Positions 1 to 30,598 of a stretch of 30,598 nucleotides of DNA are shown piece by piece. How positions within the stretch are numbered: position 1 is the stretch's first letter; every line of letters starts with the position of its first letter. The notes under the pieces are model-generated. The model did no database searches. It was not told the DNA's origin and saw only the letters and a program-made list of their open reading frames with translations. A program made the translations under genes and the position numbers. The stretch is taken from positions 1 to 30,598 of IMG/VR virus record IMGVR_UViG_3300031758_000372, one strand, 5' to 3'. This stretch comes from a virus.

Positions 1-65
1 GTTACGCTTTCACGCTTGTTTTGCAAATCTGCCGTGTACCCATGTGTGCCACCGGGGGGTCTTGG

Positions 66-362
66 CTATTGTGAACCTTTTCGACTATTACATTTGCGGC
101 ACAAGACTTGTGCATTGCTTGGTATTGACAAACCGCCTTGTAATAGTGGCTTGATGTGGTCAAGAGTTAAGTCTTTAGTTGAATGACAGATTGTGCAGAA
201 AGGTTGCAACGCTCGCATCGTTCGAGATAGTTCATGCCACTTGCTATCGTATCCACGATCTGCACGCTTGGGTCTTTTGCGTTCTTGTAATCTTTTGCAA
301 GCATCGCATCGTGCAGCTCTGACAACAACACCACAACCATTGCAAGGTCTAGGCAATACCAT
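66..362 (-). CDS. HNH endonuclease
   Basis: A 98-residue HNH nuclease, probably assisting terminase in genome packaging, as HNH proteins next to terminases do in HK97-like phages. An N-terminal CxxC/CxxC zinc knuckle (CNGC, CDAC) precedes a basic stretch. The HNH core follows: CTIC, then LDHIKPLLQGG with the catalytic His, then N-A-Q-V-L-CRKCNSRKG. The ATG overlaps the end of the upstream endonuclease VII gene by 14 bases, so translation is probably coupled. It is the last gene at the left edge. On a circular molecule it would lie directly upstream of the small terminase at the right edge, the classic HNH-TerS-TerL order. The family assignment is very clear; the packaging role is inference. 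Confidence 0.9.
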   Translation of the reverse strand: MVLPRPCNGCGVVVRAARCDACKRLQERKRPKRADRGYDSKWHELSRTMRALQPFCTICHSTKDLTLDHIKPLLQGGLSIPSNAQVLCRKCNSRKGSQ

Positions 363-738
363 CAGTCTTTATCAAATACTCAATAGCCATTGACAACTTG
401 GTGGTGTCATCCCCATAGTACCCAAGCCCCACATTGCATCGTGTGCATAAGAGTCCACGAATCTTGTGAGTCTCATGATTGTGGTCAACAACTAAACCGC
501 GCTCTGCCTCTGATGTATGTATCCCACAGATTGCACATGAATTGTTTTGTGCTGTAAGGAACGCATCGTACTGTTCATCTGTGATGTTTGTAATCATGCG
601 ATGTTTGTTTCGACAGTTCTTGCATATGTCATAGTGACCATTTGGTGTTCGCTTATCTTTGTGAAATGAATCAAGAGGTAAATCTATTTTGCATCTTCGA
701 CACTTTGAAGTTGTGTCAGTCCTCTTCCTCATCGTCAT
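349..738 (-). CDS. Recombination endonuclease VII-like nuclease
   Basis: Endonuclease VII family (His-Me finger) nuclease; the family resolves branched DNA before packaging. An N-terminal zinc-finger pair (CRRC, CKNC) is followed by the family hallmark: CAICG, then DHNHETHKIRGLLCTRCN with the catalytic His and the second Cys pair. The open frame extends upstream to 849, but that part overlaps the preceding gene and reads like shadow sequence. I chose the ATG at 738, with the ATG at 732 equally possible; both lie inside the acidic C-terminus codons of the upstream gene. No good ribosome binding site is visible, so initiation probably depends on coupling. It carries a second nuclease fold beside the HNH protein. 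Confidence 0.88.
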   Translation of the reverse strand: MTMRKRTDTTSKCRRCKIDLPLDSFHKDKRTPNGHYDICKNCRNKHRMITNITDEQYDAFLTAQNNSCAICGIHTSEAERGLVVDHNHETHKIRGLLCTRCNVGLGYYGDDTTKLSMAIEYLIKTDGIA

Positions 739-916
739 CGTCAGAAGTATCCAATCCAAGTGCAGCAAGGCGATCCTCAGACGGTAATGAAAGGTATGAG
801 GAAACAGTTGATTGAACTGCACGATTAAGTAAAGATTCAATGGCATCAAATGAAAGTGATTGATCTGTCATCAACTCAGTTGCGACATCACCGATGTTTA
901 TGATTATCTTCAGCAT
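716..916 (-). CDS. Small acidic protein of unknown function
   Basis: A 66-residue protein I do not recognise. The first 50 residues look helical; the last dozen are almost entirely Asp and Glu (SDDDDEEED), giving a strongly acidic tail. The ATG overlaps the stop of the 31-residue peptide upstream, and its own 3' end overlaps the start of the endonuclease VII gene, so it sits inside a coupled chain. Acidic tails in small phage proteins can be DNA mimics or partner-binding tails, but nothing here decides that. Confidence 0.7.
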   Translation of the reverse strand: MLKIIINIGDVATELMTDQSLSFDAIESLLNRAVQSTVSSYLSLPSEDRLAALGLDTSDDDDEEED

Positions 917-1005
917 TGTGTGAATCCATATGCTGTTGCAGGGATAGCAAAACCTGATAGCGAAAGCGTAGCATAATTGATTGCCAACTTTGTCAAATCA
1001 TTCAT
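910..1005 (-). CDS. 31-residue hydrophobic peptide (probable small gene)
   Basis: A short frame starting MNDLTKLAINYATLSL and ending in FTQC. It fills what would otherwise be a gap in a tightly packed operon. Its ATG overlaps the stop of the upstream Zn/HTH gene (ATGA) and its stop overlaps the ATG of the 66-residue acidic protein. The middle (ATLSLSGFAIPATAYGF) is hydrophobic enough for a weak membrane segment. The exact fit on both sides is the main support; function unknown. Confidence 0.5.
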   Translation of the reverse strand: MNDLTKLAINYATLSLSGFAIPATAYGFTQC

Positions 1006-1742
1006 ATCTGCACCACTTTCAAGATGTCTCCGAAGTTGTAAAGGCTTCCACGCTTTTCAATGTCATGGCGTTTGACAATCCGATAAATCTCTCTCTGACT
1101 TATCTTGAGCCACAAACTAATTGCCTCAACATCAAGAAAGAACTTTCGGTTCGGATTACTCATTGCCAACTTCACCAATCGAGCTACTGTCCAAGATTGC
1201 TTACACCCGAAGCAAGAGACCTCATCAGATAAGTTCTCAACATCTATGACAACAAATCGTTTGCACTCATCGCTAGGACAAGGAATGCGCCGGGCTTGTT
1301 CAGAGAACTTCTTTGCTGCTGCTCTGCCTTTGGCATGGAGACCATAGACATCTGCTGCGAATTCTACTGCCCACGGCTGAAACAAAGTGTATTCAAGGTG
1401 TGCTAGGTGGAACGAGCAGGTGGCATCCACCTCTGCCTCAATCGTTGGCTCTTTGTCCAGGTAGGCAGGTGGTGTCAGCCCACGCCCAATCCGAATCGGC
1501 ACTTCCCACCCATGCAGGATGTGGAGCAGGTCAGTTGCCATTGAGAAGTCCAATGCGTTGACATTGATGCCGATTGAACGCTCTGCACTCACCGCGCCTG
1601 ATCCTGTCCTTGCAGGGGCAAGATGCTCACTTGACTCATGTTGCAGGGCAGGAAGTTCGACAAGGCACGCCTTGACCTTCAGCTCACAGACAATGCACGC
1701 GCCCTCTTTCTTGGTCGCTCGTTGGCAGATGTTGCAGTTCAT
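1002..1742 (-). CDS. Zinc-finger and helix-turn-helix DNA-binding protein
   Basis: About 246 residues from the ATG at 1742, which shares bases with the upstream stop (TGATG). The longer open frame to 1790 is ignored because it only runs back through that gene. It opens with a four-Cys finger (C3, C6, C16, C19). A central region of about 130 residues has no recognised fold. A second four-Cys ribbon follows (CPSDEC ... CFGC), then a C-terminal helix-turn-helix resembling excisionase/MerR-type DNA readers (AISLWLKISQREIYRIVKRH). The architecture recalls uncharacterised HTH proteins downstream of the primase-helicase in actinophages. Probably a regulator or replication accessory; which is unknown. 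Confidence 0.75.
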   Translation of the reverse strand: MNCNICQRATKKEGACIVCELKVKACLVELPALQHESSEHLAPARTGSGAVSAERSIGINVNALDFSMATDLLHILHGWEVPIRIGRGLTPPAYLDKEPTIEAEVDATCSFHLAHLEYTLFQPWAVEFAADVYGLHAKGRAAAKKFSEQARRIPCPSDECKRFVVIDVENLSDEVSCFGCKQSWTVARLVKLAMSNPNRKFFLDVEAISLWLKISQREIYRIVKRHDIEKRGSLYNFGDILKVVQI

Positions 1743-2092
1743 CAGAAAGGAACTCCTTCGTACTCTTGGATTGGCTTTGGCTTGCCCCAATAGGCAGGTG
1801 CCATGTCAGGTGTTTCAAACAGGTGCATGGTCGAACATAGATGGGTGGCAAGGGTGATGGCGTTAGGATTGATTCCCATTGCAATCCGACTTGAAGTTCT
1901 TCTGACTGCCTCAAATGAAACGACAGTCTTGTGGCATTCATAGGTTCTTGCACCCTGCAAAATCTTCACGATCTCTTCGGCAATGTTGAGCCGAGCCGTA
2001 TCAAGTTTTGTCTCGAATCCTGCCGATGATAAACCGCGCCAAATAAGTTTTCCACAGGCTCGGCAGTTTATTGGTTCAAAGTTGAAATTCAT
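1742..2092 (-). CDS. Hypothetical protein with CxxC motif
   Basis: A 116-residue protein. I start it at the ATG of MNFNFEPINCRACGKLIWRG, which overlaps a TAA as TAATG; the frame stays open to 2281 only by running through a GC-rich non-protein-like stretch. It has one CxxC (CRAC) near the N-terminus and two further Cys later (YECHKT, HLCST), compatible with a small zinc site. No family recognised. It sits directly upstream of, and is coupled to, the Zn/HTH protein and may act with it. Confidence 0.65.
   Translation of the reverse strand: MNFNFEPINCRACGKLIWRGLSSAGFETKLDTARLNIAEEIVKILQGARTYECHKTVVSFEAVRRTSSRIAMGINPNAITLATHLCSTMHLFETPDMAPAYWGKPKPIQEYEGVPF
2048..2056. promoter_or_regulatory. DnaA-box-like site
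   Basis: TTTTCCACA fits the DnaA box consensus TTWTNCACA. It lies inside the coding sequence of the 116-residue protein, left of the GC-rich repeats and in the same orientation as the site at 2236-2244. A nine-base match alone is weak; the pairing around the repeat block is the reason to list it. Confidence 0.3.
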
Positions 2093-2226
2093 TAAGATAA
2101 CCAATCCGTGAGCGTGCCACCGAACCGCGCCCCGCGCCCCTCTAAAGAGGGGGCGCGTCGGCGCGGTTGTCGGCAGTGTGCCGAGAAAATAGCGGAACAG
2201 TTCGGCGCGGTTCGGCGCGGTTGCAT
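2092..2226 (-). CDS. Possible 44-residue Arg-rich peptide in a GC-rich spacer
   Basis: A short frame starting just after the primase-helicase stop and ending exactly in a TAATG overlap with the next gene, which is the coupling style of this genome. The product begins MQPRRTAPNCSA and is Arg/Pro rich. Against it: there is no ribosome binding site, the base composition is unlike any neighbour, and the stretch consists of repeats and a long hairpin. It may be coding, a structured spacer, or both. Confidence 0.3.
   Translation of the reverse strand: MQPRRTAPNCSAIFSAHCRQPRRRAPSLEGRGARFGGTLTDWLS
2123..2222. repeat. GC-rich inverted and direct repeats
   Basis: The decamer CGGCGCGGTT occurs three times in direct orientation (2159-2168, 2203-2212, 2213-2222), the last two head to tail. 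The inverted form AACCGCGCC is at 2123-2131. Between 2123 and 2168 lies a long imperfect hairpin: outer arms 2123-2131 with 2160-2168, inner arms 2134-2143 with 2146-2156 (one bulged G). The composition is strikingly GC-rich against AT-richer surroundings. It lies between the primase-helicase gene and the downstream regulatory genes. It could be an origin, an iteron operator or a strong transcription attenuator. Confidence 0.7.
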
Positions 2227-2228
2227 TT

Positions 2229-4319
2229 TCAAGAGTTATCCACAGGCAAAGTCTCAAGAGTTCGGACATCATTGACCACAAAAGTTTTCTTGTGCTTGAA
2301 CAATTTCTTCTGTCCTTCCTCTTTCATCAATAGATTGCCACTCATCACAAGTGATGTTAAAGCTGTAGAAATCTCGGTGTTGCCAATCTTATGACCCTCT
2401 TTGCGAATCTTTTCTCTAATCTCATTCAACCCCATCTCATACCCATGTGCTTCCATAAACTGTGAGACCAACTCAAGGCGAGAGTCGGCAGAGGCGATGG
2501 CGACGGTGCCACCTGAGATTGACACCGAGATTGACCCATCCTTGCCGTTTCGGATATTGGCAACGCCGAGTGTCTTTGCATCAGGGCAGAGGGCTCGGAC
2601 ATAGCCTGGGCGATCTTTAGTGACCTTCAAATCTAGTGCTCCGTCAATGCCTCTGCCAAATGGCAAGGACACATCACAGGCAATTGCCACCCCATCAATA
2701 TCAGCACGCTTTGCTTGAGCGCCGATGGCATAGTTGCCTCGGTTGTCCTTAGATTTAGTCACATGGTCAATTGTCAGAATGCCTGATCCAAATATCTTCA
2801 AAGGCTTAAGAACCTTTTGTGTGAAGGTCGTTGCATCCTTGTTCTTTTCCAAATCAAGCCCAAGTAAGTTCATCGCAGCATTGACACCGTCCACGACAAT
2901 GAGCGTTGGCATGAACTTACCAATCTCGGTTTTCATAATCTCACCGATGCCCTCACCAAGAGGTTCATCAGGGTTGGCATACTTGAACGACTTCAACTTG
3001 GTCATGTCGCATTTGAGGGTCTGAAGGCGGTTAAAGATGCCACGGGCTGAATCCTCAAAGTCAATGTAGAAAACACAGTTGCCCTTTGCTAACTCCTGTC
3101 GCACCGCTTCGAGTGCCACCCAAGTCTTGCCTGACTCAGACTCACCAAAGAGTGCGTTGACCTTGCCTGCATAAAGAATGCAGTTGCCATCCTCACGGCG
3201 AAGCATTGATGGTGGCGGTTCTTCATCAAAGTCCTCATTCCAAATCTCGCGTGGAATCCAAGAACTTGTGGCAACTTCCTCATTCTCATCATGTAACTGC
3301 ACCATTGATGGAGCGTGAACATCTAGCCCTGCCCAATCGGTTTTCAGCTCTTGAGAGGCACCATATCCCTTCTCACGCAAGGCTTTGGCTGCCTGTTTGA
3401 AATCTCCATTGTGTTCAATCTGCGCGTAAGCGGCAAACTTAGAGTATGAGGATTCAGCGTTGAAGATAGTGCTTGTTGAAAATACAAACAGTTTGTCATT
3501 GCCGTTGAAGTTGGTGGTGGCAGATACGCCTTCATTCTTGCCTGGTCTGCGCCATGCTGTGGCATCGCCCTTTGAATACACCTTTGTCCATCCAAGAGGT
3601 TCAAGGATAGATTCCCAGGTGACTTTGGCGTTGTAGTCATCACCTGCCGACAAGAATGAGTCATCGCGCTTGACCACATCTGCCTGAATAGATTCAACTT
3701 TTGGCATCTGATCAAACATCGCAAAGAGGTTGTGCAGGGCGTTTCTCTCCTGCATGGTAATTGTTGGAATGGTCTCAATTGACCCACCAATCAATGTCCA
3801 ATTGCCACCTGATGGGTGTGTGGTGCCACCTGAAGGTGCGGTGATGGTGAACCCACCTTGACCGCGAGTCTCGGCAAGCACATCGTTGCCACCTTCACCT
3901 GGTTTGCGAGCCAACTTTGTGTTGCCAGGAACCTCGCAATCTGAAATCTTGTAAAGCCAATGAAGCCCACCTGAAGGTGTCATCTCCACATATCCTGAGT
4001 TCAACTGCTCCCATAACTCTTTCAATCCTGAGTTGTTGGCAATCTCTGCGATTTCAAGATGTATCTTTTGAGCTACGGCGCGACCTTCAAGTTCAAGCAT
4101 CTCAAGATTGCCGGATACCTTGCCGGTGACAACGCCAATGCCATCAACGCCATTCTTGAACCACATCAACAATTCATCAGTATTGGGCAGTTCCTCTTGA
4201 AAGCGTTGCCAGGCAAAGGCAGGTCGCTTGGAACCGTCATTGGCGACAGGAACGACAGAGATGCCTTCTTTTAAGAACCTGAGTGCGATTGGCAGTAGCT
4301 CATTCACTTGCCACCCCAT
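2229..4319 (-). CDS. PrimPol-helicase replication protein
   Basis: A 696-residue replicative primase-helicase. Residues 1-180 resemble the bifunctional primase/polymerase (PrimPol) domain: start of fold KEGISVVP, GVVTGKVSGN, then TPSGGLHWLY around 115-123 and ETRGQGGFTITAPSGG around 150-165. The usual DxD metal pair is here ExE (MLELEG, E76 and E78). A linker leads to a RepA/AAA_25-type helicase: Walker A GESESGKT (392-399), Walker B LIVVD (473-477), then TIDHVTKS and a YAIGAQAKRAD sensor region. The C-terminal 80 residues look like a winged helix. It probably primes and unwinds at the phage fork. The start overlaps the zinc-ribbon gene by 16 bases. Confidence 0.9.
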   Translation of the reverse strand: MGWQVNELLPIALRFLKEGISVVPVANDGSKRPAFAWQRFQEELPNTDELLMWFKNGVDGIGVVTGKVSGNLEMLELEGRAVAQKIHLEIAEIANNSGLKELWEQLNSGYVEMTPSGGLHWLYKISDCEVPGNTKLARKPGEGGNDVLAETRGQGGFTITAPSGGTTHPSGGNWTLIGGSIETIPTITMQERNALHNLFAMFDQMPKVESIQADVVKRDDSFLSAGDDYNAKVTWESILEPLGWTKVYSKGDATAWRRPGKNEGVSATTNFNGNDKLFVFSTSTIFNAESSYSKFAAYAQIEHNGDFKQAAKALREKGYGASQELKTDWAGLDVHAPSMVQLHDENEEVATSSWIPREIWNEDFDEEPPPSMLRREDGNCILYAGKVNALFGESESGKTWVALEAVRQELAKGNCVFYIDFEDSARGIFNRLQTLKCDMTKLKSFKYANPDEPLGEGIGEIMKTEIGKFMPTLIVVDGVNAAMNLLGLDLEKNKDATTFTQKVLKPLKIFGSGILTIDHVTKSKDNRGNYAIGAQAKRADIDGVAIACDVSLPFGRGIDGALDLKVTKDRPGYVRALCPDAKTLGVANIRNGKDGSISVSISGGTVAIASADSRLELVSQFMEAHGYEMGLNEIREKIRKEGHKIGNTEISTALTSLVMSGNLLMKEEGQKKLFKHKKTFVVNDVRTLETLPVDNS
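2236..2244. promoter_or_regulatory. Perfect DnaA-box-like site
   Basis: TTATCCACA, the consensus DnaA box, lies within the last codons of the primase-helicase gene and immediately right of the GC-rich direct repeats. Together with the box at 2048 it brackets the repeat region. Confidence 0.35.
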
Positions 4320-4471
4320 CCTTTACCTTTGAAGATGGTGCCACCCAATGAATACTTGCGTTGCATCAACTTCTTCTTGCAACCTTCGCAAATAATTCTC
4401 TTGTCATCATTCATCTCAAAAAACACTTCTGCAATGTGTCCACAGTCGCAAGTGAATTCATAAAATGGCAT
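4304..4471 (-). CDS. Small zinc-ribbon protein
   Basis: A 55-residue protein with four Cys in ribbon spacing (C8, C10, C28, C31), beginning MPFYEFTCDCGHIAEVFFEM and ending in a basic Gly-rich tail. It resembles the FmdB/CxxC regulatory ribbon family (MPxYxFxC start). A clear binding site GGGGGAAGCA precedes the ATG. The 3' end overlaps the primase-helicase start in another frame, so it may be co-translated and act with it, but the function is not known. Confidence 0.8.
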   Translation of the reverse strand: MPFYEFTCDCGHIAEVFFEMNDDKRIICEGCKKKLMQRKYSLGGTIFKGKGWGGK

Positions 4472-4502
4472 TGCTTCCCCCGTTCAAAGTTTTCTATCTT
4501 GT

Positions 4503-4561
4503 GAGGTGGTGGGAGTCGAACCCACCTGCGCAATTCCCCAAGAACGCAAATCCCATACCTC
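4503..4561 (-). ncRNA. tRNA-like element lacking a D-arm (possible tRNA remnant)
   Basis: Read on the minus strand, this intergenic stretch has a textbook T-arm: stem GGTGGG, seven-base loop TTCGACT, stem CCCACC (4508-4526). Flanking it, GAGGT (4557-4561) pairs with ACCTC (4503-4507) as a five-base acceptor-like stem. Between them a hairpin can form from TGCG with CGCA (4545-4548, 4527-4530) plus an inner TTC/GAA. No D-arm, no seven-base acceptor and no CCA are present, so it is not a normal tRNA. It could be a decayed tRNA, the 3' part of a tRNA captured as an attachment site, or a tRNA mimic processed by RNase P. Confidence 0.35.
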
Positions 4562-4601
4562 GTTCCCGTGGCGAAAGGAAAGGATTAAAGCCACAGGAAA
4601 G

Positions 4602-5063
4602 TTATACCTGTTTTGCGCCCAACTGATTCAACAATGCCTGAACTTCAGGTGGCAAGTTGTTGGTGTCAATAGGTGCTTGAGGTGCGGCAGGGGCAGATGC
4701 TTTCGCATTGCCACCGCCGATGAAGGCGTTTGCCTTTGCTAGATCATCAGGATTGCCTGTGGCATCAATCAAGACCCACGGTGCCGATTTTCCGGCTTTG
4801 GCCGTTCCTTGTCCTATGCGTGCTAAAACTCGTTGACCAATCTTGTCCTTCAAAGCATTCTTGAGTGCAATGTTAAAGAACAAGATATTGTTGTGTGTCT
4901 CATCGCCATCAAGGTCAACGATGTTGACTTCAATTGCATCTGTGACTCCGTGAACCGTTGTGATCTCTCGCTTGTGTTCAGTCGGTGTGATGATAAGCAG
5001 CTTTCCTGCCAAGTCTGCGACCTTGACTGAATCACCGCCACCTTGCGTTGGTGCTGTGAACAT
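4602..5063 (-). CDS. Putative single-strand DNA-binding (OB-fold-like) protein
   Basis: A 153-residue protein with a beta-rich N-terminal 110 residues (LLIITPTEHKREI, AIEVNIVDLDG, RVLARIGQG, APWVLIDATG). A low-complexity tail rich in Ala, Pro, Asn and Gln follows (KASAPAAPQAP), ending in NQLGAKQV. A compact beta domain with a flexible tail is the general plan of phage SSBs, and it lies between the exonuclease and primase-helicase genes where an SSB is expected. There is no diagnostic motif and the tail lacks an acidic tip, so the assignment rests on context and shape. The start overlaps the upstream stop (TAATG) with GGGGGAACAG as binding site. Confidence 0.5.
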   Translation of the reverse strand: MFTAPTQGGGDSVKVADLAGKLLIITPTEHKREITTVHGVTDAIEVNIVDLDGDETHNNILFFNIALKNALKDKIGQRVLARIGQGTAKAGKSAPWVLIDATGNPDDLAKANAFIGGGNAKASAPAAPQAPIDTNNLPPEVQALLNQLGAKQV

Positions 5064-5200
5064 TACTGTTCCCCCTTTTCGTTGTTGTTGTTGTTGTCTA
5101 ACTCTTCAGGTGGATTGTTTTCCACCCATTCTTTGACACCATCTGAGAGTGCCTTTGTCGGTAGCAGACCGCACTTGCAAGAGTTACATTCGCACATCAT
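5063..5200 (-). CDS. Small Cys-rich protein with Asn run
   Basis: A 45-residue frame beginning MMCECNSCKCGLLPTKAL and containing a run of five Asn near the C-terminus, encoded by an AAC triplet repeat. The four closely spaced Cys (CECNSCKC) suggest metal binding. It overlaps the exonuclease stop on one side (ATGA) and the SSB-like start on the other (TAATG), and GGAG precedes the ATG. Unknown function; the fit in the operon makes it likely real. Confidence 0.65.
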   Translation of the reverse strand: MMCECNSCKCGLLPTKALSDGVKEWVENNPPEELDNNNNNEKGEQ

Positions 5201-5931
5201 TGTGTATCTCCATGACAGGCGCGAGATAAATCTTTGCTATACGGTAAAAAATAAGGGCAATAACTGCACAGTCTTGTCGGTTCGGCAGGTATCAAATCCC
5301 ACATTTGCGGATTGCTCTCAACATCAACTGTTGAAAGAAGCGTGTATAAACTATCAATTCGAGCAAGTGCATCCAATGCAACCTGCTCATCGTACTCGTA
5401 CATCTCAAGGTGCATCTCATCAAGAGAACCTGATGTCGGTAAATATACAAGTGCGACATGGTTGACGATTGCACCTTGCTGTGCTTTGCCGTAACCATAG
5501 AGCTGAGTTTGAATCAATTGTTGCTTGGTCGCGCCTTCTTTTCTGCGCGTTTCGATTTGCTTCGATGATGTGGTTTTCCAATCCATCACGATTCCACGAT
5601 TGACATCAAATAAGTCAATTGAACCTGACAAACCTGAACGAATGGTGACTCGTTGCTCTACTTCATACCCTTCAATCTTGCCAAAAACCTCGGCCAAGTA
5701 AGCGTGAATTGCCGTTCCCACCTGGGCGCTCCAACTGCTGCTTCCACCCTCATTGATCTTTTCCCAATCAAGAAGTTTGTAAGCAAGACGGCGTGAGCAT
5801 TCATGCCCGATTTCAGATGGGCCGATGGCAATTTGCTTTGAGCGTGGCGACCATTGACCTGCCTTTGTAATGATTTCAGCAAGTTCATCTGCCAACACCT
5901 TTGAAGGCTTATGTGGAGCAACGAATGTCAT
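5197..5931 (-). CDS. Cas4/RecB-like PD-(D/E)XK exonuclease with Fe-S cysteines
   Basis: A 244-residue nuclease of the RecB/Cas4 type, likely processing DNA ends for phage recombination or replication. Visible motifs: H76 (GTAIHAYL), D106 (GSIDLFDV), D117 and K119 (MDWKTTS, the DxK core) and the QLYGYG helix around 143-148. One Cys near the N-terminus (C45, GHECSRR) and three near the C-terminus (C222, C225, C239) match the four-Cys iron-sulphur pattern of Cas4/AddB proteins. It sits between the YqaJ-partner-like protein and the SSB-like protein. There are no CRISPR genes nearby, so a CRISPR role is not suggested. Confidence 0.85.
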   Translation of the reverse strand: MTFVAPHKPSKVLADELAEIITKAGQWSPRSKQIAIGPSEIGHECSRRLAYKLLDWEKINEGGSSSWSAQVGTAIHAYLAEVFGKIEGYEVEQRVTIRSGLSGSIDLFDVNRGIVMDWKTTSSKQIETRRKEGATKQQLIQTQLYGYGKAQQGAIVNHVALVYLPTSGSLDEMHLEMYEYDEQVALDALARIDSLYTLLSTVDVESNPQMWDLIPAEPTRLCSYCPYFLPYSKDLSRACHGDTQ

Positions 5932-6015
5932 TTATTCATCATCCTCTTCATCATCTTCATACGGTGTGAAAGGTGGTTCGTCGAGAAGTGGTGAGATGGG
6001 CGTGATGATGCTCAT
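5932..6015 (-). CDS. 27-residue acidic-tail peptide
   Basis: A tiny frame beginning MSIITPISPLLDEPPF and ending in a nearly pure Asp/Glu stretch. Its ATG overlaps the stop of the upstream gene (ATGA) and its TAA ends just before the exonuclease ATG, so the peptide fits the operon exactly. Its role is unknown; the tail composition recalls that of the acidic protein near 716-916. Confidence 0.5.
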   Translation of the reverse strand: MSIITPISPLLDEPPFTPYEDDEEDDE

Positions 6016-6332
6016 TGCTCACCACTCTCGACAACTGTGAATCGGCGTGAAGTAGTTGGAATCTCAAGCAACTGAATGACTTGATCAGGCAGGATTTCTC
6101 GTGCCTTCTTCACATCAAGTCTCCTTGATTCAACAAATGACCATCGGACAACCTCGTTGCCCTGGTACATACCAACTTCAGCATCGCCCAATGCACTTTC
6201 AAGGTGCGAGCGTGCGATGTCGGCAACTTCTTGCCATTCCTTTATGCGACTCAACGCATCTTTGTATTGTTTGAGCCAAGAAGCGATGTCATCGTCTAAG
6301 ATGACACGCTTGTGTTCAATTTCAATGGTCAC
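6012..6332 (-). CDS. Exonuclease-associated protein (YqaJ C-terminal-like)
   Basis: A 106-residue protein. The N-terminal half is helical (DDDIASWLKQYKDALSRIKE). The C-terminal half (VVRWSFVESRRLDVKKAREI, then TTSRRFTVVES) resembles the segment after the nuclease core in YqaJ-type phage exonucleases, where a similar 'RRLD...TSRRF' pattern occurs. It may be the detached partner domain of the Cas4/RecB-like nuclease encoded two frames downstream. It starts with GTG preceded by GGGGGAATTACAA. The domain relationship is from memory of family patterns. Confidence 0.65.
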   Translation of the reverse strand: MTIEIEHKRVILDDDIASWLKQYKDALSRIKEWQEVADIARSHLESALGDAEVGMYQGNEVVRWSFVESRRLDVKKAREILPDQVIQLLEIPTTSRRFTVVESGEQ

Positions 6333-6353
6333 TTGTAATTCCCCCGAATCTTT

Positions 6354-6740
6354 TTAGTACCAATTGAATTTTTGGAAGTGTGACCATGCCGAGCATGGAG
6401 ACACATGGCGCCTGTGGATATAGGCGAGAGTTGCCACAAGTTGTGACACCTTAGACTCAGAATGTTCCATTCCAAGATTGCGATAGGTTGAGTCAAGCAG
6501 TTGGCCGATGCCTTGAGCTGAACTCGTTGGATTTTTTGCATCTTTCCAGGCTGATTCTTTGCCAATCAACGCGGAAAAACATTTGTATTGCTTAGTTGTA
6601 AGCAAATCACGAGCCACTTCCTTCGGATTAACCTGTGCAAGTGGTGGTCGCTCTGAATAAATAACGGATGCAGGAACTGCAATTTGAGGCGAAAAAGCGG
6701 CATTGACAACCATTGATGTCAAACCACTCACGCTGATCAT
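6354..6740 (-). CDS. Secreted SLT-type lytic transglycosylase-like protein
   Basis: A 128-residue lysozyme-fold protein. Residues 1-27 are a hydrophobic signal-like leader. The domain from about 38 carries the SLT pattern: SALIGKESAWKD with catalytic E62, then SSAQGIGQLLDSTYRNLG. It would cleave peptidoglycan glycan strands. It is encoded in the early/replication region, far from the CHAP endolysin. It might therefore act in wall remodelling or superinfection exclusion rather than final lysis, which is inference. The ATG overlaps the WhiB stop (TAATG) with GGGGGATTGCA as binding site. Confidence 0.8.
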   Translation of the reverse strand: MISVSGLTSMVVNAAFSPQIAVPASVIYSERPPLAQVNPKEVARDLLTTKQYKCFSALIGKESAWKDAKNPTSSAQGIGQLLDSTYRNLGMEHSESKVSQLVATLAYIHRRHVSPCSAWSHFQKFNWY

Positions 6741-7189
6741 TATTGCAATCCCCCTGATAAGTCTTTTGTTTTGAGTTGTGATTGGAGTTCTCCTTTTGAT
6801 TTCACCCCTGCTTTGCGAAGAACTTGCGTTGTGTACGAAAGGTCAACATTCAAAGCAATTGAGATTTCTTTTGGTGTTCTTCCTTGCAGATGAAGTCTGC
6901 GAATCGTCTCGGCTTTATTGATACCGAACTTTTTGCGCCTTCTTTGAACATAAACTCCACGCTCCTTTGGTGTCGTTCCTGCCCAAATCCCAAATGGGAT
7001 GTTTTCTGCAAGTGCGTATTCCAAGCACTCCTTTCGTTCGATACAACCGCCGCAAATACTGCGAGCAATTGGGAGACTGTTTGCCTCTTCGACTTTTCCT
7101 TCAGGAAAGAAAATGTCGGGGTTTTCGATGTCACGGCATTGTGCCTGTAACAACAAAGGTAAAGTGGGGAAGAAGTATTCGAAATTCAC
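6740..7189 (-). CDS. WhiB-family regulator with C-terminal helix-turn-helix
   Basis: A 149-residue WhiB-like protein. Four Cys (C18, C46, C49, C55) are in the WhiB iron-sulphur spacing, followed by the family turn GIWAG (67-71, usually GIWGG) and a basic stretch VQRRRKKFG. WhiB proteins bind the housekeeping sigma factor and modulate transcription; phage versions (WhiBTM4) repress host whiB2. Unusually, a further 60 residues form a clear helix-turn-helix (AETIRRLHLQGRTPKEISIA, with a second helix DLSYTTQVLRKAG), so this copy may carry its own DNA reader. The GTG start overlaps the upstream stop (GTGA). A strong indicator of an actinobacterial host. Confidence 0.92.
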   Translation of the reverse strand: MNFEYFFPTLPLLLQAQCRDIENPDIFFPEGKVEEANSLPIARSICGGCIERKECLEYALAENIPFGIWAGTTPKERGVYVQRRRKKFGINKAETIRRLHLQGRTPKEISIALNVDLSYTTQVLRKAGVKSKGELQSQLKTKDLSGGLQ

Positions 7190-7536
7190 TCCCTAGTTCC
7201 AAGCCATTGTTCTAAATCCTGAACCACCCATGACTTTTCAATGCCGGCATTGCGGCGTTTAATTATGACATATGCAGGTGGAGTTTGTTTCAAACCACGA
7301 GCTGATGCGTAGTTGTGTGCTTCTGTGATTGCTTCATCCCAAAAGGCAGGAAGTGTGATCGCCTTGCGGTTTTTCAACTCAAAGATGTATGTCTTGTTTG
7401 CAACGACACAAACAATATCACCTTCATCCCTGCTTCCTGCCTTTGTTAGTCGCTCGGCGCTGACCCCTCGTTCTCTAAGCCACTTCATTACTGAAGTTTC
7501 AAAGAGTGCGCCTTTTCGACCATTGGGATTTGCCAA
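7186..7536 (-). CDS. Holliday-junction-resolvase-like PD-(D/E)XK nuclease
   Basis: A 116-residue nuclease of the archaeal-Hjc-like type common in actinophages. Motifs: E13 (GALFETSVMKWL), D40 (DEGDIVCV), and E53 with K55 (FELKN), making an E-D-ExK active site. It probably resolves recombination or replication junctions. The start is TTG just after the upstream stop; the next in-frame ATG (residue 17) would remove E13, so TTG is preferred. The 3' end overlaps the WhiB start. Confidence 0.85.
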   Translation of the reverse strand: MANPNGRKGALFETSVMKWLRERGVSAERLTKAGSRDEGDIVCVVANKTYIFELKNRKAITLPAFWDEAITEAHNYASARGLKQTPPAYVIIKRRNAGIEKSWVVQDLEQWLGTRE

Positions 7537-7537
7537 C

Positions 7538-7897
7538 TTACTTCACCAACTCCAATTTTGTCGTCAAAGGCTGCGAACGCATAGCGCGTGCATACTTGAC
7601 GGCGGTGATGAGTTGTTCAGCCAAAGTAAGTGCCTCGCTTTCGCTGATGCTTGCGAGTTTGATGGCTAGATCAGGAACGGCTGACCTCGCCTTATCCATC
7701 ATCCGAGCTGCATCGGCTGACTTCAAATCTGTGATCAAGAGGCTTTCAATAGACTCCAAATGTGCCATTGGAACGGCTGCAAGGACATCCTCGACCAAAT
7801 CAAGGTTGGCATCGCGCTCTTCAAGATAGATTGCCACATCCCCATTCAGGGAGTTGTGAACCGAAAAGAGAGGGTCGCGGTTGATCAATAGCCCCAC
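7538..7897 (-). CDS. Hypothetical helical protein
   Basis: A 119-residue protein without a recognised family. It is mostly helical with an acidic N-terminal third (YLEERDANLDLVEDVLAAVP) and repeated Ala/Ser/Glu heptad-like stretches, and ends TTKLELVK. It starts at GTG and overlaps the small membrane peptide upstream by 13 bases. It is the second gene of the leftward early operon. Confidence 0.7.
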   Translation of the reverse strand: MGLLINRDPLFSVHNSLNGDVAIYLEERDANLDLVEDVLAAVPMAHLESIESLLITDLKSADAARMMDKARSAVPDLAIKLASISESEALTLAEQLITAVKYARAMRSQPLTTKLELVK

Positions 7898-8004
7898 CCA
7901 CCCTCTGAGTGTGTAATCTGTGAGGTTAACCTGTCCTCAAAGGCTAAAAGCCCCCACGCAAGCCCTGTGATGGCGATTGCGCTCCCTATGAGTAGCCAAA
8001 GCAT
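7885..8004 (-). CDS. 39-residue single-span membrane peptide
   Basis: First gene of the leftward unit. It begins MLWLLIGSAIAITGLAWGLL, a clean transmembrane helix, followed by a short polar tail (AFEDRLTSQITHSEGGWGY). A strong binding site AAAGGGGAT precedes the ATG by five bases, and its stop lies within the start of the next gene. No motif beyond the membrane span. It could be an early membrane-targeted effector. Confidence 0.65.
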   Translation of the reverse strand: MLWLLIGSAIAITGLAWGLLAFEDRLTSQITHSEGGWGY

Positions 8005-8049
8005 CGTTTATCCCCTTTCCTTTGAGATGGGTCAATGGTCGCATAGAAG

Positions 8050-8058
8050 TTATCCACA
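8050..8058. promoter_or_regulatory. DnaA-box-like site in the divergent intergenic region
   Basis: TTATCCACA, a consensus match, lies midway between the divergent leftward and rightward units. A single isolated box may be chance, but a role in early regulation or replication initiation is possible. Confidence 0.3.
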
Positions 8059-8096
8059 GGGCAGTCCGACACCCGAAAGATTGGTTGTGTTGTGTA

Positions 8097-8124
8097 TTGA
8101 CATCCGTATGGATGAGAGTATTGT
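8097..8124 (+). promoter_or_regulatory. Sigma70-type promoter for the plus-strand operon
   Basis: A perfect -35 TTGACA (8097-8102), a 16-base spacer and a -10-like TATTGT (8119-8124) lie 42 bases before the first plus-strand gene. The spacer contains the inverted repeat CATCC-GTAT-GGATG (8101-8114), which overlaps the -35 and is a natural operator position. This is the only promoter I can place with some assurance. Confidence 0.6.
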
Positions 8125-8129
8125 TCTTC

Positions 8130-8150
8130 TTGTAGGCGAACGACCTACAA
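8130..8150 (+). promoter_or_regulatory. 5' leader stem-loop
   Basis: A perfect seven-base-pair stem TTGTAGG/CCTACAA with a seven-base loop. Given the -10 at 8119-8124, transcription should start close to the base of this stem, so the mRNA would begin with the hairpin. Such 5' hairpins protect mRNA from decay; as DNA it could be a second operator. It is followed by the binding site AAAGGAA and the first ATG. Confidence 0.55.
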
Positions 8151-8165
8151 AGAAAAGGAAAGAAA

Positions 8166-8393
8166 ATGAAGCTAGTACCAACAGAAGAAAAAATCACAAT
8201 CAAGTGGTTTTGGGTAACAACAGATGGAAAGAAATATCGCAACAACAGAGGTTTTGTTCACAATGCTTGGGATGTAACTTGCTCTTGCGGTTGGGAATCA
8301 AGAACTGGTGGCGCAATCAAAGCATCAGTTCAAAGAGATGTTGATTCACACAAAATATTCGTACATAACTACACTTTTGAAATGGGTGCATAA
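8166..8393 (+). CDS. Hypothetical protein, first gene of plus-strand operon
   Basis: A 75-residue protein of unknown family. It contains a CSCGW motif near the middle and several His in the last third (DSHKIFVHNY), compatible with a zinc site. It is aromatic-rich (FWVTTDGKKYRN). Binding site AAAGGAA precedes the ATG. Its TAA shares a base with the next ATG (TAATG). Codon use is AT-richer than the leftward genes. Confidence 0.8.
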   Translation: MKLVPTEEKITIKWFWVTTDGKKYRNNRGFVHNAWDVTCSCGWESRTGGAIKASVQRDVDSHKIFVHNYTFEMGA

Positions 8394-8614
8394 TGACAGG
8401 CAACGATTTTTTCACAAAGTATTACGGCGACCTTGTAGGTGCAACCATTCTCTCTTTTGATGGGATGCAAGATCAAGAAGATTTTGGTGATGGTTTTCCA
8501 TCATTCACAGTCAAGTTCAAGGATGGCGAGATTGGTCAAATTCAAATTAGTCAAGACCCCGAAGGCAATGGTGGCGGTTTCATTTTCGGTTTGAATAGTG
8601 AGGTGAATGCATAA
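8393..8614 (+). CDS. Hypothetical acidic protein
   Basis: A 73-residue protein, acidic and probably beta-rich (PSFTVKFKDGEIGQIQIS), with a Gly-rich stretch GNGGGF. No recognised family. It is coupled to both neighbours by TAATG overlaps. The acidity and small size would suit a host-protein inhibitor or anti-defence protein, but that is only a guess from context. Confidence 0.75.
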   Translation: MTGNDFFTKYYGDLVGATILSFDGMQDQEDFGDGFPSFTVKFKDGEIGQIQISQDPEGNGGGFIFGLNSEVNA

Positions 8615-8862
8615 TGTACGCATATGAAATTTCAGCAGATGAACAATTCACAAAGGCAGAAGCAGTTGGAAGAATGGAAGAAGCAATTCAAAAATACCAA
8701 TCATTTCTTCAAGACTTGCTTGAAGTGTATGAGAATTCAGATGATGATGTTCAAGACTTTTTGAATCAGAATTATTCTGAAACAGTTTTCAAATATGCGT
8801 GTGTCTTAGACATTTCAGAAATGTTGTTTGAGGTTGCAACTTGGGATGGAGTTGAAGTATGA
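8614..8862 (+). CDS. Hypothetical helical acidic protein
   Basis: An 82-residue protein, mostly helical and acidic (TKAEAVGRMEEAIQKYQSF and YENSDDDVQDFL). No family recognised. The start overlaps the previous stop; the next gene starts inside its last codon and stop (ATGA). Confidence 0.75.
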   Translation: MYAYEISADEQFTKAEAVGRMEEAIQKYQSFLQDLLEVYENSDDDVQDFLNQNYSETVFKYACVLDISEMLFEVATWDGVEV

Positions 8863-9017
8863 CAAAAAAGCATTGGTATCGAGTAACAATTATTGCTGAA
8901 AAAACAGTTCGGATTTATGCCGAAGATGCTCAAGATGCTAAAGATAAAGCTGATGCAAAATATGAACCATTATGGAACGCAGAAATTGCATATAGAGAGG
9001 ATGGAACTCGAGAATGA
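8859..9017 (+). CDS. 52-residue hypothetical protein
   Basis: A short frame beginning MTKKHWYRVTIIAEKTVRIY and continuing AEDAQDAKDKADAKYEPLWN, a beta-beta-alpha-looking small domain. Both ends use ATGA overlaps with the neighbours. A resemblance to small phage proteins beginning 'YRVTI.A....V.A.s..eA' is noted but unnamed. Its function is unknown. Confidence 0.65.
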   Translation: MTKKHWYRVTIIAEKTVRIYAEDAQDAKDKADAKYEPLWNAEIAYREDGTRE

Positions 9018-9178
9018 TTACAAAGCGTGGCAAGCGCGTACGAGCAATTGCAATTGCAGTTGGAATCATTGTCATTTGGCAAGTTGCAAGCAATCTGTGG
9101 TGGGTTGGAATTGATGCACCCAATGCAGAGTTTCTTGGTTGGTGTTGGGGTTCAATGAGCGAATGTGTGGTGTTGTAA
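9014..9178 (+). CDS. 54-residue single-span membrane protein
   Basis: A basic N-terminus (MITKRGKRVRA) is followed by a transmembrane helix (IAIAVGIIVIWQVASNLWW) and a short tail with two Cys (GWCWG, SECVVL). The predicted topology is N-in with the Cys tail outside. It overlaps the genes on both sides. It might modify the host envelope or anchor a complex; no homolog recognised. Confidence 0.65.
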   Translation: MITKRGKRVRAIAIAVGIIVIWQVASNLWWVGIDAPNAEFLGWCWGSMSECVVL

Positions 9179-9309
9179 TGGTCGGAAAGAAAATCAGGTC
9201 AGTCAGAGTCAGTGATCAAGTATGGGCGAAGGCGAAGGCGAAGGCACAGTCAGAAGGCAAATCAGTTTCCGAAGTAATTGTTGACTTTTTGAAGGGATAT
9301 ATCAAATGA
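9178..9309 (+). CDS. Ribbon-helix-helix (CopG-like) candidate regulator
   Basis: A 43-residue protein with the RHH pattern: a short basic strand (KKIRSVRVSDQVW), a helix rich in Ala and Lys (AKAKAKAQSEG), then KSVSEVIVDFLKGYIK as the second helix. It is a plausible DNA-binding autoregulator of this operon and could bind the inverted repeat in its promoter (inference). It is coupled on both sides (TAATG before, ATGA after). Confidence 0.7.
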   Translation: MVGKKIRSVRVSDQVWAKAKAKAQSEGKSVSEVIVDFLKGYIK

Positions 9310-9764
9310 CAAAAGCCACAACCGCCATTGCCTTTGCCGAAAGAGGTTGGCACATCTTGCCTGTTGCTCCTTATCAAAAGACACCATTCTTTCCCATTGC
9401 AACTCATGGGTATAAGTCAGCGACAACTGACATTGAATCCATTGAGAAATGGTTCACTCGCGCACCGATGCTCAACATTGGCATCGCTTGCGCCCCTTCA
9501 AACTTAGTTGTCTTTGACATTGATTACCGAAACGGCGGAACAACTGAAGGTCTTAACCTTGACACATTCACAGTTGCAACAGGCGATGGCTTGCATTTGT
9601 ATTACACCGCCCCTGCCGATGCTAAGTTCAAGGGAAAATTGCGTGAAGGCGTTGACATCAAACACAATGGATATGTTGTAGGCGCAGGATCATTGCACGA
9701 ATCAGGCAAGTTCTATGAGGTCGTCAAAGACATTCAACCTGCACCGATGATGGAGTGGATTTAG
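9306..9764 (+). CDS. Free-standing PrimPol-domain protein
   Basis: A 152-residue protein made only of a bifunctional primase/polymerase N-terminal domain. Visible elements in order: ERGWHILPVAP, NIGIACAPSNLVVFDID with a canonical DxD metal pair, TGDGLHLYY with the motif-II His, and GVDIKHNGYVVGAGS. It lacks the helicase and C-terminal domains of the large protein at 2229-4319. It could be a dedicated primer synthase, a bypass polymerase or a decoy. It is the last gene of the plus-strand operon, followed within 16 bases by a terminator. Confidence 0.85.
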   Translation: MTKATTAIAFAERGWHILPVAPYQKTPFFPIATHGYKSATTDIESIEKWFTRAPMLNIGIACAPSNLVVFDIDYRNGGTTEGLNLDTFTVATGDGLHLYYTAPADAKFKGKLREGVDIKHNGYVVGAGSLHESGKFYEVVKDIQPAPMMEWI

Positions 9765-9779
9765 CCTAAAAAGACAAAA

Positions 9780-9820
9780 AAATCCCCCTCACCATGACCG
9801 ACCAATGGTGAGGGGGATTT
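9780..9820. terminator. Bidirectional rho-independent terminator
   Basis: Perfect 16-base-pair inverted repeat (arms 9780-9795 and 9805-9820, nine-base loop) with a GC-rich core CCCCCTCACC and A/T tracts on both flanks. It lies between the convergent ends of the plus operon (stop at 9764) and the leftward late unit (stop at 9822), so it should stop transcription from both sides. Confidence 0.92.
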
Positions 9821-9821
9821 C

Positions 9822-10685
9822 TTATTTGGCAAGCGCGAGAGCAATGCCTTCTTCGAGGGAGATTTCTGGTTCATATACTTCAAGCATCCCAGTCGGGTCG
9901 CCTACGCGGTATTCAACACCTATTGGCGCATCAAGATTGTTTTTGATAGGCGCAAGATAACCTGCTTGCAACATCACCATTTCTGCCAATTCAATGAATG
10001 AGGTTGGGCGACCTGTGCAGATATTCATTGTTGTAACATCATTCATCACGGCTGCAAATGTAGCTCCAACGACATCATCAATGTGAACAAAGTCGCGCAC
10101 CTGGGTACCTCTGCCCCACACTTCAAATGGGTCTGCCTTGCGCTTGGCGCGTTCAATAAAAGATGGGAATGGGTAATCAAGCGCCTGATCTGAACCATAT
10201 CCGCTGAATGGGCGCAACACAGTTACCTTCAAACCTTCAGCTCTTGCATATGAAGCAAGCATTTCGCCCGATAACTTCGCCCAACCATAAGTGAAATCAG
10301 GTGTGCGAATATGTTCAAGATTGATGTCAATTTCACGCAATTTTTGTTGATAGGCAAGTTTTTGCAAGAAGATTGGATAAGCCGCACTTGATGAAAAATA
10401 GACAATGTGCTTCGGGCGAGTTTTCAGCGCCCATTGGAACATATCTGCATCGATGGCAAGGTCAGAGGCAACTGACAAAGGATTGCCCTCAATAGTCATT
10501 CGCCCACCGACAATCGCCGCGAGATGAATCACGATGTCAAACTGTGTGTTGTCTGTGGCGAAGAAATGTCGAACCTCTTTGCCATTTACTAGGTCAATGC
10601 CTGTGATGTCATGGCGTTGTTTTGCAAGCGCACGATGAAATGCACGCCCAACAAAGCCGGCATCGCCTGTGATAAGAATTTTCAT
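9822..10685 (-). CDS. NAD-dependent nucleotide-sugar epimerase/dehydratase
   Basis: A 287-residue extended short-chain dehydrogenase. It has the Rossmann motif TGDAGFVG (6-13), SSSAAYP around 98-104 and the catalytic Y133-GWA-K137. It probably makes an activated sugar, such as GDP-fucose/colitose-type or dTDP-sugar, for the two glycosyltransferases encoded just upstream. The open frame extends to a GTG at 10697, but I choose the ATG at 10685 because it overlaps the upstream stop (TAATG) and is preceded by GGGGG at proper distance. The sugar itself cannot be told from sequence alone. Confidence 0.88.
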   Translation of the reverse strand: MKILITGDAGFVGRAFHRALAKQRHDITGIDLVNGKEVRHFFATDNTQFDIVIHLAAIVGGRMTIEGNPLSVASDLAIDADMFQWALKTRPKHIVYFSSSAAYPIFLQKLAYQQKLREIDINLEHIRTPDFTYGWAKLSGEMLASYARAEGLKVTVLRPFSGYGSDQALDYPFPSFIERAKRKADPFEVWGRGTQVRDFVHIDDVVGATFAAVMNDVTTMNICTGRPTSFIELAEMVMLQAGYLAPIKNNLDAPIGVEYRVGDPTGMLEVYEPEISLEEGIALALAK

Positions 10686-11407
10686 TATTGCCCCCACTCA
10701 TACAAGTATTTATCATCACCCGATAAAGTCACAGATTTCTGTTGATCAACGGTGAACATAAACCTATCATTCTCATCTAAAGCTGCGCCAATGTGACTTA
10801 CCTGGTTGACAGGTTCAAGCAGATATGGCTTGCGGATGGATTTGCCTTCAACGGCTGTATCGTAGAACTCGTCATGAACAAAGCACGAGAACTGAATCCG
10901 TGGGTAAATCAGATTTCTCAGGAAGTCTTGATCTTGGGTGTAATAGTCCTTGATTTCAACAGACTCAATCAGAGTGCGAATGTCCTTGAAGAGTGCCGAG
11001 CGAACTGTGAACATACCTGCATTGATAGGGTAATTGTGACCAATCGGATGATCCTTCATGATGTGGGCATCTAAGCCTGACTCAATGAATTCCTCATGTG
11101 CCTTGAGTTCACGCAAAGACAATCGAGCATCGGCATCACGGAAGGCAACAAAGTCATAATCTAGTTCACACGCAAGAAAGCGCCATAATTTGGCGGTGTG
11201 ATCTTCAGGTGCATCTGTTTGAATAACTCGAACATTGGGAAACAGGCGCAGGGTTGAGATTACCCAGGAAGGCACCGATTGCCCGACAAAGAAGATGAGG
11301 TCATATTCCTCATCCAAAATCTCTTGAGCAATGATGGCGTTTTTGATTGCTCCGACTGAGTATCGAAGGTCTGACCCATACAAAGAAAAAGAGATTGCCT
11401 GTTTCAT
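10685..11407 (-). CDS. GT-A fold glycosyltransferase
   Basis: A 240-residue protein with a nucleotide-diphospho-sugar transferase look: N-terminal SFSLYGSDLRYSVGAIKNAI, DLIFFVGQSVP, and the metal-binding DAD at 91-93 (FRDADARLSLRE). It is followed by acceptor-side elements (NAGMFTVRS, DQDFL). Likely transfers a sugar onto a phage or host acceptor. It overlaps the upstream GT by ATGA and the epimerase by TAATG, so the three are co-translated. Confidence 0.82.
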   Translation of the reverse strand: MKQAISFSLYGSDLRYSVGAIKNAIIAQEILDEEYDLIFFVGQSVPSWVISTLRLFPNVRVIQTDAPEDHTAKLWRFLACELDYDFVAFRDADARLSLRELKAHEEFIESGLDAHIMKDHPIGHNYPINAGMFTVRSALFKDIRTLIESVEIKDYYTQDQDFLRNLIYPRIQFSCFVHDEFYDTAVEGKSIRKPYLLEPVNQVSHIGAALDENDRFMFTVDQQKSVTLSGDDKYLYEWGQ

Positions 11408-12066
11408 TTGCGAAGTTTCTTCAGTAAGACCTCGTATGCTTCAGATTCAATATAGTTCTTGTAAGCAAGAGCATCGGCAGAATAAACTTCCTGCGCATTG
11501 ACCTCACGATAACCCTCATCCCAATCAGCTTTTCCTGCAATCGGGTGCATATGCTCAATGATGACATCTTCAAGATAGGTCAAAGAGCCTAAATCCTCGC
11601 CCAATTTCTTCCAAAAGTTGTCAAGATAAAGATGCTTCATATTCGGTGGCACCATTCCATCAAGTGCGCCAACAATGTCAGATGTCATTGAGACCATCGT
11701 TGGAAGGCGCTTGCCTTGAAGTAGGTCATTGCCGTAGGCAAGTGACGGTGCCTGTTGCAATGCCTGAATTAAGAGTGCATCCCAATCGGCGGTGCGTGGG
11801 CGGTGGTCATCGCCGATGAAGGTGAAGTATTTGTATTTGTCTTGGTATTTGCGTGCCACATAATTGAGTGGCTTTGCCATTCCGCGAGAATCATTGTTGC
11901 AGGTGATTACATAATCATCGCCTACTTCAAAGACATAATCATCTGCCTTTGGGTCGTCATAGTCCACGATGAAGAGCAAGCGTGAGGCACTTGAGAGTTC
12001 ATCGTGACAGGCTAAGAGTTCAACTGCATTTTGTGGTCGCCCACGAGTTGGAACAAGCGTGATCAT
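11404..12066 (-). CDS. GT2-like glycosyltransferase
   Basis: A 220-residue family-2-like transferase: MITLVPTRGRP start, LFIVDYDDP, NNDSRGMAKPLNYVARKY, then the metal site GDDHRP (85-90). I prefer the ATG at 12066, which overlaps the upstream stop (ATGA); an ATG two codons earlier is possible. There are no membrane segments, so the acceptor is cytoplasmic (virion protein, nucleic acid or sugar intermediate). It forms a sugar cassette with the next two genes. Confidence 0.82.
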   Translation of the reverse strand: MITLVPTRGRPQNAVELLACHDELSSASRLLFIVDYDDPKADDYVFEVGDDYVITCNNDSRGMAKPLNYVARKYQDKYKYFTFIGDDHRPRTADWDALLIQALQQAPSLAYGNDLLQGKRLPTMVSMTSDIVGALDGMVPPNMKHLYLDNFWKKLGEDLGSLTYLEDVIIEHMHPIAGKADWDEGYREVNAQEVYSADALAYKNYIESEAYEVLLKKLRK

Positions 12067-12332
12067 TTCCATCGTGATTCAATCTCCCCTGCTATTGAGG
12101 CATATGCTGCCAAATCTACAAATGAGTCTTCATGGTCAGGTGTCTCAATCAAACGAGCTATTTTCACAAGACATAAACACAAAGCGACCTGTGAAGGTGT
12201 TATCTCAGTTTCAAGATACACGCTCCACAGGTCGGCAATGCGCTTGTGATTTACATACGGTGATCCATAGTTTTTTTGACGATCAGTATGCGTGAGGCGT
12301 TTTGCCTCATCTAAAATTTCCCCCCGGTTCAT
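12063..12332 (-). CDS. DUF6378-like phage protein
   Basis: An 89-residue protein matching a widespread phage family: ILDEAKRLTHTDRQKNYGSP, then HKRIADLWSVYLE, VALCLCLVKIARL and a closing DLAAYASIAGEI. The D-R-x-x-x-Y-G-x-P and H-x-R-I elements are typical of it. Its function is unknown; a nucleotide-handling fold has been suggested for relatives. It begins three bases after the stop of the holin-like gene. Confidence 0.75.
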   Translation of the reverse strand: MNRGEILDEAKRLTHTDRQKNYGSPYVNHKRIADLWSVYLETEITPSQVALCLCLVKIARLIETPDHEDSFVDLAAYASIAGEIESRWK

Positions 12333-12334
12333 TT

Positions 12335-12535
12335 TTACTTGCTTCCTCTGCCAAATTCTGTTGACTTGGAATCAAGCGCCTTCAAAACAGGCCCGGCAAC
12401 TGCTGCCAATCCTGCTGCAAGGTAATTCTTCACAGGCTGATTTGGGTCTGCAAGATATAGAGCTACAACGGCTGCTGCTGCTGCACGCAAGTATGTCTTT
12501 ACGACTGCTTCAAGTTTTACTTTGTCAAGCATCAT
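12335..12535 (-). CDS. Small Ala-rich membrane protein, possible holin
   Basis: A 66-residue protein with two Ala-rich hydrophobic stretches (YLRAAAAAVVALYLA and NYLAAGLAAVAGPVLKAL), a short turn and a charged C-terminus. Size, topology and position immediately downstream of the endolysin suit a holin, but no family signature is visible. AAGGAGTA precedes the ATG and includes the endolysin stop codon, so expression is coupled to the endolysin. Confidence 0.6.
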   Translation of the reverse strand: MMLDKVKLEAVVKTYLRAAAAAVVALYLADPNQPVKNYLAAGLAAVAGPVLKALDSKSTEFGRGSK

Positions 12536-13038
12536 TACTCCTTAAAAGTAGGCTTGCCGAATCCAACAATGAACACAGGCAAGGATGTCTTTAGTTTCCC
12601 ACGATTCTTCTTCTTATAGGCGCGAACCTTACGGCAAACTTGACCGCCATTGCGCTGATCGCCCTTTTTATCAGGTGCCGTGTTGCCTTCAATTGTCACG
12701 ACAGTTCCATCATCTCGAACCTGCAAGACGATGCCCACATGAGAAATCCGGTCAACATTATCTGATGGGAAATCAAAGAACACGATGTCACCTGGCATGG
12801 GCGTGGCAACCTCGGCATCTTGCCATTTGCCCTTTGCTTGAAACGCCTCTGCCCCTGACGGTGTGAATGTGCAGTTGGGAATTGAGGTCACTTTGGCTTG
12901 TTTTGCACACCAATTGACGAATGCTCCGCACCATGCTTGGTTTGCCTTTTGATAGTGAGTTTGATTATCGGCAGGGCCTTCAATGAAGCCTTCTTCGCCT
13001 CGTGCCACATCAAGAAACTTATTGAGTTGAGCTGACAT
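12535..13038 (-). CDS. CHAP-domain endolysin
   Basis: A 167-residue CHAP-fold amidase or endopeptidase that should cut host peptidoglycan at lysis. Catalytic candidates are C37 (QAWCGAFVNWC), H100 (RISHVGIV) and E117/N119 (IEGNTA). The C-terminal 40 residues are basic and may bind the wall; no separate binding domain is seen. I start at the ATG at 13038 because GGGGAG sits just upstream; the frame's earlier ATG at 13074 has none. There is no signal peptide, so release needs a holin. Confidence 0.88.
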   Translation of the reverse strand: MSAQLNKFLDVARGEEGFIEGPADNQTHYQKANQAWCGAFVNWCAKQAKVTSIPNCTFTPSGAEAFQAKGKWQDAEVATPMPGDIVFFDFPSDNVDRISHVGIVLQVRDDGTVVTIEGNTAPDKKGDQRNGGQVCRKVRAYKKKNRGKLKTSLPVFIVGFGKPTFKE

Positions 13039-13303
13039 TGTTCTCCCCTTGCTTTGTTTTTGATTTGAGTCCATTTGCAGAGACTATCCCTGCCAAAGTT
13101 CCTGTGAGAAAGACTGTCAATGTTGATACAAGGTCAATAAAAGCTGCATCATTGGGTGCTTGCTTCATCGGTTGAGTCACAAATACCAACGCCCACAGGA
13201 GTGAAAAAACCGATCCTGCAAAGACAATTGCAAGGATGATTCCGATGCTGACAATGAGTCGAGCGTGTAATTCTTCAGGCGTGTATCGCTCACGGCGTTT
13301 CAT
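13019..13303 (-). CDS. Two-span membrane protein, possible holin
   Basis: About 94 residues starting MKRRERYTPEELHARL (ATG at 13303, overlapping the lipoprotein stop by 14 bases; the frame extends further upstream but in the shadow of that gene). Two transmembrane helices, IIAIV-type around 19-42 and DLVSTLTVFLTGTLAGIV, are separated by a short loop, with a basic tail (KSKTKQGEN). The arrangement suits a class II holin. Two holin candidates flank the endolysin. Confidence 0.7.
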   Translation of the reverse strand: MKRRERYTPEELHARLIVSIGIILAIVFAGSVFSLLWALVFVTQPMKQAPNDAAFIDLVSTLTVFLTGTLAGIVSANGLKSKTKQGENNVSSTQ

Positions 13304-13499
13304 CAAATATCTCCGGAAGTAGGTCAGAGGTGCAGGTTCCTGTGATGTCGCATTGCGGTTTGTTGCATTCAGGTTTTTCCCAATTTTCAAACTCTTGGCA
13401 AGGGTAGCGAACCCAACCTTGATAACTGCAACCGCTAAGAGTTACTGCGAGCAAGAAGGATGCGATAAATTTCTTCAACTTGTCGTTCCAATCGTGCAA
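13290..13499 (-). CDS. Small lipoprotein in the lysis cassette
   Basis: A 69-residue protein with a lipoprotein signal: basic start (NDKLKKF), hydrophobic core (IASFLLAVT), lipobox LSGC with the acylated Cys at 24. The mature part is about 45 residues, acidic, with four further Cys. It starts at TTG preceded by AAGGAT, inside the 3' end of the TM/coiled-coil gene in another frame. The overlap recalls Rz/Rz1 spanins, but an actinobacterial host would have no standard outer membrane, so another wall or membrane role is likely. Confidence 0.7.
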   Translation of the reverse strand: MHDWNDKLKKFIASFLLAVTLSGCSYQGWVRYPCQEFENWEKPECNKPQCDITGTCTSDLLPEIFDETP

Positions 13500-13638
13500 C
13501 TGAATCCTTCATGCTTGATCCGCCATTTGGCTTCAACTCTGCCAGGTAATGCTTGACAAGCCATCGAGTCATGGCAACAAATGCACCACCGATTGTCAGA
13601 AGTGAAACTGCCAACGCTGCCCAATCTTGAACGCTCAT
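13435..13638 (-). CDS. Membrane-anchored coiled-coil protein (DUF2746-like)
   Basis: A 67-residue protein: N-terminal transmembrane helix (WAALAVSLLTIGGAFVAMT), then a polar linker and a heptad-like helix (SVARLERQVEEIYRILLA). This matches the general form of DUF2746/holin-associated proteins in actinophage lysis cassettes. The start overlaps the upstream stop (ATGA). Its 3' third is shared with the lipoprotein gene in another frame. Confidence 0.65.
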   Translation of the reverse strand: MSVQDWAALAVSLLTIGGAFVAMTRWLVKHYLAELKPNGGSSMKDSVARLERQVEEIYRILLARSNS

Positions 13639-13892
13639 AAGCCAATTGCCATCACTTGAACAAGAGTGGTTCCGTTGTTGGTCACTCCATAGATTGGATT
13701 GTTCTTGTTTTGAAGGACTAACTTTTCACCGCTATCCAATTCAAATCCTGTTGAAACTGTGACATCAGCACCGCCGAGATGAACTGCCTGACCACCTGCT
13801 GCATGAAGATGAACCTCTTCTGCTTCGGCGGTGTTATCAACCAAAAGTGTTGGCGTTGTTGTCACGGTGACTTGGCGTGTGGAAATGGCCAT
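13635..13892 (-). CDS. Small beta-rich virion-associated protein
   Basis: An 85-residue Thr/Val-rich protein (RQVTVTTTPTLLVDNTAEAE, then GGQAVHLGGADVTVS and LQNKNNPIYGVT). It resembles small beta-sandwich decoration or tail-tip accessory proteins placed between fibre and lysis genes. AAGGAG precedes the ATG. No enzymatic motif. Confidence 0.7.
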   Translation of the reverse strand: MAISTRQVTVTTTPTLLVDNTAEAEEVHLHAAGGQAVHLGGADVTVSTGFELDSGEKLVLQNKNNPIYGVTNNGTTLVQVMAIGL

Positions 13893-13945
13893 TGTTACTC
13901 CTTGATTGTTGGGGAATGTTTAGCCTAGAAGAGCTGCAACTATTT

Positions 13946-14146
13946 TCAGTTGATTAGATGAGTTGATTCTTCAGTTGGTTCAGGTGCAATGAACTTTATT
14001 CCGTCGTAAGTCCAGCCAATACCAGCAGGATTTTCGTCTGTGTATTCTACGCAAAGTTTTTCTGTAACTATTTCTGCAACTTTTTTAGAGTCAGCAATAA
14101 TAATGTTTTCAACAATGCCGTTGTCAATAACTGCGTAAGTAGCCAT
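13946..14146 (-). CDS. Small tail-fibre-associated protein
   Basis: A 66-residue protein starting MATYAVIDNGIVENIIIAD and containing a GWTYDG turn, a pattern common in small phage proteins encoded beside tail fibres (possibly chaperones or adhesin accessories). It is preceded by AAAGAAAGGTAACAAA as binding region. Both sides are short non-coding spacers with nothing notable. Confidence 0.7.
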   Translation of the reverse strand: MATYAVIDNGIVENIIIADSKKVAEIVTEKLCVEYTDENPAGIGWTYDGIKFIAPEPTEESTHLIN

Positions 14147-14166
14147 TTTGTTACCTTTCTTTTAGT

Positions 14167-15054
14167 TTAGTACCAAATCCAAATAAGACCAGCACCACCA
14201 GCGCCACTAATTCCAGAACTAGCATTGTTAGCGCCACCGCCCGCGCCACCGCCACCGCCATTTGTACCAGCCGTTCCAGCCGCACCGCCAGCACCGCCAG
14301 CACCGCCTGTAATAACGCAACCTGTATCTACGGTATAAGTAGAACCGCTTGAACCAGTACCGCTTTGTGCGCCACCAGAACCGCCACCACTACCGCCAGC
14401 GCCAGCGCCGCCATTACCGCCGGTTGTTCCACTACCCGCAGTTCCATTTGAACCAATTGATTGTATTCCAGCGCCACCACCGCCACCGCCACCAGCCAGT
14501 CCGACGCCAGCGCTATTACCACCAGAACCGCCACTTAAACTTCCAACACGAGAAAGACCGTTAAATGTTGGTGGAGTACTAGAGCCACCGCCAGCGGCAC
14601 CTTGTCGTCCACCACCGCCACCGCCTGCACTGCCACCGCCTAATAAAAATACATTGGGGCTAAAATAACTATTAGTAACTGCAGTCTGAGCACCAGTATT
14701 ATTACCAGAAGCACCACCGCCACCGCCAACAGCAAGACAAATGTTGGTTATCGATGTTGTTCCGCCAGTATTACCAGTTGCGCCTGTAACTGCCGTTCCA
14801 CCTGCTCCGATAGTGCAAACATAAGTTCCGGGCTGAAGATTTACAACTTTAAGTAAAGTTCCAGCACCGCCACCACCGCTGCCTGTGTTGTAAACTCCGT
14901 TGTTTGGGTCAGAACCGCCTGAACCGCCACCGCCAAGAACATAAAGATAGTTTGTTTGAGCACTTGTAGGAATTGTAAAAGTTCCAGTAGAAGTTATTGT
15001 TTGTTGAAGCGTTAAAGCAGGTGTGCCAGCGGCAGGTACTTGTGATGAACCCAT
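14167..15054 (-). CDS. Glycine-rich tail adhesin-like protein
   Basis: A 295-residue protein with a beta-rich N-terminal 40 residues (TLQQTITSTGTFTIPT). A very Gly-rich remainder follows, built of runs of Gly with Ala, Ser, Thr and Asn spacers, ending AGGAGLIWIWY. Phage tail-fibre tips and receptor-binding adhesins use such polyglycine-II sandwiches (T-even gp38-like), so host recognition is the likely role. The repeated GGN codons give visible low-complexity DNA that would also promote recombination and host-range variation. Confidence 0.75.
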   Translation of the reverse strand: MGSSQVPAAGTPALTLQQTITSTGTFTIPTSAQTNYLYVLGGGGSGGSDPNNGVYNTGSGGGGAGTLLKVVNLQPGTYVCTIGAGGTAVTGATGNTGGTTSITNICLAVGGGGGASGNNTGAQTAVTNSYFSPNVFLLGGGSAGGGGGGRQGAAGGGSSTPPTFNGLSRVGSLSGGSGGNSAGVGLAGGGGGGGAGIQSIGSNGTAGSGTTGGNGGAGAGGSGGGSGGAQSGTGSSGSTYTVDTGCVITGGAGGAGGAAGTAGTNGGGGGAGGGANNASSGISGAGGAGLIWIWY

Positions 15055-15066
15055 GATTTATACCCC

Positions 15067-15384
15067 TTATACGATTTCTACGCCTGAGACGTGGAATGAA
15101 ACTGTTACCGCGCTTGCGCCACCTGTGATTGTTTGTGTAGCGGTAAGTGCTTGTTTTAGGTCAATATAAACAGTTGCGTTTGCAGCAATAGCGGTTGTTG
15201 TTTGTAATGCAGTATTTGAACCAGCAGTACCCATACCAAGAGTAAATGTTGCAGCAGAAGCAGCAGTGTTAGTGATAGCAATGTTGCTTACGATAGTAGT
15301 GGTTGAGGCTGGAACAGTGTACAAAACTGTCGTTGTCGTTGTTGTCGCTGCTCCGCGAAATAAAGGTTTCGGTGTTGCTGGCAT
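15067..15384 (-). CDS. Small Thr/Ala-rich tail-fibre-region protein
   Basis: A 105-residue beta-rich protein with an unusual Thr run (AATTTTTTVLYTVPASTTTI). No charged core is seen; it is probably a virion surface or fibre-tip component. It abuts the upstream fibre gene (stop and start adjacent). A similar 'LFRGAAT..VLYTVP' opening is seen in small actinophage tail proteins, as far as I recall. Confidence 0.7.
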   Translation of the reverse strand: MPATPKPLFRGAATTTTTTVLYTVPASTTTIVSNIAITNTAASAATFTLGMGTAGSNTALQTTTAIAANATVYIDLKQALTATQTITGGASAVTVSFHVSGVEIV

Positions 15385-16416
15385 TTACCATGCTCCCATC
15401 AAGTCAATGAATATATTGTCTGTAAGTGATCCTACACTATTTGTTCCTGTTTGTGTCAGATTTGCTGCCGTTCCTAATGTAACAGTACCAGTCAGGGTTG
15501 GGCTTGCTGCAAATACTAAGGCACCTGAACCTGTTTCGTCTGAAATCACTCCTGCTAACTGTGCTGAAGTAGTTGCAGCAAATTGAGCTAAAGTTCCTGA
15601 TGTTGCAGCTCTTGATGTATCAGTTGGGTGAACGTGATCTGCGCGAGCAGTTGTTGTTGCCGTTCCTACCGCAGCGGTTCCATTCACCACAGGAGTTGTT
15701 GAACTGAGTCCAGTAATGCTATTGAAAGAAGTTCCAGTTGCCACACCAATGTTGGGTGTTGTCAATGTTGGGCTTGTTGCAAGTACCGTTGCGCCGCTTC
15801 CTGTGGTTGATGTTGTTCCTGTGAAATCTGCATCCCATGAAGCCGCTGTCGTTCCTGATGTAAGGATGCACGTGATCATATAAGTGTTTCCAGCCGGAAT
15901 TGTCACCACGGTGTTGAGACCTGATGATTGAACTGTCAACGCTCCTGTGCTGTTGTTATGAATTATGAACGCTTCGCCTAAAGCCAATGTTGAAGTGACA
16001 GGCAGCACGATTGTCTGTGTGGTTGTTCCTGTGAAGAACTGAAAATGTGCGCTTGCTGCTGTCAGCGTTGTTGTTCCTGCTGCTGTTGCTGTTGTCGCAT
16101 AACCGACTGGTACTGTTGTATCAAGTGTGAGAGTTACGGTTCCACTTGTGCCGCCACCTGTTAATCCTGTTCCTGCTGTGACTCCTGTGATGTCACCAGA
16201 GCCAAATGAGTTCCAAGTTGTTCCATCATAAATTGTGACATCATTGGTATCCAATAAATAGGCGACCATTCCTTCTGAAACAACTCCGGATAGTGCGGTA
16301 TTGCGAGCTGTTGCAGATGCGAAGACCATCACGCTCTGTTGCATCAGGTAAGTGTTGACTTGTGCTGCTGTCAGCACATCTCCTGTTGCGAATAACTTGT
16401 ACCCTGCTCCTGCCAT
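15385..16416 (-). CDS. Tail fibre/tip protein
   Basis: A 343-residue protein. The N-terminal AGYKLFATGDVLTAAQVNTY, then NTAL..EGMVAYLLDTNDV and IYDGTTW, is a common attachment module of actinophage minor tail proteins. The rest is Thr/Gly/Ala-rich with fibre-like repeats (GVTAGTGLTGGGTSGTVTL and later SPTLT, AATTS). A C-terminal end TDNIFIDLMGAW closes it. Likely the fibre shaft linking the distal tail protein to the adhesins. Confidence 0.78.
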   Translation of the reverse strand: MAGAGYKLFATGDVLTAAQVNTYLMQQSVMVFASATARNTALSGVVSEGMVAYLLDTNDVTIYDGTTWNSFGSGDITGVTAGTGLTGGGTSGTVTLTLDTTVPVGYATTATAAGTTTLTAASAHFQFFTGTTTQTIVLPVTSTLALGEAFIIHNNSTGALTVQSSGLNTVVTIPAGNTYMITCILTSGTTAASWDADFTGTTSTTGSGATVLATSPTLTTPNIGVATGTSFNSITGLSSTTPVVNGTAAVGTATTTARADHVHPTDTSRAATSGTLAQFAATTSAQLAGVISDETGSGALVFAASPTLTGTVTLGTAANLTQTGTNSVGSLTDNIFIDLMGAW

Positions 16417-16428
16417 GATTTCTCCTTG

Positions 16429-17682
16429 TTAGTAACTGAGAACGCCTGTAACGTCCAGAATTCCTTGCGTTGAACTGTCGAGGATGAACGCTTGGATAAT
16501 CGGTTCGCTCGTCAGTATCTTAGTGGTGAATGTCGTTTTTGTTATGTCGTGCTGCAAACCCTGTACGAACAATTCCCTGGTGATTGATGTGGCTCCTGGC
16601 ATCGTCTTGGTGATGTTGACGAGGTCGAAGATTTCAAGGTTCAAGCCTGCGATATTTCGTGCCTGTTGATCTGGGTCAACTAGATTCAGGGTCATGGAAT
16701 CGATGCGAACTAGAGAGTCTTTTCTAGCTTGCAAAATCATACTTGCCTGATCGAGTGATTCGGCATCTGTCTGAACTAGGATTCCATCTCGTTTGCCTGA
16801 GTGGATAAAGTAGTTGTCAATCGATGTCTGATCTGAGACGATTTGGCTAGTTCCATTGAGTCTAGTGACCGAGACATTGTTCACAATCAAGGTATCGTCA
16901 AAAGCTAAATCAATCTGCTGATATTCGATTTGAGTTCCATCATCGCTGAAATTTGTCGGTGTTGTGTCTGCAAATAGGCTGACTGTGGTTCTTGAGTAAA
17001 AGGTTGCATTTCCTTCTGCATCTATAAAGAACCCACCAAATTCGCTGTTTTCTACAGTTTGAATTGCATCAAGCAAGTTTCGAGATGTTCCTGGGTCTGC
17101 TTGAAGGGTGCTATCTCCTGCATTGATGTCTCGTTGAGATGCTGGCCAATCCACAAGATCGAGCAAGTTTCCTATGCGTGCGCCACTAAGTTGACCTGCG
17201 CTTGTTCCTGGCACGCTAGTAATTGCGATGTTATTGAGAAGTCGGAAGCCATCAACGCAATTGAGAATGACTCGTGATGCTTCATTTATGCCGAGAGCAA
17301 ATGTCGTGTCATAACTCGTGATGAATCCTGAATACAGGTAATAACGAATGCCTTCGTAATCGGCATAAATTCGAATTTTTCGAAGTGGAATGAGTTTGCC
17401 GTAATAAGGCCCTGATGTATTAGCAGGATTGAAGTCGCCTGTTTCATCGAGTAGCTCAACGGTGGCTGTTCCTGCTTCAAATTTACTGAGAATTCTGTTT
17501 CGGCCTCGTCGAATCGATGCTCGTAATACGATGGGTGAAACATCGATTGAATCGTCGGCATCTGCAAGTTGCCCTGTTCCCAATATGCCCTTTACCACGT
17601 CATCTAAAGTGAAGGCTGTGGAAACAAATGCTGGCCCATTTGTAAAGTCAATTGTGACTCCGAGTTGTGGAATACCTGCCAT
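16429..17682 (-). CDS. Distal tail / baseplate hub protein
   Basis: A 417-residue minor tail protein directly downstream of the tape measure. The N-terminal half (DFTNGPAFVSTAFTLDD, SIRRGRNRILSKFEAGTATV, LDETGDFNPANTSGPYYG) matches the distal-tail-type domain that joins tube and tip in siphophages of actinobacteria. The remainder is beta-rich, without catalytic motifs. It overlaps the tape-measure stop by one base. Confidence 0.82.
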   Translation of the reverse strand: MAGIPQLGVTIDFTNGPAFVSTAFTLDDVVKGILGTGQLADADDSIDVSPIVLRASIRRGRNRILSKFEAGTATVELLDETGDFNPANTSGPYYGKLIPLRKIRIYADYEGIRYYLYSGFITSYDTTFALGINEASRVILNCVDGFRLLNNIAITSVPGTSAGQLSGARIGNLLDLVDWPASQRDINAGDSTLQADPGTSRNLLDAIQTVENSEFGGFFIDAEGNATFYSRTTVSLFADTTPTNFSDDGTQIEYQQIDLAFDDTLIVNNVSVTRLNGTSQIVSDQTSIDNYFIHSGKRDGILVQTDAESLDQASMILQARKDSLVRIDSMTLNLVDPDQQARNIAGLNLEIFDLVNITKTMPGATSITRELFVQGLQHDITKTTFTTKILTSEPIIQAFILDSSTQGILDVTGVLSY

Positions 17683-20030
17683 TATAGTGTCGTCGCATCT
17701 TTGAGAATTGTCTGACCGCTATTTTGCGCCTGAAGCAATCCATCCCGAACAGTTGTGATTAAGTCTTTCTCGGTTGTCACATTGCCCTGAACGGTGACAT
17801 TTATGGTTGCCCCTGCACCATATTGTGCTGCTGCTTGGGCTGCATACCGTGAGCCTGAAATAGATGCGCTAAGAGATGCTCCACCTGCAAGTCCAGACTC
17901 AAGGGATGACTGTGCCATTGGATTGGTGAGTGCAATTGAATCAAGCATTTTTTGATATTGTGCTGCTCCTTGCGCCGCATAACGCATTCCTGAAATTTGC
18001 GCAGGAGTTAGTGTCGTTGCAACGCTAGATGGCATTGTTGATAAAAGTTTCTCTGCTTCTGCTGGCGTCAATGCTTCAATTGCCGATGGTGTCACTCCTA
18101 GAACCTTAGGCGCCGTCGGTGCCGTCGGTGCCGTTGGCGCAAGTTTTACTCCAACAGCTTCAATATAGGCATTGAGGGCTGCAAGGGCATCTTTCCAAGA
18201 CTTTTCTGCCTGATTGCCAGGTGTAGGCCACAAATCAGATGGAGTTACACCTTCAGAAATTTTCTTAGCATAATCTGAAACTTCTTTGCTGGTCAGTTTC
18301 CACTTGTCCATCAAAGCATTAACTTCGGTTTGATCTAGTTTGCCATCGTTGATCGCCTTGAAGAAGTCAAGATACATCTCTGCTTGTTGCTTGGTAACTC
18401 CCCATTGCTTTGCAAGCAGTTCAATTTCTTGTGTTGAAAGTTTTGCATCATTGACTGCAAAAATGGCAGTTGTGTAAGCAACAACTGCTTCTTGGCTGAT
18501 TCCCCATTTGAGGGATAGAAGGACAACTTCTTGATCTGAAATTTTTTGATCTGCAACAACTCCAAGCAAATCAACATATCGCTGAACTGCTTCATTTGCC
18601 TTCATTTGAGCATTCATATTTTCAATGATTGCTGCAAGTCGGCGTTGCTCTTCAAGATTGCCTTGCTTGAGAAGATTTAGGCGTGCTGCTTCAAGCTGAA
18701 TTGGGTCTGTATCTGAAACATTTTTGATGCCAAATTTGTCAAGACCTGCTTTTTTGATTGCAGCACGCATTTCTGCGGCTTTCTTTTCAGCAGCAGTAAG
18801 AAGTTTTGTGTTTTTTGTTGTAGTTGTGACGATCTTGTTGTTCTTGATGTTGGCTGCTGCAACCTGCTTTGCAAATTCATTGAGTTCAATCAGATGTGAG
18901 TTATATACCTGAGTTGACGTTGAACCCTTATCGGTCGCCGCTGTCATTTTATTGATAGCAATATATGCAGCACCTGATGCTGCAACAAAAGTTCCAATGG
19001 CTGCTGCTGCTGCGATTGCCGAAGCACCGCCTGTGGCAAACGCGGTTGCCGTGCCTGCGGCGGTTGCTGCTGCTGCCTGCCCAACAAAGGCTGATCGTAA
19101 AAGACCAACGGCGGTGACAATGGCATAAATTCCTGATGCCAATTTTGCACCGACAAAGATTGCTGCAAATGCTTTGACAACCTCTAAATTGTCAGAGATG
19201 ACTTTGAAGAATCCTGCCAAGCCTTTTGCAACTGTAACAAGAACATTGCCAACATCTCTCAAACCTGCTGCAAGTTCATCTTTATTTGTGTTGATCCACA
19301 TTTCAAGCACAGGAAGAACATCAGAAACAATATATTCTGCAAATTCTTGAACAACAGGAAGAAGGGCATATCCCAAAGTCTCAAGAATTTCACCATATGC
19401 AATTTGAAGTAACTTTAAGCGACCTTCAAGACTATCTGCTGCGGTGATTGCTGCTCCACCATAGGCTTTTGTTAAGGCATCTACTGCTGCCTTGAAATCT
19501 TTATTTTTGACAATTGTTTTGTCAATGTTCACGCCAAGTTTTGTGAGTGCGCCAATGTTCCCGTTATATGCCTTTGCAATTGCTAAGGAAACAGTCTGCA
19601 AATCTTTTGTTGTGCCGGCTGCGGTATCTAATGCAACATTCTGAAGAGCCTGTGCCTGTGTCAAATCACCTGTTGCTGTGGTGAGTGTAATAAGACTCTG
19701 ACGAAGTTCTGTGTCAGATACAGCGACAAGCATCTGTTGTGCTGAAATATAATCTTCAACAGCTTTGATTGCATCATCGGTTGCACCTGTTGTGTTGCGC
19801 AAGGAATTGGCAAGAAGTGCCTGTGACTTCTGATCCTCAATTGCACCTTTGACTGCATCAATTCCAACTTTTGTTGCAAAAGCGCCAACTGCAATTGTTG
19901 CAACGCCAAAGGCTTTTCCAATTTTCTTTCCTGAATCAATAAATTTTGCTTCAAGATTCTTGAGGTCTTTGACTGCTTGCTTTGAACCTTTGTCATTATA
20001 GACGGTGATTATGCGCTCAACAATTGACAC
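17682..20030 (-). CDS. Tape measure protein
   Basis: A 782-residue tape measure setting tail length. The N-terminal 280 residues are helical with a conserved phage-TMP region (ISAQQMLVAVSDTELRQSL, SLAIAKAYNGNIGALTKLG). Hydrophobic, Ala-rich segments lie around 285-360 and probably help DNA entry. Residues 496-594 are three imperfect 33-residue repeats, followed by a PTAP triplet (631-641) and two RYAAQxAAQY copies near the C-terminus. No peptidase motif is seen. At about 1.5 angstrom per residue a tail near 115-120 nm is expected. Confidence 0.92.
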   Translation of the reverse strand: MSIVERIITVYNDKGSKQAVKDLKNLEAKFIDSGKKIGKAFGVATIAVGAFATKVGIDAVKGAIEDQKSQALLANSLRNTTGATDDAIKAVEDYISAQQMLVAVSDTELRQSLITLTTATGDLTQAQALQNVALDTAAGTTKDLQTVSLAIAKAYNGNIGALTKLGVNIDKTIVKNKDFKAAVDALTKAYGGAAITAADSLEGRLKLLQIAYGEILETLGYALLPVVQEFAEYIVSDVLPVLEMWINTNKDELAAGLRDVGNVLVTVAKGLAGFFKVISDNLEVVKAFAAIFVGAKLASGIYAIVTAVGLLRSAFVGQAAAATAAGTATAFATGGASAIAAAAAIGTFVAASGAAYIAINKMTAATDKGSTSTQVYNSHLIELNEFAKQVAAANIKNNKIVTTTTKNTKLLTAAEKKAAEMRAAIKKAGLDKFGIKNVSDTDPIQLEAARLNLLKQGNLEEQRRLAAIIENMNAQMKANEAVQRYVDLLGVVADQKISDQEVVLLSLKWGISQEAVVAYTTAIFAVNDAKLSTQEIELLAKQWGVTKQQAEMYLDFFKAINDGKLDQTEVNALMDKWKLTSKEVSDYAKKISEGVTPSDLWPTPGNQAEKSWKDALAALNAYIEAVGVKLAPTAPTAPTAPKVLGVTPSAIEALTPAEAEKLLSTMPSSVATTLTPAQISGMRYAAQGAAQYQKMLDSIALTNPMAQSSLESGLAGGASLSASISGSRYAAQAAAQYGAGATINVTVQGNVTTEKDLITTVRDGLLQAQNSGQTILKDATTL
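18249..18545 (-). repeat. Triplicated 33-residue repeat in tape measure
   Basis: Three successive units share an acidic helix with E-[VI] and a K/Q-W-x-[IVL]-[ST] turn: KISDQEVVLLSLKWGIS, KLSTQEIELLAKQWGVT and KLDQTEVNALMDKWKLT. Each of the first two closes in a Tyr/Phe-rich helix ending in A-[VI]-N-D. DNA identity between copies is low, so the duplication is old or under protein-level selection. Confidence 0.7.
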
Positions 20031-20033
20031 GAT

Positions 20034-20687
20034 TTACACCTCTCTAAAACCGACTATGGCATCAACACGCCTCTGTGCTTTTTCAGAGGCTCTGTCAACG
20101 GCTTCTTTAATTCCTCGTAATGCTTTATATCTATTGTTATCAACTGCACGGATAAGTGCGCGACCTTTATCTTTGCCATCCCCACGAGCAGTTGGCAAAA
20201 CGCCATGTTCTCTTTGAATCACGCCAATAAAATGTTGTGAAGCCTGTGGATTGCGTGAACGGCTTGTCTTGCTTCGTGAGCGTGATGCCGCACTTCCTCG
20301 ACCTGCCGTTTCAAAGATTGCTCCACCTGGGTCACGCTGAATGACTCCGTAAGTGTTACGAAAACCGCTGCCGTCTTTTTTGATGGTTGCAGCAGTTTGT
20401 TTGATTCCTGCCTTAGCTCGTTCGGCATCGTAAGCAATGAAACCGCGAGTTTGATCCGGCGATAACGGGCCGACTCCATTGAATCTTTTGAAGCCGCCTT
20501 TTTGCCATCCTGAAGGATGGATTTGATCATTGCTTGGAAGATAGCCTTTTGCCTCAACAACAATCGGTGCAAGAATGCCACGAATTTCTTTGTTTAATTC
20601 TCTTTTGAGGTCAGGCGCGAAGCGTTCAAGAGCGATGATGTTTTCGGTTAAACCTTGCATCACAATTTTGTAATTGATTTCCGCCAT
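20034..20687 (-). CDS. Minor tail / tail-completion-like protein
   Basis: A 217-residue basic protein between tape measure and tail-assembly chaperone. The N-terminal MAEINYKIVMQGLTENIIAL and the stretch VVEAKGYLPSNDQIHPSGW recall HK97 gp10-like proteins, but position and length differ from that family, so the name is tentative. A very basic Ser/Arg stretch (RGSAASRSRSKTSRSRN) lies in the middle. Its ATG overlaps the stop of the frameshifted chaperone product (TAATG). Confidence 0.6.
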   Translation of the reverse strand: MAEINYKIVMQGLTENIIALERFAPDLKRELNKEIRGILAPIVVEAKGYLPSNDQIHPSGWQKGGFKRFNGVGPLSPDQTRGFIAYDAERAKAGIKQTAATIKKDGSGFRNTYGVIQRDPGGAIFETAGRGSAASRSRSKTSRSRNPQASQHFIGVIQREHGVLPTARGDGKDKGRALIRAVDNNRYKALRGIKEAVDRASEKAQRRVDAIVGFREV

Positions 20688-20836
20688 TACTTGCTTCGCG
20701 CCTTCGCTCGTTCTTTCATGTATATGACTATTGCTTCAAGTATGCCATCAGGAGCATCAAGCAAATCAATTGGAGATATGCCTGTCTCCACAGAAACTGC
20801 TGCTAACGAATAAGTCAGACTGTCTCTGTGGATTCG
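20687..20836 (-). CDS. Frameshift extension of tail assembly chaperone
   Basis: The -1 frame stays open from the slippery site to a TAA that overlaps the next ATG, adding 49 residues (including SPIDLLDAPDGILEAIVIYM and KERAKARSK). There is no start codon suitable for independent expression. The resulting fusion of 86 + 49 = 135 residues corresponds to gpGT of lambda, which bridges tape measure and tail-tube protein during assembly; the -1 product is normally a minor species. Confidence 0.85.
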   Translation of the reverse strand, partial: RIHRDSLTYSLAAVSVETGISPIDLLDAPDGILEAIVIYMKERAKARSK

Positions 20837-21093
20837 AAATTTGGGTTTGAGTCCAAAGATACCGATTCAAGTGTATCCAAGAATTCAGGCCCAAATGGTT
20901 TTACAACGTGTCCGTTTGATTTAAGTGCAAGCCAACCCAGGTAATAGATATGTTCTAGTTTCTGTTCTTCACCGATGAGTTTTGCTAGACCTTTTCCATA
21001 TTTCTGTTCAAAATCAACGATGATGCGCGGGCGTAATGAGAACGTTTTATCCACGCCATCAGTCGTCTTAACTTTGATATTGAGTCCATCCAT
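20815..21093 (-). CDS. Tail assembly chaperone (short form)
   Basis: A 92-residue protein in the gpG position: after the tail-tube genes and before the tape measure. The core reads FSLRPRIIVDFEQKYGKGLA, then HIYYLGWLALKSNG, which matches actinophage tail assembly chaperones. It ends shortly after the slippery site. It is preceded by GGGGGAAACAAAG as binding site. Confidence 0.85.
   Translation of the reverse strand: MDGLNIKVKTTDGVDKTFSLRPRIIVDFEQKYGKGLAKLIGEEQKLEHIYYLGWLALKSNGHVVKPFGPEFLDTLESVSLDSNPNFESTETV
20836..20842 (-). promoter_or_regulatory. -1 ribosomal slippery heptamer
   Basis: On the coding strand the sequence is A AAT TTC in the zero frame, a canonical X XXY YYZ slip site, seven codons before the zero-frame stop. 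After slipping, the open frame continues without interruption to the next gene. Confidence 0.85.
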
Positions 21094-21114
21094 CTTTGTT
21101 TCCCCCTGTTTTCT

Positions 21115-21522
21115 TTAGGATGTTGCTTTGGTAATTGCGCCGGAGATCGGCCAAGTCACACTTGCAGTTGCTAATTCGCCAACGGAGCCATTAAGAGGTG
21201 TCCATTCTGAAATTAGAGCTGAGAATGTGTATTGCGGATTGATTGTTGTTGTTGTTCCTGCTACTGGCTTAGCAACGACTGTCGCTGCTGTTCCAAGTAA
21301 CGGATAAATTGTTTGCTCTAGTGCAGATGTTGCATAATCCTGATTGAATTCAAATGTCACAGAATTATCTGCTAATCCAGCAATGCGTGTCTTTGCTGTG
21401 TTTCCAAATGCAGTTGTCTCAACGATGTCATATGTTGTATTGAGACTGATGCTAGTGATGTATTGACTCAAATCTGTGCTTGCAACGACAACAGATGCGT
21501 TTGTGAGTACAAGTCTTGGCAT
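21115..21522 (-). CDS. Tail tube protein paralog B
   Basis: A 135-residue beta-rich protein closely related to the next gene upstream: both start MPR[LI]VLTNA, share TAFGNT/FSSSPV-type loops, DYATSxxEQTIYPLLGTA, ISEWTPxNGxVGELATASVT and WPISGAITKA. A compact beta-sandwich tail-tube protein fits size and position before the chaperone. Its start overlaps the stop of paralog A. Confidence 0.8.
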   Translation of the reverse strand: MPRLVLTNASVVVASTDLSQYITSISLNTTYDIVETTAFGNTAKTRIAGLADNSVTFEFNQDYATSALEQTIYPLLGTAATVVAKPVAGTTTTINPQYTFSALISEWTPLNGSVGELATASVTWPISGAITKATS

Positions 21523-21932
21523 TATACGACCGCCTTAGTGATTGCTCCGCTGATTGGCCAAGTAACTGATGCTGTGGCCAATTCACCTACGGCTCCGTTG
21601 ATCGGAGTCCACTCTGAAATGATAGCAGAACAGGTGTAGCTTGGATTGAATGCACCTGTAGTTGAACCATTTGGCTTAACAATTACTGTTGATGCTGTTC
21701 CGAGAAGTGGATAGATTGTTTGTTCAACTTGAGATGTTGCGTAATCCTGTTGGAATTCTAGTGTTATTGAATTATCTACAAGACCAGAAATGCGTGTCTT
21801 TACGGGTGATGATGAGAATCCTGTTGTTTCGACTACGTCATAGGTTGAGTTGAGTGTTACGGATGTGACCGTATTGCTCAAGTCAACTCCGCCGACGGAG
21901 ACGAATGCGTTGGTAAGAACTATGCGCGGCAT
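21522..21932 (-). CDS. Tail tube protein paralog A
   Basis: A 136-residue protein, roughly two-thirds identical by eye to paralog B. The copies differ mainly in the first third (FVSVGGVDLSNTVTSVTLN against VVVASTDLSQYITSISLN) and in a loop after residue 85. One may be the main tube subunit and the other a terminator-proximal or decorating variant; the sequence does not say which. Coupled by TAATG with both neighbours. Confidence 0.8.
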   Translation of the reverse strand: MPRIVLTNAFVSVGGVDLSNTVTSVTLNSTYDVVETTGFSSSPVKTRISGLVDNSITLEFQQDYATSQVEQTIYPLLGTASTVIVKPNGSTTGAFNPSYTCSAIISEWTPINGAVGELATASVTWPISGAITKAVV

Positions 21933-22123
21933 TAGTTAGTCGCTCCTTCTTTTATTTCGGTTTTGATGGATGGGGTTTCTTGTGTTGTGTTGCTTGCTTT
22001 AATGTGGTTTCCAGCAATCAGATTTTCTGCGCTGACTCCTGCATCTTGCAATTCTTTTACTGTAAGTATATCGCCTGTGGTCTTTCCGCAGACTTCTCGA
22101 TCTGAAGTGACGATGTATGCCAT
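21932..22123 (-). CDS. Small head-tail region protein
   Basis: A 63-residue protein beginning MAYIVTSDREVCGKTTGDIL and ending in a polar tail. No family recognised. It lies between the tail terminator and the tail-tube genes and overlaps the tube start by TAATG, so a connector-accessory role is plausible but unproven. Confidence 0.65.
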   Translation of the reverse strand: MAYIVTSDREVCGKTTGDILTVKELQDAGVSAENLIAGNHIKASNTTQETPSIKTEIKEGATN

Positions 22124-22132
22124 TGATTCTCC

Positions 22133-22531
22133 TTATCCCCACATCGTAATTCTGTAACGATAGGAAAGAAATGTGACTCCCTGTGAATCATAAGTACCTG
22201 CTTCTGCACCTGTAACTCGCAAGGTGTTGACTGTTCCCCCAAGAGTGCGATCACCTTCAATTGCTGCTTTTATGGAAGTTGATCCTGAACCTGCAAGGTA
22301 TGAATCAAGTTTGTCCTGTCCAGCACGCTCTGAAAAGCGTTGCACAATCACAAGGACATCAACCTGCGCTTGGTCAAGACCGCGAGCATTGTTGATATCA
22401 AATGTGAAATCCAATTGTCCTACTACGGCACAGGGCGGAACTACCGTGTCAGGAATCAAATCATAGGCTCGTAAGCCTGTAATTGTTTGCAGTCGTGTTT
22501 TAAGACCATCTCGAACTTGACTTGGGTTCAT
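22133..22531 (-). CDS. Tail terminator-like protein
   Basis: A 132-residue protein in the gpU position. It starts MNPSQVRDGLKTRLQTITGL, with VVPPCAVVGQLDFTFD and a conserved-looking centre VDVLVIVQRFSERAGQDKLD. It ends YRYRITMWG, a pattern common in siphophage tail terminators. It would cap the tail tube and join it to the head. It overlaps the connector stop. Confidence 0.78.
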   Translation of the reverse strand: MNPSQVRDGLKTRLQTITGLRAYDLIPDTVVPPCAVVGQLDFTFDINNARGLDQAQVDVLVIVQRFSERAGQDKLDSYLAGSGSTSIKAAIEGDRTLGGTVNTLRVTGAEAGTYDSQGVTFLSYRYRITMWG

Positions 22532-23139
22532 TATTTAGCCAACCCATTGTTCTTGCGGAAAGGTCGAAGCAAGGCTTCAACATCAGGATCAAGGCGTGAA
22601 GTAAGTCTGACAGTTCCAAGTTCAGGGGTTCCTGCGATTCCAAATGGTGATTGTCGGCGAACAAAGATTCTTGAAGATTGAATCAAGCAAGCTGACTGCA
22701 CCTCATAAGGAACCGCGCTCCAACCCCAAATGCCTGTGATTTTGCAAGCCTGTGGCAAGTAGTAAGGCCACACATAACGACCGATTGCAAGGATTCGCGT
22801 GAAAGGCCACCCTCTTCGTGGATTGTTGATGGGTTCAACCATGAAATCACTTGTTGACCATACCGTATCCCAAGTTTGATTGAAGTTGTCATCAGTTGCA
22901 ATCTGTGTGATTGTGGTGATGTCATCAACATTCATTGTCCACGGATCAAGGGCGGTGTAATAGCGAGCAACAGGTGCTTGTTGAGTTCCGTCTTGATAGA
23001 AGAATCGCCCTGTGTAGTCATCAATCATTCGACTCGTTGCGTTGATGGCTGCTTCAAGAGCTGCATCATCTGTTGAATCGCTGATTGTCAATGCTGCCTT
23101 CAACTCGGCAAGTGTGGAGTAACCGTTAGTGATCGCCAC
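22531..23139 (-). CDS. Head-tail connector (gp6-like adaptor)
   Basis: A 202-residue protein. N-terminal TLAELKAALTISDSTDDAAL and INATSRMIDDYTGRFFY is the helical gp6/gp15-type adaptor core that docks on the portal. The C-terminal half is beta-rich and ends in a basic tail. GTG start, inside the short gene upstream. Confidence 0.8.
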   Translation of the reverse strand: MAITNGYSTLAELKAALTISDSTDDAALEAAINATSRMIDDYTGRFFYQDGTQQAPVARYYTALDPWTMNVDDITTITQIATDDNFNQTWDTVWSTSDFMVEPINNPRRGWPFTRILAIGRYVWPYYLPQACKITGIWGWSAVPYEVQSACLIQSSRIFVRRQSPFGIAGTPELGTVRLTSRLDPDVEALLRPFRKNNGLAK

Positions 23140-23245
23140 GCTTTATCCTCTTTTCTGCTTTCGGCAGGATTGCTCGTTCTAATTGTGGCTCCGCAGTTGC
23201 CGTTTCTTTCGGCTTTCTGCGAAGAAGTTTCTTTAGTCTTTCCAT
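23126..23245 (-). CDS. 39-residue basic peptide
   Basis: A short frame (MERLKKLLRRKPKETATAEP onward, ending EKRIKRGDH) that starts inside the last codons of the glycosyltransferase gene and ends inside the start of the connector gene. Without it there would be an odd gap in the operon. No clear binding site; coupled initiation is assumed. Highly basic; function unknown. Confidence 0.5.
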   Translation of the reverse strand: MERLKKLLRRKPKETATAEPQLERAILPKAEKRIKRGDH

Positions 23246-23916
23246 GCTTCGTGATGACTTTCATCTAACCAAAACGACTTTTGGTGCGGAAGTATTACTG
23301 AAGTGTTCACATGGATTGGATAGCCAAGTGATTTGATTCTTCGTGAGAAAAGTAAATCCTCACCAATCCATTCTCCGTTGACAGGCCCATCCCAAAACCA
23401 ACACCAATCTGTGCCTTGATTTGGGTCTGCAACTTCGCGCATCTTTTCCAACACGCTTCTGTGAATCATTAAGCAGCCTGTACCTGCTGCATCTATTTCA
23501 AAAATTGAGTTCCTGTCATATTTATACAAGGGCAAGAATCCTTGTGGTGAATCCTGAAAAATTGCAGGAACAGGTTTTGGATAAGTTTTGCCAGGAACAC
23601 CGAAACCTGCAAAGACTAATCCTGCAACAACAGGGCGTTCTTTGTCATGCGCTGTATTGCATAAAGCATCAAATGCCTCAACTGAAAGTTGCTCATCGCT
23701 GTCCAACATTAACAACCAATCTGAATCTGTCATTTCTAAAAATTGTTTGACAAGACGATTGCGTTGCTTAGATAAAAGACCCGAACCCTTGATTCTTATG
23801 AATGGGCCGAGTTTTGAATTTCTAGCTCCTGCAAGTTGAATCAGTCTGTACGCAAAAGCGCCGTTGACCATTCCTGGGTCGCAAGACCCGATTGCAACTG
23901 TGTGACCTGTTTTCAT
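23233..23916 (-). CDS. Glycosyltransferase inserted in the head-gene cluster
   Basis: A 227-residue GT-A transferase: TVAIGSCDPGMVNGAFAYR, SKQRNRLVKQFL, then LLMLDSDEQL with the D72-x-D74 metal site, and later GTGCLMIHRSVLEKM and GEWIGEDLLFSRRI with acidic catalytic candidates. It lies between the capsid and connector genes, a place that normally holds only virion genes, so glycosylation of capsid or tail is a natural idea. It is preceded by GGGGGAATCA. It belongs to another GT group than the pair near 10685-12066. Confidence 0.82.
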   Translation of the reverse strand: MKTGHTVAIGSCDPGMVNGAFAYRLIQLAGARNSKLGPFIRIKGSGLLSKQRNRLVKQFLEMTDSDWLLMLDSDEQLSVEAFDALCNTAHDKERPVVAGLVFAGFGVPGKTYPKPVPAIFQDSPQGFLPLYKYDRNSIFEIDAAGTGCLMIHRSVLEKMREVADPNQGTDWCWFWDGPVNGEWIGEDLLFSRRIKSLGYPIHVNTSVILPHQKSFWLDESHHEAWKD

Positions 23917-23937
23917 TGATTCCCCCGAATCTTAGAG

Positions 23938-23979
23938 GTGAAGAGTGGGTAAGTCGGGGGAGTCCTACCCACTCTTCAC
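23938..23979 (-). terminator. Stem-loop downstream of the capsid gene
   Basis: Perfect 14-base-pair inverted repeat (23938-23951 with 23966-23979, 14-base loop) in the spacer after the major capsid gene. It has no U-tract on the minus strand, so an attenuator or mRNA-stabilising hairpin is more likely than a full terminator; the downstream gene still needs readthrough. Confidence 0.6.
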
Positions 23980-23989
23980 ACTATTAAAG

Positions 23990-24030
23990 AACCTTCAAAT
24001 TAGAAGGTTGATGCTTCTATCTTTAGAAGC
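23990..24030 (-). terminator. Two small hairpins overlapping the capsid stop
   Basis: AACCTTC/GAAGGTT (23990-23996 and 24003-24009) and GCTTCT/AGAAGC (24013-24018 and 24025-24030), the latter containing the TAA of the capsid gene. Together with the larger stem-loop they form a run of three hairpins right after the most strongly expressed gene, suited to 3' end protection of its mRNA. Confidence 0.45.
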
Positions 24031-25369
24031 TAGGTGCCGACAATCCGGTTCCTGAGATGATTGATGCTGCTAGTGGGTAGCGCTCTGCGGTATAGGCTGC
24101 GTAGCCATATACAACAGTCTTGATTGTCAGGCTGCCTGCACCTGTTGCATCATAACGAAGTGTGAATGGTGATCCTGGTTGTTCCCAAAGGTGAGATTCA
24201 CCTGCGTTGACAACATAGATTTCATCCTGGTTTGTTGTTGTTCCGTATGTAGTTCCAACATTTGCATCAGTAATGATTGGGAGACCCATCATCTGATAGC
24301 CAGAGTTTCCATATGCAGAACCACCTGTTCCAACACCTGCTGCATTCATTGGGCCGTTAGCCGCTGGCACTACCAATGGGCGGTTTGTGCTGTCAACTGC
24401 TGCAAGCAAGAATGCAAGGCGGCGTGGGTGCATGATGAAGTGTGTTGGGTTTGTGAATGAGTTTGTCTGAATCTGTTGGATCGCATCTGCGAGCTTTGGA
24501 TATAGCAGACCAACTGTTGGTGCTGTTGATGTGAATGTGATTGCGTTTCCGCCTGATGCACGAAGGCCCTTGATTGTGCCGGCTGTACCTGCACCATTTA
24601 GGATTTGTGAATCAAGTGTTGTGTGCCATGACTTGATCAAGTCTGCTGCAACGAAAACATCAATGCCTGTTCCACGCTCAATCGCTTGGCGTGATAGGTC
24701 TTGCTGTCCTGCAATTGTACGAACATTCACAGTCAGCAATGTATCGTCAACATCTGTCTCTGATACTGCATCGTTCTGTGTAACCTGTACGGCTGTTGAT
24801 GATCCTGTTGTCATGCGAGAGATATTCAGGGTCATACCAGATGGTGGAAGTGTCATCTTGTTTGTTGCAAAGTCTGCGAATGGGCGACCTGCACGAGCAA
24901 GTGGTGCTGCTAGATCAATGAGGTACTGTGGAATTACAAGACCTTCGAACTGTGCAGTTCCAACATCGCGGCGCTCAATCTCTTCTTCGCGCATATGGCG
25001 AGCAAGACGATCCTGTGCTGTGAAGTCTGACTTGAACTGTGCGTTGTAAGCATCCTTGAAGAATGATGAATCTGAACGCTCTGAGTATGTGCGTGATTCG
25101 CGTGTAACTGTTGTTCCACCAACTCGTGGTGTTGCAACTGCTGCAACTGATGAGCGAATTTCAGATGCCTTTGCATCTGCATCTGCCTGTGCCTTTAGCT
25201 TTTCGATCTTTGAATCTAGTGAGCGTGCTTCTTCTACGAGAGCATCAACCTTCTCGGTTTCCTCAACAGTAAGGTCGGTGCGATCCTCTGAAGCGACTGC
25301 CTCAAGAACTGCATCCATTTCTGCCTTTACTGCATCACGGCGCTCAACTACTTTGTCAAAATATGACAT
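24023..25369 (-). CDS. Major capsid protein (HK97 fold, with delta domain)
   Basis: A 448-residue HK97-type capsid precursor. Residues 1-75 are a highly charged coiled coil (delta/scaffold domain, e.g. DAVLEAVASEDRTDLTVEET), presumably removed by the protease encoded upstream. The mature domain begins around 100-125. It shows the fold's usual run VIPQYLIDLAAPLARAGRPF, then GTGIDVFVAADLIKSWHTTL (E-loop/spine region), HFIMHPRRLAFLLA and a C-terminal IKTVVYGYAAYTAERYP. AAGGAG precedes the ATG. Confidence 0.93.
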   Translation of the reverse strand: MSYFDKVVERRDAVKAEMDAVLEAVASEDRTDLTVEETEKVDALVEEARSLDSKIEKLKAQADADAKASEIRSSVAAVATPRVGGTTVTRESRTYSERSDSSFFKDAYNAQFKSDFTAQDRLARHMREEEIERRDVGTAQFEGLVIPQYLIDLAAPLARAGRPFADFATNKMTLPPSGMTLNISRMTTGSSTAVQVTQNDAVSETDVDDTLLTVNVRTIAGQQDLSRQAIERGTGIDVFVAADLIKSWHTTLDSQILNGAGTAGTIKGLRASGGNAITFTSTAPTVGLLYPKLADAIQQIQTNSFTNPTHFIMHPRRLAFLLAAVDSTNRPLVVPAANGPMNAAGVGTGGSAYGNSGYQMMGLPIITDANVGTTYGTTTNQDEIYVVNAGESHLWEQPGSPFTLRYDATGAGSLTIKTVVYGYAAYTAERYPLAASIISGTGLSAPSF

Positions 25370-25462
25370 TTGGTCTCCTTGTGAGTTTGTTATTTTGGAA
25401 GTGAGGTGGTGGCGATGCTTCTCACGGCGCTTGCAGGGTGTGAGTCTCGCTCCGACTTCGAT

Positions 25463-25480
25463 CTGTCAGATTGCTGACAG
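25463..25480 (-). promoter_or_regulatory. Short stem-loop between protease and capsid genes
   Basis: CTGTCAG and CTGACAG, seven perfect base pairs with a four-base loop, lie in the 115-base spacer upstream of the capsid gene. No U-tract follows. The spacer is longer than usual for this genome and may also hold a capsid promoter, though I could not place a convincing -10/-35 pair. Confidence 0.4.
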
Positions 25481-25484
25481 AAAC

Positions 25485-26462
25485 TTATTTTGTGCGGTTA
25501 ACGATTGCCTGTGCTAAGCGAAGAGAAATCTTGCGACCTTCTTCTTCGGTTGCTTCAGGTAGTGGTTCAATGTAACGAAGTTCAGACATTTTGTGACCAA
25601 CCAAAGTTTCTGTTGGTCGGTATCCATCACGATATTCTTCATAGACACGAATCAAAACGGCAGGATCGCCCTCTTCGGCTGTGATGCTGAATTCTGTTCC
25701 TGGAATACCTAACACGCCTTCTTCCATAATGTGTTCAATGCGACCTTTAGCAGTACCACCGCTTGAATCCCATTCAACAAAGTCACCCACATTTTCGCGT
25801 GATTCTTCTTCAATTTCACCTTCTGCGCCTGTGAGTATTGCCATCATTTCAACGGCTTTCATGATGTATTCATGACCTTCGCTCAAATCATCAAAAATTG
25901 TTTTTAAGACGATCAAAGATTCACCGGTAACTTCACGACCTTCTTTGATTGCATCTATGGCATTTTGTAATGCCTCTCGTGCTTCAACACTTGTTGTTGG
26001 ATAAGCAGGATATGTGACGACTGAGACATCGCCATCTGCAAGTGAAACCTCTGTGAGAACACGTTGGCTTCTATCATCTGACCACTTCTGACGAATCACA
26101 CGGAAAGCAAAAGACATTTGGTCAACATCTCCGCGCTCAACCAACTTGTAAAGGTCGCGCCCCTCTGATGTGTCTGCAATTGTTGCATCCATATACAAAC
26201 CGCGATCATCTTCGGTAAGTGTAAGAGTGCCGTTTTTGGTTCTGGCGAGAGGTAATCCAGAATGGTTAATCAATAATCTAACATCAGGTGTTTCGCTGAG
26301 TGTCTTGCGAAAGGCTCCCGGTGCGATGCTTTCCTTGAAAGGAAGTGGAACGCTTGAATCATTAAACACGGCTGCATATCCTGAAAGGCGCATTGTTCCA
26401 TCTTCGGCTTGACGTGCTTCAACATCTCGCACGGTGAATGTGCGGCGTTCAATTTTTTTCAT
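25485..26462 (-). CDS. Internally started short form of the prohead protease
   Basis: In-frame ATG at residue 181 (MKKIERRTFTVRDVEAR), preceded four bases upstream by a perfect AAGGAG. The 325-residue product would contain the whole protease and C-terminal domain but not the N-terminal domain. MKKIERR is also where free-standing HK97-type proteases typically begin, supporting dual translation of a nested pair. Confidence 0.65.
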   Translation of the reverse strand: MKKIERRTFTVRDVEARQAEDGTMRLSGYAAVFNDSSVPLPFKESIAPGAFRKTLSETPDVRLLINHSGLPLARTKNGTLTLTEDDRGLYMDATIADTSEGRDLYKLVERGDVDQMSFAFRVIRQKWSDDRSQRVLTEVSLADGDVSVVTYPAYPTTSVEAREALQNAIDAIKEGREVTGESLIVLKTIFDDLSEGHEYIMKAVEMMAILTGAEGEIEEESRENVGDFVEWDSSGGTAKGRIEHIMEEGVLGIPGTEFSITAEEGDPAVLIRVYEEYRDGYRPTETLVGHKMSELRYIEPLPEATEEEGRKISLRLAQAIVNRTK

Positions 26463-27002
26463 TTTGCTCCTTGAATCAGATTCGGCATCGAGCGCATCAA
26501 TCTTGCGTTGCGCCCAATTTTGCGCCCTGTCAGAAAAGTTGGAATCTCCACCCCATAACAACCAAGCAACAAGACCTGCGCCTGGGTACTGTGGGTCTGA
26601 AGGATCGCTGTTTTTTGGTGCTTGTCCATCTACTTGATGGCGAGCGAACCACGGTGCCATCTTGCGAACTTTGTTTTCGGTAATTCGACCTGCTGCCATT
26701 TCGCGTGCTTCACGCTTTGTGCCTTCAGTTAAACCATCGCCCCCAAAACCTTCTTCAAGGTATTTCAAACCTCGTTGAGCATTTTCACGAATGAAAGAAG
26801 GAACGCTCAAATCTACTGCGCGAGTGTTGATTTCCCCACCTGGTTCCATATCCTCTGAGATAGATACTGCGACCATTTGATCAATTGCATCTTGCTTGTT
26901 TTCGTGACAACCAATTGTTGTATATGAGCCATCAGTTTCTTCTTTGACAGTTGCCCAACCTGAACAATCGCTTTGTTTATCGCTGATGAAATACGGCATC
27001 AC
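25485..27002 (-). CDS. Prohead protease with extra N- and C-terminal domains
   Basis: A 505-residue three-part protein. Residues 1-180: a small N-terminal region and a helical domain seen in many actinophage head proteins (REAREMAAGRITENKVRKMA, YPGAGLVAWLLWGGD). Residues 181-345: HK97-type serine protease (U35) with LSGYAAVFNDSS, catalytic candidates H247 (LLINHSGLPLART) and S297 (QMSFAFRV), and DVSVVTYPAYPTT. Residues 404-480: a C-terminal beta domain (VGDFVEWDSSGGTAKGRIEH ... LVGHKMSELRYIEP). It matures the capsid precursor. A strong internal start exists at residue 181. The gene overlaps the portal stop. Confidence 0.88.
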   Translation of the reverse strand: MMPYFISDKQSDCSGWATVKEETDGSYTTIGCHENKQDAIDQMVAVSISEDMEPGGEINTRAVDLSVPSFIRENAQRGLKYLEEGFGGDGLTEGTKREAREMAAGRITENKVRKMAPWFARHQVDGQAPKNSDPSDPQYPGAGLVAWLLWGGDSNFSDRAQNWAQRKIDALDAESDSRSKMKKIERRTFTVRDVEARQAEDGTMRLSGYAAVFNDSSVPLPFKESIAPGAFRKTLSETPDVRLLINHSGLPLARTKNGTLTLTEDDRGLYMDATIADTSEGRDLYKLVERGDVDQMSFAFRVIRQKWSDDRSQRVLTEVSLADGDVSVVTYPAYPTTSVEAREALQNAIDAIKEGREVTGESLIVLKTIFDDLSEGHEYIMKAVEMMAILTGAEGEIEEESRENVGDFVEWDSSGGTAKGRIEHIMEEGVLGIPGTEFSITAEEGDPAVLIRVYEEYRDGYRPTETLVGHKMSELRYIEPLPEATEEEGRKISLRLAQAIVNRTK

Positions 27003-28393
27003 TCAACCTCATAAACCGATGAAGGATCAAGTGGGTCAATTTGAGCAACAGGTTGCAACTGACTTGAAGGAACGCCTGTGTGTGCCATAGGTGGCAATCC
27101 AATTGCAGCCAATACCTCTTCAGGGTTGTAGCCGACTTGAACGAGTTGTGTAACGATTTCTGCACGTAGCTTGACACCAACATCTTTTGCATCACTTGCA
27201 TCAATGTTTTGCAATGGCACGCGATAGTTGTCACCATCAGGGATCGGTGCCATATCTTCCATTGCATGAACATCGTTGAGGCTCAAGAAACCTTCACGCA
27301 AGCCCTTTGTGTAGGCTTCAAATCGTTCAAGAGTTGTGCCTCTTAGCAAAGCATCAAGATTAAACTTGATGAAACCATCAGATTCAGGAAGTAAAGTGCT
27401 GAATGATTGTTCTAAACGCTCAAGTAATGGGCGCAATGAGTGCTGAACAAATGAAAGATTTTGTGCTTCAACGGATGCAAATGACATCGCACCTGCTACT
27501 GGATGACCCAAAAGGCTGATCGGAACGCGGAACAATCGAGCAATATCTTCCACATTGAATCGGCGTGTGTCGAGCAACTGTGCATCTTGAGCGTTCAAAG
27601 TCAATGGCTTGAATGAAGCACCACCTGAAAGCACGCCAATTTTTCCTGCACGGTATGGCCCTGTGTGGGTGATGTTCCAATCGCGCCCAATATCTTGCGC
27701 CTGTTCTTCTGTTAGTTCGCCAGGAACTTCGATAACTCCGCCGGGATTGGCTGCATTGCCGAAGTATGCTGCTGCATAAGTATCGGCTGCCATTGCAGCG
27801 CCGATTGTTAGTCTAGCAGCAGCGATTGGGCCGAGACCATAGTGCGAGCCGGGAAGTCTGAACAATGGGATGTGAAGCATTTCATTCTTAGTAAGAATTT
27901 GAGTATATGCACCCTGCTCATCGCGTGTCTGAACCTCGTACACAAGGGGTTCATTAGGGCGCAGGCGGCGAATTCTGACATCATCAGGGTTGAGGCAATA
28001 AACTTCCACAACCTCGTTGTTATCATCGCGTACAGTCAAGACAAAGGCGTTTCCGTGGATGTTCAACGATGAGATCACTTGCTCATAAAATTCAATTCGT
28101 GATGTTTCAGGATTGGGAGTATTCACCCAATATGGAGTTTCACCATAAGCTGCTGCATAAGAAATGCGAGCGCGACCTCTGCGCACATAAGCGCCAAGTG
28201 GAAGCGAGCTAATTGTGTCACCGAGAAGGCGAACGCAAGCATAAACTGTTGACATACGGATTGCGCTGTCGGCAGTTACATCAATTCCTGAAGGTGCCAT
28301 ATATGCAGGGCGACCAGGAATGATTGGCTCAACCCATTGACTGTTGTTGGCTCTATTCTCTGCTATTCCGCGCAGTCTCTTGCTCAAACTCAT
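26999..28393 (-). CDS. Portal protein (HK97 family)
   Basis: A 464-residue portal. Typical elements: MSTVYACVRLLGDTISSLPL near 48-67, INPNPETSRIEFYE-like wing, LNPDDVRIRRL, EMLHIPLFRLPG, and the helix DARRFNVEDIARLFRVPISL-like stretch followed by SFASVEAQNLSFVQHSLRPL. It makes the dodecameric ring for DNA passage. The start overlaps the small membrane gene (ATGA) and the stop overlaps the protease ATG. Confidence 0.93.
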   Translation of the reverse strand: MSLSKRLRGIAENRANNSQWVEPIIPGRPAYMAPSGIDVTADSAIRMSTVYACVRLLGDTISSLPLGAYVRRGRARISYAAAYGETPYWVNTPNPETSRIEFYEQVISSLNIHGNAFVLTVRDDNNEVVEVYCLNPDDVRIRRLRPNEPLVYEVQTRDEQGAYTQILTKNEMLHIPLFRLPGSHYGLGPIAAARLTIGAAMAADTYAAAYFGNAANPGGVIEVPGELTEEQAQDIGRDWNITHTGPYRAGKIGVLSGGASFKPLTLNAQDAQLLDTRRFNVEDIARLFRVPISLLGHPVAGAMSFASVEAQNLSFVQHSLRPLLERLEQSFSTLLPESDGFIKFNLDALLRGTTLERFEAYTKGLREGFLSLNDVHAMEDMAPIPDGDNYRVPLQNIDASDAKDVGVKLRAEIVTQLVQVGYNPEEVLAAIGLPPMAHTGVPSSQLQPVAQIDPLDPSSVYEVE

Positions 28394-28542
28394 TTGTCAA
28401 CCTTTTCTGTTGCCCATACTAGAAATCCGCCGAGCGCAATCAATGCCACAGGTACGGAAAGCATCCAAAGCCCACTTGTTACCAAAGAGACACCGATGAC
28501 CTCAATGATGAGTGCATAATCAATCTTCTTCAAGAAGTTCAT
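28390..28542 (-). CDS. 50-residue two-span membrane protein between terminase and portal
   Basis: A short frame beginning MNFLKKIDYALIIEVIGVSL with two hydrophobic helices (YALIIEVIGVSLVTSGLWML and VPVALIALGGFLVWA) and a charged end TEKVDK. TAAGGAGATCA, including the terminase stop, precedes the ATG. The stop overlaps the portal start. Small membrane genes occur at this spot in several actinophages; the role is unknown. Confidence 0.75.
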   Translation of the reverse strand: MNFLKKIDYALIIEVIGVSLVTSGLWMLSVPVALIALGGFLVWATEKVDK

Positions 28543-28550
28543 TGATCTCC

Positions 28551-30077
28551 TTAGACTTGGATAGAAAAATATCGTGCAGTTGGTGGCTTTGGTGGCGCAG
28601 GTTGGGTAGCTCTGTCATAACCAAAGATTGAAGCAACGGCAGCATCCACCTTACGGCGAGAACTTGCCTTTGCCACCATCACACCTCGTGATGATTGTTT
28701 CGTGACACAGTTTGCGATGTGCCGTGCAAGGCGCTCATCACCATCGTGAGTGAATGACTGATTGACAACGCCTTCGTAGAACTTTTGTGTTGCAGGAACC
28801 ATTCGCTCTGCGCTGTTGGGGTAGGCGACAACGGGGAGTCCTTCTTCATCAAGAACCATAAAGGTTCGGTTCCATCTGGCAGGGTCGAAAACAATCTCGC
28901 GCACATCAATTCGATTATCTCGTGCAGTTCCGATGATTGTTTGTTCGACTTCGGCAATTGGTACATACCATCCTTGTTCAGCATCTTCGGGTCTTTCCCA
29001 TAACCCAATCACGCTCAAGTGTGGCTTCTCACCGCCAAGTGACCATTGCACCAAGGCAGTTGAGTCATTGGAGAAACTGCCATCAAATGCAAGAACGACT
29101 TCTTCGCCAGGTATTGGAACTCTTGTTTTATCTTCTATTGCTTCCCATGATCCTGTTGGCAACCATGCAACAGAGGTGCTGACAAAGCAATTGATTCGCT
29201 TAGTTCTAAATTCAGCTTCGGGTGTTCGCAACACGGCGCTTTCAAAATCGCCTAAATCAACGATGTCGCCGAGACCGGGGTTGGCTTCGGCCCAAAGGCT
29301 TTTGTCACGGTGATCGCCTTCGGGTTTTGTAGGTTCCCACCATGCAAAGAAAAATGATTTGTCTTGAACTTCTTCTTTGACGATTCTCTGTCCGTATTGG
29401 TAGAGAGAATAGCAAAGTGAGTCTTGACCATTGGCTTGTGTTTTCACACCTGCCGTTGTGATTCCAAAGAGCAATGAATCAGCTCGTGCGCCACCTGCAA
29501 GTGAGAGTGTGTTCCATAAATCCCAGCTCGGTTGTGCGTGAACCTCATCAAAGATTACAAGCGGTGAAGGGTTCAAACCTTCTTTTGTGTAAGCCTCTGC
29601 CGAAAGCACTCGATAGACAGATGCCTTTTCTTTGAACTCAATTGCATCGCGGTAGAGCGTGAACATGGATGAGAGTTCTTGATCCAACTCAATCATTCGC
29701 TTGGCGGTGCCAAATACAATTCGCGCTTGATCGCGGTCTGCTGCACACGAATAAATTTCTGAACCGTTGCCGCCAACTGTTAGACCTGCAAGACCCATTG
29801 AAGCAGCCAATGCAGACTTGCCATTCTTGCGTGCCATTCCAACAAGGGCGGTGCGATGACGGAATCTTCCATCTTCACGGCGAGCTAATGCGTGACGAAG
29901 CAACTCGCGTTGCCAGGGGCGAAGCGATAGCAACTTGCCGGCAGGCGATGCGACCGAATCCTTTGTCACTCGACAAACTGTTTCGGCAAAGTCGGCATAC
30001 AAGTCACCGTCACCGCGAAGTTGTTCATCAAGTGGAACTTCAGTCAACCATCGTGGCGGCCAAGACTTTTCAGACAT
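28551..30077 (-). CDS. terL: Terminase large subunit
   Basis: A 508-residue packaging motor and nuclease. ATPase: Walker A-like GMARKNGKS (80-88) and Walker B LVIFDE (173-178). Coupling region LLFGITTAG near 202-210. RNase-H-like nuclease with VLAFDGSFSNDST (D332) and VFDPARW further on. It works with the P27-type small subunit, whose gene overlaps its start by eight bases. The length is normal for the family; it ends RYFSIQV. Confidence 0.95.
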   Translation of the reverse strand: MSEKSWPPRWLTEVPLDEQLRGDGDLYADFAETVCRVTKDSVASPAGKLLSLRPWQRELLRHALARREDGRFRHRTALVGMARKNGKSALAASMGLAGLTVGGNGSEIYSCAADRDQARIVFGTAKRMIELDQELSSMFTLYRDAIEFKEKASVYRVLSAEAYTKEGLNPSPLVIFDEVHAQPSWDLWNTLSLAGGARADSLLFGITTAGVKTQANGQDSLCYSLYQYGQRIVKEEVQDKSFFFAWWEPTKPEGDHRDKSLWAEANPGLGDIVDLGDFESAVLRTPEAEFRTKRINCFVSTSVAWLPTGSWEAIEDKTRVPIPGEEVVLAFDGSFSNDSTALVQWSLGGEKPHLSVIGLWERPEDAEQGWYVPIAEVEQTIIGTARDNRIDVREIVFDPARWNRTFMVLDEEGLPVVAYPNSAERMVPATQKFYEGVVNQSFTHDGDERLARHIANCVTKQSSRGVMVAKASSRRKVDAAVASIFGYDRATQPAPPKPPTARYFSIQV

Positions 30078-30534
30078 TGCGCTTTTGCGAAAGTAGTTCG
30101 TCTAACTTGCTTCGAACCTTAACTTCTGCAACCCCCAACTTGCTTCGATCAGAAGGTGTCAAACCTAGAACTGACAGAAGTTTCAAAATCTCATTCTCGG
30201 TTGTACTGATCATTCCCACAAGTGGGTTTGCATAGGCATAGCCTTTATCTGTGAAAAGCACATACTCTGTTTCTTTCAACTTTTTGGCAAGGTAAGTTTT
30301 GCGATCAAACTTTTCGCATAGTTCAATTAAAGCGATGCCATCTGAGTTTGCAATCCACGGAGCCATTGCACGAATATCTGTCCAAAGTTTCTTTGCGCCC
30401 TTTGAAAGCTGCGCAGGTGGCTTGTCATCAACACGCGGAAGCGCAATAACATTGCTCACATCAGGCAGTTTGCGCTTGCCTGGGTTTCCCAATGCACGCT
30501 TGAGTTCAGTTGGCTTCGGTGTTGGCCCTGTCAT
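30070..30534 (-). CDS. terS: Terminase small subunit (P27 family)
   Basis: A 154-residue DNA-recognition subunit: GPTPKPTELKRALGNPGKRK opening, then KGAKKLWTDIRAMAPW and LIELCEKFDRKTYLAKKL, then NPLVGMISTTENEILKLLSV and LGLTPSDRSKLGVAEV, all characteristic of P27-type small terminases. It would bind the packaging site and load the large subunit. The 5' flank is A-rich with no strong binding site. Confidence 0.92.
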   Translation of the reverse strand: MTGPTPKPTELKRALGNPGKRKLPDVSNVIALPRVDDKPPAQLSKGAKKLWTDIRAMAPWIANSDGIALIELCEKFDRKTYLAKKLKETEYVLFTDKGYAYANPLVGMISTTENEILKLLSVLGLTPSDRSKLGVAEVKVRSKLDELLSQKRNV

Positions 30535-30598
30535 ATTTTTTTTGCTTTCATGTAATTCAAACGCCCCCTATGGTAAATTGCGGTCATATGCAAAGCGG
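30535..30598. other. Right edge, non-coding leader of the small terminase
   Basis: An A/T-rich 64-base stretch. On the minus strand a minimal 18-residue frame runs into the terminase start but has no support. No terminal repeat with the left edge was found. If the molecule is circular this joins the 65 bases after the HNH stop to make a spacer of about 130 bases, which would be a natural place for a cos or pac site. Confidence 0.4.

Follow-up and report, generated by a model that had tools for sequence, protein, structure and literature searches.

Positions 2097–2228 of the window, by which we mean the whole 30,598-nucleotide stretch analysed, very probably constitute the replication origin of this phage, read by the PrimPol-helicase encoded directly upstream; the origin perhaps extends to 2244 and then takes in a DnaA-box-like site. 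This grading is meant for the explanation as a whole. Two comparisons carry it: the element is kept on the 3′ side of the replication gene (rep) in relatives, and its repeats change together with the C-terminal domain of the initiator.

Repeats and hairpin 3′ of the replication gene

The features of the region are collected in Table 1. The gap between rep and the next gene measures 132 bp and lies on the 3′ side of the PrimPol/AAA_25-helicase gene. Read in the orientation of that gene, it holds AACCGCGCC iterons, two in tandem followed by a degenerate third slot and one in each hairpin arm, arranged around CCCCCTCTTTAGAGGGG. The third slot is intact as AACCGCGCC in locus L029. Several near-identical short direct repeats adjoin the initiator gene, as in iteron-type origins.

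The three direct copies of the decamer CGGCGCGGTT (2159–2168, 2203–2212 and 2213–2222, plus strand), the inverted copy of its core and the long hairpin that the earlier note had described were all confirmed in place, and its GC-rich island is the top 100 bp segment of the record (2121–2220, 71% versus 46%). With up to one mismatch allowed, the decamer has five matches in the whole 30.6-kb record, all within 2032–2222, against 0.74 expected, and none of 100 shuffles reached five. Since 8 of 1000 shuffles also produce a 9-mer four times in the gap, the repeats taken alone are just moderately unusual. An extra AACCGCGCC at 2032–2040 sits inside the next gene and shows no conservation in relatives. 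The third tandem slot, the small hairpin and the conserved 17-mer centre of the long hairpin are additions to what the note described.

Table 1. Coordinates of the putative origin and the adjoining genes
Feature	Position	Strand	Remarks
Replication protein gene (rep)	2229–4319	−	Prim-Pol, AAA_25 (RSF1010-RepA-type) helicase and C-terminal winged helix
Winged-helix-coding part of rep	2250–2504	−	Residues about 606–690; proposed iteron reader
DnaA-box-like site TTATCCACA	2236–2244	+	Exact; overlaps 3′ end of rep
Iteron 1, AACCGCGCC	2214–2222	−	
Iteron 2, AACCGCGCC	2204–2212	−	10 bp from iteron 1
Third tandem slot, AACTGTTCC	2194–2202	−	Degenerate; 10 bp from second repeat; read from sequence
Small hairpin, TCGGCA-CAC-TGCCGA	2170–2184	−	
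Long hairpin	2123–2168	−	Inverted iterons as outer arms, conserved centre; covariation in 18 distinct sequences
Iteron 3, AACCGCGCC	2160–2168	−	5′ arm of long hairpin
Conserved core, CCCCCTCTTTAGAGGGG	2137–2153	−	17-mer hairpin centre; TTTA loop, one unpaired extra C
Inverted iteron, AACCGCGCC	2123–2131	+	3′ arm of long hairpin
Downstream small gene	1742–2095	−	CxxC motif; PHROG 10480 (unknown function); not counted within the origin
DnaA-box-like site TTTTCCACA	2048–2056		Exact; same orientation as TTATCCACA

Compared with its dinucleotide shuffles, the 134-nt strand has the better fold whether treated as DNA (z = −3.4) or RNA (z = −2.9). The 18 distinct sequences compared show compensatory changes in the arms of the long hairpin: 97.4% of cells are paired, compared with 28–56% in slid versions, 49 cells are altered on both sides against a shuffled mean of 15.5, and four of four inner-arm pairs outside the iterons covary. 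This covariation fits DNA and RNA alike, and the core is invariant in the set because most rows were found through it. Loci L548 and L549 retain the iterons and carry a different hairpin, which goes against the origin reading. The extra C of the core was counted in 16 other AAA_25-linked loci, of which nine have +1, two have +2, four lean the opposite way and one is symmetric; the count leaves out four lineages known only with a 5C/4G pattern, possibly also contained in the TTTA viral scan (80 of its at least 119 matches were viewed).

The replication protein

Pfam finds Prim-Pol (9.8e-11) and AAA_25 (2.3e-6; 27.8 bits against a cut-off of 27) fused in a single protein, for which the PHROG match is DNA polymerase/primase (2.8e-62). 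The C-terminal domain models as a winged helix. AlphaFold gives the C-terminal 127 residues an H-H-H-E-E order with block-mean pLDDT values of 80–90 over the winged-helix part (71.5 for the whole model), and Foldseek matched this model to winged-helix DNA-binding domains, one at E ≤ 0.001. The centromere-binding winged helix AspA is among these matches.

Coupling of iteron type and winged helix

Conservation in relatives was checked with two queries. When loci were sought by protein alone, the exact 16-nt core was found within 1.2 kb 3′ of rep in 23 of 23 loci (31 found, 25 reaching the end of rep and 23 with at least 150 nt beyond). A TT-type Rep query placed it 3′ of rep in 27 of 29 (40 loci, 31 reaching the end of rep, 29 with enough sequence).

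The iteron reads AACYG-NN-CC, where NN is CG, TT, AA or AT, giving four types. For Reps from 57 contigs, the type changes three times on the winged-helix tree, the minimum possible for four types, versus 11 times on the tree of residues 1–590. Nine changes are still needed when weak or very short branches of the latter tree are collapsed in its favour, and inclusion of same-contig repeats (67 rows) again gives three versus 11. The Reps of L531 (AA) and L526 (TT) are 94% identical in PrimPol, 93% in the helicase and 48% in the winged helix, while L529 (TT) and L526 are 88, 94 and 92% identical in the same order. By mutual information with iteron type, 22 of the 25 highest-ranking Rep columns fall at residues 607–693; because this measure is confounded by descent, we rely on the tree contrast instead. 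Judged by these comparisons of sequences, changes of the iterons accompany changes of the DNA-binding domain of the initiator lineage by lineage, and the winged helix is probably the reader of the iterons. Retention of the element and this coupling lend strong comparative support to the earlier note's proposal that an iteron-type origin lies next to the gene for its initiator.

Occurrence of the core in unrelated phages

The 16-nt core of CCCCCTCTTTAGAGGGG was found again in unrelated phages, where the repeats around it differ. Duplicate flanks (more than 25% shared 8-mers) and matches too near a contig end were dropped before flanks were counted. Among the matches listed, 38 of 64 independent TTTA-core sites are repeat-flanked (background 2.5%) and 29 follow an AAA_25/Rep gene on its 3′ side at no more than 600 bp, with none on the 5′ side; for the TTCG-loop control with the same stem, both counts are 0/103 among the matches listed. 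The window's own Rep family contributes nine of the 64 flanks. The AAA_25 model that gave the 29 had 12 proteins as its training set, each from a TTTA-core locus, and these 12 are therefore recovered by construction. The TTTA viral, TTTA genome and TTCG scans gave at least 119–120 matches each, and fractions within samples are compared, not abundances.

Among the matches listed in bacterial genomes, 18 of 105 are repeat-flanked, two lie 3′ of an AAA_25 gene and one lies 5′; the bare 16-mer is not diagnostic, since these matches mostly lack flanking repeats or an AAA_25 gene. The variants CCCCACTTTAGTGGGG and GCTCTCTTTAGAGAGC are repeat-flanked in 3/9 and 1/8 cases, and the AAA_25 model places none of them 3′ of such a gene; neither the CCCCTC stem nor the AAA_25 link is therefore absolute.

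Among the matches listed, 40 proteins are 3′-adjacent to the core (26 with flanking repeats, 14 without), and 30 were run against Pfam, leaving out seven window-family Reps, L065 (window family), L117 and a repeat of L097. AAA_25 was found in 18 of the first 20 (19 repeat-flanked and L157), in 17 above the curated cut-off and in L049 below it; in the other ten, L076 and L096 lie above and L115 (mainly DnaB_C) below. Eight further proteins include four with AAA_25 (L074, L098, L121 and L163), and scanning L118, L099, L110 and L083 for AAA_25 matched nothing.

Fifty AAA_25 loci of bacterial genomes were chosen without regard to the core (57 places listed, 51 loci obtained, 50 with an open AAA_25 frame), although the two centre genomes were chosen through 16-mer matches. 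With a repeat array defined as a 7-mer occurring at least five times in 400 bp, 14 have an array downstream, none upstream and 36 none at all; a perfect TTTA-loop hairpin occurs in three. The scarcity of this hairpin and the many loci lacking an array go against the origin reading. Fourteen named-phage AAA_25 loci read by eye have arrays in six and a TTTA-loop hairpin in three.

DnaA-box-like sites and GC skew

The DnaA-box-like sites that the earlier note had seen bracketing the repeats are indeed exact and equally oriented, but the bracketing finds no support as a general feature: TTTTCCACA is formed by CxxCGK-motif codons of the downstream gene and TTATCCACA is found in two of four lineages. 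Of 45 Rep-family members, 22 have TTATCCACA at most 150 nt from the core, comprising 22/22 of the CG/AT types and 0/23 of the TT/AA types; it is likewise present at 1/30 non-family repeat-flanked sites. A third exact site occurs at 8050–8058. The record is not clearly enriched in such sites (26 with up to one mismatch versus 19.6 expected; nine of 100 shuffles have at least as many). A DnaA-dependent (oriC-like) origin as the general plan was rejected, as the DnaA boxes are not conserved. The GC-skew minimum, a check that the note had proposed, falls at 14,934 and not at 2048–2244. This result goes against the origin, and is given little weight because the record is linear and may be incomplete, and gene strand probably dominates the skew.

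Alternative explanations

A role of the hairpin as intrinsic terminator of transcription or as insulator after rep, with incidental repeats, is unlikely. The hairpin does lie directly 3′ of a gene, the flank in L032 resembles a T-tract, and a putative terminator stem-loop directly follows orf904 of pRN1 (excerpts of PMC4234260). Among the matches listed, however, a T-rich tail accompanies 10/64 TTTA sites (5/38 of those repeat-flanked) versus 90/103 of the TTCG-loop hairpins, the very ones devoid of flanking repeats. The window hairpin has no T-tract, no terminator-like site was found there, and at 20 listed AAA_25-linked loci outside the window family TTTA is on the coding strand in 11 and on the opposite strand in nine. 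An intrinsic terminator was rejected on the TTCG-loop control and the missing T-tract.

The covariation and the RNA fold score would equally suit transcription of the gap into a structured RNA that acts as regulator or primer. This is very unlikely: no Rfam family comes near its gathering score over 1500–2800, both orientations relative to the gene occur, and such an RNA would explain neither the repeats nor their link with the winged helix. Iteron arrays also act as operators and centromeres, and the Foldseek match to AspA would agree with an operator or partition (centromere-like) site that is bound by the Rep winged helix and is no origin. We regard this as highly improbable, since the binding domain belongs to a primase-helicase and the arrays lie 3′ of the AAA_25 gene, not on its promoter side (upstream in 0/50; 5′ side in 0/64 among the matches listed).

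Proposed mechanism and implications

For the preferred reading, an iteron-type origin read by Rep, the following mechanism can be envisaged. The C-terminal winged helix would bind the AACCGCGCC iterons, as their coupled change suggests. Filling of the tandem sites and of the inverted pair at the hairpin base would gather helicase subunits at the dyad, which may help the bulged TTTA-loop hairpin to melt or extrude. With the strand opened, the AAA_25 ring could load onto it and the PrimPol domain prime. The iterons would confer replicon specificity and be exchangeable jointly with the winged helix, while the hairpin would be the constant part, common to many AAA_25-helicase phages.

Whether many phages and prophages with AAA_25/RepA-type helicases share one origin plan regardless of primase, in which lineage-specific iterons, exchangeable with the helicase's DNA-binding domain, surround a constant bulged C-rich TTTA-loop hairpin, seems to us evenly balanced. 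If they do, the AAA_25 ring or a host factor would recognise the constant hairpin as the loading site. The primases that such a plan would cover are Prim-Pol, DnaG-like, Toprim, RepB-type, PriCT_2 and DnaB-N, or none seen.

For most metagenomic phages we know of no origin. As a signature, the 17-mer hairpin in a repeat array on the 3′ side of an AAA_25 gene can be searched for and may yield candidate origins in many uncultured phages. Among the papers listed from open-licence PMC full text, none, judged by title and start of abstract, describes the core sequence or such a combination, and both are absent from the excerpted text of PMC8965321 on an AAA_25-like Lactococcus phage helicase. The coupled swaps of iterons and winged helix amount to experiments of nature, through which initiator specificity can be tested by exchanging domains. 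They also raise the possibility that phages evade competition or attack at the origin, as excerpts of PMC8263062 describe for PLE satellites.

Comparison with known systems

In the Vibrio cholerae PLE satellites, which likewise combine RepA and an origin, the initiator is of RepA_N type, unlike here (excerpts of PMC8263062 and PMC7145576). PMC8263062 puts the swapping down to a nuclease that cuts the origin, and the word hairpin occurs 0 times in it.

The crenarchaeal plasmid pRN1 and phage BIP-1 have a stem-loop 3′ of the replication gene as proposed origin, and pRN1 shares with the present system a PrimPol-helicase-winged-helix protein; according to the excerpts of PMC4234260, the pRN1 helicase is of SF3 type, iterons are lacking and the stem-loop is poorly conserved in sequence. 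The stem-loop 3′ of the PrimPol-helicase gene is here kept by pairing, as expected of the pRN1 type, which in full was rejected: unlike pRN1, the window combines an AAA_25 helicase with iterons, and its hairpin core is found again in unrelated replicons.

RSF1010/IncQ oriV shares the RepA-type helicase, iterons and short stem-loops for priming, the iterons being read by a separate RepC and the hairpins by RepB′ (excerpts of PMC4234260). The IncQ type was set aside because PrimPol and AAA_25 reside in one protein here, not in separate RepA, RepB and RepC. In the stretches of pMS260 and pTC-F14 scanned, all perfect hairpins listed (stem of at least 7) have other loops, and pMS260 contains one CTTTAG with a short stem.

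SaPI Rep-ori is a related known system, likened here by description, and the helicase of the phage P4 alpha protein belongs to SF3. The latter protein, also likened by description, has a Toprim primase, unlike the Prim-Pol found here, and is a primase-helicase whose winged helix reads short repeats, as proposed for the present initiator (excerpts of PMC4234260).

Layout and conservation of the probable origin

The window, a 30.6 kb linear virus record, encodes a terminase, a portal protein, a major head protein and WhiB. Its nearest named relatives are Arthrobacter phages, which together with the WhiB gene point to an actinobacterium as host. The gap between the PrimPol-helicase gene (rep) and a small CxxC-motif gene holds the array, and its decamer, allowing up to one mismatch, occurs nowhere else in the record.

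Features of the window, with positions on the whole stretch
Feature	Position	Strand	Remark
Small CxxC-motif gene	1742-2095	-	
Most GC-rich 100 bp of the record	2121-2220		
AACCGCGCC, inner arm, CCCCCTCTTTAGAGGGG, inner arm, GGCGCGGTT	2123-2168	-	read along rep
Small hairpin	2170-2184		after the tandem iterons, read along rep
Tandem iterons AACCGCGCCG, AACCGCGCCG, AACTGTTCCG	rep-side part of the gap	-	10 bp spacing
rep (PrimPol-helicase)	2229-4319	-	
Further exact TTATCCACA	8050-8058		close to the switch of GC skew and gene direction at about 8,000
Second, stand-alone Prim-Pol domain protein	9306-9764	+	Pfam 4.8e-31; strand opposite to rep

The exact core, a hairpin centre with a TTTA loop, is kept in all 23 relatives of the window Rep that were found by protein alone and extend at least 150 nt beyond rep, and in 27 of 29 relatives of a TT-type Rep, also found by protein alone. 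The two exceptions (L548 and L549) retain the iterons around a different hairpin in which, judged by eye, the C run is again one longer than the G run. The earlier note, which named conservation in relatives as a check, was right on this point. It had also placed DnaA boxes as brackets around the repeats, which is mostly wrong: the box TTATCCACA is present in 22/22 members with CG- or AT-type iterons versus 0/23 of the other types. In two contigs, L017 and L026, apparent extra genes separate rep from the array and the box still lies just upstream of the first iteron, which argues that box, iterons and hairpin act as one unit in this clade. At these loci (L017:4690-5750 and L026:1570-1810) rep lacks its last codons, and a tail carrying TGTGGATAAC is fused to the end of the inserted frame.

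Coupling of iterons and winged helix

The family iteron is AACYG-NN-CC, where NN is CG (as in the window), TT, AA or AT. The copies, including those in the hairpin arms, mostly switch type jointly; L053 is a mixed locus. The C-terminal part of Rep models as a winged helix. On a tree of this domain (residues 606-690, Reps from 57 contigs) iteron type changes three times, the minimum for four types, compared with 11 times on the tree of residues 1-590 from the same contigs, and still nine once weak or very short branches are collapsed to favour fewer changes. Including repeats from the same contig (67 rows) also gives three and 11. The clearest pair is L531 (AA) and L526 (TT), whose identity is 94% over the PrimPol domain and 93% over the helicase but drops to 48% over the winged helix; for L529 and L526, both TT, the values are 88, 94 and 92%. 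Such joint change would be expected of a winged helix that reads the iterons and is exchanged with them as a cassette; that it binds them is an inference from these sequences.

The hairpin alignment comprises 18 of 24 distinct segments and covers all four iteron types. Across these 18 sequences 97.4% of cells pair, versus 28-56% with the partners slid by one to three columns, and both sides have changed in 49 cells (15.5 on average after shuffling). Covariation is seen at all four pairs of the inner arms, which lie outside the iteron sequence; one outermost pair is broken in eight of the 18. Pairing rate, double changes and inner-arm covariation together indicate that hairpin pairing is under selection. 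The TTTA loop and the six core pairs are invariant in this set, a consequence of having located the sites through their core.

The core in unrelated phages and at AAA_25 genes

The exact 16-mer is present in unrelated viral contigs within differing repeats, for example CGTCCCA, ATGTCAC, CGGTACG, TGTCAAA and ATTGCAC. Among the matches listed, 38 of 64 independent TTTA flanks contain a 7-mer that occurs four or more times in 150 bp, against a background of 2.5%. Of the 64, 29 are found on the 3' side of an AAA_25/Rep gene, no more than 600 bp away, and none on the 5' side. In the control set of TTCG-loop hairpins with the same stem, again among the matches listed, 0/103 are repeat-flanked and 0/103 lie 3' of such a gene, while 90/103 carry a T-rich, terminator-like tail and 95/103 have symmetric C and G runs. 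At the repeat-flanked viral sites (n = 34, matches listed) the C run is one longer than the G run in 20 and two longer in five, the two are equal in four, and the C run is the shorter in five; the TTTA strand thus usually, though not always, has one extra C. Of 20 listed loci, 11 carry the TTTA on the coding strand of the AAA_25 gene and nine on the other, and this occurrence either way round speaks against a terminator or an RNA of fixed orientation.

Some occurrences of the core have other surroundings. In L121 (4516-8466, core at 6357) a 1317-residue open frame for a single Prim-Pol/AAA_25/PolA protein contains both the repeats and the core hairpin. They fall between its AAA_25 domain and its exonuclease/DNA polymerase A domains, which apparently places an origin inside a coding frame. 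L097 has at 10260-10448 a row of differing C-run/G-run hairpins (CCCCTAAAGGGG type plus the TTTA core), next to a terminase gene. Among the matches listed, the bare 16-mer hairpin also occurs at several places per bacterial assembly with its own similar flanks, like a dispersed repeat and mostly without iterons: in one Taylorbacteria (L208, L211, L246), one Anaerolineaceae (L195, L197, L200, L227) and one Oscillospiraceae assembly (L168, L169, L176), and in Nomurabacteria (L217).

AAA_25 loci were also taken without regard to the core. The genes came from 274 and 246 bacterial genomes and gave 51 loci, 50 of them with the gene in an open frame. A repeat array (a 7-mer at least five times in 400 bp) lies downstream in 14/50 and upstream in 0/50; at four or more occurrences the counts are 19 and two. 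Perfect four-base-loop hairpins number 16 downstream, with a TTTA loop in three (L476, L478 and L490), around which the top 7-mer occurs eight, ten and four times, respectively. In 14 named-phage loci, arrays 3' of the gene were read in six (XX1924, RootBeer, Constance, Kc237, MinS1 and CRP-823), that of Kc237 consisting of short GTTAC-like repeats with the top 8-mer only twice. A TTTA-loop hairpin is found in XX1924, Kc237 and CRP-823, and the eight remaining loci have neither array nor TTTA-loop hairpin. Arrays 3' of the helicase are thus frequent, and the TTTA hairpin is one of several recurrent centres.

Proposed mechanism and comparison with known systems

The conserved core, the iteron/winged-helix coupling, the hairpin pairing and the gene association make it very probable that the window element is a replication origin, as the earlier note had proposed, of a generally known kind. 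In the mechanism that we propose, the winged helix would bind the iterons, so that helicase subunits could collect on either side of the dyad; the hairpin would melt or extrude, the AAA_25 ring would load and PrimPol would then prime. By Pfam, AAA_25 at core-bearing loci of other phages is paired with varied primases (Prim-Pol, DnaG zinc ribbon, Toprim, RepB_primase, PriCT_2, DnaB N-terminal domain or none seen). Because these partners vary while the core stays constant, the primase is less likely to read it than a host factor or the AAA_25 domain.

Searches of the open-licence literature turned up neither the core nor the hairpin/iteron combination, and no description of a common hairpin core with exchangeable specificity. 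The nearest tested case is pRN1, where a stem-loop 3' of the PrimPol-helicase gene, as in the window, is needed for replication, and a similar one has been proposed for phage BIP-1 (PMC4234260). pRN1 differs in its SF3 helicase, the lack of iterons and the low sequence conservation of its stem-loop (PMC4234260). In RSF1010 iterons, RepA and hairpins are all present but are handled by separate proteins. In the PLE satellites a DNA-binding domain is exchanged along with its origin (PMC8263062).

Follow-up and report, generated by a model that had tools for sequence, protein, structure and literature searches.

What holds together a small group of genes that runs against nearly every other gene of its phage, and what might such a group be for? 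In the virus contig IMGVR_UViG_3300031758_000372 (30.6 kb; its positions 1 to 30,598, the whole stretch analysed here, are called the window), leftward is the direction of nearly all genes, and seven rightward small genes lie at 8166-9764. The original prediction took them for a single unit under its own switch, an early takeover or defence-evasion island with an autoregulator. In this study, we propose that the block is probably a cassette platform, in which a fixed frame surrounds a slot of interchangeable small genes that share a seam and are swapped at the seams. As read from sequence comparison, its anatomy of frame, interchangeable cassettes and common seam is well supported.

Organization of the rightward operon

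The operon occupies 8097-9820 of the window and comprises the seven coupled small genes together with a promoter, a dyad, a leader hairpin and a terminator. The promoter, TTGACA-16-TATTGT (8097-8124, plus strand), has its -35 hexamer TTGACA at 8097 and a -10-like TATTGT 16 nt further; the dyad CATCCGTATGGATG at 8101-8114 is the probable operator of the ribbon-helix-helix (RHH) protein and is of type A; and the leader hairpin TTGTAGG-cgaacga-CCTACAA (8130-8150, plus strand) precedes the ribosome site AAGGAAAG and an ATG. All seven genes are on the plus strand. Four of them are variable cassettes, i.e. g1 (8166-8393, 75 aa), g2 (8393-8614, 73 aa, acidic), g3 (8614-8862, 82 aa, acidic) and g4 (8859-9017, 52 aa), and three belong to the frame, i.e. 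g5 (9014-9178, 54 aa, a single-helix membrane protein by reading of its sequence), g6 (9178-9309, 43 aa, RHH, Arc-like) and, in the type A lineage, g7 (9306-9764, 152 aa, a stand-alone PrimPol). From g1 to g7 the junctions are TAATG, TAATG, ATGA, ATGA, TAATG and ATGA in order. The g1/g2 junction carries the exact seam GGTGCATAATG (8385-8395, plus strand), which combines a ribosome site, a stop and a start, and the g2/g3 junction carries a variant seam, GAATGCATAATG (8605-8616, plus strand).

The bidirectional terminator at 9780-9820 has a perfect 16-bp stem, a 9-nt loop and a predicted energy of -29 kcal/mol, and its stem shows a compensatory change in one relative, L018. The parts that had been read from the letters alone are all found: the seven genes coupled by ATGA or TAATG overlaps, the -35, the dyad and the 5' hairpin are in place, and the perfect terminator is confirmed, slightly past the position (9764) at which the original prediction had ended the unit. 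The expected Cys/His protein, acidic proteins, membrane protein, RHH protein and PrimPol are borne out by g1, by g2 and g3, and by g5, g6 and g7, respectively. The AT-richer base usage also holds, with 39% GC at 8-9 kb of the window against ~46% in the surroundings, and 43.2% inside against 46.5% outside over all arrays. On the opposite strand at 9822-12072, an epimerase and two glycosyltransferase-like genes (our own reading) adjoin the array.

A constant frame around a variable slot

IMG/VR was searched with the PrimPol, g4, g5, one other cassette and a second cassette family as baits. This gave 123 distinct arrays, 113 of which were kept once unclear contexts had been removed; six loci (L044-L046 and L195-L197) were left out because their contexts were unrelated. 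In most contigs of the first set of relatives, g5, g6, g7 and the majority of flanks showed ~80-100% conservation. The genes g1-g4 were mostly absent from this set, their place being taken by other small genes that were likewise coupled. The block was expected to be conserved in related phages, and this is true of the promoter, the leader, g5, g6, g7 and the terminator, which persist, but not of g1-g4, which are exchangeable cassettes. While the single promoter, the coupling and the repressor-type gene would fit an early takeover island whose content is fixed and conserved as a whole, the g1-g4 set of the window was found again only in the near-identical contig L001, which makes that explanation exceedingly improbable; as a fixed conserved unit the block was rejected, with g1-g4 mostly missing in relatives.

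The constant frame consists of the promoter with its putative operator, the leader hairpin, g5 or an analogue, the RHH gene g6 and the terminator, with the PrimPol gene g7 added in one lineage. The slot of the 113 arrays holds ~97 variable families in 95 combinations, with a median of three per array (four in the window) and 58 of the 97 families seen once, these counts being approximate owing to start-codon calls and to a leader fused to the first cassette at some loci, which gave a spurious merged family (C03). Rarefaction showed that the number of families still climbs with sampling, with no saturation. Median dN/dS values are 0.05-0.57 in the families large enough for the test, among them those of the seven window genes, and such purifying selection indicates that these reading frames encode real proteins. 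Across the arrays a given gene stands beside different neighbours, with sharply defined borders, which is the pattern by which mosaicism of phage modules is recognised. Four further loci (L067, L068, L071 and L076) have a single relative of a TREE- or g4-type cassette in a different phage context and lack the exact seam, which suggests that cassettes leave the platform.

A common seam joins unrelated cassettes

Many unrelated cassettes end in a common connector of 11-18 bases with the consensus AAAGGnRGGTGCATAATG; when one member was taken from each of 55 upstream families, the consensus was AAAGG-n-RGGTGCATAATG. The first half of the seam is an extended Shine-Dalgarno sequence (AAAGG-n-AGGTG), and, allowing for one additional base, its 5' part corresponds to the complement of the 3' terminus of 16S rRNA; the second half is the upstream stop overlapping the downstream ATG. 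Among the 779 junctions, spacings of -1 (TAATG, 258 junctions) and -4 (ATGA, 205 junctions, mostly close to g5) are the most frequent. The Shine-Dalgarno match reaches at least 8 of 10 positions at 118 of the 258 TAATG junctions, and the exact 11-mer GGTGCATAATG stands at 96 junctions. Within the same contigs, this 11-mer is found 96 times in the 178 kb of array sequence and is absent from both strands of the 585 kb outside. It brings together 28 families on its upstream side and 28 on its downstream side, in 64 pairings across all frame types. Its translation is Lys-Ala/Val-Gly-Ala-stop, and a C-terminal Gly-Ala is found in 128 of 385 variable-cassette genes.

The seam holds the ribosome site and start codon of the next gene, so genes could be swapped and still be expressed. 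Each seam-type cassette would thus bring a ribosome site for whichever gene comes next, at the cost of a Lys-Ala/Val-Gly-Ala tail on its own product. Such a seam could, however, persist through selection on translation alone. Under this alternative, which we regard as nearly an even matter, the seam is a strong ribosome and coupling site kept for translation, cassettes move by ordinary homologous or illegitimate recombination at any position, and survival is limited to products whose break falls at a gene border, as in classic phage mosaicism; the almost full complementarity of the seam to the 3' end of 16S rRNA agrees with it, and break-points at gene borders are what selection alone would leave. 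It accounts less easily for GCATA, which lies outside the Shine-Dalgarno part and is nevertheless conserved among unrelated genes, or for the absence of the 11-mer from all other gene starts of the same contigs, which the phages express without it. A more tentative possibility goes beyond the cassette platform itself, namely that the seam is a natural assembly standard, a DNA adaptor on which selection acts in two ways, for its use as a ribosome site and for its use as a recombination joint, and which would give any compatible frame access to an open shared pool of small host-interaction genes, expressed as soon as they are inserted; if so, the C-terminal tail would be a scar that the adaptor leaves on the protein.

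Probable exchange at seams and gene order

Comparison of arrays placed the breaks at the seams. Where the upstream cassette is the same and the downstream cassette differs (627 pairs, not independent of one another), identity is high through the ATG and drops to the chance level, 0.2-0.4, from +3; where the downstream cassette is the same and the upstream one differs (834 pairs, likewise not independent), upstream identity stays close to the chance level as far as about -19 and climbs over the seam. The nearest relatives of the window's g1-g4 are spread over four different arrays, and at base level the breaks fall on the junctions: the closest copies of g2 are in L013 and L019 (95.6% nt identity), that of g3 is in L022 (97.5%), flanked by different neighbours, that of g4 is in L070 (91.8%), which has a type B frame, and the closest relative of g1 is a weak match in L155. 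The frames of L070 and L155 differ in type from that of the window. Across frame types, cassettes are 84-94% identical at the nucleotide level, where the RHH genes are ~50% identical.

Free shuffling of the cassettes was considered and found too strong a description, as 86 family pairs occur in one order only and 7 in both. In addition, g1 is first in every array that has it, and g4 is always directly before g5; exchange is thus position-aware rather than free. For the cassette platform we envisage that recombination between phages infecting the same cell would swap the cassettes, the break-points falling at the seams, and that a new combination could be translated immediately from the existing promoter.

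Regulation of the array

The product of g6 matches the RHH profile phrog_6506 (E=2.6e-10), and nearly all arrays have an RHH gene at their 3' end or close to it. The -35 is kept as TTGACA or TGGACA in relatives, and it is this conservation, rather than the pattern, that supports the promoter call, since a promoter pattern scan returned 3 sites against 3.6 expected from shuffles, i.e. no better than chance. Type A arrays carry the dyad CATnCGTATGGAT wherever any dyad was found; in type B arrays it is replaced by TGTATATACA (44 of 51), and the RHH type and the promoter dyad co-segregate with no crossover. This co-segregation supports autoregulation, though lineage alone could give the same pattern, as each lineage passes on its frame type together with its dyad and their co-segregation does not represent independent events. 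The g6 product is probably an autoregulator whose putative operator is the promoter dyad, and the proposal of one rightward unit that is regulated and has a repressor-type gene of its own gains from the near-universal RHH gene and from its linkage to the dyad. The RHH protein would bind the dyad, which overlaps the promoter spacer, and turn the operon down in the way of Arc/Aca-type autoregulators.

The g5 family has 85 members in the 123 arrays, with analogues elsewhere. In most arrays of all types, a small one-helix membrane protein of similar layout (g5 or C11/C33-type analogues) was observed at or near the position preceding the RHH gene, which suggests a functional pair with the RHH protein. 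A small membrane protein that adjoins a repressor-type gene also recalls lysogeny, in which case the block would be an immunity module with an Arc-like repressor and superinfection-exclusion morons expressed from the prophage. The repressor-type gene lies here with opposite-strand genes between the late and replication modules, separated by a divergent promoter region, as such a module might; yet no integrase was recognised on reading the translated window ORFs, and no g5 relative was found in the 84,980 species genomes of GTDB, hence no prophage form was seen and no host could be linked through a prophage. We consider lysogeny very unlikely as the explanation.

The leader hairpin keeps its loop AACGG among relatives and its stems vary. 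A loop-centred pairing test gave a modestly positive result for 25 distinct hairpins, with 68% pairing against 62% in shuffled sequences, none of 1000 shuffles reaching the observed value; column-wise covariation in the type A alignment was not significant, because the stems shift register. A search of Rfam gave only a sub-threshold match to the S15 leader, which was taken as chance. The terminators after the RHH gene in lineage B (L053, L057, L070, L133 and L174) have the loop GAACGG, similar to the AACGG of the leader, with unrelated stems.

Products of the cassettes

In g1, C39-x-C41, H62 and H67 are invariant, and the protein is putatively zinc-binding; its structure model has no fold match in PDB. 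The AlphaFold model of g4 is beta-beta-alpha-beta. If g4 were an RNA polymerase inhibitor of the T7 Gp2/RNAP epsilon fold class, at least one cassette would stop host transcription, and several matches lean this way: the T7 Gp2 profile PF16857 (14.9 bits, below the gathering score of 27; E=0.027), phrog_1307 (E=0.0023, below significance), an hhalign alignment with T7 Gp2 (40% identity over 35 columns, probability 31%) and, as top PDB fold match in Foldseek, the RNAP epsilon protein YkzG (E=0.62, prob 0.80, not significant). All of these are below significance, however, a search of the g4 profile against PDB sequences returned no match, and the fold is widespread among small phage proteins, with 677 weak matches in the viral library, which is too common for a conclusion on kinship with Gp2 or epsilon; such an inhibitor is quite unlikely.

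Among the array products, searches of PADLOC, Pfam and NCBIfam found no curated family besides PrimPol and RHH, nothing at the NCBIfam cut-off, and no match to a known anti-defence function. The small proteins change fast, in line with what is expected of host-interaction genes. From the variability, size and regulation of the cassettes, a takeover or counter-defence role may be supposed, and the swapped proteins might form a host-interaction set diversified by an arms race; this is the least certain part of our proposal. A precedent comes from a cluster K phage, of the group with the SAS motifs discussed below, in which 38% of the tested non-structural genes were toxic or inhibitory (PMC11373665).

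PrimPol and the DnaA box

The g7 product is a clear PrimPol, matching Prim-Pol PF09250 with 108.8 bits (gathering score 22.8, E=4.8e-31), with the catalytic residues D71, D73, H97 and D117 invariant in 37 sequences. It had been called a lone PrimPol, which holds for the stand-alone gene but not for the phage, since a second PrimPol (696 aa, fused to a RecA/AAA-like domain) is encoded at 2229-4319 of the window. A DnaA box, TTATCCACA, stands upstream of the PrimPol-bearing (type A) arrays, at 8050-8058 (plus strand) in the divergent region upstream of the array promoter of the window, and is present in 0 of 51 type B arrays, which have no PrimPol. A second copy was observed at 2236 of the window. 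The box in the divergent region may mark a replication origin.

The confinement of the box to PrimPol-bearing arrays suggests that this subset has added a replication function. One could go further and regard the whole operon as a replication accessory, with PrimPol and DnaA box marking an origin and the small genes aiding the takeover of host DNA replication, and the invariant catalytic residues and a dN/dS of 0.08 for g7 are in keeping with this. On the other hand, the phage also has the PrimPol-helicase, and the cassette slot is kept in most arrays, which are without PrimPol and box, so that replication cannot account for the array itself; as a general explanation it is unlikely.

Comparison with known systems

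The closest parallel may be sought in the start-associated sequences (SAS/ESAS) of cluster K mycobacteriophages, i.e. a 13-bp GGGATAGGAGCCC located 3-7 bp before starts and mostly after gaps >50 bp (PMC3203893). Both are short conserved sequences with a Shine-Dalgarno core, repeated before unrelated small non-structural genes of actinobacteriophages. However, the seam logo differs from GGGATAGGAGCCC, the junction spacings are mostly -1/-4 rather than >50 bp, and the seam spans the stop/start of coupled genes, lies within coding sequence and marks cassette exchange. In the PeMobs of T4-type phages, promoter stem-loops stand between genes in hyperplastic regions, and a conserved regulatory unit likewise separates swappable small genes; the seam differs in having no promoter, with one promoter and one hairpin serving the whole array. 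Integrons also combine a promoter with a row of exchangeable genes, whereas the joints of the arrays are in-frame stop/start overlaps; no integrase was recognised among the window translations, and none of the seams inspected as examples shows an attC-like hairpin. Lambdoid phages have short shared linker or boundary sequences at exchange points; the seam, in contrast, is array-specific, is repeated at successive borders and doubles as a ribosome site. Archaeal viruses carry anti-defence gene sets with a conserved early regulatory sequence, a promoter per gene and an Aca regulator, the predicted wHTH protein Aca8 (PMC11065993). These sets resemble the arrays in their many unrelated small genes, conserved regulation and small DNA-binding regulator, but the array is one operon with an RHH protein, and none of its genes has a known anti-defence function.

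Hosts and significance

The hosts are probably freshwater actinobacteria, on the basis of a WhiB marker, GC content and terminase affinity. The terminase is 48.5% identical to that of Pontimonas phage phiPsal1, the nearest cultured relative, and the window also has a WhiB gene, an actinophage marker (PMC10202952), and an epimerase. The annotation of phiPsal1 has no opposite-strand array of small genes of the window's kind, and no relatives of g5 or of the TREE cassette were found in the cultured phages searched.

A scan for GGTGCATAATG behind an RHH-controlled promoter leads to ~97 small-protein families, hardly any with a known function, in phages whose probable hosts are actinobacteria abundant in lakes. 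If some of these cassettes are counter-defence or takeover proteins, a library for screening them is already available. Furthermore, the rearrangement of 'dark' small phage genes without loss of expression becomes testable at defined break-points.
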